Shown here: positions 1-64,000 of the stretch, piece after piece
Layout of the letters: each line of letters starts with the position of its first letter
Numbering within the stretch: the stretch's first letter is position 1
From: Allostella sp. ATCC 35155
GTDB lineage: Bacteria > Pseudomonadota > Alphaproteobacteria > ATCC43930 > Allostellaceae
Direction: 5' to 3'
NCBI GenBank assembly: GCA_006738865.1
Contig: AP019701.1
Location: 5,033,974 to 5,097,973 of the forward strand
Length of the DNA stretch: 64,000 nucleotides
Program-made: the position numbers and the translations under genes
The notes under the pieces: generated by a model
What the model saw: the letters and a program-made list of their open reading frames with translations, nothing else
What the model was told of the DNA's origin: nothing
The model's database searches: none

Positions 1-662
1 TGACCGACGCCTACAAGACCACCCCGCGCACCCGCCTCCGCCGCCTGCCGAAGCGGGCGCATTACGACCGGGCCACCGTCCACGCCATCCTCGACGCCGG
101 CTTCGTCTGCCATGTCGGCTATGCGATCGACGGCCAGCCCTACGTCACGCCGACGACCTATTGGCGGCATGAGGACCGCGTCTACTGGCACGGCTCCTCG
201 GCCAGCCGCATGCTGCGGAACATCGCCGCCGGCGTGACGGTCTGCTTCACCGTCACCCACATCGACGGCTTCGTCATGGCGCGCTCGGGCTTCCACCACT
301 CGGTCAACTACCGGTCGGTGATGGCGCTCGGCACGGCCCATGCCGTGACCGATGCCGAGGAGAAGGAGCGTGCGCTCGACGCCTTCGTCGAGCGGCTGTT
401 CCCCGGCCGCGTCGGCGAGTTGCGCCCGGCCACCCGCCAGGAACTCAAGGGCACGATGGTCGTCGGCATGGAGCTGGTCGAGGTCTCGGCCAAGGTCCGC
501 ACCGGCCCGCCGGTGGACGACGAGGCGGACTACGCCCTGCCCGTCTGGGCCGGCGTCCTGCCCATCCGCACCACCTTCGGCCCGCCCGAGGCCGACCCGC
601 TGCTGACCCCGGGCATCCCGCTGCCCGGCTATCTCGACGATTTCGCACTGGATCGCCCATGA
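1..662 (+). CDS. pyridoxamine 5'-phosphate oxidase family (FMN-binding split barrel) protein, lacking only the first base
   Basis: The window opens at the TG of an apparent ATG: in frame, the protein reads M-T-D-A-Y-K and runs 220 residues to the TGA at 660-662, so only one base of the start codon lies outside. The stretch G-F-V-C-H-V-G-Y, followed by P-Y-V-T-P-T-T-Y-W and by Y-W-H-G-S-S-A-S-R-M, is the pattern of the FMN-binding split-barrel family related to PNPOx and to nitroimidazole-resistance (NimA-like) proteins. These are usually small flavin- or heme-binding redox proteins; the substrate cannot be told. Its stop overlaps the ATG of the next gene by 4 nt, so translation is probably coupled. 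Confidence 0.85.
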   Translation, partial: TDAYKTTPRTRLRRLPKRAHYDRATVHAILDAGFVCHVGYAIDGQPYVTPTTYWRHEDRVYWHGSSASRMLRNIAAGVTVCFTVTHIDGFVMARSGFHHSVNYRSVMALGTAHAVTDAEEKERALDAFVERLFPGRVGELRPATRQELKGTMVVGMELVEVSAKVRTGPPVDDEADYALPVWAGVLPIRTTFGPPEADPLLTPGIPLPGYLDDFALDRP

Positions 663-1096
663 AGACGCGGACGGGCGACCCATGGATGCCGGCGCCGGCC
701 TATGGCCGCAGCCTGGTTGGGCTCGGCATGAACCTGATGGTCGAGGACATCGCACGCGCCGTCGCCTTCCAGCGCACGGTGCTGGAGGCGACGGCGGTCT
801 ATGCCGACCCCGACTTCGCCGTCATGCGCGCGCAAGGCAGCGAGTGGATGCTGCACGCCGACCATACCTATGACCGCCATCCCCTGCTGCGCCGGGCAAT
901 GGAGAACGGCGCGCGCGGCAGCGGCATGGAGCTGCGGCTGCACGGCTGCGACCCCGACCGGGCCGAGGAGCGCGCGACGGCAGCCGGCTACGAGGTGCTG
1001 GCCAGCGCCGCCGACAAGCCGCACGGACTGCGCGAGGCCTATATCGTCGACCCCGACGGCTATGTCTGGGTGCCCGACCTGCCGACCCGCCGATGA
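659..1096 (+). CDS. VOC (glyoxalase/bleomycin-resistance) family protein
   Basis: A 145-residue protein of the vicinal-oxygen-chelate fold. After a short N-terminal tail it has the beta-alpha start G-M-N-L-M-V-E-D-I-A-R-A-V-A-F and ends with E-A-Y-I-V-D-P-D-G-Y-V-W-V-P, the usual last strand of glyoxalase-like domains. One domain is present, so it would work as a dimer. The ATG at 659 overlaps the preceding stop (ATGA). A second ATG at 686 would remove nine residues and fits the domain start equally well. The metal ligands and substrate cannot be assigned. It sits between a flavin-type protein and an acetyltransferase in a three-gene run. Confidence 0.8.
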   Translation: MKTRTGDPWMPAPAYGRSLVGLGMNLMVEDIARAVAFQRTVLEATAVYADPDFAVMRAQGSEWMLHADHTYDRHPLLRRAMENGARGSGMELRLHGCDPDRAEERATAAGYEVLASAADKPHGLREAYIVDPDGYVWVPDLPTRR

Positions 1097-1116
1097 TCCG
1101 GACGGAGGACCGAACG

Positions 1117-1566
1117 ATGTCCGAAGCCGTTGCGGTCCGCCCGATCGCCCGCACCGACCATGACGCCTGGTTGCCGCTCTGGGAGGGCTACAACCGGTTC
1201 TACGAGCGCACGGCCGCGCCCGAGGTCACGGCGATGACCTGGTCGCGCTTCTTCGACGCCTATGAGCCGGTGCACGCGCTGGTGGCCGAGGCGGACGGGG
1301 CGGTCGTCGGCATCGTCCACTACATCTTTCACCGCAACACTTCGATGATCGGCCCCACCTGCTATCTGCAGGATCTCTTCACCGCGCCCGCCGCCCGCGG
1401 GCAGGGCGTCGGGCGGGCGCTGATCGAGGCCGTCTACGACGCCGCCCGCGCCGCCGGGGCCAGCCGCGTCTACTGGATGACGCACGAGACCAACCGGACG
1501 GCGATGCGCCTCTACGACCAGGTCGCGGAGCGGCCGGGCTTCCTGCAGTACCGCCGCAACCTCTGA
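1117..1566 (+). CDS. GNAT family N-acetyltransferase
   Basis: Predicted 149-residue GNAT acetyltransferase. The acetyl-CoA-binding motif A appears as Q-D-L-F-T-A-P-A-A-R-G-Q-G-V-G-R-A-L (the R/Q-G-x-G-x-A loop), followed by the motif B end N-R-T-A-M-R-L-Y-D. I chose ATG 1117 because a strong GGAGG lies at 1104-1108, eight bases upstream; an in-frame ATG at 1093 overlaps the previous stop but has no such site. The substrate is unknown. The gene ends two bases before the converging aminotransferase gene. Confidence 0.85.
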   Translation: MSEAVAVRPIARTDHDAWLPLWEGYNRFYERTAAPEVTAMTWSRFFDAYEPVHALVAEADGAVVGIVHYIFHRNTSMIGPTCYLQDLFTAPAARGQGVGRALIEAVYDAARAAGASRVYWMTHETNRTAMRLYDQVAERPGFLQYRRNL

Positions 1567-1568
1567 CG

Positions 1569-2741
1569 CTATGCCATCCGGCTCTCGGCCAGACGCCGCG
1601 CCATCTCCGGCATCGCGTCGGCATCGACGTTGGCGAAGGCGAAGCGGATGAAATCCTCCTGGCCCGGACCGAAGGCGCTGCCCGGGACCGTGAGGATCCC
1701 CAGATCCTGTGCGAGGTGGCGCGACACGTCCTTGGCCATGCGGCCGCGATGGGGATGGCGGACATAGGCGAAATAGGCGCCGCAGCTGACCAGCTCGTAG
1801 CCGGACGCGTTGGCGCGGAAGGCGGCGGCCAATATCTCGACCCGCTGGCGCATCGTCTCGCGATTGGCCGCGACCCACGGCGCGAGATGGCCAAGGCCGT
1901 AGAGCGCCGCCTCCTGCCCGATGCGCGGGGCCGAGATGGCGACGCAGTCCATCGCCTTGGTCAGCTGCTCGATCATCTCGGGCGCTGCCGTCACCGCGCC
2001 GACGCGATGCCCCGCCATCGCGAACGCCTTGGAGAAGCTGTAGAGCTGGATCAGGGACTGCGGCCAGTCGTCGCGGCGGAACAGGCCGTGTGCGGCGCCG
2101 TCGGCCGGCAGGAAGTCCTTGTAGGTCTCGTCCAGCACCAGCGCGATGCCGTGACGCCGTGCCAAGTCGTCGAAGGCGGCGATCGCGTCGGGCGGGTAGA
2201 CGGCGCCGGTCGGATTGTTGGGCGACACCAGCACGATCGCCCGGGTCCGCGGGCCGATCCGAGCCTCGGCCTCCGCGGGATCGGGCACGCCGCCGCGGTC
2301 CGGCCGGAAGGGCAGGTGGACCGCGTGGATGCCCAGCATGTCCAGCCACATCTGGTGGTTGAAATAGTAGGGCAGGGGCAGGACGATCTCGTCGCCCGCC
2401 TCGGCCAGCGTCATCATCGCCAAGCAGAAGGCCTGATTGCAGCCGGCGGTGATCGCGACGTTGCCGGCCGCGATGCCGCCGCCATAGGCCTCCGACAGAT
2501 GCCGCGCGAACGCCTCGCGCAGCGGCGCTAGGCCGATGATCGGCGCATAGCGCACGATCTCCGGGTCAGCCAGACGCTCCTGCAGGTGTCGCGTCGCCTC
2601 GGCCGGCGGCGCGTGGCGCGGCACCGCCTGGGCCATGTCGATCAGGGAGCGGTCGGGCGTGCGGCCGGCGAGCCAGCCATGCACCTCGGCGATCGGCGGT
2701 TCGACCACCGCACCGAGAAGGAAATTCAAGCGATAGGCCAT
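1569..2741 (-). CDS. class I/II pyridoxal-phosphate aminotransferase
   Basis: A 390-residue fold-type I aminotransferase. The PLP lysine lies in S-F-S-K-A-F-A-M-A-G-H-R (K238), with the cofactor-contacting S-P-N-N-P-T-G at about 173-179 and D-E-T at 204-206. The frame is open much further upstream, but ATG 2741 gives M-A-Y-R-L-N-F, and the extra upstream residues are an arginine-rich non-conserved stretch. Related proteins act on aromatic or branched amino acids or aspartate; no pathway neighbour narrows this down. It converges with the GNAT gene with a 2-nt gap. Confidence 0.85.
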   Translation of the reverse strand: MAYRLNFLLGAVVEPPIAEVHGWLAGRTPDRSLIDMAQAVPRHAPPAEATRHLQERLADPEIVRYAPIIGLAPLREAFARHLSEAYGGGIAAGNVAITAGCNQAFCLAMMTLAEAGDEIVLPLPYYFNHQMWLDMLGIHAVHLPFRPDRGGVPDPAEAEARIGPRTRAIVLVSPNNPTGAVYPPDAIAAFDDLARRHGIALVLDETYKDFLPADGAAHGLFRRDDWPQSLIQLYSFSKAFAMAGHRVGAVTAAPEMIEQLTKAMDCVAISAPRIGQEAALYGLGHLAPWVAANRETMRQRVEILAAAFRANASGYELVSCGAYFAYVRHPHRGRMAKDVSRHLAQDLGILTVPGSAFGPGQEDFIRFAFANVDADAMPEMARRLAESRMA

Positions 2742-2806
2742 GGATCCGGGTCGTCTGGAGCGTGCCGGCACCATGCGCCGCCGCCGCCCGCCTTGTCGAG
2801 CCGACT

Positions 2807-4282
2807 TCACTCCCGGCCGAAGCGCCCGTCGAGCATGTCCGCCGCACCGGCGATCGCCGCCGACCAGTCGCCGGCCCGCGCCTGCCGGCAGATGCGCTGG
2901 CCGGCATACCAGGGGGTGGCCGCATCGAGCCAGCACCAGACCTGGCCGCGGCCGCGCGGCAGCAGCACCGCCGACGGCACGCCGAGCGCGCCAGCCAGAT
3001 GGGCCGTCGTATTGCTGACGGTGACGACGGCATCGAGCGCCGCCGTCTGGGCCGCCACCATGTCGAGATCCCCCAGCGGATCGACCGCGGGATCGCGATG
3101 GATGATCGAGCCGCGCGCCGCCGCCGCGGCCCGCTCGGCGTCGGTGTCGCCATACTGCAGATCGATGAAGACTGCCGCGCGATCGAGGATCGGCCCCCAG
3201 TCATCGAGCCGGCTCGCCTTGGCGGTGGGCGCGTGCCGGTTGGCGCTGCGCCAGGAGACGCCGACCAGCGGCCCGGCGCCCAGCCTGCGATAGCGTGCGC
3301 GCAGGGCCGCCGTCTGCGCCGGGTCGGCGCGCAGATGCGGCGCATGGGACGCCGGACGCACATCGAGCGCGCGCAGGAGGCCGACGCCGGAAGTCTGCAG
3401 ATCCGCCGCCGGCACCTCCGGGGGATCGCATCGTGCGGCGACGGTCATCGCGGGAAAGGACCGGCGAAAGAGGGCAGCGAGACGCGGCGCGCATTCCAGG
3501 ATCACATGGCTGGCCCGGGCCGCGACCGCCGGCAGCAGGGCGGCCGTCCAGATCTCCTCGCCCAGCCCCTGCTCGCCCCAGACCAGGACCGTGCGGTCCG
3601 GCACCGCACCTCCGTCCCAGGGCGGCTGCGGGAAGGGCCGCGGCGGCGCACCCGAAGCCGCCCAGCGCAGGTCGAGATCGGGGATCGCATCGACGAGCCG
3701 GCCTGCCCGCAGCAGCGCCATGAGCAGGACGGGCGAGCCGACACCGGTGGTCCGGCGCACGGCCATCGCCCGGTCGAGTGCGGCATGCATGGCGGCCGTG
3801 TCGCCGGCGGCGTCCGCCACGTCGGCGAGGCGGGCAAGGAGGGCTGGATCTTGGCCGTTGGGGCCAAGGGCGAGGCGGAGTTCGGACGCGGCCGCCTCCA
3901 GATCGCCCGCCTCGTAGAGCAGGTCGGCGAGCCTGGGGCGGGCGGGCCCCGGATCCGCCGATCGCGCCATTGCCGCCCGTGTATCGGAAATCGCCGCCGC
4001 GAGATCCCCCCGATGCTGCGCCAGCTGCGAGCGCGCGAGCCAGGCGGCCGGCTCGTCCGGCGCCCTCGCGACGACCCGGTCCGCGAGGAGGGCAGCGGCC
4101 GCATTCTCCCCGCTCTTGCGCAGCAGACCCACCAGCTTCGTCAGCATGGGCACGGCCGGCCGCGGCAGCGGCCGGTCGGCCGCCGTGGCCGCCAGCGCGG
4201 CCTCGGCCGCGGCGGTCCAGTCGCGCGTCCGCATGGCGGCAAGCGTTTTCTCCAGCATCGACTCCATCGGCCTATCTGGCAT
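2807..4282 (-). CDS. tetratricopeptide-repeat protein with C-terminal GT-B/heptosyltransferase-like domain
   Basis: About 491 residues. The first ~190 are alanine-rich helical repeats of TPR type (for example A-W-L-A-R-S-Q-L-A-Q-H-R-G-D-L near 95 and L-L-Y-E-A-G-D-L-E-A-A near 140). From about residue 235, V-L-V-W-G-E-Q-G-L-G-E-E-I starts a GT-B-like domain which later shows T-V-S-N-T-T-A-H-L-A-G-A-L-G-V-P, the nucleotide-sugar-binding region shared with ADP-heptose transferases and bacterial TPR glycosyltransferases. The open frame extends far upstream, but that part lies antisense to the amidase gene; ATG 4282 (or 4267) is the likely start. The acceptor is unknown, possibly a protein. It is divergent from the amidase gene. 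Confidence 0.75.
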   Translation of the reverse strand: MPDRPMESMLEKTLAAMRTRDWTAAAEAALAATAADRPLPRPAVPMLTKLVGLLRKSGENAAAALLADRVVARAPDEPAAWLARSQLAQHRGDLAAAISDTRAAMARSADPGPARPRLADLLYEAGDLEAAASELRLALGPNGQDPALLARLADVADAAGDTAAMHAALDRAMAVRRTTGVGSPVLLMALLRAGRLVDAIPDLDLRWAASGAPPRPFPQPPWDGGAVPDRTVLVWGEQGLGEEIWTAALLPAVAARASHVILECAPRLAALFRRSFPAMTVAARCDPPEVPAADLQTSGVGLLRALDVRPASHAPHLRADPAQTAALRARYRRLGAGPLVGVSWRSANRHAPTAKASRLDDWGPILDRAAVFIDLQYGDTDAERAAAAARGSIIHRDPAVDPLGDLDMVAAQTAALDAVVTVSNTTAHLAGALGVPSAVLLPRGRGQVWCWLDAATPWYAGQRICRQARAGDWSAAIAGAADMLDGRFGRE

Positions 4283-4387
4283 GGGCGGCCCAGGCGCAGC
4301 AACGCGGCTCCCATCGCCCTGCAGTTGACGGCGGGTCGGGCCGCTGGTCGACTGCCGGTCTCGCCCCCGCCTGCCGGAGCCCCGCCG

Positions 4388-5830
4388 ATGCCCCTCACCG
4401 AACTGACCCGCATGTCCGCCGTCGAGGCGGTGCAGCGCCTGAAGTCGCGCGAACTGCAGCCGACGGACCTGATCGACGCCGCGCTGGCGCGCATGGAGGA
4501 GGTCGAACCGGCGGTCAATGCGCTGCCGACCCGCTGCCCCGATCGGGCGCGGGCGGCAGCGGTCGAACTCGCCCGGCGCGGCGGCGATACGGGATCGCCC
4601 GGCTGGCTCGCCGGCCTGCCGATCGCCATCAAGGATCTTCTGCCGGTGAAGGGCGTGCGGTCGACCCAGGGCTCGCCGATCTTCGCCGACCATGTTCCCG
4701 ACCGCTCCGACATCGTGGTGGAGACGCTGGAGCGACGCGGCGGTGTCGTGCTCGCCAAGGCGAACACGCCGGAATTCGGCGCCGGCGCCAACACCTTCAA
4801 CCCGGTCTTCGGCAAGACGCGGAACCCGTGGAATACCAGCCTCACCTGCGGCGGCTCCTCGGGGGGGTCCGCGGTGGCGCTGGCGACCGGCGAGATCTGG
4901 CTCGCCAGCGGATCCGACCTCGGCGGCAGCCTGCGCATCCCGGCCAGCTTCTGCGGCATCGTCGGCATGCGGCCTTCGCCCGGACGCGTCGCACGCGGAC
5001 CGATCTACAACCAGGCCGACGACCTCGCGATCGAGGGGCCGATGGCGCGCAGCGTCGCCGACGTCGCCCTGATGCTCGACGCCATGGCCGGCGAGGCGGC
5101 CGAGGATCCGACCTCGCTGCCGCTGCCCGAGCGGTCGTTCCAGGACGCCGTGCGCCATCCGGTGCGACCGGTGCGGGTGGCATTCTCGGCGGACCTCGGC
5201 TTCCTGCCGGTGCATCCCGAGGTCGCGGCGGTGGCCGAAGCCGCCGCCCGCCGCTTCGAGGCGATGGGCATTCCCGTCGACCGGGCGGCACCCGATCTCA
5301 CCGACGCGCGCGAGATCTTCCAGACCCTGCGGGCCGCCTTCTTCGTCGTCGACAAGGCGGAACTGCTGCGCACCCATCGCGACCAGCTCAAGCCCGACGT
5401 CGTCTGGAACATCGAGAAGGGCATGACCCTCGACGCCGACACGATCGGGCGGGCCGTGCGGGCGCGCTCGGCGCTGCTGCAGCGGGTCGGCCGCTTCTTC
5501 CAGACCTACGACCTGGTGCTGACGCCGGCGGTGATGGTGCCGCCCTTCGACGTCGACACCATCTCGGTGCGCAAGGTCGGTGACGTCGAGTTCGACAATT
5601 ACATCGACTGGCTATCCATGACCTATGCCTTCAGCCTGACGCGCTGCCCCTCGCTGTCGCTGCCGGCCGGTTTCCTCGCCGACGGCCGTCCGGTCGGGCT
5701 GCAGATGGTAGCGCGGGCCAATGGCGAGGCCGGCCTGCTGTCCGCAGCCGCGTTGCTGGAGGAGGCGCTCGGCCTCGCGGCCCTGGTTCCGATCGACCCG
5801 CGGCTGGGCCCGGTGCTGCTGCCCGGCTGA
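4388..5830 (+). CDS. amidase signature family enzyme
   Basis: A 480-residue amidase. All three parts of the Ser-cisSer-Lys triad are visible: lysine K82 in L-P-I-A-I-K-D-L, the cis-serine in C-G-G-S-S-G-G-S (about 154-161), and the nucleophile S181 in G-S-D-L-G-G-S-L-R-I-P-A. These enzymes hydrolyse amides or act as GatA-type amidotransferase subunits. There is no gatB or gatC nearby, so a free-standing amidase is more likely. ATG 4388 has GGAG eight bases upstream. A TTGACG at 4325-4330 in the divergent gap could be a -35 element, but no good -10 follows. Confidence 0.9.
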   Translation: MPLTELTRMSAVEAVQRLKSRELQPTDLIDAALARMEEVEPAVNALPTRCPDRARAAAVELARRGGDTGSPGWLAGLPIAIKDLLPVKGVRSTQGSPIFADHVPDRSDIVVETLERRGGVVLAKANTPEFGAGANTFNPVFGKTRNPWNTSLTCGGSSGGSAVALATGEIWLASGSDLGGSLRIPASFCGIVGMRPSPGRVARGPIYNQADDLAIEGPMARSVADVALMLDAMAGEAAEDPTSLPLPERSFQDAVRHPVRPVRVAFSADLGFLPVHPEVAAVAEAAARRFEAMGIPVDRAAPDLTDAREIFQTLRAAFFVVDKAELLRTHRDQLKPDVVWNIEKGMTLDADTIGRAVRARSALLQRVGRFFQTYDLVLTPAVMVPPFDVDTISVRKVGDVEFDNYIDWLSMTYAFSLTRCPSLSLPAGFLADGRPVGLQMVARANGEAGLLSAAALLEEALGLAALVPIDPRLGPVLLPG

Positions 5831-5855
5831 CGGGCCTGCTGACGGGGGGTCGGCC

Positions 5856-6095
5856 TCAGCCGGCGCTGCGGCCGGCCTCGGCGAGCCGCCGCCGGCCGAG
5901 GTCGGTCGCCGCGACGAGCGGAACCTCGCCCGGTGCCCGTCGGCGGATCACGAGACCGCGGTCGACCGCTTCCTCCCAGACGGCAAGGCGCGGGCACGAG
6001 GTGCGCCAGGCGGCGAGCACCTCGTCATAGGGCCGGGGCTCGCCCGCCACCCAGGCGACAAGGTCGAGCACCAGCGGGTCGATCGGATCGGCCAT
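5856..6095 (-). CDS. small conserved hypothetical protein, possible winged-helix fold
   Basis: A 79-residue protein with no recognised enzymatic motif. It contains D-E-V-L-A-A-W-R-T-S-C-P-R-L and ends with D-L-G-R-R-R-L-A, which resembles the C-terminal half of small winged-helix proteins. Upstream of the start lies GAGGGAG, six bases before ATG 6095, which decides this start over ATG 6101. It is followed, toward lower coordinates, by the converging amidase gene. Its start is 20 bases from the end of the TSUP permease gene, so the two are probably co-transcribed. The function is unknown. Confidence 0.65.
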   Translation of the reverse strand: MADPIDPLVLDLVAWVAGEPRPYDEVLAAWRTSCPRLAVWEEAVDRGLVIRRRAPGEVPLVAATDLGRRRLAEAGRSAG

Positions 6096-6115
6096 CGTCA
6101 TCTCCCTCGCGAGGC

Positions 6116-6865
6116 TCAGGCCGGTGCGAACAACAGCAGCCAGGAGCCGTGGACCAGGAACCAGCCGGCGATGGCGGTGACGATCCGCCCCGCCCAGCGG
6201 CGATACTGGACGTCGCTCATGCCTTCGAGATAGCGCCGGGCCAGCGTCGTTCCCAGCATGGAGGCGAGCACCGCGCCGACCGCCATGACCGGATCGAGCG
6301 AGCCGGCATCGCCCACCAGACCGCCGAAATAGGCGAACTTCAACCCGTGGCTCAGGATCTGGCAGATCGCCTTGGTCGCCACGATCTGCCGCCGGTCGAG
6401 CCGCCCGCCGAGAAAGTAGCTGTCGAGCAGCGGTCCGGAGACGCCGGTCAGCAGCATCAGCGTCATGCATGCCAGGCCATAGAAGGCGCCCTGCACCGGG
6501 CTCTCGGGATCGGGCGCCAGCCCCGGCGGGGCGAGGCGCAGGAGGAACGGCGTCAGCCCCAGGAAGATGAAGGCGACCGGCTTGCTCGGCACATACTGCC
6601 AGATCGACCATATGGTCAGCGCCGCGACGGCTCCGGCGGCGTAGGCCGCGACCGGCCTCCACCGCACATGACGGCGCCACAGCCAGCCGCGCCAGCCGTT
6701 CGACGCCATCTGGGTGACCGCGTGCAGCACCATCGCGGCCGGCACCGGCAGCAGAACGAGCAGGATGCCGATCAGCACCATTCCGCCGGCCATGCCGAAG
6801 ATGCCCGACAGGAACGCCGTCGCCACCATCACCAGGCACAGCAGAACCATCAGCAGCGGCGACAT
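6116..6865 (-). CDS. TSUP (TauE/SafE) family membrane permease
   Basis: A 249-residue integral membrane protein of the sulfite-exporter TauE/SafE (TSUP) family. The N-terminus carries the hallmark S-G-I-F-G-M-A-G-G-M-V-L in the first membrane segment; a weaker second half (L-T-G-V-S-G-P-L) follows near residue 140, as expected of the internal duplication. ATG 6865 is supported by GGGAGG seven bases upstream. Known members export sulfite, sulfoacetate or other small organosulfur anions. The real substrate here is unknown. The gene is divergent from the LysR regulator, which may control it. Confidence 0.85.
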   Translation of the reverse strand: MSPLLMVLLCLVMVATAFLSGIFGMAGGMVLIGILLVLLPVPAAMVLHAVTQMASNGWRGWLWRRHVRWRPVAAYAAGAVAALTIWSIWQYVPSKPVAFIFLGLTPFLLRLAPPGLAPDPESPVQGAFYGLACMTLMLLTGVSGPLLDSYFLGGRLDRRQIVATKAICQILSHGLKFAYFGGLVGDAGSLDPVMAVGAVLASMLGTTLARRYLEGMSDVQYRRWAGRIVTAIAGWFLVHGSWLLLFAPA

Positions 6866-6927
6866 CGGCGAACCTCCCGGGACCGCCCCCCGTATGCGGC
6901 GCCTGACGCTCGGGCGCAAACCGCGTT

Positions 6928-7884
6928 ATGTTGGCCTCACCCTCAGCTTTCCTGACGGTGGACTGGGTGCGCCGCCTGCCCCCGCTGAACGCCATCAAGG
7001 CCTTCGAGGCCGCGGCCAGGACCGGCAGCTTCGCGGCCGCCGCGGCGGAACTGCATGTTTCGCCGGCCGCCGTCAGCCGACTGGTCCATCTTCTCGAAGC
7101 GCGACTGAAGATCGCGCTCTTCGAGCGCCGGGCGAACCGGCTGGTCGCCACCGCGGCCGGACGGACCTATCAGGCCGGGCTGACGCCGCTGCTCGACTCG
7201 CTGGCCGCCCTGACCGCCCAGCTCCAGGCGCCGACCGCCGCTCCGGTATTGACGGTCGGCGTCGGCCCGACCTTCGCCATCCGCTGGCTCATCCCCCGGC
7301 TCGCCGATTTCCGAAGGCAGGCGCCCGAGATCGAGGTGCGCTTCGCGACGGGCGGCAGCGCCGCCCCGTTCGCCGACGGCTGGACCTGCGGCGTCGCGCT
7401 CGGCGACGGCAACTGGCCCGGACTGACCGCCGAACCCCTGTTCGCGGCCGACCTGTTGCCGGTCTGCAGCCCTGCGATGGCCGCCGGCCTCTCCGCGCCG
7501 ACCGACCTCCTGGAGACGAACCTGTTGCGGGTCGGTCATGCGCCGGAGGACTGGTCGCTCTGGCTGGCCGCGGCAGGACTTCCCGGCCGCAGCGCCCGCG
7601 GGCCCGCCTTCGAGTATTACGGCCAGGCCCTGCAGGCGGCCGCCGATGGTGTCGGCATCGCCATGGGCATCCGGCCCTACATCGACGACGACCTCGCCGC
7701 CGGCCGCCTCGTCGCTCCATTCGCGCTCGCGGTGCCGAAAGGCCAGCTGTGGTACCTGCTGCATCGGCCGGCCGCCGCGGCCGATCCGGCGCTCGCGGCC
7801 TTCCGGACGTGGCTCGTCGCCGCAGCCCGCGGCGCCACCGCCGATCCGGCTCCTCCTTGCCGCGCCGGACCGCCGCTTCTATAA
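6928..7884 (+). CDS. LysR-family transcriptional regulator, GcvA-like
   Basis: About 318 residues from ATG 6928. The family signature L-P-P-L-N-A-I-K-A-F-E-A-A-A is followed by the helix-turn-helix F-A-A-A-A-A-E-L-H-V-S-P-A-A-V-S-R, and then a type 2 periplasmic-binding fold effector domain from about residue 95. Relatives such as GcvA usually begin at the R-R-L-P-P position, so GTG 6967 may be the real start; neither start has a convincing ribosome site. It is transcribed away from the TSUP permease across a 62-bp gap (6866-6927), the classic arrangement for LysR control of a divergent target. The effector is unknown. Confidence 0.85.
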   Translation: MLASPSAFLTVDWVRRLPPLNAIKAFEAAARTGSFAAAAAELHVSPAAVSRLVHLLEARLKIALFERRANRLVATAAGRTYQAGLTPLLDSLAALTAQLQAPTAAPVLTVGVGPTFAIRWLIPRLADFRRQAPEIEVRFATGGSAAPFADGWTCGVALGDGNWPGLTAEPLFAADLLPVCSPAMAAGLSAPTDLLETNLLRVGHAPEDWSLWLAAAGLPGRSARGPAFEYYGQALQAAADGVGIAMGIRPYIDDDLAAGRLVAPFALAVPKGQLWYLLHRPAAAADPALAAFRTWLVAAARGATADPAPPCRAGPPLL

Positions 7885-7947
7885 CCGCCCGGTTTTGCGC
7901 CGCACAAAGACGGCAGCCTCGCGCCCTGCATCCTGGAGCGGCGATTG

Positions 7948-8400
7948 ATGGAACCGGTATCCCCGCGCCTCGACAATCTCGTGGGATTCTTCATCGAGGA
8001 TCTCCATGTCGGCTTGTCCGCGCGCATCCAGCGGACGGTCACCGAGGCCGACATCCTGCTGTTCGCCGGCGTTTCCGGCGACACCAACCCGCTGCATCTC
8101 AACGAAGCCTATGCCCAGGGCACCATGTTCCGCGGCCGCATCGCCCACGGCATCCTGACCGCGAGCCTGATCTCGGCCGTCTTCGGCACGCTGCTGCCGG
8201 GCCCGGGAGCCGTCTACGTCAGCCAGAACCTGCGCTTCAAGGCGCCGGTGCGGGCCGGGGACACGGTCGACACCCGCGTCACGGTGGCCGAGATCGACGC
8301 CGATCGGAAACGGGTCGTCATGCAGGCCGTCTGCAAGGTGGGCGAGCGGGTGGTCGTGGACGGCGAGGCCATCCTGATGGTGCCGTCGCGTCCGGCCTGA
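7948..8400 (+). CDS. MaoC-family (R)-specific enoyl-CoA hydratase/dehydratase
   Basis: A 150-residue hot-dog-fold protein. The hydratase 2 motif is complete as G-D-T-N-P-L-H at 44-50, giving catalytic D45 and H50, and F-R-G-R-I-A-H-G-I-L follows. Family members hydrate trans-2-enoyl-CoA to (R)-3-hydroxyacyl-CoA, often for polyhydroxyalkanoate or beta-oxidation side reactions. ATG 7948 is preferred over the adjacent TTG 7945 because GGAG ends nine bases upstream of it. No polymer-synthesis genes are nearby, so the role is inferred from the family only. It is 26 bp upstream of ribF. Confidence 0.9.
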   Translation: MEPVSPRLDNLVGFFIEDLHVGLSARIQRTVTEADILLFAGVSGDTNPLHLNEAYAQGTMFRGRIAHGILTASLISAVFGTLLPGPGAVYVSQNLRFKAPVRAGDTVDTRVTVAEIDADRKRVVMQAVCKVGERVVVDGEAILMVPSRPA

Positions 8401-8426
8401 GGCGGCGGCGCGGCGAACGACGGCAG

Positions 8427-9371
8427 ATGCGCATCATCCGGCACTGGGACGAACCGGCCGCACGCATGGGCGCGGTGGTGGCGCTCGGCAATTTCGACGG
8501 CGTCCATCGCGGCCACCGGGCGGTGATCGAGACCGCACGCCGGATCGGCCGCGCCGCAGGCGCACCGGCCGGCGTCCTGACGTTCGAGCCGCATCCCCGC
8601 CAGCTCTTCCGGCCCGACGATCCCCCGTTCCGCCTGACCCCGTTCCGCCTCAAGGCCCGGCTGATCGAGGAGCAGGGGCTCGACGTCCTCTATGCCCTGC
8701 CGTTCGACCGGCCGTTCAGCCGGCTCTCCGCCGATGCCTTCATCGCCGAGGTGCTGGTCGGCGGGTTCGGTGTCCGCCATGTCGTGGCCGGCTCGGACTT
8801 CATGTTCGGTCGCGATCGCGGCGGCTCGATGCCCCTGCTCGCCGAGCAGGGCGCCGCCATGGGCTTCGGCGTGACGGCGGCGGAACCCGTCTCCGTCGAC
8901 GGCGCGATCGTCTCGTCGAGCCGCATCCGGCGGCTCCTGTCCGAGGGCCGGCCGGCCGAGGCGGCCCAGCTGCTCGGCCGTCCCTGGGAAATCGAGGGCC
9001 GTGTCGAAGCCGGCCGCCGGCTCGGACGGACCATCGGCTTTCCCACGGCCAACATCGCGCTCGGCGAATGCCTGCGCCCCGCGGTCGGCGTCTATGCCGT
9101 CGAGGCACGCCTGGACGAGGCCGGAGCGCCGCTGTGGAACGGAGTCGCCAATTTCGGGCGCCGCCCGACGATCGACGGCACCTCGCTGTGGCTCGAGGTG
9201 CATCTCTTCGACTATTCGGGCGACCTCTACGGGCGCCATCTGCGGGTGGGTTTGCGCGAATACTTGCGCGGCGAGCGCAAATTTGATGGTTTGGCCGCCC
9301 TCACGGCCCAGATCGCCGAGGACGCCGCCCAGGCGCGCGCGCTCCTCGCGGCACCTGCCGCCACCATTTGA
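8427..9371 (+). CDS. ribF: bifunctional riboflavin kinase / FAD synthetase
   Basis: A 314-residue RibF. The N-terminal FMN adenylyltransferase domain shows G-N-F-D-G-V-H-R-G-H (21-30), a nucleotidyl-transferase HxGH-type motif, and later S-S-S-R-I-R. The C-terminal riboflavin kinase domain begins near residue 190 with G-R-T-I-G-F-P-T-A-N-I. Both domains are present, so it should convert riboflavin to FMN and then to FAD in the cytoplasm. The gene lies just upstream of ileS and lspA, a very common bacterial order (ribF-ileS-lspA). Confidence 0.97.
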   Translation: MRIIRHWDEPAARMGAVVALGNFDGVHRGHRAVIETARRIGRAAGAPAGVLTFEPHPRQLFRPDDPPFRLTPFRLKARLIEEQGLDVLYALPFDRPFSRLSADAFIAEVLVGGFGVRHVVAGSDFMFGRDRGGSMPLLAEQGAAMGFGVTAAEPVSVDGAIVSSSRIRRLLSEGRPAEAAQLLGRPWEIEGRVEAGRRLGRTIGFPTANIALGECLRPAVGVYAVEARLDEAGAPLWNGVANFGRRPTIDGTSLWLEVHLFDYSGDLYGRHLRVGLREYLRGERKFDGLAALTAQIAEDAAQARALLAAPAATI

Positions 9372-9408
9372 CCCGGCCCCGGACTAGGGCCATGCGACGA
9401 GGACCAGG

Positions 9409-12254
<2,846 letters not shown>

Positions 12255-12258
<4 letters not shown>

Positions 12259-12746
12259 GCCGCGCCGGCACCGGCCTCGTGGCGGCGGCGGCGATCTTCG
12301 CCGCCGACCAGGCGAGCAAGCAGTGGATGCTGGAGTTCCTCCAGGTCCAGGGCGGGCTGGCCCGCGGCCGCTTCGTGCCGCTGACCGACTTCTTCAACCT
12401 CGTCGTCGTCTGGAACCGCGGCGTCAGCTTCGGCATGTTCGCCGGCCAGGACGACATGGTGCGCTGGATTCTGTCGGGCCTCGCCATCGCCGTCTCGATC
12501 GCGCTTGCCGTCTGGCTGTTCCGCACCACGGACCGGCTGGTGGCGCTCGGCCTCGGCTGCGTCATCGGCGGGGCGATCGGCAATGTCGTCGATCGCGTCC
12601 GCTTCGGCGCAGTGTTCGATTTTCTCGACTTTCACGCCGCCGGATATCACTGGCCCGCCTTCAACGTGGCGGATGCCGGCATATTCGTCGGGGTCGCTGC
12701 GTTGTTGGTGGACGGGTTGTTCCGCCGCCGGGAAGGGCATACATAG
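12255..12746 (+). CDS. lspA: lipoprotein signal peptidase (signal peptidase II)
   Basis: A 163-residue, four-segment inner-membrane aspartyl protease. The catalytic aspartates are D113 in G-N-V-V-D-R-V and D140 in N-V-A-D-A-G-I, and the usual N-R-G-V-S-F-G motif lies before them. It removes the signal peptide from diacylglyceryl-modified prolipoproteins. Its ATG overlaps the ileS stop. The next gene downstream codes for a predicted lipoprotein; several other likely substrates are encoded in this window (MltA, the MbnP-like protein, the 52-residue lipoprotein). Confidence 0.97.
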
Positions 12747-12753
12747 GTCGGCC

Positions 12754-13347
12754 ATGAGCGAGCAAGCGAAGCGCCACAGGACGAGGAATTCCGCCGCCGT
12801 GGCCGCCCTGGTCGCGGTCGCCCTAGGAACGGGCGCGTGCGGCAATATCCGCCAGCAGATCGGGCTCGACAAGCAGGTGCCGGACGAGTTCCGCATCGTC
12901 TCCCGCCCGCCGCTCAGCGTTCCGCCAGACTTTTCGCTGCGCCCGCCGGAGCCGGGCGCACCGCGGCCGCAGGAACAGGCGGTGGTCGACCGCGCGCGCC
13001 AGACGGTCTTCCGCGCCCAGCCATCGGCGGCGACCCCGACCCGCGAACTGCCCGCCGGTGCCAGCAGCGGCGAAACGGCGCTGCTGCAACAGGCCGGCGC
13101 GGACCATGCCGATCCCAACATCCGGGCGACCCTGGAGCGCGAGGGCATCGGCGCCGAACAGCCGGAACGGACCCTGGTCGACCGGCTGGCGTTCTGGCGC
13201 AGCGCACCGCCGCCGGGCGTCGTCGTCGACCCGCAGCGGGAGGCCCAGCGCCTGCGCGAGAACCAGGCGCTCGGCCGGCCGGTCACGGAGGGCGAGACCG
13301 TCGTCGTTCGCCGCAAGCGCCGCGGTCTGTTCGAAGGAATCCTCTGA
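12754..13347 (+). CDS. DUF3035-type predicted lipoprotein
   Basis: A 197-residue protein with a basic N-terminus, a hydrophobic stretch (A-V-A-A-L-V-A-V-A-L) and a lipobox-like T-G-A-C, giving lipidated C29. The body includes R-P-P-L-S-V-P-P-D-F-S-L-R-P-P, the characteristic segment of DUF3035 proteins, which alphaproteobacteria carry between lspA and M16 peptidase genes. The end is basic (R-R-K-R-R-G-L-F). The function is not known; an envelope role is inferred from the lipobox and the neighbours. It starts 7 bp after lspA. Confidence 0.85.
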   Translation: MSEQAKRHRTRNSAAVAALVAVALGTGACGNIRQQIGLDKQVPDEFRIVSRPPLSVPPDFSLRPPEPGAPRPQEQAVVDRARQTVFRAQPSAATPTRELPAGASSGETALLQQAGADHADPNIRATLEREGIGAEQPERTLVDRLAFWRSAPPPGVVVDPQREAQRLRENQALGRPVTEGETVVVRRKRRGLFEGIL

Positions 13348-13412
13348 TCGCGGCGGTCATCACGGCGCGCCGCCCATCGCAGCAGGCGCCGGCCGGCGCG
13401 GGAGGGTGGACG

Positions 13413-14792
13413 ATGTCCAGCGGGAACTGGTTGCGGGCGGTGACGGCTCGGGCGCTCGCCGCGGCCGCGCTGCTCATGCTGGCGGTGGCCGAACCGGCCG
13501 CGGCCGCCGACGATTCGGGAAAGCTGGCGCCGGAAGCGGTCACCCTCGAGAACGGACTGACCCTCGTCGTCGTCGCCAACCCGAACATGCCGGCGGTCGC
13601 CCACTACGTCTTCTACAAGGTGGGCGCGATCGACGAACCCAGAGGCAAGTCGGGCATCGCCCATTTCCTCGAACATCTGATGTTCAAGGGCACGCCGTCG
13701 GTGCCCGATGCCGCCTTCTCGCGCGTCATCGCCAGCAACGGCGGACGCGACAATGCCTTCACCAGCTACGATTTCACCGGCTACTACCAGCTCGTTCCAG
13801 CCGACAAGCTGGGCCTGGTGATGGAGATGGAGGCCGACCGGATGGCCAACCTCGCCTTCACCGAGGCGCAGGTGGAATCCGAGCGTCGCGTCGTGCTGGA
13901 GGAGCGCTTCTCCAGGACGGACAACAGCCCTTCCGCCCAGCTGCGCGAGCAGACCCGCGCCGCCCTCTATCTCAACCACCCCTATCGCCTGCCGGTGATC
14001 GGCTGGGAGCATGAGATCCGCGCGCTGACCCACGCCGACGCCCGCACCTTCTACGAGCGCTGGTACACCCCGAACAACGCGATCGTCGTGCTCAGCGGGC
14101 GGGTCACGATGGCGGAGGCGAAGCCGCTCGCCGAACGCACCTATGGGCGCGTCGCCGCGCGGCCGCTGCCGCAACGGGCGGTGCTGCAGGAACCGGCGCG
14201 GGTGGCCGAAACGCGCATCGAACTCGCCAGCGAGAAGGTGCGGCAGCCCTACGTCAACCGCGCCTATATCGCGCCCAGCCTCTTCAGCGGCGACGCCAGG
14301 CATGCCTATCCCCTGGAGGTGCTGGCCGTTGTCATGGGCAGCGGCGTCTCCAGCCGGCTGAACCGGGCGCTCGTCCTGGACGGCAAGCTGGCGGTCTCCA
14401 CAGGCACCAGCTACGACAGCAACCAGCGCGGTCCGGCCACCTTCAACATCTACGCCACGCCGCGCCAGGACGTGCCCGTGCCGGCCGTCGAGGCGGCGAT
14501 CGGCGCGGAGGTCGAGCGCGTGCTGGAATCGGGCGTGACCGCAGCGGAGGTCGAGCGCGCGATCCGCCGCGTCCAGGATTCCGCCGTCTATGCCCGCGAC
14601 AGCCTCTCCGGCCCGGCCCGGATCGTGGGCAGCGCGCTGGCGATCGGCCTGCCGCTGGAGGAAGTGGACGCGTGGCCGGAGCGGATCGGTGCCGTGACCG
14701 TCGAGCAGGTGATGGATGCCGCCCGCCACGTGTTCCAGCCGCGCAACCTGGCAACGAGCATCCTGCTGCCCAAGCGGGCGCAGGGATCCTGA
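13413..14792 (+). CDS. M16 family zinc metallopeptidase, catalytically intact
   Basis: A 459-residue pitrilysin/insulinase-family peptidase with an N-terminal signal peptide (hydrophobic segment ending A-A-A-A-D). The inverted zinc motif is H-F-L-E-H at 84-88, and the distal glutamate falls in E-R-R-V-V-L-E-E about 75 residues on, so the active site looks complete. The product is likely periplasmic or anchored at the inner membrane. GGAGGG six bases upstream supports ATG 13413. It forms a pair with the following inactive-looking M16 gene; in such pairs the two subunits usually work as a heterodimer. Confidence 0.93.
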   Translation: MSSGNWLRAVTARALAAAALLMLAVAEPAAAADDSGKLAPEAVTLENGLTLVVVANPNMPAVAHYVFYKVGAIDEPRGKSGIAHFLEHLMFKGTPSVPDAAFSRVIASNGGRDNAFTSYDFTGYYQLVPADKLGLVMEMEADRMANLAFTEAQVESERRVVLEERFSRTDNSPSAQLREQTRAALYLNHPYRLPVIGWEHEIRALTHADARTFYERWYTPNNAIVVLSGRVTMAEAKPLAERTYGRVAARPLPQRAVLQEPARVAETRIELASEKVRQPYVNRAYIAPSLFSGDARHAYPLEVLAVVMGSGVSSRLNRALVLDGKLAVSTGTSYDSNQRGPATFNIYATPRQDVPVPAVEAAIGAEVERVLESGVTAAEVERAIRRVQDSAVYARDSLSGPARIVGSALAIGLPLEEVDAWPERIGAVTVEQVMDAARHVFQPRNLATSILLPKRAQGS

Positions 14793-14805
14793 AGGCGATC
14801 CAACG

Positions 14806-16167
14806 ATGCCGATCCTCCGCCGCGTCCTGGTGCTGCTTCTCCTGGCCACCGCTGGCTCGGCCTTCGCCCAGCCCGCCCCGAACGCCCCGAAGCTGCCCGA
14901 GATCCAGCGCGTGGTCAGCCCGGGGGGCATCGAGGCCTGGTTCCTGCCCGACCGCTCCCTGCCGATCCTCGCGATCACCCTGGCCTTCCCCGGCGGAACC
15001 GCGCAGGACCGCAAGGGCAAGGAAGGCGAGACTGACCTCACCGCCCAGGTGATGACCGAAGGCGCCGGCGACCTCGATGCCGAGGCATTCCGGGCCCGGC
15101 TGGAGGATCTGGCCACCAACCTGTCGATATCGGCCGGGCGCGATGCGGTGACGGTCTCCTTCCGCACCCTCACCCGCTATCGCGAGGAGGCGCTGGGTCT
15201 GCTGCGCCTCGCGCTGGTGCAGCCCCGATTAGCCGCCGATGCGCTGGAACGTGCGCGCGAGCGCCAGCTCTCCGCGATCGCCCGCGCCGCCACCTCGCCG
15301 GGGGAGATCGCGCGGGATCTGTGGTGGCGCACCGCCTTCGCCGATCATGCCTACGGCCATACCGGCGACGGCACGCCCGCCAGCATCGCCGGCATCGGTC
15401 CTGAGGATCTCCGGACCGTGTGGCGATCCCAGATCACCCGCGCCGACGTCAAGATCGGCGTCGTGGGCGACATCGCCGCCGACCAGCTGGCGCCGCTGCT
15501 CGACGCGCTGCTGGGAGCGCTCCCCGCGAAAGGCGACCTGACGGCCGTGCCGGAGGTGAGCGCGAGTTCCGGCGGCGACGTGCTGGTCGTCCGGCGGCAG
15601 CAGAGCCAGAGCGTCGTCGTCTTCGGCGGCCCCGGCCTGCGGCGCTCGGACCCGGACTTCGAGACGGCGCACCTCGTCAACTACATCCTGGGCGGCGGCG
15701 GCTTCAGCGCCCGCCTGATGCGCGAAGTCCGGGAGAAGGCGGGGCTCGCCTATTCGGTCTCCACCGGCCTCGGCACCCTGGAGGCGACCGGCGTCGTGCA
15801 AGGCAGCGTCGGCACCGCCAATGCCGCCGTCGCGCGGTCGATCGCGATGATCCGCAGCGAGTTCGGGCGCATGGCGAGCGAGGGGCCGACCGCGGCGGAA
15901 CTCGAGAATGCCAAGCGGTCGGTCATCGACTCCTTTGCCCTCAATCTCGATTCGACCGGCCGCATTGCCGGCTTCCTCGTCAATCTGCAGCGCGACGGTC
16001 TCGGCATCGACTACCTGAAGACACGGGCCGAGCGCTTCCTTCGCGTCACCCTGGCGGATGCCAAGCGGGTGGCCGGACGCGTGTTCGATCCGGACCGGCT
16101 GCTGTTCGTGGCGGTCGGCGAGCCGGAGAATCTGAAGCCGACCCGCGATTCGCCGGCCGCGCCCTAG
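14806..16167 (+). CDS. M16 family peptidase-like protein without the zinc motif
   Basis: A 453-residue M16-fold protein with a cleavable signal peptide (L-L-L-L-A-T-A-G-S-A-F-A). At the position where the partner has H-x-x-E-H, this protein reads K-E-G-E-T-D-L-T-A-Q, so it cannot hold zinc. The C-terminal half keeps the substrate-grip region G-L-A-Y-S-V-S-T-G-L. This is the usual active/inactive pairing of M16B peptidases. It starts 13 bp after the active subunit gene and is probably in the same operon. Confidence 0.92.
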   Translation: MPILRRVLVLLLLATAGSAFAQPAPNAPKLPEIQRVVSPGGIEAWFLPDRSLPILAITLAFPGGTAQDRKGKEGETDLTAQVMTEGAGDLDAEAFRARLEDLATNLSISAGRDAVTVSFRTLTRYREEALGLLRLALVQPRLAADALERARERQLSAIARAATSPGEIARDLWWRTAFADHAYGHTGDGTPASIAGIGPEDLRTVWRSQITRADVKIGVVGDIAADQLAPLLDALLGALPAKGDLTAVPEVSASSGGDVLVVRRQQSQSVVVFGGPGLRRSDPDFETAHLVNYILGGGGFSARLMREVREKAGLAYSVSTGLGTLEATGVVQGSVGTANAAVARSIAMIRSEFGRMASEGPTAAELENAKRSVIDSFALNLDSTGRIAGFLVNLQRDGLGIDYLKTRAERFLRVTLADAKRVAGRVFDPDRLLFVAVGEPENLKPTRDSPAAP

Positions 16168-16190
16168 CGAAGACGAGCAGGATACCGCCC

Positions 16191-17489
<1,299 letters not shown>

Positions 17490-17511
17490 CGGGCGGGCGA
17501 GGCGTTCCGCC

Positions 17512-19326
17512 ATGGCCGTCCGCCTGCTGCCACCGGTCGTCGTCAACCGCATCGCAGCCGGCGAGGTGGTGGAACGGCCGGCGGCCGCGGTGAAGGAGCT
17601 GGTCGAGAACGCGCTGGATGCCGGCGCGCGGCAGATCGCCGTCACCCTCGGCGATGGCGGGCAGACGCTGATCGTCGTCGTCGACGACGGTTGCGGCATG
17701 ACGCCAGGCGACCTGGAGCTTGCGGTCGAGCGCCACGCCACGTCGAAGCTGCCGGACGACGATCTCGAGCGGGTATCGACCTTGGGCTTCCGCGGCGAGG
17801 CCCTGCCGTCGATCGGTGCGGTCGCCCGGCTCGCCATCACCAGCCGCGCGGCGGGAGCCGACGCCGCGTGGACGATCCGCGTCGAGGGCGGCGACAAGAC
17901 CGCGCCACGGCCGGCCGCCCACCCACCCGGGACGCGGGTCGAGGTGCGCGACCTGTTCTACGCCACCCCCGCCCGGCTCAAGTTCCTGAAGACGCCCCGC
18001 ACCGAGCGCGAGCATGTGCTCGACGCGGTGCGCCGGCTGGCCATGGCGCATCCGGCCGTCGCGTTCTCAATCGCCGAAGAGGGGCGCACGCTCGCGCGCT
18101 ACGACGTCACCCCGGGCTGGGACGGGCCGGACGGGCGGCTCGTGCGCCTGGGGCAGGTGCTGGGACAGGCCTTCCGGGAGAACGCCCTGACCGTTCGGGC
18201 CGAGCGCGAGGGCCTCGGCCTGTCGGGCTTCGCCGGCCTGCCGACCTATCACCGCGCCACGGCGGCCGAGCAGTTCCTCTTCGTCAACGGCCGCCCGGTG
18301 CGCGACCGGCTGCTGTTCGGGGCGGTGCGCGGGGCCTATGCCGACGTGCTGGCCCGCGATCGGCATCCCGTCGTAGCACTCTTCCTCGACGTTCCGTCGG
18401 AGGTCGTCGACGTCAACGTCCATCCGGCGAAGACGGAGGTGCGGTTCCGCGACAGCGGCTTGGTGCGCGGCCTCGTCGTGGGGGCGCTGCGCCATGCCCT
18501 GGCCGCCGCGGGGCACCGGGCCAGCACCACCGTCTCCGAGGCCGCTCTCGGCGCCTTCCGACCGCTCGGCATCCCCGGAGGCGGAGCCCATGCGCCGGGC
18601 ACGGGCGCGCGGTTGCCGCCAGGGTTGGCCGAGCGGCTGGCCGGGTTTCAGGCGCCCCACCCGGGCAGCCCGCCGGTCGGCCCTCGTCTTGGTCTCGACC
18701 TTCCGCCCGCTGCGCCGATCCCGGCCGGCGAAGCGCCGGCGCCGGACCGGCCGCTCGGCGCCGCCCGCGGCCAGCTCTTCAACACCTATATCGTGGCCGA
18801 GACCGCCGACGGGCTGGTGCTCGTCGACCAGCACGCCGCCCACGAACGCCTCGTCCACGAGCGGATGAAGGCGGCGCTCGCGGCCGGCCATGTCGGCCGG
18901 CAGGTCCTCCTCCTGCCCGAGGTCGTCGAGCTCGAATCCGCGGCGATCGACCGGCTCGTCGCGCGGGCCGCCGAACTCGCCGAACTGGGGCTCGTCCTGG
19001 AAGGGTTCGGCCCCGGGGCGGTCGTGGTTCGAGAGGTACCGGCGATGCTGGGCGACACCGACGTGCCGGGGCTGGTGCGTGACCTCGCCGACGAGATCGC
19101 CGAACTGGGCCAGGCCTTCTCGCTGCGCGAGCGGCTGGACCAGGTGTCGGGGACGCTCGCTTGTCACGGCAGCGTGCGGGCGGGGCGACGCCTGACCGGA
19201 GAGGAGATGAATGCCCTGTTGCGTCAGATGGAGGCGACGCCGAACAGCGGGCAGTGCAACCATGGGCGGCCGACCTATGTCGAGCTGAGGCGGGCCGACA
19301 TCGAACGCCTGTTCGGGCGCCGCTGA
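17512..19326 (+). CDS. mutL: DNA mismatch repair protein MutL
   Basis: A 604-residue MutL. The GHKL ATPase half contains [18 protein letters not shown] and G-F-R-G-E-A-L. The C-terminal half carries [12 protein letters not shown] at 439-450, an exact match to the DQHA(X)2E(X)4E metal-binding endonuclease motif, plus [10 protein letters not shown] and C-N-H-G-R-P-T. It should therefore nick DNA itself, as in organisms without MutH. A proline-rich linker (about 350-420) joins the halves. Confidence 0.97.
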
Positions 19327-19339
19327 GCCGACGATCGCG

Positions 19340-21271
19340 ATGGCTGCAACCACCGCCCTGCCGGGCGTCGCGCTCTATGGGCATCTGTCGCAGCCGTTCG
19401 GCCTCGGCAGCGCTGCGCGGGGACTGGCAGCGGCCCTCGCTGCGTCCGGCCTGAGGTTCACTGCGATCGATCTGCCCTGGCCGACAGCCGAGCAGGCGCG
19501 GGACGTCCTGCCGACCCCGTCCGAGCTCGGGATGGAGGTCGGCCTGATCGCGACCAACCCCGACATCCTTCGCCGCTGCATAGGCACCGGAGCCATGCCG
19601 GGTCCCAGCGCCGGCGGCCACGCCTTCATGATCGGCCATTGGCATTGGGAGAGCACCACCGGCCTGCCGCAGGAATGGCCGGCCATGAGCATGCTGTTCG
19701 ACGAGATCTGGGCCTCCAGCAGCTATGGCGCGGCCTGCATCGCCCCCTTCGTCGAGACACCGGTCGTCCCGGTACCGCCGGCCCTGCCCGCCAGGGAGCC
19801 CCCGGCAGGGATCGATCTTCGTCGCTTCGGCGTCGAGCCCGGGATCTTCGTCTTCCTGTCCGTCTTCGACGGCCGGGGAAACCTCGACCGCAAGAACCCG
19901 ATCGCCGTGATCCAGGCGTATCGCGCGGCCTTCCCGCGGCCGCAGCCGACGGTTCGCCTGCTCCTGAAAAGCCGCGGGCTTTCGCCGAACGATCGGGCGA
20001 TCCTGATCCGAAGCATGGACGGCAGGCCCGACGTCGGCCTGCTGGATTGCGCCATGACCGGCGCCGAGATGGCGGCCCTGGTCGGCGGCTGCGACTGCCT
20101 GGTCTCACTCCACCGGGCGGAGGCGCTCGGGCTCGTCATGGCGGAGGCGATGGCGGACGCAAAGCCCGTCATCGCGACCGGGCATTCCGGCAACCTCGAG
20201 TTCATGACGCCGGCAAACGCCTTCCTCGTTTCCTACGATCTCGTTCCGCTGCAGCAGGACAGCCCTCCCTTTCGCCAGGGAACGGTGTGGGCCGAGGCCA
20301 ATGTCGGGCACGCGGCACGCCTGATGCGGCAGGTCCACGACCGGCCGGACCGGGCGCGGGCCGGAGCCGAGCGCGGTGCGCGCTGGGTCCGATCCGTCCT
20401 CTCGCCCGAGGCCGCGGGGGCGCGCATCGCGGCCCGGCTGGAACTGCTTGCCCGCACGGGGCGCATCGCGGCGCGCGTTCCGGCAGCGATCACACCGCCT
20501 TCCACGCTACCGCGATCGCTGCCGACCCTACTGGTCGCAACGCCGATGAAGAACGGAGCCCCGTATATCGACCGGTATTTCGGCCTCCTTCGCAGTCTGG
20601 CGGTCGATCCCGCCCGCCTGTCGCTCGCGATCCTGGAGGGCGACAGCAGCGACGGCAGCTGGGACCGCCTCTGCGCCATGCGCGGCGATCTCGAGGCTCG
20701 CTATCGCCGCGTCACGCTGATGCGCCACGATTTCGGCTATCGGCTGCCTCCGGGCCTGCGCTACCAGCCCTCCGCGCAGGAGCGGCGCCGAAGCGTTCTG
20801 GCGAAGGCGCGGAACCGGCTGTTGACGGGCGCACTCGCGGACGAGGACTGGGTGCTGTGGCTCGACGTCGACCTCGTCGAATACCCACCCGACCTGATCG
20901 ATCAGTTGCTGGGCGCGGGACATGACATCGTGGTGCCGCACTGCATCCTGCCGAACGGGCGGACCTTCGATCGCAATACCTTCTTCCTGCCGACCGGCCC
21001 GGACGGGAGACCCGTCGCGGACGATCCGGCCGGCGATGATGGTCGGCGGCTCTATCTCGAGGATGCGCAAGGCGACGATCCCGTCGAGCTGCACGGCGTC
21101 GGCGGCACCGCCCTGCTCGTGCGGGCGGATCTCCACCGCGAGGGTCTCATTTTCCCGGCCGCTCCCTATCGCGGCCATCTCGAGACGGAGGGGCTGGCGG
21201 TGCTGGCCCGCGACCTGGGCTATCGCTGCGTCGGACTGCCGGCCGTGCGCGTCGTCCATCCGCCGGTCTGA
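19340..21271 (+). CDS. two-domain glycosyltransferase: GT4-like N-terminus fused to an Anp1 (GT62)-like C-terminus
   Basis: A 643-residue protein. Residues ~1-370 resemble a group 1 (GT4) glycosyltransferase: Y-G-H-L-S-Q-P-F-G-L-G-S near the start, and the E-x7-E motif in E-A-L-G-L-V-M-A-E-A near 265. From about residue 394, L-P-T-L-L-V-A-T-P-M-K-N-G begins a second domain with L-E-G-D-S-S-D-G-S, A-K-A-R-N-R-L-L and L-W-L-D-V-D-L-V-E-Y-P-P. That combination, including a D-x-D motif, is typical of the Anp1/GT62 family known from fungal mannan polymerase. Two successive sugar transfers by one polypeptide are inferred. No signal peptide is seen. It starts 13 bp after mutL. Confidence 0.8.
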   Translation: MAATTALPGVALYGHLSQPFGLGSAARGLAAALAASGLRFTAIDLPWPTAEQARDVLPTPSELGMEVGLIATNPDILRRCIGTGAMPGPSAGGHAFMIGHWHWESTTGLPQEWPAMSMLFDEIWASSSYGAACIAPFVETPVVPVPPALPAREPPAGIDLRRFGVEPGIFVFLSVFDGRGNLDRKNPIAVIQAYRAAFPRPQPTVRLLLKSRGLSPNDRAILIRSMDGRPDVGLLDCAMTGAEMAALVGGCDCLVSLHRAEALGLVMAEAMADAKPVIATGHSGNLEFMTPANAFLVSYDLVPLQQDSPPFRQGTVWAEANVGHAARLMRQVHDRPDRARAGAERGARWVRSVLSPEAAGARIAARLELLARTGRIAARVPAAITPPSTLPRSLPTLLVATPMKNGAPYIDRYFGLLRSLAVDPARLSLAILEGDSSDGSWDRLCAMRGDLEARYRRVTLMRHDFGYRLPPGLRYQPSAQERRRSVLAKARNRLLTGALADEDWVLWLDVDLVEYPPDLIDQLLGAGHDIVVPHCILPNGRTFDRNTFFLPTGPDGRPVADDPAGDDGRRLYLEDAQGDDPVELHGVGGTALLVRADLHREGLIFPAAPYRGHLETEGLAVLARDLGYRCVGLPAVRVVHPPV

Positions 21272-21296
21272 CGGCCGGAAGCCCTTCGGCGCAAGA

Positions 21297-22346
21297 TCAG
21301 CGCTGGATGCCGACCCGGAACACCGACTGCGGCCGCGCGGGGGTTCCCGGCATGCCCAGACCCAGCATCCCCGCGACGCCGGCACAGTCGGGGTCGCCGG
21401 CCGTCGACTGGCAGCCCGCCGGCGTGCCCGGGGTATTGATGTCCACGTTCGAGGTCGCGAGCAGGGCCCGCAGGTCGATCACCACGACGTTCGCCGCGGT
21501 GTCGAACTCCGCAAGCCGGATCCGGGCGCGGTTCGGAAATCCACAGCCCGGCGGGGCGTAGGGTCCGGGTCCGTAGGACGTGCACTCCGCGCCGCCGATA
21601 TGGACCGGAAAGCCGTAGGCGGCAGGCATTGTCGGATATGCCGGGATCACGGGATAGGCGGTGCCGGCGGGATACGGCGCGGCGCTGGCCGGCGGGTAGG
21701 TGCCGAACGGCTGGCCCGACGTCGCCATGTCGAGCTTGAGGAAGCGGAAGCCCCCTGGCGCCGGCCAGGCGAGATCCGGGTCGTTCAGGGGCGAGGCCGC
21801 CATGGCAGGCGCGCCGACATTGAGCGGCTGCGGCACCCCGAGGGAAAATTCGATGCCACGATAGCGCCCGGGCGGGACTGCTCCCGTCACGGTCTGTCGC
21901 GTCTCGATCGTGCCGCCGGCGCACGGACCCTGGCCATTCTCGAAGTCGAGCAGCGCGACATCCCGATATTGCCAGCGCCCATCCTCCACGAGCCGCATAG
22001 GCACCGCACGGCCCGCCTCGTCGATGAGCGCCACCTCGGAAAGGTAGAGGCGAAGATCGAGCGGCAGGATGGTCGAGCCGGAGACGCCGATGCCGGGATA
22101 GGTGCTGCCGCACTGGAACGGCGCGCCGCCGACGACCGCCACGAACCGGATCGTGTGGATGCCTTCTCCCGGCACGCCGGACGATGCCGGCACGTTGCCC
22201 GGCGTACGCCACCGCGCCTGCTGCGTGGCCGGGTCGAGGGTGACGGAGGCTTCGCCGGTGAGATCGCCGGTGGGCGGCGGGGTCTCGCAGGCCGCCGCCA
22301 GCAGAACGACGGTGGCGGCGGCTAGGGTGGCGAATACGCGCTCCAT
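21297..22346 (-). CDS. MbnP-like lipoprotein (TIGR04052, metallo-mystery-pair four-Cys family)
   Basis: A 349-residue predicted lipoprotein: a hydrophobic leader ends in L-A-A-A-C. It matches the MbnP pattern: F-V-A-V-V-G-G-A-P-F-Q-C-G, a central V-A-L-L-D-F-E-N-G-Q-G-P-C, then S-L-G-V-P, S-P-L-N, and G-C-G-F-P-N-R near the C-terminus. MbnP proteins are periplasmic copper-binding partners of the di-heme enzyme MbnH. Departures are a long Pro/Tyr/Ala-rich loop around residues 220-245 and A-W-P-A-P-G-G-F where relatives have a W-x-W. No MbnH gene is in the window. GGAG six bases upstream supports ATG 22346. Confidence 0.8.
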   Translation of the reverse strand: MERVFATLAAATVVLLAAACETPPPTGDLTGEASVTLDPATQQARWRTPGNVPASSGVPGEGIHTIRFVAVVGGAPFQCGSTYPGIGVSGSTILPLDLRLYLSEVALIDEAGRAVPMRLVEDGRWQYRDVALLDFENGQGPCAGGTIETRQTVTGAVPPGRYRGIEFSLGVPQPLNVGAPAMAASPLNDPDLAWPAPGGFRFLKLDMATSGQPFGTYPPASAAPYPAGTAYPVIPAYPTMPAAYGFPVHIGGAECTSYGPGPYAPPGCGFPNRARIRLAEFDTAANVVVIDLRALLATSNVDINTPGTPAGCQSTAGDPDCAGVAGMLGLGMPGTPARPQSVFRVGIQR

Positions 22347-22458
22347 CTCGGTCTCCAGCAGCAGTGGTGGCGAGCGCCGAACGCACCCGGCTCCCGCCCG
22401 GTTCCCGATCACCCGCGCCCGGCGGTGCCCCGTCTGCGATATGCCGTCCGAGGGACGA

Positions 22459-22617
22459 CTACTGCGCCCGGGGTTCCTGCCCGACGCGCTTGTTCGCGAT
22501 CGGATCGCCGGTCGCCTCCTCGCCGACCATGTCGAAACGCGGCGTGCTGCACGCCGCGACCGAAAGGGCCGCGAGAGAGAAGACGAGAAACAGGGTTCCG
22601 CGAACCGCCTTTGCCAT
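22459..22617 (-). CDS. small predicted lipoprotein downstream of metK
   Basis: A 52-residue protein: basic start M-A-K-A-V-R, hydrophobic segment, lipobox-like L-S-V-A-A-C, then a short hydrophilic tail ending E-P-R-A-Q. The mature chain would be about 30 residues. Its ATG shares one base with the metK stop (TGATG), and a GGGAG inside the last metK codons sits seven bases upstream, so translation is coupled to metK. The frame could start earlier (22662), but that would begin inside metK with no ribosome site. The function is unknown. Confidence 0.7.
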   Translation of the reverse strand: MAKAVRGTLFLVFSLAALSVAACSTPRFDMVGEEATGDPIANKRVGQEPRAQ

Positions 22618-23783
22618 CACATCGCTCCCTTGATCGCCTCCACCAGGTCGAGGCGTTCCCACGAGAAGCCGCCGTCGGCATCGGGCGCCCGTCCGAAATG
22701 CCCGTACGCTGCGGTGCGGGCATAGATCGGCCGGTTCAGGCTGAGCTTCTCCCGGATGCCGCGCGGCGACAGATCGACGATAGAAGGCAGAATCGTGGCC
22801 AGACGTTCCTCGTGTTCCACTCCGGTCCCGTAGGTATCGACATAGACCGACAGCGGCTTGGAAATGCCGATCGCGTAGGAGAGCTGGATCGCGCAGCGCT
22901 CGGCCAGACCGGCGGCCACCACGTTCTTGGCGAGGTAGCGCGCCGCATAGGCGGCCGACCGGTCGACCTTGGTGGGATCCTTGCCGGAGAAGGCGCCGCC
23001 GCCATGGGGTGCCGCGCCGCCATAGGTGTCAACGATGATCTTGCGCCCCGTCAGGCCGCAATCGCCGTCCGGACCGCCGATGACGAAGCGCCCGGTGGGG
23101 TTCACATAGAACTCGTCCTCGCTGCACATCCAGCCCTGCGGCAGGCAGTTGAGGACGTGCGGCCGCACGATTTCGCGGACTTCGGCCTGCTCCAGGTGGG
23201 CGGCATGCTGGGTCGAGACGACGACGGATGTCGCGCGGACCGGGCGGCCGTTCTCGTAGAGCAGGGTCACCTGGCTCTTGGCGTCGGGACCGAGGCCGGG
23301 GGCGGCGCCGGAGTGGCGCGCCTCCGCCAGCGAGCGCAGGATGGCATGTGCGTAGTGGATGGGCGCCGGCATCAGGTGCTCGGTCTCGCGGCATGCGTAG
23401 CCGAACATGATGCCCTGGTCGCCCGCCCCTTCGTCCTTGTTGCCGGCAGCGTCGACGCCGACGGCGATGTCGACCGACTGGGCATGGACGAGGACGTCGA
23501 CCTTGGCATGCTTCCAGTGGAAGCCTTCCTGCTCGTAGCCGATGTCCTTGATGGCGGCGCGCGCCGTCTCCTCGAGCATCGCCGGGGTGATCGCGGCCGG
23601 ACCGCGCACCTCGCCGGCGAGCACGATGTGGTTGGTCGTGGCCAGCGTCTCCACCGCCACCCGCGCCTGCGGGTCGTGGCTGAGATAGAGGTCGACGATG
23701 GCGTCGGAGATGCGGTCGCAGACCTTGTCGGGATGGCCTTCGGCGACCGATTCGCTGGTGAACAGATAGGAACCGCGGGGCAC
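22617..23783 (-). CDS. metK: S-adenosylmethionine synthetase
   Basis: A 388-residue MetK making SAM from methionine and ATP. It begins [15 protein letters not shown] (methionine/ATP site) and later has [18 protein letters not shown] and the glycine-rich [14 protein letters not shown] 23783 is chosen because the conserved N-terminus begins there and a GAGG lies about nine bases upstream. The frame upstream is open but not conserved. The 76-bp leader to the XRE gene has a TTGACG (minus strand, 23844-23849) without a good -10; no SAM riboswitch was recognised. Confidence 0.97.
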
Positions 23784-23859
23784 GGGAAGACGCCTCGTCT
23801 GGGGAAAGGACAGCCCCGCGTTCGTGCCGCCCCCCGCCGCCCCCGTCAAGCGGTTTCGG

Positions 23860-24333
23860 TCAGATCGAAGGCGTCTGGTCGGCGACGGCCAGAGACTTGG
23901 TCAATTCGAAGAGGCGTTTGCGGACCCCGTTGTCCGGAATGCGATAATAGGCGCGCACGAGGTCCATGGTCTCGCGCTTGGCCAACGGGTCCGGCTCGTA
24001 GGCCGCAGCGGTCGAGGCCGAGAGCCCGCGCCGCGCCCGCGAAGTCGGCCCGAGGGCCGCTTCCGGCATTTCCTCGAAGAAGTACGCGATCGGCACGTCC
24101 AAAACGCGCGAGAGGTCGAAGAGGCGGCTGGCGCCGATCCGGTTGGCGCCACGCTCGTACTTCTGCACCTGCTGGAAGGTGAGGCCCAGGGCGGCACCCA
24201 GCTTCTCCTGGCTCAGCCCCAACTCGACCCGGCGCTTGCGGACCCGCTGTCCGACATGGACGTCGATCGGATCGGGAGCATCCGCCTTGATCCGGGTGGG
24301 GCCTTTGCGCGGTCCGCGCGGAGTTTCTGCCAT
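23860..24333 (-). CDS. phrR: XRE-family transcriptional regulator, PhrR-like
   Basis: A 157-residue DNA-binding protein. The helix-turn-helix spans about residues 27-80 ([29 protein letters not shown]). The position between lnt and metK is conserved in alphaproteobacteria; in Sinorhizobium the homologue is the acid-induced regulator PhrR next to actA (lnt). ATG 24333 is the first methionine at the conserved start. Its own promoter carries an inverted repeat over the -10, which suggests autoregulation. The gene symbol is assigned by similarity and context. Confidence 0.85.
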
Positions 24334-24365
24334 GTCGATGCCTGGAAAGCCGGATGAGAGGGACA

Positions 24366-24381
24366 ACCTACTGGTGTAGGT
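24366..24381. promoter_or_regulatory. inverted repeat operator candidate upstream of the XRE regulator
   Basis: ACCTAC - TGGT - GTAGGT is a perfect 6-bp inverted repeat with a 4-base centre, 33 bases upstream of the XRE gene start. It overlaps the predicted -10 box of that gene's promoter, where a bound repressor would block transcription. The palindromic form suits a dimeric XRE protein; autoregulation is inferred. Confidence 0.5.
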
Positions 24382-24405
24382 ATGGGCGCGCGCCCGATCC
24401 GTCAA
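24377..24405 (-). promoter_or_regulatory. predicted sigma-70 promoter of the XRE-metK transcript
   Basis: On the minus strand, TTGACG (24405-24400) is followed after exactly 17 bases by TACCTA (24382-24377). The spacer contains the palindrome GGGCGCGCGCCC (24384-24395). Transcription would begin near 24370, leaving a leader of about 37 nt. This lies in the 86-bp gap after lnt, so the regulator and metK can be expressed independently of the upstream operon. Confidence 0.55.
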
Positions 24406-24419
24406 CGGTTCCCTTGATG

Positions 24420-26006
24420 TCAATCCTGTAATGCTGCTGGCCGGCGGCGCCGTAGGAGGAACGCCGAGAGGAAGCCCAGGGCCACCATCGACAGTGGAAT
24501 GGACTGCCCGAATCGCCCGAACGCGGTGGGATCTGCAGCCTGGGGCAACTCGACGTCGAGGACGCCGACAGCGTCCAGCCCGAGCCGTCCGCGCGTGCGG
24601 CCGAAGGCATCGAAGACTGCGGAGATGCCGTTGTTGGCCGACCGCACGACCGGCAGCCCTTCCTCCACGGCACGGGCCCGGGCGATCTCCAGATGCTGGT
24701 AGGGGCCGGCCGTGCGGCCGTACCAGCCGTCGTTGGTCAGGTTCAGGAGCCAGCTCGGGCGCTGCCCGCTCTCGACGACCTCGGCAGGGAAGAGCACCTC
24801 GTAGCAGATGAGCGGACCCACCGGCGGCAATCCGGGAAGCGTCAGCGTGCGCGGTCCGGGCCCGGCGGAGAAGTCGATGGAGCCGGCGGTCACCTTGGAC
24901 ATGCCGAGGCGCCCGAGCACCGCGCGCATCGGCAGGTATTCCCCGAACGGCACGAGGTGCGCCTTGTCATAGCTGGCGAGCACGCGGCCGGTCCCGTCGA
25001 GCGCCTGGACCGCGTTCCACACCTGCGGCGGATCGGTCGGCTGCGGCGTGGTGCGGTTCGTCCCCGTCAAGAGAAGGCCGCCGGCCGGAACCGCGGTGGC
25101 GAGCGCGGCGCGGCGGCTGGCGTCCCGGTCGAGGAACGAGGGGCCTGCCGTCTCCGGCCAGACGACGTGCGTCACCGCGTCGAAGCCAGGGGCGCGGGAG
25201 AGTTCGAGATGCCGTTGGAGAATGGCGTCACGGGCGCCCGGTCGCCACTTCAGCTCCTGCGGGATCGAGGCCTGGACCAGTCGCAGGCGCACCCCCGGCA
25301 CGGTTCCGTCGGGCGCATCGACGAGCCGCAGGAAACCGAACGCGAGAAGCACCGCAACCGCCACGGCCCCGGCAAGCAGCGGCAGCCAGCGGCCCCGGGC
25401 GGCACGGTCGGCGAGCGCGGCGGGGGCTGCCGCCGCGAAGACCGCGACCATGCCGAGGCCCTGGATGCCGACGACCGACGCGGCCTGCAGCGTCGCATCG
25501 GTCACCCCCCAGACCTGGCCGACGAGGTTCCAGGGGAATCCCGAGAAGGCCCAGACCCGCACCCACTCGCCGAGACCCCATCCCGCCGCGAGGGCGAGAA
25601 TGCGGGGCCAGCCGCGCGGTGCGACCATCCAGGCGGCCCAGGTCGCCAGGCCGGTGGCGCCGGCCAGCAGCGCCGGCAGTCCCGTCACGGTGAACGGCAG
25701 CAGCCACCAGAAGCTGGCGATGTCGACGAAGAGGGCGGCCGCGATCCAGTAGAGGCTGACCGTCAGGTAGCCGAACCCGAACCACCAGCCGAGCCAGAAG
25801 GCCTGACGCGGGCGATGCGCGCCGTCGAGGAGCCAGACGAGGCCGGTGAACGCGACGACCAGCGCCGGCAGGCCGTAGAGCGGAGGCAGCGCCAGCGCGC
25901 CCGTCGCGCCCAGACCGAAGGCACAGGCCCAGCGACGCCAGCCGCCGACCCCGCGCAGCCGGCTGGCGAGGCGAACCGGCCCCTCGGGCGGCGACAGCGC
26001 AGTCAA
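24420..26006 (-). CDS. lnt: apolipoprotein N-acyltransferase
   Basis: A 528-residue polytopic inner-membrane enzyme. Six to seven hydrophobic segments fill the first ~220 residues; the nitrilase-fold domain follows, with catalytic E285 (W-P-E-T), K348 (Y-D-K-A-H-L-V-P-F-G-E-Y) and C401 (L-I-C-Y-E-V-L-F), in register with the E. coli triad. It adds the third acyl chain to lipoproteins. No ATG is available at the right place; TTG 26006 overlaps the corC stop by 4 nt (TTGA) and gives the normal family length. The Sinorhizobium homologue is actA, needed for acid tolerance. Confidence 0.95.
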   Translation of the reverse strand: MTALSPPEGPVRLASRLRGVGGWRRWACAFGLGATGALALPPLYGLPALVVAFTGLVWLLDGAHRPRQAFWLGWWFGFGYLTVSLYWIAAALFVDIASFWWLLPFTVTGLPALLAGATGLATWAAWMVAPRGWPRILALAAGWGLGEWVRVWAFSGFPWNLVGQVWGVTDATLQAASVVGIQGLGMVAVFAAAAPAALADRAARGRWLPLLAGAVAVAVLLAFGFLRLVDAPDGTVPGVRLRLVQASIPQELKWRPGARDAILQRHLELSRAPGFDAVTHVVWPETAGPSFLDRDASRRAALATAVPAGGLLLTGTNRTTPQPTDPPQVWNAVQALDGTGRVLASYDKAHLVPFGEYLPMRAVLGRLGMSKVTAGSIDFSAGPGPRTLTLPGLPPVGPLICYEVLFPAEVVESGQRPSWLLNLTNDGWYGRTAGPYQHLEIARARAVEEGLPVVRSANNGISAVFDAFGRTRGRLGLDAVGVLDVELPQAADPTAFGRFGQSIPLSMVALGFLSAFLLRRRRPAALQD

Positions 26007-26905
26007 GCGCCGTCCGGCTCCACGGCCAGCCGCCGCACCCGCAGGCGGCGGATGCGGCGCGGATCGGCATCCAGGATTTCGAACTCCGCCCCCGACTCGT
26101 GGGGGACCACCTCGCCACGCACGGGCACGCGCCCGGCGAAGGACGCGACGAGGCCGCCGATCGTGTCGACATCCTCCTCCTCGGCCTCCTCGCTCAGCGG
26201 AATGCCGGTGCGCGCCTCGACATCGATGGGCGAGGCCCGTCCGTCGACGAGAAAACTGCCGTCGGGCCGCTCGACGATCTCGGGCGGCGTCGTCACGACA
26301 TCGTGCTCGTCGTCGATCTCGCCCACGATCTCCTCGACGAGATCCTCGATCGTCACCAGACCGTCGATGCCGCCGAACTCGTCGACGACGAGTGCCATGT
26401 GGATGCGCGACAACCGCATCTGCTGCAGCAGGTCGAGCACACGGGTCGAGGGCGCGACGAACAGGACGCGGCGAACGAAATTCTCGATCCGGGGTGACTT
26501 TCCCGCCTCGAGGAACCCGAGCACGTCCTTGACGTGGACCATGCCGATCACCTCGTCGAGCGTGCCGCGATAGACCGGCAGGCGCGAATGCTGCTCCTCG
26601 GCGAAGCGATGGACCAGCTGGGCGAAGCTGATCGACGCATCGACGGCCACGATGTCGGCCCGCGGCACCGCCACATCCCGGGCCGTCTCGTCGCGCAGGC
26701 GCAGCACGTTGGCGATGAGCGTGCGCTCGTGCACGTCGCCCGGCCCCTCCTCCTGCGATCGCTCCTCGATCATGTCTGCGATCGAGGGCCCGGCGCCATT
26801 CTCCATCGGCCGGCTGCGCACGCCGCGCCACCAATCGCGCAGCCGCCGCAGGCGCGGCCGCTGTCCTCCGAAAGACAGACTAGGTCGACTGTCTCCGTCG
26901 CTCAT
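26003..26905 (-). CDS. corC: CorC/HlyC-family CBS-domain protein
   Basis: A 300-residue cytoplasmic protein. After a basic N-terminus it has E-R-T-L-I-A-N-V-L, two CBS domains (about 70-195; the second ends with V-D-E-F-G-G-I-D-G-L-V-T-I-E-D), and a C-terminal transporter-associated CorC_HlyC domain. Homologues are linked to Mg2+/Co2+ efflux. The order ybeY-corC-lnt is conserved in many Gram-negatives. ATG 26905 is preferred to the upstream TTG 26911; GGAGG lies about ten bases upstream, and the ybeY stop ends three bases before it. Confidence 0.92.
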   Translation of the reverse strand: MSDGDSRPSLSFGGQRPRLRRLRDWWRGVRSRPMENGAGPSIADMIEERSQEEGPGDVHERTLIANVLRLRDETARDVAVPRADIVAVDASISFAQLVHRFAEEQHSRLPVYRGTLDEVIGMVHVKDVLGFLEAGKSPRIENFVRRVLFVAPSTRVLDLLQQMRLSRIHMALVVDEFGGIDGLVTIEDLVEEIVGEIDDEHDVVTTPPEIVERPDGSFLVDGRASPIDVEARTGIPLSEEAEEEDVDTIGGLVASFAGRVPVRGEVVPHESGAEFEILDADPRRIRRLRVRRLAVEPDGA

Positions 26906-26907
26906 CG

Positions 26908-27366
26908 TCAAGCCGCCTCCTCATAAGGGTCGGCGATGCCCAGGGCCGCCAGGGCCCGGACTTCGAGCGGCTCCATCTCCGCCGCATCCTCCGCCGTCTC
27001 GTGGTCGTATCCCAGCAGGTGCAACGTGCCGTGGACGACCAGATGGGACAGATGGTCGTCCAGGCGCTTCCCGGCGGTGGCGGCCTCGCGGGCCGTCGTC
27101 TCGAAGGCGATGGCGATGTCGCCGAGCAGCTGCGGCTCGCCGGCCGCAAAGGACAGGACGTTCGTCGGCTTGTCCAAGCCGCGGTAGGTCAGATTGAGCC
27201 GCTGCAGGAGCGGATCGTCGGCCAGTGCGACCGCGAGCTCGGTGTCACCCGCCGGCGGCACCACGGCCAGCGCCGCCCGGACGGCGCGGCGAACCAGCCC
27301 ACGGGCATCGGGCACCGCCTCCCGCCACGGACGGTGGTCGATCCGGACGCCGATGCGCACCGCCAT
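26908..27366 (-). CDS. ybeY: endoribonuclease YbeY (rRNA maturation factor)
   Basis: A 152-residue zinc-dependent RNase used in 16S rRNA 3' maturation and ribosome quality control. The metal motif H-G-T-L-H-L-L-G-Y-D-H is at 112-122, giving H112, H116 and H122. The earlier segment T-N-V-L-S-F is also typical. It starts 12 bp after phoH ends, giving the common phoH-ybeY-corC order. Confidence 0.96.
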   Translation of the reverse strand: MAVRIGVRIDHRPWREAVPDARGLVRRAVRAALAVVPPAGDTELAVALADDPLLQRLNLTYRGLDKPTNVLSFAAGEPQLLGDIAIAFETTAREAATAGKRLDDHLSHLVVHGTLHLLGYDHETAEDAAEMEPLEVRALAALGIADPYEEAA

Positions 27367-27378
27367 TGCGAGGAGCCC

Positions 27379-28376
<998 letters not shown>

Positions 28377-28380
<4 letters not shown>

Positions 28381-29777
28381 GCGGCAGCGCCGATCGCCCG
28401 GGCCTCCTCCGCGTCCCGGGTCACGATGCGTCCGGCGAGGCTGTTCGGCCTGTGGTCGACGATTTCGACCTCGATCTCGGAACCGACCAGTCGCGTCGGT
28501 CCCTCGGCATGCACCGACTGGAGCCAGGGGGTCCGCCCCACGAGCTGCCCGGGGTGCCGGCCGGGCTTCTCGAACAGCACCGGCACGCGCCGCCCGATGG
28601 TCTCCCGGTTGAACGCGTCCTGCTGCCGGCGCAGGAGATCCTGCACGGCGGCAAGGCGATCCTGCTTCACGCCTTCCTCGACCTGCGGATCTTCGGCCGA
28701 CGCGGGCGTGCCCGGGCGTGGGCTGTACTTGAACGAGAATGCCTGGGCGAACCCGGTCCGCCGGATCAGATCGAGCGTCTCGGCGAAGTCGCGATCGGAC
28801 TCCCCGGGATAGCCGACGATGAAGTCGGACGAGAGGGCGACATCGGGGCGGGCCGCGCGCAGCCGCGCGACGATCGCATCGTACTGCGCCGCCGTGTGCC
28901 GCCGGTTCATCCGCGCCAGGATCCGATCGGAGCCCGACTGCACGGGCAGGTGCAGGAACGGCATCAGCTGCGGCACCTCGGCGTGGGCGGCGATCAGTTC
29001 ATCGTCCATGTCGCGCGGATGCGAGGTCGTATACCGGATGCGGGCGAGCCCCGGCACACCGTCCGCCAGGGCTCGGACGAGGCGTCCCAGGCCCCAGCTG
29101 CCCCCGCCGGGGCCGTCGCCATGCCAGGCGTTGACGTTCTGGCCGAGCAGCGTGATCTCTCGCGCGCCCAGCGCCACCAGCCGGCGGGCCTCCGTCAGGA
29201 TGTCGGTGGCGGGCCGGGAATACTCGGCCCCGCGGGTGTAGGGCACGACGCAGAAGGTGCAGAACTTGTCGCAGCCTTCCTGGATCGCGAGAAAGACCGA
29301 TACGTCCTGGGCGTGGGTCGCCTGCGGCAGGAAATCGAACTTCGGCTCGGCCGGAAACTCGGTCGCGACGATGCCCCGGCCGGGGCCGGCTCCGGGCCCG
29401 GCAGCCGCGCGGGTCGCCCGGGCGATCAGCTCGGGAAGCTGGTGATAGGCCTGCGGCCCGACGACGATGTCGACATGCGGAGCGCGCCGCACCACTTCAG
29501 CCCCTTCGGCCTGGGCGACGCAGCCGGCGACCGCCAGCAGCAGGTCGCCGCCCTCCGCCTGTCGCTGGGTCTTCAGCGGGCGCAGGCGTCCCAGTTCCGA
29601 ATAGACCTTCTCTCCTGCCTTCTCACGGATATGGCAGGTGTTGAGAATGACGAGATCCGCCTCGTCCGCAGAATGGGTGACCGAATAGCCGAGCGGCGCC
29701 AGGACATCCGCCATCCGGGCGGAGTCGTAGACGTTCATCTGGCAGCCGTAGGTCTTGACGTGAAGCTTCTTGGTCAA
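28377..29777 (-). CDS. miaB: tRNA-2-methylthio-N6-dimethylallyladenosine synthase
   Basis: A 466-residue radical-SAM methylthiotransferase that modifies A37 of tRNAs reading UNN codons. The N-terminal UPF0004 domain begins K-T-Y-G-C-Q-M-N and holds a [4Fe-4S] cluster through C12 plus the cysteines of L-N-T-C-H and V-A-G-C-V. The radical-SAM motif is C-D-K-F-C-T-F-C, and a C-terminal TRAM-like domain follows. TTG 29777 gives the conserved start; the ATG at 29876 coincides with the -35 box of a strong promoter and so cannot be used from that transcript. Confidence 0.95.
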
Positions 29778-29848
29778 TGCCGTGTCACCCCGTTCGCGCG
29801 GGTCATGCGCCCCATTCGGGCGATCCTCTTGGAACCGGGGTCTTTGCG

Positions 29849-29876
29849 ACCCTAGCATCGGTCGGAGGGCTGTCAA
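29849..29876 (-). promoter_or_regulatory. strong predicted promoter of the miaB-phoH-ybeY-corC-lnt operon
   Basis: On the minus strand, a perfect TTGACA (29876-29871) is followed after 16 bases by TAGGGT (29854-29849), and TG-C just before the -10 makes it an extended -10. Transcription would start near 29842, about 65 nt before the miaB TTG. The site lies in the 153-bp gap after olsA, which has no other visible content. Confidence 0.65.
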
Positions 29877-29930
29877 GTGACGCTTCCGCGAGGCCGGCGC
29901 AAGGCTCCCCGCCCAAGGGCCGATCGGCCG

Positions 29931-30749
29931 TCACGCCGGGGCGGGGGCGGCCGGCTGGTCGTCGGCGGACCAGCGCCCGGCCAGCGCGCGATCCATCCCG
30001 GCCACGATCTGGGCCCGGCAATGGGCCGCAAGCGCCTTGCGCGAACCGAAATCGTCGATGGTGACCGGCGGATGAAACTCGACCGCGACAGTACAATCGC
30101 CGAGGCCGGCCGCCTTCCACAGATGCCCGCCCAGATCCATGTCGCCGTACCACGCATAGAAGGGGCGCAAGCCATGGCCGAGCGGAATTCCGTCGAGCCG
30201 GACATAGGCGATCGTCACGGGCTGGACGACCAGGGGGCGGGCGGCGACCCGCCGCTCCGCGACCGCGAAGAGCGCGGTCTTGAACGGGAGAATGCGATTG
30301 CCGTCGCTGCTCGTGCCTTCGGGAAACAGGATGAGGTCGTCGCCGGCCTCCAGCCGGTTCGCGATCTCGTCCCGCTGCCCCGACACGCCGGCGCGCCGCT
30401 GGCGGTCGACGAAGACGGTGCGCTGCAGCTTGGCCAGCCAGCCGAACAGCGGCCAGCCGGCGACTTCGGCCTTGGCGACGAAACTCCCGCCGATGAGCGA
30501 GCCCAGCACGGCGATGTCGAGATAGGAGCAGTGGTTGACGACGAAGAGGGTCGGGTGACGACCGTTGCCTTCGCCATGGCGCTCGACCCGCATGCCCAGG
30601 ATGCGCAGGCAGATGCGGTGATAGAAGAGCGGCAATGCGACCGCCAGCCGTGGGCTGGTCCGCAGCGCCACCCACTGCACCGGCATCAGCAGCAGCGTGA
30701 ACAGGAGGTAGAGCGTCAGGCGGATGGTGGCCAGGACCGGCGAACCCAT
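29931..30749 (-). CDS. olsA: lyso-ornithine lipid acyltransferase (PlsC family)
   Basis: A 272-residue 1-acylglycerol-phosphate-acyltransferase-fold protein. An N-terminal membrane segment (L-Y-L-L-F-T-L-L-L) precedes the HX4D motif N-H-C-S-Y-L-D and the F-P-E-G-T motif. It lies directly after olsB with a 4-nt gap, so the specific assignment is OlsA, which adds the second fatty acid to lyso-ornithine lipid, rather than a general PlsC. GGAAGG eight bases upstream supports ATG 30749. Confidence 0.88.
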   Translation of the reverse strand: MGSPVLATIRLTLYLLFTLLLMPVQWVALRTSPRLAVALPLFYHRICLRILGMRVERHGEGNGRHPTLFVVNHCSYLDIAVLGSLIGGSFVAKAEVAGWPLFGWLAKLQRTVFVDRQRRAGVSGQRDEIANRLEAGDDLILFPEGTSSDGNRILPFKTALFAVAERRVAARPLVVQPVTIAYVRLDGIPLGHGLRPFYAWYGDMDLGGHLWKAAGLGDCTVAVEFHPPVTIDDFGSRKALAAHCRAQIVAGMDRALAGRWSADDQPAAPAPA

Positions 30750-30753
30750 GCCG

Positions 30754-31602
30754 TCATCCTTCCCGGGACCGGCGTTCGTAGTGCTTGAAGTACTTGTCCG
30801 TGACCAGCTCGGTCTTGACGATGATGCAGATGTCGGTCGTGTTGAACTGCTCGTCGACCACGGCGCCATCGCCGACGAAGCCGCCGAGGCGCAGATAGCC
30901 CTTGATCAGCGGCGGCAGATCGGCCACCGCCCGCAGCGGCTGGATCGCCTCGCGCGGCAATATCTCCATCGCGACATAGCGGCTTTCGAGCGCACGCGGC
31001 CGCAGGGGCTCGGGCGCGAGATGATAGTGATGAAGATAGGAGAGTGGCAGGGCTAGCGCCGCAGTGTCGGTGCCGGGAAGGCTCGCGCAGCCGAACATCA
31101 GGCCGATGCTGTGATGGAAGACATATTCCGCGATGCCCCGCCAGAGCAGCTGCATCGTCGGCCGGTTGCGGTAGGCCGCATCGACGCAGGAACGCCCGAG
31201 TTCCAGAATCTCGCCCGGGAGCGCGACCAGCTTGGCGATGTCGTATTCTGCCGCGCTGTAGAACCCGCCATGGCGCGCCGCCGCCGAGCGGCGGATGAGG
31301 CGATAGGTTCCCACCACCGAGGCGGCGCCTTCACCGCGTCCGTGATCCAGAACGAGCAGATGGTCGCACTGCGCATCGAAATCGTCGAAATCGCGCGACC
31401 GCCGTGCCATTTCGGGCGTCGGATTGGCCGACATCTCTTCGTAGAAGACGCGATAGCGCAACGCCTGCGAAGCATCGATCTCCGCAGCCGTGCGCGCGAG
31501 GCGGACCTCCATCGTCCCGGACCGGATCGACATGCCGCTGCCGCCCGGATCGTCCGGCGTGGTGCCAGCGGAGGGATCGGCAGCGGCCATCATCGGGTTC
31601 AC
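30754..31602 (-). CDS. olsB: L-ornithine N(alpha)-acyltransferase
   Basis: A 282-residue protein from GTG 31602 (ATG 31593 and 31590 are alternatives). It has the OlsB-type hallmark A-L-R-Y-R-V-F-Y-E-E-M near residue 48, F-D-A-Q-C-D-H-L-L-V-L and E-L-G-R-S-C-V near 137. OlsB transfers a 3-hydroxyacyl group from acyl carrier protein to ornithine, the first step of phosphorus-free ornithine lipids. Together with olsA downstream the pathway is complete. The gene is five bases from the fur stop, so it may share fur's transcript. Confidence 0.9.
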   Translation of the reverse strand: MNPMMAAADPSAGTTPDDPGGSGMSIRSGTMEVRLARTAAEIDASQALRYRVFYEEMSANPTPEMARRSRDFDDFDAQCDHLLVLDHGRGEGAASVVGTYRLIRRSAAARHGGFYSAAEYDIAKLVALPGEILELGRSCVDAAYRNRPTMQLLWRGIAEYVFHHSIGLMFGCASLPGTDTAALALPLSYLHHYHLAPEPLRPRALESRYVAMEILPREAIQPLRAVADLPPLIKGYLRLGGFVGDGAVVDEQFNTTDICIIVKTELVTDKYFKHYERRSREG

Positions 31603-31607
31603 GGCGG

Positions 31608-32057
31608 TCAGCGCTTCTTGGCGCGGTCCAGCGGAACGCCGTAGAGTTCCAGTCGATGGCCGACCAGCTTGAAGCCCAAGCTGGCCGCGATGCGCTCCTG
31701 CAAGGCCTCGATCTCCTCGTTGTGGAACTCGATCACCCGTCCGCTCTCGACGTCGATCAGATGGTCGTGGTGTTCATCGGGCGCCTCCTCGTAACGGGCG
31801 CGGCCATCGCCGAAATCGTGGCGATTGAGGATGTTGGCCTCTTCGAACAGGCGTACCGTCCGATAGACCGTAGCAATCGAAATGCGCGGGTCGATTTCGG
31901 TCGATCGGCGGTGAACGGACTCCACGTCAGGATGATCCGTCGATTCCGACAGCACCTGGGCGATGATCCGCCGCTGTTCCGTCATCTTCAAGCCCTTGTC
32001 CATGCAAAGGCGTTCGATACGCGAGGGCACCGGGCTCTCCGTCTTCGGTCGATCCAT
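31608..32057 (-). CDS. fur: Fur-family metalloregulator
   Basis: A 149-residue Fur/Mur-type regulator. The winged helix occupies about 15-85 (M-T-E-Q-R-R-I-I-A-Q-V, I-S-I-A-T-V-Y-R-T-V), followed by the metal-binding H-H-D-H-L-I-D and G-R-V-I-E-F-H-N-E-E-I-E. No CxxC structural zinc motif is present, as is usual in alphaproteobacterial Fur/Mur, which may sense Fe or Mn. The start ATG 32057 is two bases after the rimI stop. The order tsaB-rimI-fur is conserved in this class. Confidence 0.92.
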   Translation of the reverse strand: MDRPKTESPVPSRIERLCMDKGLKMTEQRRIIAQVLSESTDHPDVESVHRRSTEIDPRISIATVYRTVRLFEEANILNRHDFGDGRARYEEAPDEHHDHLIDVESGRVIEFHNEEIEALQERIAASLGFKLVGHRLELYGVPLDRAKKR

Positions 32058-32059
32058 GA

Positions 32060-32575
32060 CTATACCCGGTCAGAGGTTTCGCGACCATGGTTGCCCGGCC
32101 CAGCTTCGGATTTCCACTTGTCGCACAAAGCATTAGCGCGAACGAGACGCAACATCAAGGCATCGACGGCCCCCCGGTTCGTCCGATAATACGCAGGACG
32201 CCGACCGACTGGGCGGAAGCCGGCCCCAGCATAGAGGGCGAGGGCGGCGGGATTGTCGACTGCCACTTCCAGGAAGACGGTGGCGACCGGCACCGGCAGC
32301 GCTGTCAGCGCATCCTCGAGCAGGCGCCGGCCGGCGCCGCTTCGGCGGCACTCCGGCAGAACCCCGAGCGACAGGATCTCCGCCTCGTCCGCGGCATGCC
32401 GGGTCAGGATGAATCCGGCCGGCTGCCCGCCATCGACGGTCGCCGCAACGCGGACGCCCGGCTGGCGCAGCAGGACTTCCCATTCTGTGGCGTGCCATGG
32501 CTCGGCGGGAAAGCAGCGGCCGTGCAGCAGCGCCAGCCAGCCCGCATCCGACGGACCCGCGACGATGATCCTCAT
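32060..32575 (-). CDS. rimI: ribosomal-protein-alanine N-acetyltransferase-like GNAT
   Basis: A 171-residue GNAT protein beginning with C-F-P-A-E-P-W near residue 21, the hallmark of RimI. Motif A is [14 protein letters not shown], and E-V-A-V-D-N-P-A-A-L-A-L-Y follows. RimI acetylates the N-terminus of ribosomal protein S18. It overlaps the tsaB stop by 4 nt, the usual tsaB-rimI order. The last ~25 residues are an unconserved tail. Confidence 0.92.
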   Translation of the reverse strand: MRIIVAGPSDAGWLALLHGRCFPAEPWHATEWEVLLRQPGVRVAATVDGGQPAGFILTRHAADEAEILSLGVLPECRRSGAGRRLLEDALTALPVPVATVFLEVAVDNPAALALYAGAGFRPVGRRPAYYRTNRGAVDALMLRLVRANALCDKWKSEAGPGNHGRETSDRV

Positions 32576-33240
32576 GCGCCGACCGGGATGGTCACATCGG
32601 GCGCCCGCAGATAGCTGGGCCGCGCCGGCGGCAGCTGCCCGCCGGCGGCGAGCCGCCGCGCCGCGACTGCGGCGGCCACCGTCGCGTCGGCCGGTCCGTC
32701 GGCGCGGATCTCGGCCGCCACGCCGGCAGCGGACAGCGCCGCCGCCAGCTGCCGCGCCGCGTCGCCGGCAATCGCGATCGGCCGTTCCGAGTGCCCCCGC
32801 AGCCGCTCGGCGATTGCCGCGGGCGTCGCCGCGAACGGCTCTCCGGCCAGGCCGTCGCCGAAGCCCTGAAGGAAGAGTTCGTCGCGACGGCTATCGATCG
32901 CGACCAGAAGCGCCTGCCCGGCCCCGGCCTGGGCGGCGGCCGCGTGCACCGCGAAGCTGGAAATGCCCAGAGCCGGAACCCCGGAGGCCAGGGCCACGCC
33001 ATGGGCCAGCGCCAGCCCCACGCGCAGCCCGGTGAAGCTGCCGGGGCCCGTGGTCGCGACCACCGCATCGAGATCGCCCCGACCGCCTTCCTCCAGCACC
33101 GTGGCCACGAGCGGCGCCAGATGCTGCGCGTGCCCCCGATCGGTGACGAGTCGGCGCGTCGCGACCGCCGCGCCGTCCCGCCACAGCGCGGCCGAGCAGG
33201 CACCCCCCGCGGAATCGATGACCAGCAGGGTCAGGCCCAT
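32572..33240 (-). CDS. tsaB: tRNA threonylcarbamoyladenosine biosynthesis protein TsaB
   Basis: A 222-residue ASKHA-fold protein with the typical start L-L-V-I-D-S-A, then H-A-Q-H-L-A-P-L and G-P-G-S-F-T-G-L-R-V-G at about 65-75. TsaB is the platform subunit that pairs with TsaD to make t6A37 in tRNA. It lacks the metal-binding residues of TsaD, as expected. It is divergent from the ddpX gene. Confidence 0.94.
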   Translation of the reverse strand: MGLTLLVIDSAGGACSAALWRDGAAVATRRLVTDRGHAQHLAPLVATVLEEGGRGDLDAVVATTGPGSFTGLRVGLALAHGVALASGVPALGISSFAVHAAAAQAGAGQALLVAIDSRRDELFLQGFGDGLAGEPFAATPAAIAERLRGHSERPIAIAGDAARQLAAALSAAGVAAEIRADGPADATVAAAVAARRLAAGGQLPPARPSYLRAPDVTIPVGA

Positions 33241-33300
33241 GGCGCGCGGTTCCGTTCGATGCTAGCCAAGCCGATCGTCACTTCCGACCGCGGATCTGCC

Positions 33301-33849
33301 ATGCTGGTTCCCGTGGATGCCGCCCGCTGCGGCATCGTCGTCTCGCTCGCCTACGCCACCGCCCTCAATCTCTCCGGCCGGCCGATCTATCGCAACCCGC
33401 TCTGCCTGCTCCATCGCGAGGCGGCTGCGCGGCTCGAACGGGCGGCGGAGCTCGCCGGCGCCATCGGCCTGCGCTTCAAGATCTTCGATGCCTACCGCCC
33501 GCCCGAGGCGCAATGGCGGCTCTGGGAGGCCTGTCCCGACCCCGATTTCGTGGCCGACCCGCGCCGCGGGTCACCCCATTCCCGTGGCGTCGCCGTCGAC
33601 CTCACGCTGATCGACCGGTCCGGTGAGGAACTCCCCATGGGGACCGGCTTCGATGCGACGGTCGAGCAGTCGCACCACGGACGGACCGACCTGCCGGCCG
33701 ACGCCCAGCGCAACCGCCTCACCCTTCTCGGCATCATGACGGCAGCGGGTTGGGACCACTACAGCAAGGAATGGTGGCACTACCAGCTGTTCGACGCCAG
33801 GCGATACCCGCTCATCGCGGACGGCGCGCTGGCGCCGCCGCTCATGTAG
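33301..33849 (+). CDS. ddpX: D-alanyl-D-alanine dipeptidase (VanX/DdpX, M15D)
   Basis: A 182-residue zinc dipeptidase. The motif S-P-H-S-R-G-V-A-V-D-L-T gives two zinc ligands (H and D), and E-W-W-H-Y gives the catalytic Glu and the third ligand. F-D-A-Y-R-P contributes the conserved arginine. It should split D-Ala-D-Ala. There is no vanH or vanA nearby, so turnover of wall dipeptides is the likely role, not glycopeptide resistance. ATG 33301 fits the family N-terminus; ATG 33259 would add 14 residues. Confidence 0.92.
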   Translation: MLVPVDAARCGIVVSLAYATALNLSGRPIYRNPLCLLHREAAARLERAAELAGAIGLRFKIFDAYRPPEAQWRLWEACPDPDFVADPRRGSPHSRGVAVDLTLIDRSGEELPMGTGFDATVEQSHHGRTDLPADAQRNRLTLLGIMTAAGWDHYSKEWWHYQLFDARRYPLIADGALAPPLM

Positions 33850-33858
33850 CGCCGCACA

Positions 33859-34410
33859 TCACATGACGGCGCGGACTTCCTGCACCTCGGGGACATAGTG
33901 GCGCAGCATGTTCTCGATGCCGCTCTTCAGCGTCGCGGTCGAACTCGGGCAGCCCGCACATGCCCCCTGCATGTGGAGATAGACCACGCCATCCTCGAAG
34001 CCGTGAAACACGATGTCGCCGCCGTCCTGCGCCACGGCCGGCCGCACCCGCGTGTCGAGGAGTTCCTTGATCTGGATCACGACCTCGTCGTCGTCCTCGG
34101 GCGCCGCGGCGGCATCCTGCGCGTCGGGCAGCAGCACCGGCCGGCCGGAGGTGAAGTGCTCCATGATCATGCCCAGGATCGCGGGCTTCAGGACGTACCA
34201 TTCCTTCTCGGGCGACTTGGTCACGGTGACGAAGTCGCTGCCGAGGAAGACGCCGGTGACGCCTTCGACCTCGAACAGCCGCTGCGCCAGGGGCGAGCGG
34301 CCGGCCGTGGTCGGGTCGGCGAAATCTGCCGTGCCGGCAGCCATCACGTCCCGGCCCGGCAGGAACTTCAGCGTGGCCGGGTTCGGGGTGGTCTCGGTCT
34401 GAATGAACAT
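33859..34410 (-). CDS. Nfu-type iron-sulfur scaffold protein
   Basis: A 183-residue protein with an N-terminal Nfu domain ([16 protein letters not shown]) and a C-terminal NifU-like domain with the cluster-binding C-A-G-C-P-S-S near 155. It carries [4Fe-4S] clusters to target enzymes, for example MiaB or lipoyl synthase. This two-domain form is the mitochondrial/alphaproteobacterial type. GGGAG eight bases upstream supports ATG 34410. It converges with ddpX with a 9-bp gap. Confidence 0.94.
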
Positions 34411-34502
34411 GGGGGATACTCCCGAACGCCAGAAATGCAACCGTCACCACCCAATCTGGGCGGTCGACCGGGTCCGATCAACCATTGTGCAATTGGGGTC
34501 TT

Positions 34503-34523
34503 GCGCCCGCGCCCGGCGGGCGC
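34503..34523 (-). terminator. GC hairpin immediately after the universal stress protein gene
   Basis: A perfect 8-bp inverted repeat GCGCCCGC / GCGGGCGC with a five-base loop starts three bases after the uspA-like stop codon. On the minus strand it is followed by AAGACCCCAA, without a T run. It may act as a transcription barrier or 3'-end stabiliser rather than a classic intrinsic terminator. Confidence 0.35.
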
Positions 34524-34525
34524 CC

Positions 34526-35008
34526 TCAGGAAAGCGCCGCGATCTGGGCGTCGGTGAGCGAACCGGGGACGATCGTCACCGGAACCTTCAGCCGGTGGGA
34601 ATGCTTGCCCGCGAGATAGCTGATGAGCGGCCCCGGGCCGTCCGGCGACGTCGAGGCCGCGAGAACCAGGATAGAGATCGAAGGATCCTCTTCGATCAAT
34701 TCCAGCAAGGCGTCGCGCCGGCGCCCTTCCCGGATGTAGACGATGGGCAGCGAGCCGGCGATGGGCTCGACTTCGCCCGCAACCTTGGTGAGGAGGGCCT
34801 CCGCTTCCGCCCGCTTCTCCTCGAGCATCAGCTCCTTGACGCCCATCCATTGCATGTCGTCGTCGGCGTCGATGACGTAGAGAAGCGCGACGCGCCCGCC
34901 CGTACGCCTGGCACGGCGACAGGCGTAGCGCAGCGCCACGGTCGATTCCTCGCTCTCGTCGACGACGACCAGGAATATGCGCGGCATTGCGGCGGGAGCC
35001 TCTGTCAT
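34526..35008 (-). CDS. universal stress protein, UspA family
   Basis: A 160-residue single UspA domain. It starts I-F-L-V-V-V-D-E-S-E-E-S and ends with I-S-I-L-V-L-A-A-S-T-S near 115-125 and L-K-V-P-V-T-I-V-P-G. The C-terminal ATP-binding G-x2-G-x9-G(S/T) pattern is not clearly conserved, so nucleotide binding is uncertain. It starts four bases from the stop of the TIGR02186 gene and probably belongs to the same transcript as that gene and the TSUP permease. Confidence 0.88.
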   Translation of the reverse strand: MTEAPAAMPRIFLVVVDESEESTVALRYACRRARRTGGRVALLYVIDADDDMQWMGVKELMLEEKRAEAEALLTKVAGEVEPIAGSLPIVYIREGRRRDALLELIEEDPSISILVLAASTSPDGPGPLISYLAGKHSHRLKVPVTIVPGSLTDAQIAALS

Positions 35009-35012
35009 GGCG

Positions 35013-35759
35013 TCAGTTTCGGCGGAAGATGATGCCCGCGAGCCATCCTGCCACTCCGGCGACGAGGACGGCAATGATGCCGTAGAGCGCAGCATGGCGA
35101 TGGGCGATGTCGGCCATGTCGGCGCCGACGCCGATCTTGCTGACGACGAGCGGCGTCGCCTGGGCCGCCACGACTTCGCCGTCGCGAACCAGGAAGACGT
35201 CGACCGTGTAGGTGCCGGTGGGCACGTTGGCGGGGAAGCGGATGTTGGTCCGGAACAGCCGCTCGCCCAGGAACCGCACCTGCCCGGCCGCGCCGGCATA
35301 GAGGCCGTCATCCGTCTTGGTTCGGATCAGCGCGTCGCGAAAGCGGGCGATGGTCTCGGCCGAAGGCTCGCGCCGGGCATCGAAACGGAGGTATCGGGTG
35401 CCGAACTGTTCGCGCTGACGCACCGCCGGACTCGTGAACTCCTCCAGCGGTCGGGTCGAGGCCATCGAGAAATAGGCCGGCACGCGCTCGAACCGGACGC
35501 TTTCGACGTTGAGCCAGAAGCCGGCCACCCGCCCCTTGCGCCGCACCGTCGCCAGGCCCTCCGGGCCGCGCACGAGGACGACGACGTCGCCGGGCCCGTC
35601 GGTCGCGCCGAACAGGACGACGTCGCTGCCGGTGAAGCCCGTCGTGATCGCGATCAGGTGGGTCGAGACGTCGGCCGTCAGAGGCTCGGCCGCAGCCGGG
35701 CGCCCCAGGCTCGACAGCAGGAGGGCCGCCAGCAGGCAGGAGAGGACGGCTCGCGCCAC
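35013..35759 (-). CDS. TIGR02186-family envelope protein
   Basis: A 248-residue protein with a cleavable signal peptide (L-S-C-L-L-A-A-L-L-L-S-S-L-G ending A-A-A-E), a mainly beta body (T-G-F-T-G-S-D-V-V-L-F-G-A), and one membrane segment at the very C-terminus followed by F-R-R-N. It would be anchored in the inner membrane facing the periplasm. This alphaproteobacterial family is nearly always next to a TSUP permease gene, as here. GTG 35759 is chosen because it places the signal peptide at the N-terminus and starts just after the permease stop. The biochemical function is unknown. Confidence 0.85.
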   Translation of the reverse strand: MARAVLSCLLAALLLSSLGRPAAAEPLTADVSTHLIAITTGFTGSDVVLFGATDGPGDVVVLVRGPEGLATVRRKGRVAGFWLNVESVRFERVPAYFSMASTRPLEEFTSPAVRQREQFGTRYLRFDARREPSAETIARFRDALIRTKTDDGLYAGAAGQVRFLGERLFRTNIRFPANVPTGTYTVDVFLVRDGEVVAAQATPLVVSKIGVGADMADIAHRHAALYGIIAVLVAGVAGWLAGIIFRRN

Positions 35760-35767
35760 GGCTCTGT

Positions 35768-36685
35768 CTAGATCCGCTGGGTGACGACGGTGAAGATGTC
35801 CCCCGGCGTCAAGGTCAGGTCCACGAGCAGCTTTCCGGCGACCGCCAGCAGCAGCAGGGCGAGCAGTCCGCGGAGCTGCTCGCCGCGTAGCCGCGTGCTC
35901 ATGACCGATCCGAAATGGGAGCCGACCACCCCGCCGATCAGCAGGATGAAGGCCAGCAGCGCATCCACCGTCTGGTGCTGGATGGCCTGGAGCAGCGTCG
36001 CGCTGGCCGCGACGAAGACGATCTGGACCTGCGCCGTCCCCGGAACGACCTGGGTCGGCATGCCCAGGAGGTAGATCATGGCGGGGACCATGACGAAGCC
36101 GCCGCCGACGCCCATGACGCCCGAAAGCACGCCGATCCCGAAGCTCAGCGACAGCGGCATGAGGACGCTGATGTAGAGGCGCGAGCGCGGGAAGCGCATC
36201 TTGAAGGGCAGCCCGTGGGCCCAGTAGTGCTGGTGCAGCCGTCTCCGGCCGGCCGTGGCATGGCGGCGCCGGAGGAAGGTGCGCGTGGCCTCGATCGCCA
36301 TCAGGGTGCCGACGGTCCCCAGCAGGATGACATAGCTCAGCGATATGAAGAGGTCGATCTGCCCGAACCGGCGCAGGAGACCGAACAGGAGCACGCCGGC
36401 CAGCGAACCGACGAAGCCGCCGGCCACCACGATCCCGGCCATGCGCATGTCGATGGTGCGCCGCCGCCAATGCGAATAGGCGCTCGTGACGCCGCCGGCG
36501 ATCACCTGGTTGGCGGTCGAGGCGACCGCGACGGGCGGTGGAACCCCGATGAAGATGAGAAACGGCGTCATGAGGAAGCCGCCGCCGACCCCGAACACGC
36601 CACCCAGGAATCCGATCCCGGCGCCGAGCCCGATCAGCAGGAAGATGCTGACGGACATTTCGGCGATCGGGAGGTAAACGGTCAT
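35768..36685 (-). CDS. TSUP (TauE/SafE) permease paired with a TIGR02186 protein
   Basis: A 305-residue membrane protein with two copies of the TSUP signature: G-V-F-G-V-G-G-G-F-L-M-T-P near residue 29 and G-V-M-G-V-G-G-G-F-V-M-V-P near 190. A cytosolic basic loop (R-R-R-H-A-T-A-G-R-R-R) separates the halves. Members export small sulfur-containing anions. Co-occurrence with the TIGR02186 envelope protein defines a distinct subset whose substrate is not established. It is a different subtype from the permease at 6116-6865. Confidence 0.9.
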   Translation of the reverse strand: MTVYLPIAEMSVSIFLLIGLGAGIGFLGGVFGVGGGFLMTPFLIFIGVPPPVAVASTANQVIAGGVTSAYSHWRRRTIDMRMAGIVVAGGFVGSLAGVLLFGLLRRFGQIDLFISLSYVILLGTVGTLMAIEATRTFLRRRHATAGRRRLHQHYWAHGLPFKMRFPRSRLYISVLMPLSLSFGIGVLSGVMGVGGGFVMVPAMIYLLGMPTQVVPGTAQVQIVFVAASATLLQAIQHQTVDALLAFILLIGGVVGSHFGSVMSTRLRGEQLRGLLALLLLAVAGKLLVDLTLTPGDIFTVVTQRI

Positions 36686-36712
36686 GGTCCGGGAGGGTCC
36701 ATCCGGAAATAG

Positions 36713-36743
36713 AATCGGGTCCGGTCGAGTGCCGGACCCGATT
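36713..36743 (-). terminator. predicted terminator downstream of trpS
   Basis: A perfect 12-bp stem (AATCGGGTCCGG / CCGGACCCGATT) with a seven-base loop lies about 60 bases after the trpS stop. On the minus strand the stem is followed by CTATTT, a short T-rich tail. A second GC hairpin (CCGGCGG...CCGCCGG) lies between it and trpS. Confidence 0.65.
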
Positions 36744-36805
36744 CGCAGGCTACGCCCAAGACCCTGCCGGCGGAAGGGCCTCGGCCCGCCGGGACCGGTC
36801 GGGGG

Positions 36806-37816
<1,011 letters not shown>

Positions 37817-37869
37817 TCGGGTCGTTCCAGAAGGAGGCCGCGGGTTATCGCCCCCGCCTGCGGGTGGGG

Positions 37870-39423
37870 TCAAGCGCGGCGCCGCCGCAGGAGCTGGCGA
37901 ACCTCCGCCGGCCGGAGCGCACCCGTCACGAGCGCCGCCGCGCCATAGGCGCCGAGGCCGGCCAGGACGAGGATGGCAAGGCCGGCGAACCGGCCCACTG
38001 TCCCGAACTCGACCAACCGGGGTTCGAGCACCCAATCCAGCGCAGCCAGCGTCGCCGCCATCGCCAGCGCCGCCGCCAGGATGCGCGGCAACCGGGCCAG
38101 CAGCGTGCGCTCCGGCCGGAAATGGCCACGCCGCCCCAGCACCAGCAGCATCGCCGCCAGCGAGAGCCAGCCGGCGACCGTCGTCGCCAGCGCGACGCCG
38201 ACATGCCCGAGCGGCCCCATCAGCAGCAGGGTGAGGGCCGCATTGACCAGGAACGACACGGCGGCGATGCGCACCGGCGTCCGCGTGTCCTCGCGCGCGA
38301 AGAAGCCGACCACCACGACCCGGCTCAGCACGAACGCCGGCAGGCCCGCCGCATAGGCGACGAGCGCCGCGGCCGTCGCCGCCGTGTCTTCGGCCCCGAA
38401 CTGCCCGCGCTCGTACAGCGTCCGGACGATCGGGTGGGCGAGCACCGCCAATGCGAGCGCCGCCGGCAGCGTGACCACCAGAGCCAGCGCCATGCCCTGG
38501 CCATGGGTGCGGTGGGCCACCTCCGGCGTCGCCGAGCGCAGCTCGCGGGCGAGCTGGGGCAGCACGACGGTCGCCACCGCGATGCCCACGATTCCGAGCG
38601 GCAGCTGGTTCAGCCGGTCGGCGTAGTAGAGATGGGCGATGGATCCGGCCGGCAGCAGCGACGCCAGCATCGTCGCGACCAGCAGGTTGATCTGGGTAAT
38701 GCCGGCGCCGACCACGCCCGGTGCCATCAGCCGCAGCAGGCGCACCGTTTCCGGCGTCAGCCGCGGCCGCGGCAGGCCGAGCGGCACCCCGGCGCGGGCC
38801 GCCGCAACGGCCAGCCAGAGGAACTGCAGCACGCCCGCGACGGCGACCCCCCAGGCGAGCGCATGGCCCGGCGTGGGGAAGCGATCGGCGAATAGCAACA
38901 GGGCGGCGATCAGCGAAAGGTTGAGGATGATCGGCGCCGATGCCTGCGCTGCGAAGCGGTCGAGCGCGTTCAGAACCCCGCCATAGAGTGCGACGAGCGA
39001 TATGAAGGCGAGGTAGGGAAAGGTGATGCGCGTCAGCTCGACCGCGAGCGCAAAGCGCTCGGCCTCGGCGGCGAAGCCCGGCGCGATCGCCCGGACCACC
39101 CACGGCATGGCCAGTTCGGCGGCGACGACCAGGACCAGCAGCGCCGCCAGCAGAAAGGACAGTGCGTCCTCGGCGAAGATGCGCGCGGCATCGCGGCCGT
39201 CGCGGGCGACCCGGCCGGCGAAGAGCGGGACGAACGCGGCGCTGAAGGCGCCCTCGGCGAACAGCGATCGGAAGAGGTTCGGCAGCCGCAGGGCGACGAC
39301 GAAGGCGTCTGCGACCGGCCCCGCGCCCAGAAAAGCGGCCGTCAGGACCTCGCGCGCGAAGCCGAGGACGCGGCTGACCGCGGTGTAGCCGCCCACCGTC
39401 GCCACCCGGTGCAGCAGCGCCAT
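37870..39423 (-). CDS. murJ: lipid II flippase MurJ
   Basis: A 517-residue MOP-superfamily membrane protein with about 14 membrane segments. The N-terminus [12 protein letters not shown] and the segment [15 protein letters not shown] are MurJ hallmarks, and [12 protein letters not shown] follows. It moves lipid II across the inner membrane for peptidoglycan synthesis. It starts 36 bp after hinT ends. Confidence 0.96.
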
Positions 39424-39459
39424 CGACCGTGCCCCCCTTTCGCGTATCCCGGCTCCCGG

Positions 39460-39828
39460 CTACTCCTTGGCGGGGGACAGCATCCGGCCGAGGTCGCGGC
39501 CGCCGACGAGATGGAGATGGAAGTGCGGAACTTCCTGCCGGCCGTCGGAGCCGTGGTTGGCGAGGATGCGGTGGCCGCTCGCATCGATCCCGCGCTCGCG
39601 CGCGATTCGGCCGATGGCGCGCACGAAGGCCACGATCTCCGCCTCGCCGGCGTTCTCCGAGAAATCCTGTGCCGAGACGTAGCGGCCCTTCGGGATGATC
39701 AGCACATGGGTCGGCGCCAGCGGCCGGATATCCTCGAAGGCGAGGACATGCTCGTCCTCGAAGACCTTCCTGCAGGGGATCTCGCCGCGAAGAACCCTGG
39801 CGAAGATGTTGCTGTCGTCGTAGCTCAT
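39460..39828 (-). CDS. hinT: HIT-family purine nucleoside phosphoramidase (HinT-like)
   Basis: A 122-residue HIT protein. The histidine triad H-F-H-L-H-L-V is near residue 105, preceded by the usual [11 protein letters not shown] near the start. It hydrolyses AMP-lysine or aminoacyl-AMP type phosphoramidates. Its position just after hisE matches many alphaproteobacteria. ATG 39828 is the only methionine before the conserved N-terminus. Confidence 0.93.
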
Positions 39829-39862
39829 TGCGAAACCCTTCTCGATCGCGCGGCCAGCCGGC

Positions 39863-40195
39863 TCATTCGGGCGGGCGAGCGGCCTTCTCGGCAATGCCCG
39901 ACCGGCCCTCGCGGGCGGCCAGCGCGGCCCAGACATCGTCGGGCCGGATGCCGCAGGCGGCCCACAGCACGACCAGATGGTAGAGAAGGTCGGCGCTTTC
40001 CGCAGCGAGCCGGTCCGGCCGCGCCTGCACCGCCTCGAGCACGGTCTCGACCGCTTCCTCCCCCACCTTCTTCGCCACCGCCGCCGGCCCCTTGGCGATG
40101 AGACGGGCGGTGTAGGAGCTGTCCGGGTCGGCGTCGCGCCGCGCCTCGACCGTCGCGAAGAGCCGATCGAGAACCCGCGCGTCCATATCGCTCAT
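39863..40195 (-). CDS. hisE: phosphoribosyl-ATP pyrophosphatase
   Basis: A 110-residue HisE, second step of histidine biosynthesis. The alpha-helical MazG-like core shows S-Y-T-A-R-L, then [10 protein letters not shown] near 42-51 and E-S-A-D-L-L-Y-H near 65, containing the acidic metal-binding residues. It is separate from hisI, which is not in this window. Its ATG overlaps the hisF stop by 4 nt. Confidence 0.95.
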
Positions 40196-40950
40196 GGGCG
40201 CATCGGGATGCCCGCCTCCGCCATGCGCGCCTTCGCCTCGGCGATCGTGTAGGTGCCGAAATGGAAGATCGAGGCCGCGAGGACCGCCGAGGCATGGCCG
40301 TCGCGGATCCCCTCGACCAGATGATCCAGATTGCCGACACCGCCCGAGGCGATCACGGGCACCGACACCGCGTCCGAGATCGCGCGGGTCAGCCCGATGT
40401 CGAAGCCGCGGCCGGTCCCGTCGCGGTCCATGGAAGTCAGCAGCAGCTCGCCGGCCCCCAGTTCGACCATGCGCTGCGCCCATTCGACGGCATCGAGGCC
40501 GGTGGGGCGCCGGCCGCCATGGGTGAAGACTTCCCAGCGGTCCGGCCCGACCGCCTTGGCGTCGATCGCGACCACGATGCATTGCACGCCGAACTTCTCC
40601 GCCCCTTCGGCGACGAATTCCGGCCGCTGCACGGCGGCGGTGTTGATCGAGACCTTGTCGGCGCCGGCCAGCAGCAATTCCCGGATGTCGGTCAGCGCCC
40701 GGACGCCCCCGCCGACGGTGAGCGGCATGAAGCATTCCTCGGCCGTGCGCGAGACGACATCGAAGATCGTCCGCCGCTCCTCGTGGCTGGCCGTGATGTC
40801 GAGGAAGCAGAGTTCGTCGGCGCCCGCCTTGTCGTAGACGCGAGCCTGTTCGACCGGATCGCCGGCATCCACCAGGTCGACGAACTGGACGCCCTTGACG
40901 ACCCGGCCGTCCTTGACGTCGAGGCAGGGTATGATGCGGGCCTTCAGCAT
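40192..40950 (-). CDS. hisF: imidazole glycerol phosphate synthase, cyclase subunit
   Basis: A 252-residue TIM barrel with duplicated halves. Catalytic aspartates are in C-L-D-V-K-D-G near residue 9-15 and in S-M-D-R-D-G-T near 128-134; phosphate sites are in V-G-G-G-V and A-S-G-G-V-G. It uses ammonia from HisH to form imidazole glycerol phosphate and AICAR. It starts 18 bp after hisA ends. Confidence 0.97.
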
Positions 40951-40968
40951 GCGCGGGGAACCCCCTGG

Positions 40969-41688
40969 TCAGGCGGCGAGGGCGGCCAGTGCCTCGGCCG
41001 GTGCCAGCCGGCCGTCGTAGAGCGCGCGTCCGACGACCACCCCGGCGATGACGCCCGAGGCGCGGACGGCGTGGATGTCGCCGATCCCGGCGACCCCGCC
41101 CGATGCGATCACCGGGATCGAGACCGCCCGGGCCAGTTCCGCCGTGGCGGCGACGTTGACCCCGACGAGCGCTCCGTCGCGATCGATGTCGGTATAGACG
41201 ATGGCGGTGACGCCGGCATCCTCGAACCGCCTTGCGAGATCCAGCGCCGTCGTCTCGGCGGTTTCGACCCAGCCCTCGACGGCCACCTTGCCGCCGCGCG
41301 CATCGATGCCGACCGCGATCCGCTCGGGAAAACGCGCCGCCGCTTCCCGAACCAGGCCGGGATCGCGAAGCGCGACGGTGCCGAGGATGACGCGTCGGAC
41401 CCCCGCGGTCAGCCAGCGTTCGATCGCGGCCATGTCCCGGATACCGCCGCCCAGCTGAACGGGCACGTCGACCGCCGCCAGGATCGCCGCCACCGCGGCA
41501 TGGTTGACCGCCCGGCCGTGGATCGCGCCGTCGAGATCGACCAGATGCAGCCAGGAAAAGCCGGCGGTCACGAAGCTGGAGGCCTGCGCCGCCGGATCCT
41601 CGTTATAGACCGTGGCCTGGTCCATCGCCCCGCGCAGCAGGCGGACGCAGCGGCCCTCCTTGAGGTCGATGGCGGGGTAGAGGATCAC
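40969..41688 (-). CDS. hisA: phosphoribosylformimino-AICAR ribotide isomerase
   Basis: A 239-residue TIM barrel. It begins [14 protein letters not shown], with the catalytic aspartate, and has L-G-G-G-I-R-D near 78 and T-D-I-D-R-D-G near 165. It opens the ribose ring of ProFAR. GTG 41688 overlaps the stop of the upstream GNAT gene by 4 nt (GTGA), and no ATG is available at the conserved N-terminus. Confidence 0.97.
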
Positions 41689-42224
41689 CGGTCCAGCCTC
41701 TTGTAGTAGTAGCGGCCGGCGACCGGCGTCCCGTCGACGATGGCGTAGAGCGGGTGCGTGCCCCAATGCACGAAGCCCAGCGATTCGTAGTGGGCGATGG
41801 CGGCGGTCTGGCTCTCCCGCACGTCGAGGTTCACCAGCCGGTAGCCTTCGGCGCGTGCGGCGTCGCAGACCGTGACCACGAGCTGGCGGGCCAATCCGTG
41901 GCCACGGGCCCATGGGGCCACGAAGTGGGTCGTCATCGTGGCCGCATGCGCCTGCACCTCGTTGTGCCGCGACGGACGCAGCATCTGGGCGGATGCGGCG
42001 ATCACGCCGTCCAGCCTGCCGACGAAGAGCCGGCGCTCCGGGACGAGGAGGACGCCTTTCCAGTAGGTCTCCATGACCTGCCGCGGAGGCGGGTTGAGCC
42101 AGCCGAAGCCGCCGCCGGCGCGGATCGCGGCCTCGGCCGCATCGCAGAGGTCGGCGAGGTCGCCCTTGGCAAATCGGGTCATCTCCTCGACGGAGATCGT
42201 TGCGGCCAGGCCGTTCACGCTCAT
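41685..42224 (-). CDS. GNAT acetyltransferase inside the his operon
   Basis: A 179-residue GNAT protein. Motif A is [12 protein letters not shown], with V-A-P before it, and the segment [10 protein letters not shown] is typical of the C-terminal part of the fold. It overlaps hisH (ATGA) and hisA (GTGA) by 4 nt on each side, so it is translated with the histidine genes although acetylation is not a step of the pathway. The substrate is unknown. Confidence 0.88.
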
Positions 42225-42862
42225 GGCCGCCATGCGAGAAAATCGGCGAGCAGCCGCAGGCCGGCAGCCTGGCTCTTCTCGGGGTGGAACTGGGTGCCGA
42301 TCATGTTGTCCCGGCCGACGATGGCCGCGATCGGCCCGCCATAGTCCGTCTCGACCAGCAGGTCGGCCGGCCGCTCGGGTCGGATCGCATAGCTGTGCAC
42401 GAAGTAGACATGATCCCCCTGCCGAAGCCCGCCCAGCACCGGATGGGTGGCGATCGGTCCGAGTTCGTTCCAGCCCATGTGCGGGATCTTCAGGGACCGG
42501 TCCTCGGGCTCGATCACCCGGACTTCACCGGCGATCCAGCCGAGGCCGGGATGGATCCCGTGCTCGACCCCGCGGTCGGCCATCAGCTGCATGCCGACGC
42601 AGATGCCGAGGAAGGGTCGGCCGCCGCGCCGGACGGCGTCTTCCAGCGCCTCGATCATCCCCGTGACGGCACCCAGGCCCCGGCGGCAGTCGCCGAAGGC
42701 ACCGACGCCCGGCAGGACGATATGATCGGCACGCCGCACCACCTCCGGGTCGGCGGTCACGGCGACGGGTCGCGGATCGCCGGAATCGCGCGCCGCGCGC
42801 GCCAGCGCCTTGGCCGCCGAGCGCAGATTGCCGGAGCCGTAGTCGACGACGGCGATCGTCAT
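42221..42862 (-). CDS. hisH: imidazole glycerol phosphate synthase, glutamine amidotransferase subunit
   Basis: A 213-residue class I amidotransferase. The nucleophile lies in L-G-I-C-V-G-M-Q near residue 85; the catalytic pair is H-P-E-K-S near 192. The start [10 protein letters not shown] is a HisH hallmark. It releases ammonia from glutamine for HisF. Its ATG overlaps the DUF2628 stop by 4 nt. Confidence 0.97.
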
Positions 42863-43230
42863 GCGAAGGCGGAGTCCCAGCCGCCCCGGCGGTCGGCCCA
42901 GCGCCGCAGGGCGCTGTCCGCGTTGCGGCCCGTCGACAGCCCCTCTTCGACATAGCCGCGCCAGTAGAGCGCCCGGCGCAGCAGGTCGTGGGCCTCGGCC
43001 GCGAACAGGAAGCGGAAGGCGAGCATGATCATCGCCAGCTCGACCGGATCGAACCAGCGCCGGGCGAAGGCGGCGGCGAAGAGCAGGTCGACCGCCAGAA
43101 CGATCGCGCACCACAGCCACATGCGCTGGCCGAGCGCCCAGACGAGCGGGATCGGCATGGCGGACCAGGCGAAACCCTCGCGGACGGCGATCACGTCGCC
43201 GGCCCGGGCATGGATGGAATAGACTCGCAT
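42859..43230 (-). CDS. DUF2628 membrane protein between hisB and hisH
   Basis: A 123-residue protein with two or three hydrophobic segments in residues 20-80. The start M-R-V-Y-S-I-H and F-A-W-S-A-M-P-I-P near 20 are typical of DUF2628. It starts 3 bp after hisB and overlaps hisH by 4 nt, so it is translated with the histidine genes. Its function is unknown. This placement recurs in Rhodospirillales-type genomes. Confidence 0.85.
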
Positions 43231-43233
43231 CGC

Positions 43234-43821
43234 CTAGAGCACACCCTTCGTGGAAGGCACCGAACCCGCCTGACGCGGGTCGAGCGTCAACGCCGCCCGC
43301 AAGGCGCGGGCCAGCCCCTTGAAGCAGCTTTCCACGATGTGGTGATTGTTCTCGCCGTAGAGATTTTCGACATGCAGCGTCAGGCCGGCGTTCTGGGCGA
43401 AGGCCTGGAACCACTCCTTGAACAGCTCGGTGTCCATCTCGCCCAACTTGGGGCGCGTGAAGACGACCTTCCAGACCAGATAGGGTCGATTGGAGGCGTC
43501 GAGCGCGACGCGCGTCAGCGTCTCGTCCATCGGGACGTGCGCGTCGCCCCAGCGGGCGATGCCGCGGCGGTCGCCCATGGCCTGGGAGAACGCCTGGCCG
43601 AGCGCGATGCCCGTGTCCTCCGTCGTGTGGTGGAAGTCGATATGCAGATCGCCTTCGGCCCGGACATGCAGGTCGAACAGCCCGTGCCGCGCCAGCTGGT
43701 CCAACATGTGGTCGAGGAAGCCGATGCCGGTGGCGACATCGGCCTTGCCGGTCCCGTCGAGGTCGACGGTGACGGCGATCCGGGTTTCCTTGGTGTTGCG
43801 CTCGACGGTGGCGCGGCGCAT
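43234..43821 (-). CDS. hisB: imidazoleglycerol-phosphate dehydratase
   Basis: A 195-residue monofunctional HisB. Metal-binding histidines lie in [20 protein letters not shown] and N-N-H-H-I-V-E. It removes water from imidazole glycerol phosphate using two Mn ions. It is the first gene of the his run in this window and is divergent from hslV across 215 bp. The fused phosphatase domain found in E. coli is absent. Confidence 0.97.
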
Positions 43822-43934
43822 GGGCGTCCTCGAAAGCTGTCCGGCGGCGGTCCGCTCTGCTGCCGGGTCGTCTGGGAATGGGCGGTTCTATAGCCCGAAG
43901 CGCCCACGGACGCCACCCGAAGCCGGGATGCGCC

Positions 43935-43961
43935 CTTGATCGCAGCCGCGCCGCGCCCCAT
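43935..43961 (+). promoter_or_regulatory. candidate heat-shock (sigma-32) promoter of hslVU
   Basis: CTTGAT (43935-43940) is followed after 15 bases by CCCCAT (43956-43961), close to the sigma-32 pattern CTTGAAA and CCCCAT. It lies 75 bases upstream of hslV in the hisB-hslV gap. HslVU is a heat-shock protease in many bacteria, which fits. No alternative promoter on this strand looked better. Confidence 0.45.
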
Positions 43962-44036
43962 CCTCTTGCGCGAACGATCCGCCGCCCGAGCGGCCCGGTT
44001 CGCTCCGGGCCCGGCCTGCACAACCCCACGAGAAGA

Positions 44037-44585
44037 ATGACCGATCGCGAAGCCCCCGCCTGGCACGGCACAACCATCCTTTGCGTCCGCAAGGACGGGC
44101 GCGTCGCCATGGCCGGCGACGGCCAGGTGTCCATGGGCCAGACGGTAATGAAGTCGAACGCCCGCAAGGTCCGCCGCATCGGCGGCGGCGACATCATCGC
44201 CGGCTTCGCCGGCGCCACGGCCGACGCCTTCACGCTGTTCGAGCGCCTGGAGGCGAAGCTGGAGTCCCATCCGGGTCAGCTCGCCCGGGCCTGCGTCGAA
44301 CTCGCGAAGGACTGGCGGACCGACCGCTATCTGCGGCGCCTGGAGGCGATGATGGCGGTGGCCGACCGCAACGTCTCCCTGCTCCTGTCCGGCAATGGCG
44401 ACGTGCTGGAGCCCGAGGACGGCATCATCGCCATCGGCTCCGGCGGTTCCTTTGCGCTGGCAGCCGCCCGGGCGCTGGCCGACCGGGTGGACATGGACGC
44501 CGAAGCCATCGCGCGCCGATCGCTCGCCATCGCGGCGGAAATCTGCGTCTACACCAACGACAAGATCATCGTCGAAACCCTATGA
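44037..44585 (+). CDS. hslV: ATP-dependent protease peptidase subunit HslV
   Basis: A 182-residue proteasome-beta-like peptidase. After an 11-residue propeptide, the sequence [10 protein letters not shown] supplies the N-terminal threonine nucleophile T12, and G-D-G-Q-V follows. The glycine-rich S-G-N-G-D-V and [12 protein letters not shown] segments are typical. It forms a dodecamer capped by HslU. The stop overlaps the hslU start by 4 nt. Confidence 0.97.
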
Positions 44586-45898
44586 CCGACTTCTCCCCCC
44601 GCGAGATCGTCTCCGAGCTCGATCGTCACATCGTCGGCCAGAACGACGCCAAGCGCGCCGTCGCGATCGCCTTGCGCAACCGCTGGCGTCGCCAGCAGCT
44701 CCCCGAGGAGCTGCGGGAGGAGGTTCTGCCCAAGAACATCCTCATGATCGGGCCGACCGGCGTCGGCAAGACGGAGATCGCCCGCCGCCTGGCGCGCCTG
44801 GCGCAGGCACCCTTCCTCAAGGTCGAGGCGACCAAGTTCACCGAGGTCGGCTATGTCGGCCGCGACGTCGAGCAGATCGTTCGCGACCTCGTCGAGATCG
44901 CCATCCAGATGACCAAGGAGCGCCTGCGGCGCGAGGTCGAATCGAAGGCCGAGATCCGTGCCGAGGAACGGGTGCTGGACGCACTGGTCGGCGAGAACGC
45001 CAGCGCCGAAACCCGGCAGAAGTTCCGCAAGATGCTGCGCGAAGGCCAGCTCGACGACCGGGAAATCGAGCTGCAGCTGGCCGACGCCAACCCCTTCGGC
45101 CAGCTCCCGACCTTCGAGGTGCCGGGCATGCCGGGCGCCAGCGTCGGGATGCTCAACCTCGGCGACATCTTCGGCAAGGCGATGGGGGGACGGACCAAGC
45201 CGCGGCGGCTGACGGTCGCCCTCTCTCACGAAGCCCTGATGAAGGAAGAGGTCGAGAAGCTGCTCGACCAGGAGCGCGTCGTGAAGGAGGCGATCCTGTC
45301 CGTGGAGCAGAACGGCATCGTCTTCCTCGACGAGATCGACAAGATCTGCGCGCGCTCCGGCGAGCGGGTGGGCGGCGACGTCAGCCGCGAGGGCGTGCAG
45401 CGCGATCTGCTGCCGCTGATCGAGGGCACGACCGTCACCACCAAGCATGGGCCGGTGAAGACGGACCATGTGCTGTTCATCGCATCGGGCGCATTCCACA
45501 TCGCCAAGCCGTCCGACCTCCTGCCCGAGCTGCAGGGACGCCTGCCGATCCGGGTCAACCTGAAGCCGCTGGAGCGGGACGATTTCCGCCGCATCCTGAC
45601 CGAGCCGGATGCCTGCCTGATCACCCAGTACAAGGCGCTGTTGAAGACCGAGGACGTGACGCTCGACTTCACCGACGACGGCATCGACGCGCTCGCCGAT
45701 CTCGCGGTCGAGATCAATTCCACGGTCGAGAACATCGGCGCGCGCCGCCTGCACACCGTGATGGAGCGGCTCCTGGAGGAGGTGAGCTTCAGCGCGACGG
45801 ACAATCCCGGAACGGCGGTGACGATCGACGCCGCCTATGTCCGTCGCCAGGTCGGCGAACTGGCGAAGAACGCCGACCTGTCGAAGTTCATCCTCTAG
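44582..45898 (+). CDS. hslU: ATP-dependent protease ATPase subunit HslU
   Basis: A 438-residue AAA+ unfoldase. Walker A is G-P-T-G-V-G-K-T at 57-64, Walker B is I-V-F-L-D-E-I-D-K near 250, the pore loop is G-Y-V-G-R-D, and the C-terminus ends L-S-K-F-I-L, the peptide that inserts into HslV to activate it. The intermediate domain lies between about 110 and 240. Confidence 0.98.
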
Positions 45899-45915
45899 GG
45901 GCGGGGCGTCGCCCC

Positions 45916-46422
45916 ATGCTGGCGCCGGCCGCCATCCTGGTGCTGCTGGCCAGCGCGCTGTTCGCGTGGTTCGCCGGCCGCCGCCTGCCAAGGCCCTGGA
46001 ATCGCATCGGCGTCGCGCTCGGCCTGGCGCCGCCGGCCGCCATCCTGGCGGCCCTGGCGGCGGGGCTGGTCTCCGGCTGGTTCGGATGCGCCGAGCATTC
46101 TCTCTGGCGCAACCGGACCGCGGACGGGCGCTTCGTCGTCGCCGCGACCGCGATCGCCTGCGAAGGTGCCGATACCGGCTACAACATCCTGGTGGAGGAA
46201 GTGCGACCCGACGGCAGCCCGGGAAAGGTGCGCGCGATCTGGCGCAGCCTCGGCAGTCCGGTGCCCGTCGCCGTCGACCACGTGCCGCCGGCGACATTCA
46301 CGGTCCGCGCCCATGACGGCACGGCCGAGCGGCGGCCGGTGGCGCCGGCGGAAGTCCGGCTCGAGGGGAGCGCACTGACGCCGTCGCGGATGTGGTCCTT
46401 CCGGCACGGCAAGGCCACCTGA
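45916..46422 (+). CDS. hypothetical membrane protein downstream of hslU
   Basis: A 168-residue protein of unknown function. Two hydrophobic segments (residues ~3-19 and ~32-54) are followed by a mainly beta C-terminal domain of about 110 residues, with the second segment ending in L-V-S-G-W-F-G-C. The C-terminal domain would lie on one side of the inner membrane. No recognised motif was found. It starts 17 bp after hslU and its stop abuts the stop of the opposite-strand XRE gene (TGA|TCA). Confidence 0.6.
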   Translation: MLAPAAILVLLASALFAWFAGRRLPRPWNRIGVALGLAPPAAILAALAAGLVSGWFGCAEHSLWRNRTADGRFVVAATAIACEGADTGYNILVEEVRPDGSPGKVRAIWRSLGSPVPVAVDHVPPATFTVRAHDGTAERRPVAPAEVRLEGSALTPSRMWSFRHGKAT

Positions 46423-46827
46423 TCAGGGCGCGCTGCCGGTACGGCGGCGGCCGACGGCGCGCGGGCGCGCCTCCTCGGCATCGTCCAGCAACCGGTGCAT
46501 GGCTTCGATCGTGGGCGGTGACAGGTGGCGTATCGTGCGCGCGAGTCGGTTCGCCAGTTCCGTCGCGCGCGGCGCGAGGCCCGAAGTGTCGACGACGGCG
46601 CGCGGATGCGACACACGGGCAGCCCGCTCCAGCGCCTCCGCATCATCCCAGATGATCCCGAAATATTCGCAGATCTGAATCAGCAGGGCACGGCTCGGCC
46701 GGCCCTTGCGACCATGCTCCAGCGCCGACAGGTAGGCCGCGGAGATCTCCAGATCGGCGGCCATTCCCTTCAGCGTGAGACCGCGCTCCGCCCGCAGCCG
46801 GCGTACCGCTTCGCCGAATGGCGTCAC
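46423..46827 (-). CDS. XRE-family helix-turn-helix regulator ending the PqqD/HprK-like/GT operon
   Basis: A 134-residue protein. The HTH is at about 5-60 (F-G-E-A-V-R-R-L-R-A-E-R, L-T-L-K-G-M-A-A-D-L, A-A-Y-L-S-A-L-E-H-G-R). The second half (P-R-A-T-E-L-A-N-R-L-A-R-T near 90) is predicted helical, and the C-terminus is basic. This one-helix-bundle XRE type is widespread in alphaproteobacteria. Its ATG overlaps the preceding glycosyltransferase stop by 4 nt, so it is the last gene of a five-gene operon that it might regulate; that is inferred. Confidence 0.8.
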   Translation of the reverse strand: MTPFGEAVRRLRAERGLTLKGMAADLEISAAYLSALEHGRKGRPSRALLIQICEYFGIIWDDAEALERAARVSHPRAVVDTSGLAPRATELANRLARTIRHLSPPTIEAMHRLLDDAEEARPRAVGRRRTGSAP

Positions 46828-47528
46828 TTGCGGGGCTCGCCGTCCGGCATGGATCGCCGACGGTGCAGGTGCTCGCGGATCGCGCGCACATAGTCCAGGC
46901 GGCGATCGTCCCCCCGCAGCCGCCCGATATTGCCTCCGTGATGGCGTCGCCGCAGGACGACATCGGGCAGCACGACGTAGCGCTCGCCGGAATGCTCGAC
47001 CCGGAGCAGCCAGCTCATGAACTCCGCCACCCGCAGATCCTCCCGGAAGTGGCCGAGGCGTCCGAACACCGCGCTACGCACCAGCATCGCCCCCGGTACC
47101 AGCGCCGGCATCGCCTGATCCGGAACGTGGATCGCTGCCGCCTCGGCGGCCGGCACATCGGGGCTGAGGAACTGCTCGGCATGGCCGAAGCACATCGTCA
47201 GGGAGGGATCGGCGCAGAGGGCCCGCATCAGCAGGCTGGCGTGATCGGGCGTCCACAGATCGTCGCAATCCAGGAAGGAGACGAACGGGCTCTCGACCAG
47301 TTCGACGCCTCGATTGCGGGCCGCGCCGATGCCCGAGGGCGGGATGGAGACCACCAGCGGCCGCAGCGGGTGCGCCGCCGCCACGCGCGCCCCGTCGTCG
47401 GTCGACCCGTCATCGACGACGATGGTGCGCTCGACCGGCAGCGTCTGCCGGGCGATGCTGTCCAGCGCCTCCCCGACATAGCGGGCACCATCGCGCATCG
47501 GGATGACGACGGAAATCCCGCTCGTCAT
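46824..47528 (-). CDS. GT2-family glycosyltransferase (second of the operon)
   Basis: A 234-residue GT-A-fold transferase. It begins I-S-V-V-I-P-M-R-D-G, then V-V-D-D-G-S-T-D-D near 38-46, G-A-A-R-N-R-G near 70, and the D-x-D-like F-L-D-C-D-D near 86. No membrane segment is present, so it acts in the cytosol or at the membrane face. It overlaps both neighbours by 4 nt. Acceptor and sugar are unknown. The R-R-R-H-H-G-G-N-I-G near 195 is the C-terminal motif often seen in these enzymes. Confidence 0.88.
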   Translation of the reverse strand: MTSGISVVIPMRDGARYVGEALDSIARQTLPVERTIVVDDGSTDDGARVAAAHPLRPLVVSIPPSGIGAARNRGVELVESPFVSFLDCDDLWTPDHASLLMRALCADPSLTMCFGHAEQFLSPDVPAAEAAAIHVPDQAMPALVPGAMLVRSAVFGRLGHFREDLRVAEFMSWLLRVEHSGERYVVLPDVVLRRRHHGGNIGRLRGDDRRLDYVRAIREHLHRRRSMPDGEPRK

Positions 47529-48289
47529 GGCCCTGGCTCCGCCGGAGACGGTGGCAGCTCCGCGAGAAAATCCTCGAACGCCGGCAGGGGCGGCGGCGGA
47601 TTTCCCTGCCGCCTGCGGCGCAGGAGCGACCGGGCGATGGCGGAGGCGAAGTGCTGTCGCATGGCCGAACGATGCCGCGTCATGTTGCTGTCGTGCAGGT
47701 GATAGAGGAGCACGACCCGGGGCAGGGTCTCCAACGCGGCTCCGCTCTCGAACCAGCGGAAGAACCAGTCAACGTCTTCGGCATAGCGCATGTCCGGGGC
47801 GAAGCCGCCGATCCGCTCGAAGAGAGAACGGCGATAGAGGCCGGTGCCGAGCTGGGGAAAGAAGGCCGGATACATCGGCATGCCGATGGCGGACCATGCG
47901 GCCTCGGCCTCCGGCGAATCGGTCACGATCTGCAGTTGCCCGACGATCCCGTCGAGGTCGGGGCGTGCCTCGAGATAGGGCAGTGTCCAGGCCAGCCGGC
48001 CGGGTGGCCATTCGTCGTCCACGTCGATGAAGGCGATGACGGGTGCCCGGGCCATCGTGAGGCCGGTGTTGCGGGCGGCGGCCGGGCCGCCATTGGCGGT
48101 CCGCGCCCAGCGGATCCGACCCTCGGCCGCCAAGTGCTCGCACAATCGCGGCGTTTCGTCGATCGACCCGTCGTCGACGACGACGATCCCCACCCCGTCG
48201 ACGCCCTGCGCTTCGATCCGCTCGATGGCGCCGTGCAGGTGCCGCGCGCCGTTGAAGACCGGCACGACGACGTCGACGCGGTGCGTCAT
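47525..48289 (-). CDS. GT2-family glycosyltransferase (first of the operon)
   Basis: A 254-residue GT-A-fold transferase with V-D-V-V-V-P-V-F-N-G at the start, V-V-D-D-G-S-I-D-E, A-A-A-R-N-T-G and the D-x-D-type I-D-V-D-D-E-W. Its closest visible relative is the next gene, with which it shares overall order and length, including R-Y-A-E-D-V-D-W in place of R-V-A-E-F-M-S-W, and a basic tail. A duplication is likely. ATG 48289 overlaps the HprK-like stop by 4 nt. Confidence 0.88.
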   Translation of the reverse strand: MTHRVDVVVPVFNGARHLHGAIERIEAQGVDGVGIVVVDDGSIDETPRLCEHLAAEGRIRWARTANGGPAAARNTGLTMARAPVIAFIDVDDEWPPGRLAWTLPYLEARPDLDGIVGQLQIVTDSPEAEAAWSAIGMPMYPAFFPQLGTGLYRRSLFERIGGFAPDMRYAEDVDWFFRWFESGAALETLPRVVLLYHLHDSNMTRHRSAMRQHFASAIARSLLRRRRQGNPPPPLPAFEDFLAELPPSPAEPGP

Positions 48290-49341
48290 CGCGACGGTAC
48301 CCCCTCCAGGATCTGGAGGATGGCGTGCGGAATCTGCCCGAGGTCGGTTCCGGCCGCCAGCTCGAAGCATGGGACCGACATGCACAGTCGCGTCAGCTTG
48401 GCCAGCGTCGAAGCGGCGTGGCCCGGCAGGTGGGCCAGTGTGGTCGGGGCCAGTGCCCGGATCGCGGCCGCCGCCGGCACCCGGCGCACCGACGTATCCA
48501 CGAGGCCGGTGACACGGGGCAACACGACCGCGCGGATCGGCATCTCCGGCACCAGCGCATCGGGGAAGCCGCGACTGCCGTAGATCAACGCCTTCTCGCC
48601 GGGCTCGCGGTCCGGGTTCCAGACATGCTCCGCAAGCTGGGGAAACCGGCGCAGGGCATCGTCGGTGAACTTGGCCGCACAGTAGAGGCTGTAGACGATC
48701 GGCGGCGGCGCCGTCCCGACCAGCACATAGTCGTCGCCGGCATAGGACAGCCCGCCTGCAAGGCAGGCGATCGTCGTGGTCGTCTTCCCGGACCCGCTCG
48801 GGCCGGTCACGAGCACGCCGCCGTCGGGCCGGCCGACGGCGCCGGCATGGACGGGCTGCAGGCCCGTGTCCGCGAGCCAGGCATGGAAGATCGGGCGGAA
48901 CGGGAAGCTGCGCTCCCAGTAGGGCAGCGGCCGGCGCAGGTGATAGAGCGCCACGCCACGTTGCCGGTCGAGTACCGAGACGCTGTCGGCGCCAAGCTGA
49001 TAGAAGGCCGAGAATCGCCCATCGCCGAGATCGATGCCGCCGCGCTGGCCATAGGCCTCCGCCGGCCAGGGGGCGGGCGGCAGGTGCGCCGTCGCTTCGC
49101 TCCAGGCATGGATCGCGATCTCCGCCGCGCCGTCTTCGGGTAGCCGGATGTGGGCGAGGGTGGGGGCGATGGCCGACGCCACCGCCTCGCCCGCACAAAC
49201 GAGCCGGAATGCGGCCGGTCCCAGCCGGTAGCGGTGCTCGATCCGGCCCGCGGCTTCGTGGGCGCTTTCCGCCACCGCCAGCGCGTCCGCGAAGAAGCGC
49301 TCGAGGGCGACCATCGGGACGTCGGCCGGGCGGCCCGGCAT
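48286..49341 (-). CDS. HPr kinase-like P-loop protein paired with PqqD
   Basis: A 351-residue protein. The C-terminal half resembles the kinase domain of HPr kinase: H-A-G-A-V-G near 165 and a Walker A loop G-P-S-G-S-G-K-T at 180-187, then Y-A-G-D-D-Y near 200. The N-terminal ~150 residues are particular to the PqqD-associated branch. Such proteins are known tailoring kinases in some lasso-peptide clusters but are also common in uncharacterised operons; HPr is not the expected substrate. ATG 49341 starts 2 bp after the PqqD stop; a GTG at 49347 would overlap that stop. Confidence 0.8.
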   Translation of the reverse strand: MPGRPADVPMVALERFFADALAVAESAHEAAGRIEHRYRLGPAAFRLVCAGEAVASAIAPTLAHIRLPEDGAAEIAIHAWSEATAHLPPAPWPAEAYGQRGGIDLGDGRFSAFYQLGADSVSVLDRQRGVALYHLRRPLPYWERSFPFRPIFHAWLADTGLQPVHAGAVGRPDGGVLVTGPSGSGKTTTTIACLAGGLSYAGDDYVLVGTAPPPIVYSLYCAAKFTDDALRRFPQLAEHVWNPDREPGEKALIYGSRGFPDALVPEMPIRAVVLPRVTGLVDTSVRRVPAAAAIRALAPTTLAHLPGHAASTLAKLTRLCMSVPCFELAAGTDLGQIPHAILQILEGVPSR

Positions 49342-49343
49342 CG

Positions 49344-49802
49344 TCACAGACCGGTTGCCGGAGCCTTGACCGGCCACCCCACCTCGTCGACGTCGTGAAC
49401 GGGATCCAGCGCCAGGAGCGCCTGGACATCCGTGAACCGCTGCAGGGCCAGCGCCTCCCGGACCACCTCGGGAACGGCCCCCTCCGTCGGCGCGCCCGCG
49501 GGGGGCGGCTCGACGGCAATCAGCGCCTCGTCGTAGAGGCCTGCCACGAACTGGTCGAGCGCCGGCCGGAGCGCCTCGTCCGCCAGCGCCGCCTCGATCG
49601 CAAGCCGTCGTCCGAGTTCGGCCACCGTGGTCGATCGGACGAGATCCTGCCACAGCACGGCACCGACGCCCTGGAGGCTGTAATAGGTTCCGGACTGGAG
49701 ATTGATGATGACCGCCTCGCCATCGAGGGTCTCGTGCACGATCGGATTGCCGCGTGCGGTCAGCCGGGTGTCATCGGTGAGGTACATCGCATTCCTTGCC
49801 AT
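49344..49802 (-). CDS. PqqD-family protein with a long conserved-looking C-terminal tail
   Basis: A 152-residue protein (147 if ATG 49787 is used; AAGGA lies five bases before it). Residues ~6-95 form a PqqD domain: V-H-E-T-L-D-G-E-A-V-I-I-N-L, S-G-T-Y-Y-S-L-Q-G-V-G, L-W. PqqD is the peptide-recognition fold (RRE) that binds leader peptides in RiPP pathways. After a proline-rich joint (96-108), a tail of about 45 residues includes L-L-A-L-D-P-V-H-D-V-D-E-V-G-W-P. No separate precursor peptide is seen nearby. A TAATAT (-10-like, minus strand 49835-49830) overlaps the smr stop. Confidence 0.82.
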   Translation of the reverse strand: MARNAMYLTDDTRLTARGNPIVHETLDGEAVIINLQSGTYYSLQGVGAVLWQDLVRSTTVAELGRRLAIEAALADEALRPALDQFVAGLYDEALIAVEPPPAGAPTEGAVPEVVREALALQRFTDVQALLALDPVHDVDEVGWPVKAPATGL

Positions 49803-49832
49803 CGAGCAGCCGGGCCAAGCCTGAACCCCATA

Positions 49833-50357
49833 TTAGCGTCGCCGGCGCAGCAGCAGATAGAGGGCGCCGGCACCGCCGTCGCGCGGCTGCGCTTCGGTGA
49901 AGGCCAGGACATGCGGGCGCACCGCCGGCTCGTTCAGCCAGCGCGGAACCATCCGGCGCAGCACCCCGCGCTCGGTGCCGCCCCAATCGCCCCGGCCGGT
50001 GATCACCAGGAGACATCGGCGGCCCTGCGCCACGCCCGCGCGCACGGAGCCGAGCAGCGCGGCATAGGCCTCCGCCTGGGTCAGTCCGTGCAGGTCGAGC
50101 CGCCCGTCGATGGCGATCCTTCCCCGCTTCAGCCGTTCGACGGTGCGGGCATCGACATCAATGGCCGCACCGGAACCGAGCAGGGAAGATCGCGGCGACG
50201 GTTGCGGCCTGGCCTCCGGTCGCGGCAGAGCCGGCGCGCTCGCTTCGACCGCCGGGAGCGTCACCGCAGCGCGGGCGGGGGGCGCTCGTTCGCCCCGACG
50301 GGGCAGTGGGTCGACGTCGGCGACCGCGCGTCGCCACAGGTCACGGTCGCGGACCAT
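49833..50357 (-). CDS. Smr/MutS2-type endonuclease domain protein
   Basis: A 174-residue protein: W-R-R-A-V-A-D-V-D-P-L near the start, a proline-rich linker, then the Smr domain with L-D-L-H-G-L-T-Q near 93-100 and V-I-T-G-R-G near 125. Smr domains bind or nick nucleic acid, in DNA or ribosome-associated RNA processes. Its ATG lies inside the lutC coding region (17-bp overlap). In many alphaproteobacteria smr follows mltA and the Tim44-like gene; here the lut genes lie between. Confidence 0.88.
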   Translation of the reverse strand: MVRDRDLWRRAVADVDPLPRRGERAPPARAAVTLPAVEASAPALPRPEARPQPSPRSSLLGSGAAIDVDARTVERLKRGRIAIDGRLDLHGLTQAEAYAALLGSVRAGVAQGRRCLLVITGRGDWGGTERGVLRRMVPRWLNEPAVRPHVLAFTEAQPRDGGAGALYLLLRRRR

Positions 50358-51084
50358 CGGCGGCGGCTCCGGGCGTGTCGCCGCGACGTTCCACAAGGAC
50401 GATGTGCAGGCGGCGCGGACCATGGGCGCCGAGCTGGATCTTCTGCTCGATATCGCCGGTGCGCGAGGGCCCGGTGATGAAATTGACCGTCCTCGGCATC
50501 CCGCCGCCGCGCCCCGCCTGCTCCGCCCGCAGCCGGAGCCAAGCCTCCTCGTAGGGACCGACCACCTGGTCGGCATAGAGAACGACGATGTGGGTGTCCG
50601 GAAGGAAATTGAGTGTGGTCGGGCGGTGCGCATCGGAAGCGAGCATCAGGGTGCCCGTCTCCGCGATCCCGGCGAAGGCCGGCGTGACCGACACCGGATC
50701 GTCGCCCTGGGAACGTCCGCGATGGATCGCCAGGAGCGGGCGTTCCGACCAGGGAAACGCATCGAGGGCAGGGTCGGGCGACATCACGATCTCGCCCGGC
50801 AGGTTGAGCCCCGCGAGATACTCTGCGACCGCCCCGGGAACCGCCGCAGGGTCCGGCACCCGATCGATCGTCGTGCTCACGGCTTCGGCCATGCGCACGA
50901 AGAGATCGAGCATCTCGGCCGGCGGCAGCGCCGCGCGCGTCGGGATGAGATTCCGGGGATGTTCCGCGATACGACGCTGCAGCGGTTCGGCGGCCGCGCC
51001 CTCCAGCGCGCCGCGACCGAGGGCGCGGCGAATGGCGCCCAGCATCTGGCCGCGACCATCCCCTGCCGGCTTGCGGATCGTCAT
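50341..51084 (-). CDS. lutC: LutC-like LUD-domain protein
   Basis: A 247-residue LUD-domain protein. It carries F-A-G-I-A-E-T-G-T-L and L-P-D-T-H-I-V-V in the second half, the LutC pattern. LutC works with LutA and LutB in an iron-sulfur L-lactate oxidation complex. Its ATG overlaps the lutB stop by 4 nt, and its end overlaps smr by 17 nt. Confidence 0.9.
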   Translation of the reverse strand: MTIRKPAGDGRGQMLGAIRRALGRGALEGAAAEPLQRRIAEHPRNLIPTRAALPPAEMLDLFVRMAEAVSTTIDRVPDPAAVPGAVAEYLAGLNLPGEIVMSPDPALDAFPWSERPLLAIHRGRSQGDDPVSVTPAFAGIAETGTLMLASDAHRPTTLNFLPDTHIVVLYADQVVGPYEEAWLRLRAEQAGRGGGMPRTVNFITGPSRTGDIEQKIQLGAHGPRRLHIVLVERRGDTPGAAADGPRP

Positions 51085-52499
51085 CGCCGACCGCGCTCGG
51101 CCCATTGCGCCTGGAACGTCCGGCCTTCGGGGGCGGGCATGTCGCGCACGCCGGTCCAGCCGCCGGCGAGCGGCAGCGCGCCGAAGCGGCCCTTGCGCCG
51201 TCCGAGTCGGCCCAGGACGCCGGCCGCCAGCCGCGCGACCGCGCCGTAGAGGGCCGGGCGGGCGGCAAGGAATGCCCATGCCCCGAGGCCCCATCGCGCC
51301 GTGGCCGGTCCCAGCCCGCGCTCGACCTGCCGCTCGCGCCAGTGGCGCATCATCTTGGGCAGCGGGATCTTCATCGGACAGACGCTCTCGCAACGGCCGC
51401 AGAAGGTCGAGGCATTGGGCAGATGGCCGGCTTCGTCGATCCCGATCAGTCCCGGTGTCAGCACGGCCCCCATCGGGCCGGGATAGACCCAGCCATAGGC
51501 GTGGCCGCCGACCGCCGAATAGACCGGGCAGTGGTTCATGCAGGCCGAGCAGCGGATGCAGCGCAGCATCTCGTGGAACTCGGTCCCGAGCATGGCGCTG
51601 CGGCCGTTGTCGAGGAGGACGACGTGATACGCCTCCGGACCGTCGAGATCGCCCGGCCGGCGCGGACCGGTGGATACCGTGGTGTAGGAGGAGAACTCCT
51701 GTCCGGTCGCCGAACGTGCCAGGAGACGCAGGATCGTCGACACGTCCTCCAGCGTCGGCACCACCTTCTCGAGGCTCGCCAGCACGATGTGAACCTTGGG
51801 CAGGGTCTGCGTCAGGTCGCCGTTGCCCTCGTTCGTGACGATGATCGAGGAGCCGGTTTCGGCAATGAGGAAGTTCGCACCGGTGATGCCGACATCGGCC
51901 GCCAGGAACTTCGACCGCAGGATGGTGCGCGCCTCGTCGCAAAGTTCGCGCGCCTCGTTCAGGGACCGGTCCGGCGGCAGGTCGGTATGGCTGCGCCGGA
52001 AGGTTTCCTCGACGTCGGACTGGTTGAGGTGGACCGCCGGGGCGATGATGTGGCTGGGTGGCTCCTTGCGGAGCTGGATGATGTATTCGCCGAGGTCCGT
52101 CTCGACCGGCTCGATCCCGTTCTCCTCGAGGTAGTCGTTGAGCGCGATCTCCTCCGCGATCATCGACTTGCCCTTGGTCACCGAGCGGGCGCCGGCGTCG
52201 CGACAGATACCGAGAATGGTCTCCCGTGCCTCGGCCGCCGTCCGGCACCAGTGCACCTGTCCGCCGCTCTCTACGACCTTCTCCTCGTACCGTTCGAGGT
52301 ACCAGTCGAGATGCGCCAGCGTATGGTTCTTGATGTCCCGCGCGATGTCCCGCAGCTGCTCGAACTCGGGCAGCGCGGCGGCGGCCACGCGCCGACGCTC
52401 CTGGAAGCCGTGGCGCAGGTTCTCCATCGCGCGCTGCAGCCTGGGGTCGTGCAGCGCGCGCTGGGCATTGTCCTTGAAGGCGTGGGAAGTCGACTGCAT
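51081..52499 (-). CDS. lutB: LutB-like iron-sulfur protein of lactate utilisation
   Basis: A 472-residue protein. An N-terminal LUD domain contains the G-A-R-S-V-T-K-G-K-S near 107, and the C-terminal half holds two ferredoxin-type [4Fe-4S] motifs: C-I-R-C-S-A-C-M-N-H-C-P and, about 50 residues later, C-G-R-C-E-S-V-C-P. LutB passes electrons from lactate within the LutABC complex. It starts five bases after lutA. Confidence 0.93.
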   Translation of the reverse strand: MQSTSHAFKDNAQRALHDPRLQRAMENLRHGFQERRRVAAAALPEFEQLRDIARDIKNHTLAHLDWYLERYEEKVVESGGQVHWCRTAAEARETILGICRDAGARSVTKGKSMIAEEIALNDYLEENGIEPVETDLGEYIIQLRKEPPSHIIAPAVHLNQSDVEETFRRSHTDLPPDRSLNEARELCDEARTILRSKFLAADVGITGANFLIAETGSSIIVTNEGNGDLTQTLPKVHIVLASLEKVVPTLEDVSTILRLLARSATGQEFSSYTTVSTGPRRPGDLDGPEAYHVVLLDNGRSAMLGTEFHEMLRCIRCSACMNHCPVYSAVGGHAYGWVYPGPMGAVLTPGLIGIDEAGHLPNASTFCGRCESVCPMKIPLPKMMRHWRERQVERGLGPATARWGLGAWAFLAARPALYGAVARLAAGVLGRLGRRKGRFGALPLAGGWTGVRDMPAPEGRTFQAQWAERGRR

Positions 52500-52504
52500 C
52501 GGCC

Positions 52505-53284
52505 TCAGCTCCGGTCCGCGGCGCCGATCGGCGGCCGGTCGGCCATGTCGGCCAGAACCTCCGCCACATGGCGGACGGCGACCGGCACACCAAGGCGGGA
52601 CAGCTTGCCCGACATGTTGAGCAGGCAACCCATGTCACCGGCGAGGAGGGTGCCCGCGCCGGTGCGGCGGATGTCCTCCGCCTTGTCCGTGACCATACGG
52701 TCGGAGATCGCCGGATACTTGACGCAAAACGTCCCGCCGAACCCGCAGCACGTCTCCGCCCCCGGCAGCTCCGCGATCGTCAGGCCCTCGACCGACCGCA
52801 GGAGCTGGCGGGGCTGCTGCTTGACGCCGAGCTCGCGCAGACCGGAGCAGGAGTCGTGGTACGTCACGGCACCGTCGAAGCGCGCATCGACGCGGCGCAT
52901 GCCGCGCACATCGACCAGGAAGGAGACCAGCTCATGGCTGCGCTTGGCCAGATGCTGCGCGGCGAGTGCCATGTCGGGTTCGTCGGCGAAGAGCTCCGGA
53001 TAGTGCTCGTGCAGCATCCCGCCGCAGGATCCCGAAGGCGCCACGACATAGTCGACGTCCGCGAAGGCGGCGATCACCTGGCGCGCGACGCGCTTGGCGC
53101 GCGCGCGGTCGCCGGAATTGTAGGCCGGCTGGCCGCAGCAGCTCTGCGGTGGCACCACGACCGAGCAACCGGCAGCCTCCAGCAGCTTGACGGCGGCAAA
53201 GCCGACCGTCGGGCGGAACAGGTCGACCAGACAGGTGACGAGAAGGCCGACCCGGCAGGAGGCGGCGTTGGCGGGTGTTTCCAT
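52505..53284 (-). CDS. lutA: LutA-like CCG-motif protein of lactate utilisation
   Basis: A 259-residue protein with two CCG domains: C-L-V-D-L-F-R-P then C-C-G-Q-P-A-Y-N-S-G-D in the first half, and H-D-S-C-S-G-L-R with C-C-G-F-G-G-T-F-C in the second. These bind iron-sulfur clusters, as in the glycolate/lactate and heterodisulfide reductase families. ATG 53284 is the first methionine at the conserved start. It is the first gene of lutABC here; no GntR-type regulator is beside it. Confidence 0.93.
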   Translation of the reverse strand: METPANAASCRVGLLVTCLVDLFRPTVGFAAVKLLEAAGCSVVVPPQSCCGQPAYNSGDRARAKRVARQVIAAFADVDYVVAPSGSCGGMLHEHYPELFADEPDMALAAQHLAKRSHELVSFLVDVRGMRRVDARFDGAVTYHDSCSGLRELGVKQQPRQLLRSVEGLTIAELPGAETCCGFGGTFCVKYPAISDRMVTDKAEDIRRTGAGTLLAGDMGCLLNMSGKLSRLGVPVAVRHVAEVLADMADRPPIGAADRS

Positions 53285-53347
53285 TGGCTGCGGAGAATGG
53301 GCGCGGTGACCGCACGGGTCAACGGGCGCCCGAGACACCGGGCGGCA

Positions 53348-54580
53348 TCAGCGCGCGTTCGACGGCCGGACGTCATTGGGGCGGACGCCCTTGGGGAGGA
53401 GCAGCCAGTAGCCGCCCCGCGACTTCATCCGGCCGGCGCGTTCCGCCGCCTCGGTCCCGAAGCCCCAGAAGACGTCGCCGCGGACCGGCCCGCGGATGGC
53501 GCCGCCGGTATCCTGCGCCACCATGAGGCGACGCACCCGCGCGCTCGCATCGAGCGGATCTTCGGCGTCCAGCCAGACCGGCACCCCGTAGGGCACGAAG
53601 CCGGGATCGACCGCGAGGCTGCGCCCGGGCGTCAGCGCCACGCCCTGGGCGCCGATGGGGCCGTCGCCCTTCAGTTCCCGGAAGAAGACGTAGGAGGGGT
53701 TCTCCTGCATCAGGCGCCGGCCTTCGGCCGGATGAGCAGCCAGCCACGCCCGGATCGACGGCATGCTGACCTGCTCGCGCGGGATCTCGCCGCGATCGGC
53801 CAGGAGCCTGCCGATCGGCACATAGGGGTGCCCGTTCTGCCCGGCATAGCCCACACGGAACACCGTGCCGTCGGCGAGCCGCACGCGGCCCGACCCCTGG
53901 ATCTGCAGGAAGAAGGCATCGACGGCATCGTCGACCCAGAGCATTTCGAGGCCCCGTCCCGCCAGGGCGCCGGCCTCGATTTCGGCCCGATCGGCATAGG
54001 GCCGTAGCCGGCCACCTTCCAGCCGCCCCGCGATGCGCTGGCCGCGCAGCGCCGGGCGGAACTGCCCAAGATCGACTTCGACGAGATCGGGCGGGCGGCG
54101 CAGCAGCGGCACGGCGTAGCGGCCGCCACGGGCGCGGGCGCCCGACAGCAGCGGTTCATAGTAGCCGGTGAAGAGCCCGTCCGGATTCTCTCCGTCGAGG
54201 GCCCGCCAGGGTTGGAATCGGCTCTCGAAGAACTGCCGCGCGGCGGCGTCGCCGGCGGGAACCTGCGCCGCGGCCGAGCAGATCGCGCGCCAGTCCCCAA
54301 CACGCCCGGCCAATCCGTCCGGGCCGAGGGCGCGTTCGGGGCTGCCCGACGGCAGCCGCTCGCATGATCGGCGCAAGGCCGGCAGTGCCGCCGCCTGCGC
54401 ATCGCCGGTCCAGCCCGGAAGATCCGGGAACCGGGCCGGCACAAGCCGCAGAACGGCCGGCGCCGTCGGTTCCGGCGTGGTCGGGGCCGGCGACGGACCA
54501 GAAGCTCGGTCGGCCGCACACGCCGCGATGCCGAGCAGGACTGCGAGGGCCGCGATGCCCCGCAGCAGCGTTCCCGTCAC
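53348..54580 (-). CDS. mltA: membrane-bound lytic murein transglycosylase A
   Basis: A 410-residue lipoprotein: leader with lipobox G-I-A-A-C (C21), then a disordered proline-rich stretch, the MltA domain with F-T-G-Y-Y-E-P near 140, and a 3D domain with V-A-Q-D-T-G-G-A-I-R-G near 360, whose aspartates form the active site. It cuts peptidoglycan glycan strands. GTG 54580 fits the signal sequence and lies 6 bp after the Tim44-like gene. Confidence 0.95.
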   Translation of the reverse strand: MTGTLLRGIAALAVLLGIAACAADRASGPSPAPTTPEPTAPAVLRLVPARFPDLPGWTGDAQAAALPALRRSCERLPSGSPERALGPDGLAGRVGDWRAICSAAAQVPAGDAAARQFFESRFQPWRALDGENPDGLFTGYYEPLLSGARARGGRYAVPLLRRPPDLVEVDLGQFRPALRGQRIAGRLEGGRLRPYADRAEIEAGALAGRGLEMLWVDDAVDAFFLQIQGSGRVRLADGTVFRVGYAGQNGHPYVPIGRLLADRGEIPREQVSMPSIRAWLAAHPAEGRRLMQENPSYVFFRELKGDGPIGAQGVALTPGRSLAVDPGFVPYGVPVWLDAEDPLDASARVRRLMVAQDTGGAIRGPVRGDVFWGFGTEAAERAGRMKSRGGYWLLLPKGVRPNDVRPSNAR

Positions 54581-54586
54581 CGTGCG

Positions 54587-55288
54587 CTACTGCGGCGTCG
54601 CGGTCGCGACGAGCAGCCAGTTGGGGTCGGGCGAGCGCGTGTCGCGCGCGAACGTCCAGAGATCGACGAGTTCCATCGTCTGTCCGGGCTCGCCCTCGAT
54701 CACCTTGCCCTCGCCATCGCGAACGACGTTGATCTGATCGGACACGAAGCGAACGGTGACGAAGGCCGTGCGACCTTCCATGTGCGCCTCGTGGAGATCG
54801 ACGCTCCTGACCGCGACGATGGTCGTCTCGAGCGTATGCCGCTGCTGTTCGCGCTCGCGGATCGCATCGGAGAAGCGCGTGAAGACGGCGTCGTTCAGAA
54901 GCGGCCGCAATGCGCCGGCGTCGCCTTCGGCGAAGGCGCCGACGATCATCTCGAAGGCGCCCTGTGCACCCTGGATGAAGCCGTCCGGGTCGAAGGACGG
55001 ATCGGCCGCCCGGATTTCGACGACTCCCGCAGCGGGACTGTTCGGCACGGTTTCGCGCGGCGCGCCGATATCGCCCCGCGTGGGAGTTTCCTCCGCGCGG
55101 TCGTTGCGCGTCGGCAGCGGTACGACCTTCTCGTCGTCCGTTTCTGCCGGGCGACGATTGCCGAAGATGCTTCGTGGCGGCTTCTCGGTGCCCGTCCGGC
55201 GGCCAAGGACGCTCCGCAGCCGCAGCACCAGAAACGCTGCGATCATCGCAAACAGGATGATATCGAAGAGCTGAAAGCCGCCGTTCAT
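54587..55288 (-). CDS. Tim44/TimA-like inner-membrane protein
   Basis: A 233-residue protein with one N-terminal membrane segment (I-I-L-F-A-M-I-A-A-F-L-V-L near 9-21), an acidic and basic linker, and a C-terminal Tim44-like domain from about residue 95 (F-I-Q-G-A-Q-G-A-F-E-M-I-V). It is the alphaproteobacterial relative of mitochondrial Tim44. It is divergent from fxsA and just upstream of mltA, a conserved arrangement. GAGG about nine bases upstream supports ATG 55288. Confidence 0.92.
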   Translation of the reverse strand: MNGGFQLFDIILFAMIAAFLVLRLRSVLGRRTGTEKPPRSIFGNRRPAETDDEKVVPLPTRNDRAEETPTRGDIGAPRETVPNSPAAGVVEIRAADPSFDPDGFIQGAQGAFEMIVGAFAEGDAGALRPLLNDAVFTRFSDAIREREQQRHTLETTIVAVRSVDLHEAHMEGRTAFVTVRFVSDQINVVRDGEGKVIEGEPGQTMELVDLWTFARDTRSPDPNWLLVATATPQ

Positions 55289-55343
55289 CGACCCCGCCTC
55301 GGGCAACCCGGATACCGTGCCTCCGGGCTCCGCACCCAATGGC

Positions 55344-55371
55344 TTGCGCACGGCCCGATCCCGTGTAGATA
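55344..55371 (+). promoter_or_regulatory. possible promoter of fxsA
   Basis: TTGCGC (55344-55349) is followed after 16 bases by TAGATA (55366-55371) in the 108-bp divergent gap between the Tim44-like gene and fxsA; the start would be near 55378, about 19 nt before the fxsA ATG. The -35 is a weak match. Confidence 0.35.
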
Positions 55372-55396
55372 GGACCATGCCTTCCGGTAAGCAAGC

Positions 55397-55921
55397 ATGA
55401 GAGCCGCCCTTCCGTTCCTTCTCCTGTCCGTTCCGCTGGTCGAAATCGCCCTTTTCGTGATCGTCGGCGACATGATCGGACTATGGGGGACGCTGGCTGC
55501 GACGGTCGTGGCGGCAGTCGTCGGCCTCGCAATGATACGGAGCCAGGGCGTGGCCGCGGTGCAGAGGCTGCGTCCTGGAGCCGTCTCCGGCGAGGCCATC
55601 CCCCTGGCGACGATCGTGCGCGGTGCCGCGATCGTCATGGCAGGCATGCTGCTCCTGGTACCGGGTTTCCTGACCGACTTCCTCGGGCTGTCGCTGCTTC
55701 TGCCGCCCGTCCGACGCCGGCTGGGCGAAGCCATCCGCCGGCGGGTGCAGCCGGCCGGATCGAGTTCGGCAGGCTATGGCGCCGGCTTCGCGGGCGGCCC
55801 GATCATCGACAGCGAGGCCGTCGTGGTGCCCGATGAACCCCCGGCGCGCGACGGGCCGGACCGGCCCGGCCTGAATGGACCGCGCCGCGCGGAAGACACA
55901 CGTCCCGAAGACACCCACTGA
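55397..55921 (+). CDS. fxsA: FxsA family membrane protein
   Basis: A 174-residue protein with hydrophobic segments at about 5-24, 27-48 and 70-100. The pattern P-L-V-E-I-A-L-F near 13 and V-P-G-F-L-T-D-F-L-G near 87 are FxsA hallmarks. The last ~50 residues are a polar tail. In E. coli overproduction of FxsA relieves phage exclusion; the normal role is unknown. The location between the Tim44-like gene and secB is conserved in alphaproteobacteria. Confidence 0.93.
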   Translation: MRAALPFLLLSVPLVEIALFVIVGDMIGLWGTLAATVVAAVVGLAMIRSQGVAAVQRLRPGAVSGEAIPLATIVRGAAIVMAGMLLLVPGFLTDFLGLSLLLPPVRRRLGEAIRRRVQPAGSSSAGYGAGFAGGPIIDSEAVVVPDEPPARDGPDRPGLNGPRRAEDTRPEDTH

Positions 55922-55938
55922 GCGATGCGAGTAAACCC

Positions 55939-56484
55939 ATGATCCTGGTTCGTCACGGCCAGTCGGAATTCAACGCGGCGTTTTCGGTGACGCGGGTCGA
56001 TCCGGGCATCCCCGACCCGCGGCTTACGGATGAGGGTCGCCGACAGGCGGCCGAGGCCGGCCAGGCTCTCACCGGTGATCCGATCCGCATGCTGGTCGCC
56101 AGCCCCTATACTCGCGCGATCGAGACGGCGGAGATCATCGCGGGCGTCCTGGGGATGTCTTTCACGATCGATCCGATCGTCGGCGAGCGGGCTGCCTATG
56201 CATGCGACGTCGGCTCGATGACGAGCATCCTACGTTCGCGCTGGCCCCACCTCGCCCTCGACCATCTGGACGAACGCTGGTGGCCGGAGATGGAGGAGCC
56301 GGAGCATGCGCTGCTCAGGCGGTGCGCCCACTTCCGGTCGACGATGGCCGCCCGCGACGATTGGCAGCACGTCGCCGTCGTGACCCATTGGGGCTTCATC
56401 CGCGGGCTGACCGGAAAGCGCGTCGGCAACGGCGCCATCGTCCGCTTCGATCCCACCGCGCCCGAGCCGACCGAGTTCGAATGA
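55939..56484 (+). CDS. histidine phosphatase (phosphoglycerate mutase-like) family protein
   Basis: A 181-residue protein. The phosphohistidine motif R-H-G-Q is at 5-8, S-P-Y-T-R-A follows at about 55-60, and the second histidine is in T-H-W-G-F near 150. It is likely a small-molecule or phosphoprotein phosphatase. It lies between fxsA and secB, which is unusual: most relatives have them adjacent. The start ATG 55939 lacks a strong ribosome site. Confidence 0.88.
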   Translation: MILVRHGQSEFNAAFSVTRVDPGIPDPRLTDEGRRQAAEAGQALTGDPIRMLVASPYTRAIETAEIIAGVLGMSFTIDPIVGERAAYACDVGSMTSILRSRWPHLALDHLDERWWPEMEEPEHALLRRCAHFRSTMAARDDWQHVAVVTHWGFIRGLTGKRVGNGAIVRFDPTAPEPTEFE

Positions 56485-56550
56485 CCGCTGCCGGCTTGGC
56501 CCGGTACGACGATCCGTGCTAGTGCGCGCCCCTCGCACCCCCGAGGAATC

Positions 56551-57039
56551 ATGACCGACCAGAATCCCGCTCCGGCCGCCCAGGGCGCCCCCGTCGCCAT
56601 CAACGCCCAGTACATCCGCGATCTGTCGTTCGAGAATCCGAACGCACCACAGATCATGGCCGAAATGCGCGAGCCGCCGCAGATCGAAGTCAAGGTCGAC
56701 GTGAAAGTGCGCAGCTTGGCCGAAGCCGTGTTCGAGGTCGTGCTGTCGATCGCGGCCAGCGCGACGATCAACGACAAGAACGCCTTCGTCGTCGAACTCG
56801 AGTACGGAGCGGTGGTGACGCTCGGTGCCGAACTGCCGCAGGAACATTATGGCGCGGTTCTGCTGATCGAGATCCCGCGGATGCTGTTCCCGTTCGCCCG
56901 CCAGATCATCGGCGATGCGACGCGCGAGGGCGGCTTCCCGCCGCTGCTGCTCAACCCGATCGACTTCGCCGACCTCTATCGTCGTCAGCAGGAAGCCCAG
57001 CAGCAGGCCGGGCCCGGCAACGGCAGCGCGCTCGCCTGA
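56551..57039 (+). CDS. secB: protein-export chaperone SecB
   Basis: A 162-residue SecB. The core shows I-N-A-Q-Y-I-R-D-L-S-F-E-N-P-N-A-P near 20-36 and L-E-Y-G-A-V-V-T-L near 85, and the conserved P-P-L-L-L-N-P-I-D-F-A-D-L-Y ends the fold. It keeps preproteins unfolded and hands them to SecA. The short Gln-rich C-terminus is typical. It converges with dnaQ. Confidence 0.97.
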   Translation: MTDQNPAPAAQGAPVAINAQYIRDLSFENPNAPQIMAEMREPPQIEVKVDVKVRSLAEAVFEVVLSIAASATINDKNAFVVELEYGAVVTLGAELPQEHYGAVLLIEIPRMLFPFARQIIGDATREGGFPPLLLNPIDFADLYRRQQEAQQQAGPGNGSALA

Positions 57040-57078
57040 GCGCCGGTTCGGGCGACCGCCGTCGAGGCGCGCCCGTTC

Positions 57079-57756
57079 TCATCGGTTCCAGATCGCGCCC
57101 TTGATCTTGGCGAGGAACGCGGCGTGCGCCGCCGATTCCACCGCCGAGGGCGCGTGTGGGCGTGGCGCGCGCGCAATGCGCACCATGGTGGTGCGCCGTT
57201 CGACGACGATGCTACTGGTTTCCGTCGTCAGACCGAGGCCCTTCTGGCGGCCGCCGGTCAGCTCGAGATAGACCTCGGCCAGGAGTTCGGCATCCAGGCG
57301 GGCGCCGTGCCGGACGCGGGCGCTGGTGTCGATGCCGAAACGTCGGCACAGGGCATCGAGGCTGGCCTGCGCCCCCGGAAATCGACGGCGCGCCATCATG
57401 AGCGTGTCGATCGCCCGGGCGGACGGAATCGGAGCCGCGCCGATCCGGGCAAGCTCCGCGTTCACGAAGCGGAGGTCGAACTCGGCATTGTGGATGACGA
57501 GCGGGTCGTCGGCGATGAAGGCCAGGAAATCGGCGCAGATCTCGGCAAAGACAGGGGCGCCGACGAGATCGGCGTCGGAGATGCCGTGCACGGCATAGGC
57601 TTCCGGATCGACCAGCCGTTCGGGATTGATGCGCGAGACGTACTCCGCGCCCGTGCGGATGCCGTTGTGCAGTTCGAGGCAAGCGATCTCGATCAGCCGG
57701 TGGCCGTCGCGGGGGTCGAGGCCGGTCGTTTCGGTGTCGAGAACGATTTCACGCAA
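57079..57756 (-). CDS. dnaQ: DNA polymerase III epsilon subunit (3'-5' exonuclease)
   Basis: A 225-residue DEDDh exonuclease: ExoI D-T-E-T-T-G-L-D (D7, E9), ExoII H-N-A-E-F-D, and ExoIII H-G-A-R-L-D-A. The last ~40 residues include the region expected to bind the polymerase alpha subunit. TTG 57756 is chosen because GGAG lies eight bases upstream and the ORF upstream is coaE coding. The start overlaps the coaE end by 8 nt. Confidence 0.95.
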   Translation of the reverse strand: MREIVLDTETTGLDPRDGHRLIEIACLELHNGIRTGAEYVSRINPERLVDPEAYAVHGISDADLVGAPVFAEICADFLAFIADDPLVIHNAEFDLRFVNAELARIGAAPIPSARAIDTLMMARRRFPGAQASLDALCRRFGIDTSARVRHGARLDAELLAEVYLELTGGRQKGLGLTTETSSIVVERRTTMVRIARAPRPHAPSAVESAAHAAFLAKIKGAIWNR

Positions 57757-58372
57757 GTCGCCGTCTCCTTCGGCTCGGCCGGCCGGCTGCCGTCGCACGG
57801 CGCAGCACGGCGGAAAGATGCCGCCAAGTGAAGGCACGGCCGAGGCCCGTCGGCACCACCCAGTCGGCGCGCCGGCGCTTTTCGGCATCGGGAGTCTGAT
57901 GCCGCAGGGTGCCGAGGAACTTGGCCTCGGTCATTCCGGGCCGGCGCAGCACCCGCTGGCGCTGCAGGAATGCCGGCGCCGAGACCACCACGACCCGGTC
58001 GCAATGGCGCTCGTTGCCCTTCTCGAAGAGCAGCGGGATGTCGAGCACGACCAGCCGGACGCGCAGCCGGCGATGGCGTGCGAGGAAGTCCCGCGACGAC
58101 CGGCGCACCAGCGGATGCACGATCGCCTCCAGCCGCTTCAGCGCGGCGGGATCGGCAAAGACGATCCGCCCCAGGGCTGCGCGATCGACGGCGCCGCCGC
58201 GAACGGTCCCGGGGAACGCTTGCTCGACCGCCGGCACCGCGGCGCCGCCCGCACCCAGCAGGCCATGGACCGTGGCATCGGCATCATGGACCGGCGCGCC
58301 CATGCACCGGAACATCGCGGCGGCCGTCGACTTGCCCATGCCGATCGAGCCGGTGAGGCCGAGCACGATCAA
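57749..58372 (-). CDS. coaE: dephospho-CoA kinase
   Basis: A 207-residue P-loop kinase; the start reads I-V-L-G-L-T-G-S-I-G-M-G-K-S-T, with the Walker A motif at 7-15. D-A-D-A-T-V-H and P-L-L-F-E-K follow, as in CoaE. It makes coenzyme A from dephospho-CoA. The start codon is TTG 58372, overlapping the aroE stop as TTGA. The C-terminus is unusually arginine-rich. Confidence 0.94.
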   Translation of the reverse strand: MIVLGLTGSIGMGKSTAAAMFRCMGAPVHDADATVHGLLGAGGAAVPAVEQAFPGTVRGGAVDRAALGRIVFADPAALKRLEAIVHPLVRRSSRDFLARHRRLRVRLVVLDIPLLFEKGNERHCDRVVVVSAPAFLQRQRVLRRPGMTEAKFLGTLRHQTPDAEKRRRADWVVPTGLGRAFTWRHLSAVLRRATAAGRPSRRRRRLA

Positions 58373-59211
58373 CCGGGCAGCCCGAGAACGAACCGCCGGA
58401 GATCGGCATCGACCTGCGGGGCCACGCCAAACCATTTCTCGAACCCCGGTCGGGCCTGGTGCAGGAGCATCCCCAGCCCGTCGACGATCGGGTTGCCGCG
58501 CGCGGCTGCCGCCGCCAGCAGGGGTGTCATCAAGGGTACGTAGACGATGTCGGCGACGATTGCCGACGCCGGGAGATGCGTCAGATCGAGATCCAGCGCG
58601 GGCTCGCCCGTCATGCCCTGGGTCGTGCCGTTGACGAGAAGGCCGACCCCGTCCAGCGCCCGGGCGCGGTCGACCCAATCCACGACCGCAACACCGCCGA
58701 ATTCGGCCGCCAGGGTTTCCGCCCGCGCCCGTGTGCGGTTCGCGATGCGAACCTCCGCGACTCCGGCCTGCTGAAGAGCGACGACGATGGCGCGGACCGC
58801 CCCGCCGGCGCCGACGATCATGGCCGGACCGGCCGCCGCCGACCAACCGGGGGCCGCCTCGCGCAGGCTCTGGATGAATCCGAACGCGTCGGTGTTGGAG
58901 CCCTCCAGCGCGCCGTCGGCGGCAACGACGACGGTATTCACCGCTCCGATCCGCCGCGCCAGCGGGTCGATCCGGTCGAGCGCCGGCAGCACCAGCTCCT
59001 TGTGCGGGACCGTGAGATTGCAGCCGGAGAACCCGAGGATGGGCAGCGCCCGCACCGCATCGCACACCCGCTCCGGCCGGACCGCGAGCGGTACGTAGGC
59101 GCCATCGATCCCGTAGCGCTCCAGCCAATGCCCGTGGAGCCGGGGCGAACGCGAATGCGAGACCGGCCACCCCATCACCCCGGCGAGCCGTGCCTTGCCG
59201 GTCAGCATCAT
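58369..59211 (-). CDS. aroE: shikimate dehydrogenase
   Basis: A 280-residue NADP-dependent enzyme. The shikimate site has S-H-S-R-S-P-R-L-H near 21-29 and N-L-T-V-P-H-K-E near 68, whose lysine is catalytic; the nucleotide fold has V-G-A-G-G-A-V-R-A. ATG 59211 overlaps the maf stop by 4 nt. Confidence 0.96.
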   Translation of the reverse strand: MMLTGKARLAGVMGWPVSHSRSPRLHGHWLERYGIDGAYVPLAVRPERVCDAVRALPILGFSGCNLTVPHKELVLPALDRIDPLARRIGAVNTVVVAADGALEGSNTDAFGFIQSLREAAPGWSAAAGPAMIVGAGGAVRAIVVALQQAGVAEVRIANRTRARAETLAAEFGGVAVVDWVDRARALDGVGLLVNGTTQGMTGEPALDLDLTHLPASAIVADIVYVPLMTPLLAAAAARGNPIVDGLGMLLHQARPGFEKWFGVAPQVDADLRRFVLGLPG

Positions 59212-59819
59212 CGTTCGACGACTCCATGTTGGCGCAGGAATTCGAGCAGCGGCAGCAGCGGCAATCCCAGGATCGAGAAGTGATCGCCATCGATGGCGGC
59301 GAAGAGCTGGACCCCCAGCCCCTCCAGCCGATAGGCCCCGACCGACGAAAGCACGGAAGCCCCCTCGCGCTCCAGATAGCGGTCGAGGAAGTCCGCAGTG
59401 AAGGTCCGCATCGTCAGGCGTGGCTGTGCGCGGGCATGCCAGATGCGCTCGCCATTCCGCACGACGCAGACGGCCGTCGCCAGGATGTGCGACCGGCCGC
59501 GCAGCGCGAACAGCTGGGCCCGTGCATGTGCGATGTCGGGCGGCTTGTCGAACCAGGTGCCGTTGCAGTCGAGGATCTGGTCGGCCCCGATCACGAGCGC
59601 GCCGGGATGGCGCTGTGAGACGCGCTGCGCCTTCGCCAGCGCCAGGGTATCGGCAGCTGTCGCCACGTCGGCGCCATCGGCCCGCAGGCTGCGCTTGATC
59701 TCGTCCTCGTCGACGGCCGACACGACGACCTCGAAGGTGAGCCCGGCCGCAGTCAGCAGGGATGCGCGAACCCGGCTGGCGGAGGCGAGGATGACCGGGG
59801 CATGGCTGGAGCCGGTCAT
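59208..59819 (-). CDS. maf: Maf-like nucleoside triphosphate pyrophosphatase
   Basis: A 203-residue Maf protein. It has I-L-A-S-A-S-R-V-R near 10-18, V-D-E-D near 36-39 and G-A-D-Q-I-L near 78-83, residues of the metal and nucleotide sites. It breaks down dTTP, UTP or modified pyrimidine NTPs. Some members carry a K-x-x-x in place of the canonical ITPase site; the exact substrate cannot be read here. ATG 59819 overlaps the ppsR stop by 4 nt. Confidence 0.93.
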   Translation of the reverse strand: MTGSSHAPVILASASRVRASLLTAAGLTFEVVVSAVDEDEIKRSLRADGADVATAADTLALAKAQRVSQRHPGALVIGADQILDCNGTWFDKPPDIAHARAQLFALRGRSHILATAVCVVRNGERIWHARAQPRLTMRTFTADFLDRYLEREGASVLSSVGAYRLEGLGVQLFAAIDGDHFSILGLPLLPLLEFLRQHGVVER

Positions 59820-60637
59820 GGCACCGCCATTCCGTGGCGCCGGGCAAGAAGCTGCATGATGGTGGCAGCAGTCTCCTCGATCGACCGATGGCTGACATTG
59901 ATTACCGGCCAGCGCTGCTGGGCGCACATGCGGCGGACGAACTGGATCTCCTGGCGCACTGCTTCCAGGTCGACATAGTCCCCGCCATCATGGTCCTGGA
60001 TCATCCGCAGCCGCTGGCGGCGGATCTCCACGAGGCTCTCCGGGTCAGTCGTCAGGCCCACGACCAGCGGCCGCGTCACGCGGAAGAGTTCCTCCGGCGG
60101 CGGCACACCGGGGACGATCGGCACATTGGCTGCCTTGATCCCGCGGTTCGCGAGGTACATCGCCGTCGGCGTCTTGGAACTCCGCGACACGCCGGTCAGC
60201 ACGACATCGGCAGCGTCGAGGTTCCACAGGCCCTGGCCGTCGTCATGCACGAGCGCGAAGGTCATTGCGTCGATGCGGTTGAAGTACTCCGCGTCCAGCG
60301 CGTGCTGGCGGCCCGGCTGGCCTCGGCTGCGACGCCCGAGATAGCTGGCGAAAGCCCCGATGATCGGGTCGAGGATCGGGATGGTGGGAACCTGCAGCCG
60401 TCGGCAGGCGCCTTGCAGCAGGCCGCGCAGCGCCTCGTCGACGAGCGTGAAGAGGACGACGCCGGGATTGGCCTCGATGCCGGCGATGACGCGCTCGACC
60501 TGGGCGCGGGTACGCACCATCGACCAGGTGTGCTCCACCGGCTCCACGTCCTCGAATTGCGAGACGCAGGCCCGGGCGAGACCGTGCACGGTCTCGCCGG
60601 TCGCGTCGGATACGAGATGGAGATGAAAGATCTTCAC
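59816..60637 (-). CDS. ppsR: DUF299 bifunctional kinase/pyrophosphorylase regulating PEP synthase or pyruvate phosphate dikinase
   Basis: A 273-residue protein. The start K-I-F-H-L-H-L-V-S-D-A-T-G-E-T is a DUF299 hallmark, and the ADP-binding loop T-G-V-S-R-S-S-K-T-P-T lies near 150. These proteins phosphorylate and dephosphorylate a threonine next to the catalytic histidine of PpsA or PpdK; alphaproteobacteria often have PpdK. In Caulobacter the homologue (RP001) borders the replication origin, as it does here. GTG 60637 matches the conserved N-terminus. Confidence 0.93.
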   Translation of the reverse strand: MKIFHLHLVSDATGETVHGLARACVSQFEDVEPVEHTWSMVRTRAQVERVIAGIEANPGVVLFTLVDEALRGLLQGACRRLQVPTIPILDPIIGAFASYLGRRSRGQPGRQHALDAEYFNRIDAMTFALVHDDGQGLWNLDAADVVLTGVSRSSKTPTAMYLANRGIKAANVPIVPGVPPPEELFRVTRPLVVGLTTDPESLVEIRRQRLRMIQDHDGGDYVDLEAVRQEIQFVRRMCAQQRWPVINVSHRSIEETAATIMQLLARRHGMAVP

Positions 60638-60668
60638 GATACCGGAGCCTAACCGGTTTTGGCGCCGC

Positions 60669-60677
60669 TGTGGACAA
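60669..60677 (-). other. DnaA-box-like site 1
   Basis: TTGTCCACA on the minus strand, one mismatch from TTATCCACA, at the ppsR-proximal end of the putative origin. Confidence 0.45.
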
Positions 60678-60893
60678 TCGCGCGCGCTCCGGCGCACGGC
60701 CGACTCTGCTCCCGGATTGCCCGGACCATCCCACGGCTTCCATCCTGCGGACCAAACATGCCAGCCGGTCCGGACAGCCGGTATCGGATAGATTCCATCC
60801 CGGCTATCCCCGTATTTCGCCGACCGCCGGACGTGCAGCTTCTGGAGCTTTCGCCCGCCCTTATCGACTCCGCTCGGACGCGACGATGGGGCT

Positions 60894-60902
60894 TGTGGAT
60901 AT
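60894..60902 (-). other. DnaA-box-like site 2
   Basis: ATATCCACA on the minus strand, one mismatch from TTATCCACA, about 110 bases before hemE. TTATCGACT (60861-60869) lies on the plus strand 25 bases before it. Confidence 0.45.
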
Positions 60903-61012
60903 CCGGTGAGCGGAATCCCGAGAGCGGTAATCCCCAGTACTCACCGCGTCACTGCAACACCTACCACTTCAAGAGATTCGTTCTAGAAGGTAGAAGGCAA
61001 CGGGGGACGGGG

Positions 61013-62047
61013 ATGAAACCGACAGGAAAGCCGCTTCTCGATACGCTGCACGGCCACGTGCCGGCATGTGCCCCGGTGTGGTTCATGCGCCAGGCCGGGC
61101 GCTACCTGCCCGAGTATCGAGCGCTGCGCGCGAAAGCCGGCAGCTTCATGGCGCTCTGCCTCGACCCGGAGCGGGCGGCGGAAGTCACGTTGCAGCCGCT
61201 GCGGCGCTTCGCCATGGATGGCGCCATCCTCTTCTCGGACATCCTGATCGTGCCCTACGGCCTCGGCGTCGACCTGGCGTTCCGGGAGGGTGAGGGACCG
61301 GTCCTGTCCCGCACAGGACCCGACGACAGGCTCGGCGACCTGGACGAGGACCGTTTCGTCCACCGCACCGCACCGATCATGGAGACGGTTCGCCGGGTGA
61401 AGGCCGGGCTGCCGCCCGCCGCGACCCTGATCGGCTTCGCAGGCGGGCCGTGGACCGTCGCGACCTACATGGTCGAGGGCGGCTCGAGCCGCGAGTTTCC
61501 GCGCACCAAGCAGTGGGCCTATGGCAATCCGGACTCCTTCGCCCGGCTGATCGACCGGATCGTAGCGGCGACCATCCTCTACCTGCGCGCCCAGGCGGAT
61601 GCCGGCGCCGAGGCCTTGCAGATCTTCGACTCCTGGGCAGGGGTTCTCCCCGCCGATGCCTTCGAGCGATGGTCGATCCTGCCGACGCAACGGATCGTCG
61701 CAGCACTGCGGGAAACCCATCCCTATCTGCCGATCATCGGCTTTCCGCGGGGGGCGGGCGTCTCCATTGCCGAGTATGGCCACCGGACCGGCGTTGCCGC
61801 CGTCGGCCTCGACACGGCTGTCCCGCTCGCCTGGGCGCGGGCTTCGATGCCCGGACTCTGTCTGCAGGGAAACCTCGATCCGCAATGGCTGGTGGCGGGT
61901 GGCGATGGCCTGGATCGGCAGGTTCGCCAGATCGCGTCCGCGATGACGGGGCGGCCCCTCATCTTCAATCTCGGGCACGGGATCGTGCCGGAAACTCCGC
62001 CGGAGAATGTCGCTCGGGCGGTGGCTGCGCTGCGCGGAGAGGGATGA
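61013..62047 (+). CDS. hemE: uroporphyrinogen decarboxylase
   Basis: A 344-residue TIM barrel. The start P-V-W-F-M-R-Q-A-G-R-Y-L-P-E-Y carries the arginines that hold the substrate carboxylates, and I-L-F-S-D-I-L near 75 supplies the catalytic aspartate. It converts uroporphyrinogen III to coproporphyrinogen III. ATG 61013 follows a G-rich ribosome site. It overlaps hemH by 4 nt. The gene next to DUF299 in this orientation is typical of alphaproteobacterial origins. Confidence 0.97.
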   Translation: MKPTGKPLLDTLHGHVPACAPVWFMRQAGRYLPEYRALRAKAGSFMALCLDPERAAEVTLQPLRRFAMDGAILFSDILIVPYGLGVDLAFREGEGPVLSRTGPDDRLGDLDEDRFVHRTAPIMETVRRVKAGLPPAATLIGFAGGPWTVATYMVEGGSSREFPRTKQWAYGNPDSFARLIDRIVAATILYLRAQADAGAEALQIFDSWAGVLPADAFERWSILPTQRIVAALRETHPYLPIIGFPRGAGVSIAEYGHRTGVAAVGLDTAVPLAWARASMPGLCLQGNLDPQWLVAGGDGLDRQVRQIASAMTGRPLIFNLGHGIVPETPPENVARAVAALRGEG

Positions 62048-63093
62048 CAATGGCTCGCGTGGCAGTCGTCCTGTTCAATCTCGGCGGCCCGGACGGGCCT
62101 GCCGCAGTCCGGCCGTTCCTGGTCAATCTTTTCGACGATCCGGCCATCGTCCGGGTGCCGGCGCCCCTGCGCTGGATCCTGGCACGGGTCATTGCCCGGC
62201 GGCGCGCTCCGATCGCGACCGCCAACTATGCGCGGATCGGCGGCGGATCGCCGCTGCTGGCGAACACGCGCGCCCAGGCGGAAGCCCTGGACGCCGCGCT
62301 TGCCGACGCGGGCACCGTGCGCAGCTTCGTCGCCATGCGCTACTGGCACCCGCGAGCCGACGAAACCGCCCGCGAGGTCGCGGCCTACGCGCCCGACCGA
62401 ATCGTGCTTCTGCCGCTCTACCCGCAATTCTCCACGACGACGACGGCGTCGTCGCTCGCCGACTGGGCACGGGCAGCGCGGCGGGCGGGCCTGCGCGCGC
62501 CGACGACGTCGGTATGCTGCTATCCGCTGGAGGAAGGGCTGCTGGCTGCGGAAGCGGCCCTCGTCCGGCAGGGTGTCGCGGAGGTGGAGGCCGCCGGCCC
62601 GGTCCGCGTGCTCTTCTCGGCCCACGGCCTGCCCGAGAAGATCGTCGCCTCGGGCGACCCCTACCAGTGGCAGGTGGAGCAGACGGCAGCCGCCGTGGCC
62701 GATCGGGCCGGTCTCTCCGTCGGGCAATCCGTCGTCTGCTATCAGAGCCGCGTCGGCCCGCTCGCCTGGATCGGTCCATCGACCGAAGACGAGATCGCCC
62801 GGGCCGGTCGCGACAAGGTGGCGATCGTGGTCGTGCCGATCGCGTTCGTCTCGGAGCATTCGGAGACGCTCGTGGAGCTCGACATCGAGTATCGCGAACT
62901 CGCCGCAGAGGCCGGCGTTCCGCACTATATCCGCGTTCCGACCGTCGGCGTGCGGGCGGAGTTCATCGGGGGCCTGGCCGGTCTCGTGCGCGAGGCGTTG
63001 GCCCGGCCCGCCGGATGGCTTCCGCCCGGGGACAGGCGGCTCTGTCCGCAGCGCCATTCCGGCTGTCCGATCGCCGCGGAAGTTGTGCCGTGA
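62044..63093 (+). CDS. hemH: ferrochelatase
   Basis: A 349-residue ferrochelatase. The catalytic histidine is in F-S-A-H-G-L-P near residue 198, the acidic metal site in S-E-H-S-E-T-L-V-E-L. The C-terminus holds C-P-Q-R-H-S-G-C-P, and further cysteines occur near 160 (C-C-Y-P) and 230 (V-C-Y-Q), which could bind a [2Fe-2S] cluster as in some other bacterial ferrochelatases; this is uncertain. ATG 62044 overlaps the hemE stop; ATG 62050 is an alternative. Confidence 0.96.
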   Translation: MTMARVAVVLFNLGGPDGPAAVRPFLVNLFDDPAIVRVPAPLRWILARVIARRRAPIATANYARIGGGSPLLANTRAQAEALDAALADAGTVRSFVAMRYWHPRADETAREVAAYAPDRIVLLPLYPQFSTTTTASSLADWARAARRAGLRAPTTSVCCYPLEEGLLAAEAALVRQGVAEVEAAGPVRVLFSAHGLPEKIVASGDPYQWQVEQTAAAVADRAGLSVGQSVVCYQSRVGPLAWIGPSTEDEIARAGRDKVAIVVVPIAFVSEHSETLVELDIEYRELAAEAGVPHYIRVPTVGVRAEFIGGLAGLVREALARPAGWLPPGDRRLCPQRHSGCPIAAEVVP

Positions 63094-63539
63094 GCGACCT
63101 GCTGGCGGCGTGCTATCCCTGGACCAAGGGGCTGCACATCATTTCGGTGATCGCCTGGATGGCGGGGCTGCTCTACCTCCCGCGCCTCTTTGTCTATCAC
63201 GCGGGTGCCGATGCCGGCTCGGCACTGTCGGAGACCTTCAAGGTCATGGAGCGCCGACTGCTCCGCGCGATCATGAATCCGGCCATGATCGCGACCTATC
63301 TCTTCGGCATCGCGGTCCTGTTCACGCCCGGCATCGTCGACTGGCAGGCGGGTTGGATCTACGCGAAGCTGGCTCTGGTCGCGCTGCTCACCTGGCACCA
63401 TCATCGCCAGGCGATCTGGCGCAAGGCTTTCGCCGAAGATCGGAACGAACGGCCGTCGCGGTTCTTCCGAATGCAGAACGAAATCCCGACATTGCTGATG
63501 ATCGGGATCGTCCTGCTCGTCGTCGTCCGGCCGTTCTGA
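63090..63539 (+). CDS. hemJ: protoporphyrinogen oxidase HemJ
   Basis: A 149-residue membrane protein with four hydrophobic segments. The start W-T-K-G-L-H-I-I-S-V-I-A-W-M-A-G-L, with its conserved histidine, and the R-L-F-V-Y-H that follows are HemJ hallmarks. It oxidises protoporphyrinogen IX, the step before HemH. The GTG start (63090) overlaps the hemH stop as GTGA. The trio hemE-hemH-hemJ covers most of the late heme pathway. Confidence 0.95.
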   Translation: MSDLLAACYPWTKGLHIISVIAWMAGLLYLPRLFVYHAGADAGSALSETFKVMERRLLRAIMNPAMIATYLFGIAVLFTPGIVDWQAGWIYAKLALVALLTWHHHRQAIWRKAFAEDRNERPSRFFRMQNEIPTLLMIGIVLLVVVRPF

Positions 63540-63575
63540 ACAGCCCCGGTTCCATCCCCAAAGGCTTGTTTCCGT

Positions 63576-63604
63576 TTGACTCCTTTCCCATGTCTGGCTA
63601 ACTA
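63576..63604 (+). promoter_or_regulatory. possible rho promoter
   Basis: TTGACT (63576-63581) is followed after 17 bases by TAACTA (63599-63604), in the 223-bp gap (63540-63762) between hemJ and rho. The -35 is good and the -10 poor. The transcript would have a leader of about 150 nt, long enough for Rho autoregulation, as known in E. coli. Confidence 0.3.
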
Positions 63605-63762
63605 GCCCGGTGCGTTGCGTGAGCAGCGCTTCTTCACCCCCTCCCTGTCATCGAACCTGTGGCCGAAAACGGCCGCGGCCCGGACGGCAACCCAGCCGGC
63701 CCCTGGCGCATATCAGGCAGGAAGACGGGTTCCTTTCTTCATTCCCGTCCAGGGTTCCCCGG

Positions 63763-64000
63763 ATGAACCTGCAAGAACTCAAGCGCAAGTCACCCGCTGA
63801 CCTTCTGGCATATGCCGAAGAGCTGCAGATCGAGAACGCGAGCAGCCTGCGTCGGCAGGACATGATGTTCGCGATCCTGAAGCAGCTGGCGGACAACGAC
63901 GTTGCAATCTATGGCGATGGCGTACTCGAGGTACTCCAGGACGGCTTCGGCTTCCTGCGCTCGCCCGAGGCCAACTACCTGCCCGGACCGGACGACATCT
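63763..64000 (+). CDS. rho: transcription termination factor Rho, N-terminal part
   Basis: The first 79 codons of Rho are in the window; the rest lies beyond its end. [16 protein letters not shown] is the Rho N-terminal domain start, and [12 protein letters not shown] begins the RNA-binding cold-shock fold. ATG 63763 has AGGG eight bases upstream. The gene lies downstream of hemJ, as in other alphaproteobacteria. Confidence 0.95.

Follow-up and report, generated by a model that had tools for sequence, protein, structure and literature searches.

Does a short run of co-directional genes for a PqqD-family protein, an HprK-like protein, two family-2 glycosyltransferases (GT2s) and an XRE-type regulator constitute a real system and, if so, what might it make? 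This question is raised by a locus in Allostella sp. ATCC 35155, which we analyzed within a stretch of 64,000 nucleotides (hereafter, the window). The first-pass annotation treated the five ORFs as a single unit. All five are indeed found at the places it gave, on the minus strand, and the junctions are as claimed, i.e., one 2-nt gap between the PqqD and HprK-like genes, followed by three 4-nt overlaps (Table 1). The true start of the PqqD gene is possibly at 49787, where the equivalent of its MYL is the start in the congener G001.

Table 1. Features of the locus, in window coordinates
Feature	Position	Strand	Remarks
PqqD-family protein, RRE with conserved C-terminal extension	49344..49802	-	152 aa
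PqqD RRE fold proper, P0001 residues 12-101	49500..49769	-	model residues 6-95 aligned to 5v1v
PqqD tail RFTDVQALLALDPVHDVDEVGWPVK, residues 122-146, subfamily hallmark	49365..49439	-	invariant columns
HprK-like P-loop kinase (predicted)	48286..49341	-	351 aa; invariant columns and hhalign
GT2 glycosyltransferase a, C-terminal SLLRRRR	47525..48289	-	254 aa; PF00535 E 3.4e-23
GT2 glycosyltransferase b, C-terminal HLHRRR	46824..47528	-	234 aa; PF00535 E 9.4e-20
XRE-type regulator, GTG start	46423..46827	-	134 aa; HTH_31 E 4.2e-12; resident neighbour, co-directional
Smr-domain gene, resident neighbour upstream	49833..50387	-	PF01713 E 3.9e-21; abuts XRE in G003
Four-gene cassette block between XRE and Smr	46828..49836	.	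in window and G001, missing in G003

The extent of the unit can be read from another congener, G003. Window positions 46023-46827 and 49837-53328 align to neighbouring bases of G003, 3606|3607 (blastn against L067), and comparing G001 with G003 yields the same empty site. The block that is cleanly missing from G003 comprises exactly the PqqD, HprK-like and two GT2 genes; Smr abuts XRE there, and the XRE start has the same 4-nt overlap with the Smr ORF. Because G003 lacks the cassette and has Smr next to XRE, the XRE gene is a resident neighbour. Its G003 orthologue has 86% identity with no cassette beside it, and XRE is present in four of four genomes of the genus, including both the window genome and G003, which has none of the other four genes. 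It might seem that XRE is a dedicated regulator of a five-gene unit, given that it is co-directional and joined by a 4-nt overlap. However, this idea is contradicted by the empty site, no XRE gene was noticed in cassettes outside the genus, and we regard it as highly improbable. The proposed unit thus survives as a real and recurrent system, but one of four genes, from which the empty site rules out XRE.

The first of these four genes encodes a protein that belongs to the PqqD/RRE family by both its fold and its family score (PF05402, E 8.9e-9, 36 bits against a cut-off of 23.4). The best structural matches of the model, whose numbering is that of P0001 minus 6, are the RREs of lasso peptides, although the comparison barely covers the model past residue 96. 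This is not an ordinary discrete RRE, in that a conserved extension is attached. The extension ends in DP[IV]H[DE]..GWP in 25 of 27 rows. In two alignments, of 19 and 18 rows, the tail is better conserved than the RRE itself and holds 6 of the 10 invariant columns; in a 26-row alignment that includes degenerate rows, it holds 2 of 5. Its pLDDT in the model is about 50, and because of this low confidence no docking of the tail is seen.

The first-pass annotation suggested asking whether GT2 genes recur beside PqqD and HprK-like genes in unrelated genera, and they do. Within 10 kb of 25 loci, two of which have a degenerate tail, we found a GT2 gene at all 25, an HprK-like gene at 23, an NTP_transf_5 gene at 19 and an ABC exporter at 6. 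Among the 12 loci that were found via PqqD alone, the corresponding numbers are 12 for GT2, 10 for HprK and 10 for NTP_transf_5. The quartet occurs in Alphaproteobacteria and a second class of their phylum, in Bacteroidota and, in rearranged form, on a plasmid from a cyanobacterium. In a sample of 398 genomes of the phylum, five foreign genomes have an extended HprK match (E <1e-25), and they coincide exactly with the five foreign ones that have a tailed PqqD. Moreover, HprK::GT2 fusions are present in G568, G663 and G631, with Pfam support for two of the three. The tail itself is linked to GT2: of 16 tailed PqqDs, 14 have a GT2 gene no more than 1.5 kb away, compared with 4 of the 49 others (Fisher p 5e-9, with rows that are not independent). 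While 17 of these 49 PqqDs without a full tail match the HprK profile, only two have both HprK and GT2, and these two are the degenerate-tail rows. The cassette has a patchy distribution (found in 5 of the 397 foreign genomes in the phylum sample), as would be expected for an accident of gene order. However, the counts at the 25 loci, the fusions and the untailed-PqqD control contradict such an accident, to which we assign a nearly negligible probability. Finally, the first-pass annotation named as refuting a PqqD/HprK-like pair that occurs mainly with asparagine synthase and ABC transporter genes. This is not what we saw, judged by the profile of lasso B2 (PF13471), which has no match in 12 of 18 genomes tested, including G000-G003.

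In the HprK-like protein, a Walker A motif (GPSGSGKT, residues 180-187) is accompanied by His165 and Asp203-Asp204, and residues H165, G185, K186, D203 and D204 are invariant in 16 homologues. We take the catalytic roles of these residues to be those in HprK. An alignment of the 16 members matches 12 HprK-like proteins over 259 columns in hhalign (99.4%, E 2.4e-21). These retained residues and the extended homology bear out the earlier P-loop assignment and place the protein in the superfamily. It is nevertheless far below the HprK cut-offs, and below all curated ones (e.g., PF07475, 13.9 versus 33.3 bits), which counts against its having a role as a kinase in a modification module. A search of viral contigs with this protein found no relative, and among 72,556 plasmid records there is one match, Crinalium epipsammum NC_019735.1.

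The unit as first described was also incomplete, since NTP_transf_5 is a further partner, one that is encoded elsewhere in the window genome. All 22 cassette genomes tested have this gene, versus 2 of 14 control genomes, and it is absent from G003. It adjoins the cassette in most genomes; the two copies in G000, counterparts of LppN of the LPP systems discussed below, are unlinked to it. Three unlinked loci (the cassette, a second tailed PqqD and the NTP_transf_5 pair) are all present in G000, G001 and G002, and all absent from G003. The second locus of the window genome has PqqD and GT2 genes without HprK, which counts against the module that we favour below. A gene for a trypsin-like protease (PF00089) lies between the two NTP_transf_5 genes in G000 and G001, and before both in G002. 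We considered the protease as a processing enzyme or substrate, and rejected it: G003, which lacks NTP_transf_5, retains the protease at 72% identity, so it is a resident.

The product of the cassette could be a phosphorylated and/or glycosylated peptide. A search for a co-encoded precursor took in 383 ORFs (25-220 aa) from the gaps between genes up to 4 kb from 23 loci, all but L156 and L161 of the 25, and could miss small genes beneath a longer, wrongly chosen ORF. Among these ORFs, only PqqD recurs convincingly between groups. There are 34 other ORF pairs between genus groups (best E 3.4e-6), mostly Arg/Pro-rich frames of GC-rich DNA, and we judged these to be chance. A scan of the first 45 residues of these ORFs for [YW]xxPx[hydrophobic] gave five hits, none of them LPP-like by eye. 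No macrolactam cyclase (asparagine-synthetase-like) was noticed by eye in the ORF lists of the loci, nor was an SpI-like leader peptidase in those inspected, and no MsbA-like ABC exporter lies within 10 kb in the window.

That no precursor was found at 23 loci counts against a peptide-modifying module, and suits a surface polysaccharide or glycolipid, in which the HprK-like protein would phosphorylate a sugar or lipid-linked intermediate and the GT2s extend it, with PqqD only as a scaffold and no ribosomal peptide. Two loci, L057 and L115, lie in glycan loci by Pfam and would also fit this role: L057 has PF00953 (WecA/MraY-type), ABC2_membrane and ABC_tran, while L115, the second locus of the window genome, is surrounded by a group-1 glycosyltransferase, a PMT_2-like gene and a further GT2. 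The Crinalium plasmid likewise has genes for FkbM, two GT-A proteins, an NAD(P)-dependent oxidoreductase, SMP-30 and TPR proteins. On the other hand, the RRE fold best matches those of lasso peptides, and the combination of RRE, HprK and NTP_transf_5 (with or without ABC) is a peptide-pathway tailoring set (PMC13381572). In addition, no Wzx/Wzy-type gene was recognised, by eye, beside the window cassette, although two membrane-type ORFs (527 and 415 aa) lie downstream at L060. We consider the polysaccharide a serious, if rather unlikely, possibility.

The linker before the tail suggests a different answer to the missing precursor. It contains [FYW]xxPx[hydrophobic], which closely resembles the motif by which lasso and LPP leaders bind an RRE, in 16 of 27 rows and 10 of 15 groups; in a comparison with 2000 shuffles, 15 of 24 rows had the motif, whereas the shuffled sets had it in 0.06 rows on average and never in more than 2. 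Together, the tail and the embedded leader-like motif raise the question of whether the RRE binds its own C-terminus. In the model, an extra strand is predicted at P0001 residues 121-123, where leaders would presumably add one. The tailed PqqD might then itself be the precursor, i.e., an RRE fused to its own leader and a fixed core (DPIHEVDxxGWP) that the kinase and GT2s modify in cis. The motif directly before the tail, the greater conservation of the tail, the predicted strand and the failure to find a separate precursor are all consistent with this. However, there is no conserved Ser/Thr: the anchor position is T in 10 rows, S in 4 and D in 13, and the PqqDs of L059, L159 and L160 have no Ser/Thr from the anchor onward. 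This matters because LppK modified Ser, and neither Thr nor Tyr (PMC13381572). Furthermore, G1071 and G983 retain the enzymes although their PqqD tail is truncated, and the window PqqD lacks the motif, which the second tailed PqqD of the same genome (L115, 9413-9862) carries as FSPPVV. We therefore find PqqD as precursor distinctly unlikely. A broader idea, which we also think unlikely, is an unnamed cross-phylum phospho-glycosylation family, where an RRE with its own leader motif also carries an invariant C-terminal peptide in cis. It would offer this peptide, either as an acceptor or as a docking arm that stays in place, to a kinase and to GT2s of its own. If true, the system would amount to a RiPP-like machine whose substrate is built in and does not vary.

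Our preferred explanation, held with moderate confidence, is that the cassette is a horizontally moving phospho-glycosylation module that is related to, yet distinct from, the lasso/LPP tailoring set. The four-gene block resembles a portable kit by which phosphate and sugars would be put on a substrate, probably a peptide or protein. In such a module, the lasso-B1-type RRE of PqqD would act as adaptor and scaffold, and the HprK-like protein as a kinase that uses ATP to phosphorylate a hydroxyl on the substrate that the RRE delivers. Sugars would be attached, either to the phosphate or next to it, by the two GT2s, which form a subfamily with a basic C-terminus, and NTP_transf_5 may act in the same chain. 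The conserved tail would most likely be a docking arm that holds the kinase, GT2s and NTP_transf_5, and the leader-like segment upstream of it may sit within the peptide groove of the same RRE or close to it. Favouring the module are the recurrence at 25 loci, the tail-GT2 control, the fusions, the five-genome match, the congener pattern, NTP_transf_5, known chemistry and the basic GT2 C-termini (a basic cluster is present within the last 60 residues of 54 of the 59 GT2-profile ORFs at the loci). The absence of the leader-like motif from the window copy and the enzymes retained in G1071 and G983 count against it.

Our searches of the openly licensed PMC literature brought up no paper in which PqqD, HprK and GT2 are treated as a system in their own right, outside lasso clusters. 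Mycofactocin is an RRE pathway with a GT2 (the RRE MftB and the GT2 MftF), and both cassette GT2s have MftF among their top NCBIfam hits; however, their scores of 76.5 and 52.8 bits are far below the cut-off of 280, and no radical SAM enzyme was noticed at cassette loci. The SynChlorMet cassette pairs an HprK-like protein with a PqqD-like protein (ScmC/ScmD), but scores of 13.5 and 17.4 bits against cut-offs of 125 and 100 place our proteins outside these families. HprK-related kinase A (TIGR04352) comprises homologous kinases beside PqqD genes, and differs in that ours scores only 18.8 bits against a cut-off of 200.

The paeninodin/pseudomycoidin and ruminal Butyrivibrio lasso clusters (PMC8498205 and PMC7533575) share with the cassette a B1-type RRE, an HprK-like protein, a nucleotidyltransferase and an ABC exporter. 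They differ in having LasA, LasB and LasC, while the window genome has no B2 match. The pseudomycoidin NTP transferase puts hexoses on the precursor phosphate (PMC8498205), and ruminal lasso clusters contain HPr kinase, PqqD, nucleotidyltransferase and GT2 genes, with glycosyltransferases in 36% of complete clusters (PMC7533575). Butyrivibrio fibrisolvens has a family-2 glycosyltransferase as well, and a GT2 beside this enzyme set therefore has a precedent inside lasso clusters (PMC7533575).

Another close system is the linear polyphosphorylated peptide (LPP; Popov et al. 2026, PMC13381572), which has a discrete RRE, an HprK-like kinase, NTP_transf_5 and sometimes an MsbA-like ABC exporter, no cyclase of its own, and a frequent location inside polysaccharide loci. 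LppK, like HprK kinases of the paeninodin type, phosphorylates Ser in the precursor (PMC13381572). The cassette has the RRE and kinase of this system, though its RRE bears a long C-terminal extension, and four Ohtaekwangia-type loci share all four LPP genes (RRE, HprK-like, NTP_transf_5 and ABC exporter). In contrast to the cassette, where no adjacent precursor was found, LPP has a separate precursor (YxxPxVLxHQxIxFETxxS) and an SpI-like peptidase; the cassette instead has GT2s as constant members and the conserved tail on its RRE. In the Bacillota LPP system, NTP_transf_5 had no detectable effect in a heterologous host, which counts against our module, and LppN is speculated to need a partner encoded outside the LPP core cluster; the cassette GT2s are candidates for such a role. 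The same paper calls LPP and paeninodins restricted to Bacillota, while a phosphorylated lasso cluster has also been named from a proteobacterium (PMC8498205). With the cassette, the HprK-like/NTP_transf_5 set is seen outside lasso clusters in Proteobacteria, Bacteroidota and Cyanobacteria as well, and GT2s are constant members. Its tail motif, the fusion of HprK to GT2 and the existence of a congener that lacks all three loci allow the system to be recognised easily and tested by comparison.

The four-gene cassette (PqqD, HprK-like protein and two GT2 glycosyltransferases, GT2a and GT2b) is real and recurrent, and belongs to a wider system. The first-pass annotation had proposed a five-gene operon that also included an XRE regulator. 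ORFs on the minus strand agree with the places and spacing that it gave for these genes, in a genome consisting of a single 5.34-Mb contig. However, the XRE gene does not belong: it occurs in all four genomes of the genus, including congener G003, which is without the other four genes. In G003 the 4-nt overlap with the start of XRE, made in the window by GT2b, is made by an upstream ORF that Pfam assigns to Smr. The XRE gene is outside the system, and the unit is four genes.

The HprK-like gene is present in the window's own genome (G000) and in congeners G001 and G002, and is absent from G003. In an alignment of the window with G003, positions 46023-46827 and 49837-53328 match adjoining G003 sequence (3606|3607), and G001 gives the same clean empty site. 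Because the two flanks are contiguous in G003, the interval 46828-49836, exactly PqqD-HprK-GT2-GT2, is an insertion or deletion.

The HprK-like protein reached no cut-off among curated family models. In profile-profile comparison, its family matched the HprK-like superfamily (99.4%, E 2.4e-21, 259 columns), and H165, G185, K186, D203 and D204 are invariant in an alignment of 16 homologues. By this comparison it is a distant member of that superfamily.

Features of the window and of related loci
Feature	Location or length	Strand	Basis or genome
PqqD, HprK-like, GT2, GT2, XRE gene run	49802-46423	minus	ORF reading
PqqD	152 aa	minus	Pfam support
HprK-like protein	351 aa	minus	below every curated cut-off
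GT2 pair	254 and 234 aa	minus	Pfam support
XRE regulator	134 aa, GTG start	minus	HTH Pfam support
Second tailed PqqD and two GT2s of cassette subfamily, no HprK	L115 8045-9862 = G000:C1 about 1171545-1173361
Two NTP_transf_5 genes flanking trypsin-like protease (apparent signal peptide)	L166 about 9622-14400 = G000:C1 about 991622-996400
PF00535 in HprK::GT2 fusion	L104 383-505 of 603 aa; L103 418-525 of 638 aa		Pfam
tRNA-Ala (GGC)	L103 8986-9060; L104 9496-9570; L105 8665-8739
FTDQL protein	L103 16058-17458; L104 18222 onward; L105 14799-16241
PqqD with tail ending LLALDPPLPAAPR in place of DPIHEVDxxGWP	L159 7146-7544; L160 10102-10557		G1071, G983
Untailed PqqD with HprK-profile match, no GT2 within about 1.5 kb	L084, L086, L094, L095, L098, L100, L101, L113, L132, L140, L141, L145, L146, L148, L155

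Within 10 kb at 25 loci, we found GT2 at all 25, HprK at 23, NTP_transf_5 at 19 and an ABC exporter at six; the two loci lacking HprK are the window genome's second locus and a 3.7-kb contig. Loci first found through HprK were barred as evidence of HprK linkage. At the 12 first found through PqqD alone (L102-L106, L115, L156-L161), the counts are 10 for HprK, 12 for GT2 and 10 for NTP_transf_5.

The control set comprised 67 PqqD places, each with at most 1.5 kb of flank per side. Of the 18 PqqDs with the conserved C-terminal tail, 16 have GT2 nearby (14 of 16 minus two duplicates), versus four of the 49 others, which include a contig-end row (L091) and among whose four positives are two degenerate tails (Fisher p 5e-9, the rows being related). 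HprK-profile matches number 14/18 and 17/49, respectively, the GT2 and HprK profiles having been trained on the same cassette loci. Fifteen untailed PqqDs have an HprK-profile match and no GT2 within about 1.5 kb; these are possibly a separate, HprK-related kinase A cassette type.

A scan of genome contigs confirmed five relatives: G002 and four Bacteroidota loci (one Chitinophaga MAG, two other MAGs and Ohtaekwangia koreensis), these four with the order PqqD-HprK-GT2-GT2-ABC-NTP_transf_5 (Ohtaekwangia copies checked by Pfam). In the phylum sample (398 genomes), extended HprK matches (E < 1e-25; next best 1e-9) turned up in five foreign genomes. At E 1e-10, a tailed PqqD occurs in these five and in no further foreign genome; the sixth PqqD match, G282, is without the tail. 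The PqqD alignment matched 25 of the 395 genomes in the Bacteroidota sample (cut-off 1e-6). Six are tailed (one already known), and each of these loci also has HprK and GT2; a seventh candidate, G796, broken off at a contig end, is outside the six. GT2 is fused to the HprK-like domain in G568, G663 and G631 (the L105 fusion was called by local profiles). FTDQL-containing proteins of about 450-480 aa follow the fusion cassettes, and the one at L103 had no Pfam match.

In the class sample, 25 of 337 genomes matched (cut-off 1e-10), with the tail in G049, G1041 (two places; a partial third match is outside the count), G1127 and the window's own genome, and a degenerate tail in G1071 and G983. The last two are congeneric and carry the cassette enzymes, two NTP_transf_5 genes and an additional ORF of 371-373 aa, read as a GT4. 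Crinalium epipsammum has, on its plasmid pCRI9333.04, PqqD, NTP_transf_5, HPr kinase, FkbM, GT-A, oxidoreductase, GT-A, SMP-30, TPR, nucleotidyltransferase and ABC genes.

PF14907 (NTP_transf_5) occurs in 22 of 23 genomes, G003 being the exception, and in 2/14 control genomes. G000, G001 and G002 each have two copies, which lie next to a trypsin-like gene and not with the cassette; G003 keeps the protease and has no NTP_transf_5. At a separate place, each of the same three genomes has another tailed PqqD, accompanied by two GT2s of the cassette subfamily, and no tailed PqqD was found in G003. Three unlinked loci therefore follow one presence/absence pattern, which, in four genomes only, represents a single event or a few and carries no statistical weight. 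Neighbors of the second PqqD include a group-1 GT with an extra C-terminal part, a PMT_2-like protein, a further GT2 and an 871-aa ORF (L115 4484-7099) containing the stretch PHPLFDPRWYVERYPD. A similar stretch, PHPLFDVAYYRRCNPD, accompanies an NTP_transf_5 domain in a 659-aa ORF of G176:C200 (L169 154-2133).

Of the 59 ORFs at the loci that match the GT2 profile, 54 have three basic residues within a stretch of three or four in their last 60 residues, often as SLxRRR. For comparison, 50 GT2 places were found in G000 and G001, of which 30 were fetched, 22 of them non-cassette. Against the cassette GT2 profile, these 22 scored 8.4e-57 or worse, versus 1.8e-69 or better for cassette ORFs, which are the training set. 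Within their last 50 residues, 3/22 have a KR triplet, versus three of the four distinct cassette ORFs picked. The acidic PqqD tail and basic GT2 C-terminus invite the idea of a candidate docking pair.

In the HprK tree, which has several long branches and weak deep forks, alphaproteobacterial rows do not cluster together; L106, from the Bacteroidota sample, groups at full support with two rows from genus g42, and the window's clade stands apart. In all three HprK::GT2-fusion cassettes, PqqD is preceded, at a distance of about 250-400 bp, by tRNA-Ala (GGC), a possible integration site. Together with the tree, the scattered occurrence, the clean empty site and the positions beside tRNA genes fit spread by horizontal transfer.

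The putative role is most likely phosphate-plus-sugar tailoring, with the RRE predicted to act as a guiding scaffold. In ruminal lasso clusters, as reported in PMC7533575, PqqD, HPr kinase, nucleotidyltransferase and GT2 can co-occur with LasA-C, so among lasso clusters an association with GT2 has a precedent. The cassette here does not qualify as a lasso system, as lasso B2 had no match in the window's genome, and the cassette proteins score far from the cut-offs of the HprK-rel-A and SynChlorMet models. An RRE survey reports fusions of RRE with GT2, and finds 21% of PF05402 proteins to be larger than a discrete RRE while having no other Pfam annotation (PMC12710340); the tailed PqqD is part of this unexplored oversized share. 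Linear polyphosphorylated peptide (LPP) clusters of Bacillota are described (PMC13381572) as containing an RRE, an HprK-like kinase, NTP_transf_5, an MsbA-like exporter, a precursor and an SpI-like peptidase. Among short ORFs at the loci compared, no precursor was found adjacent to the cassette. The cassette system shares the RRE, kinase and NTP_transf_5 with LPP clusters, and an exporter at the 6/25 loci; unlike them, it has in addition the GT2s and the PqqD tail.
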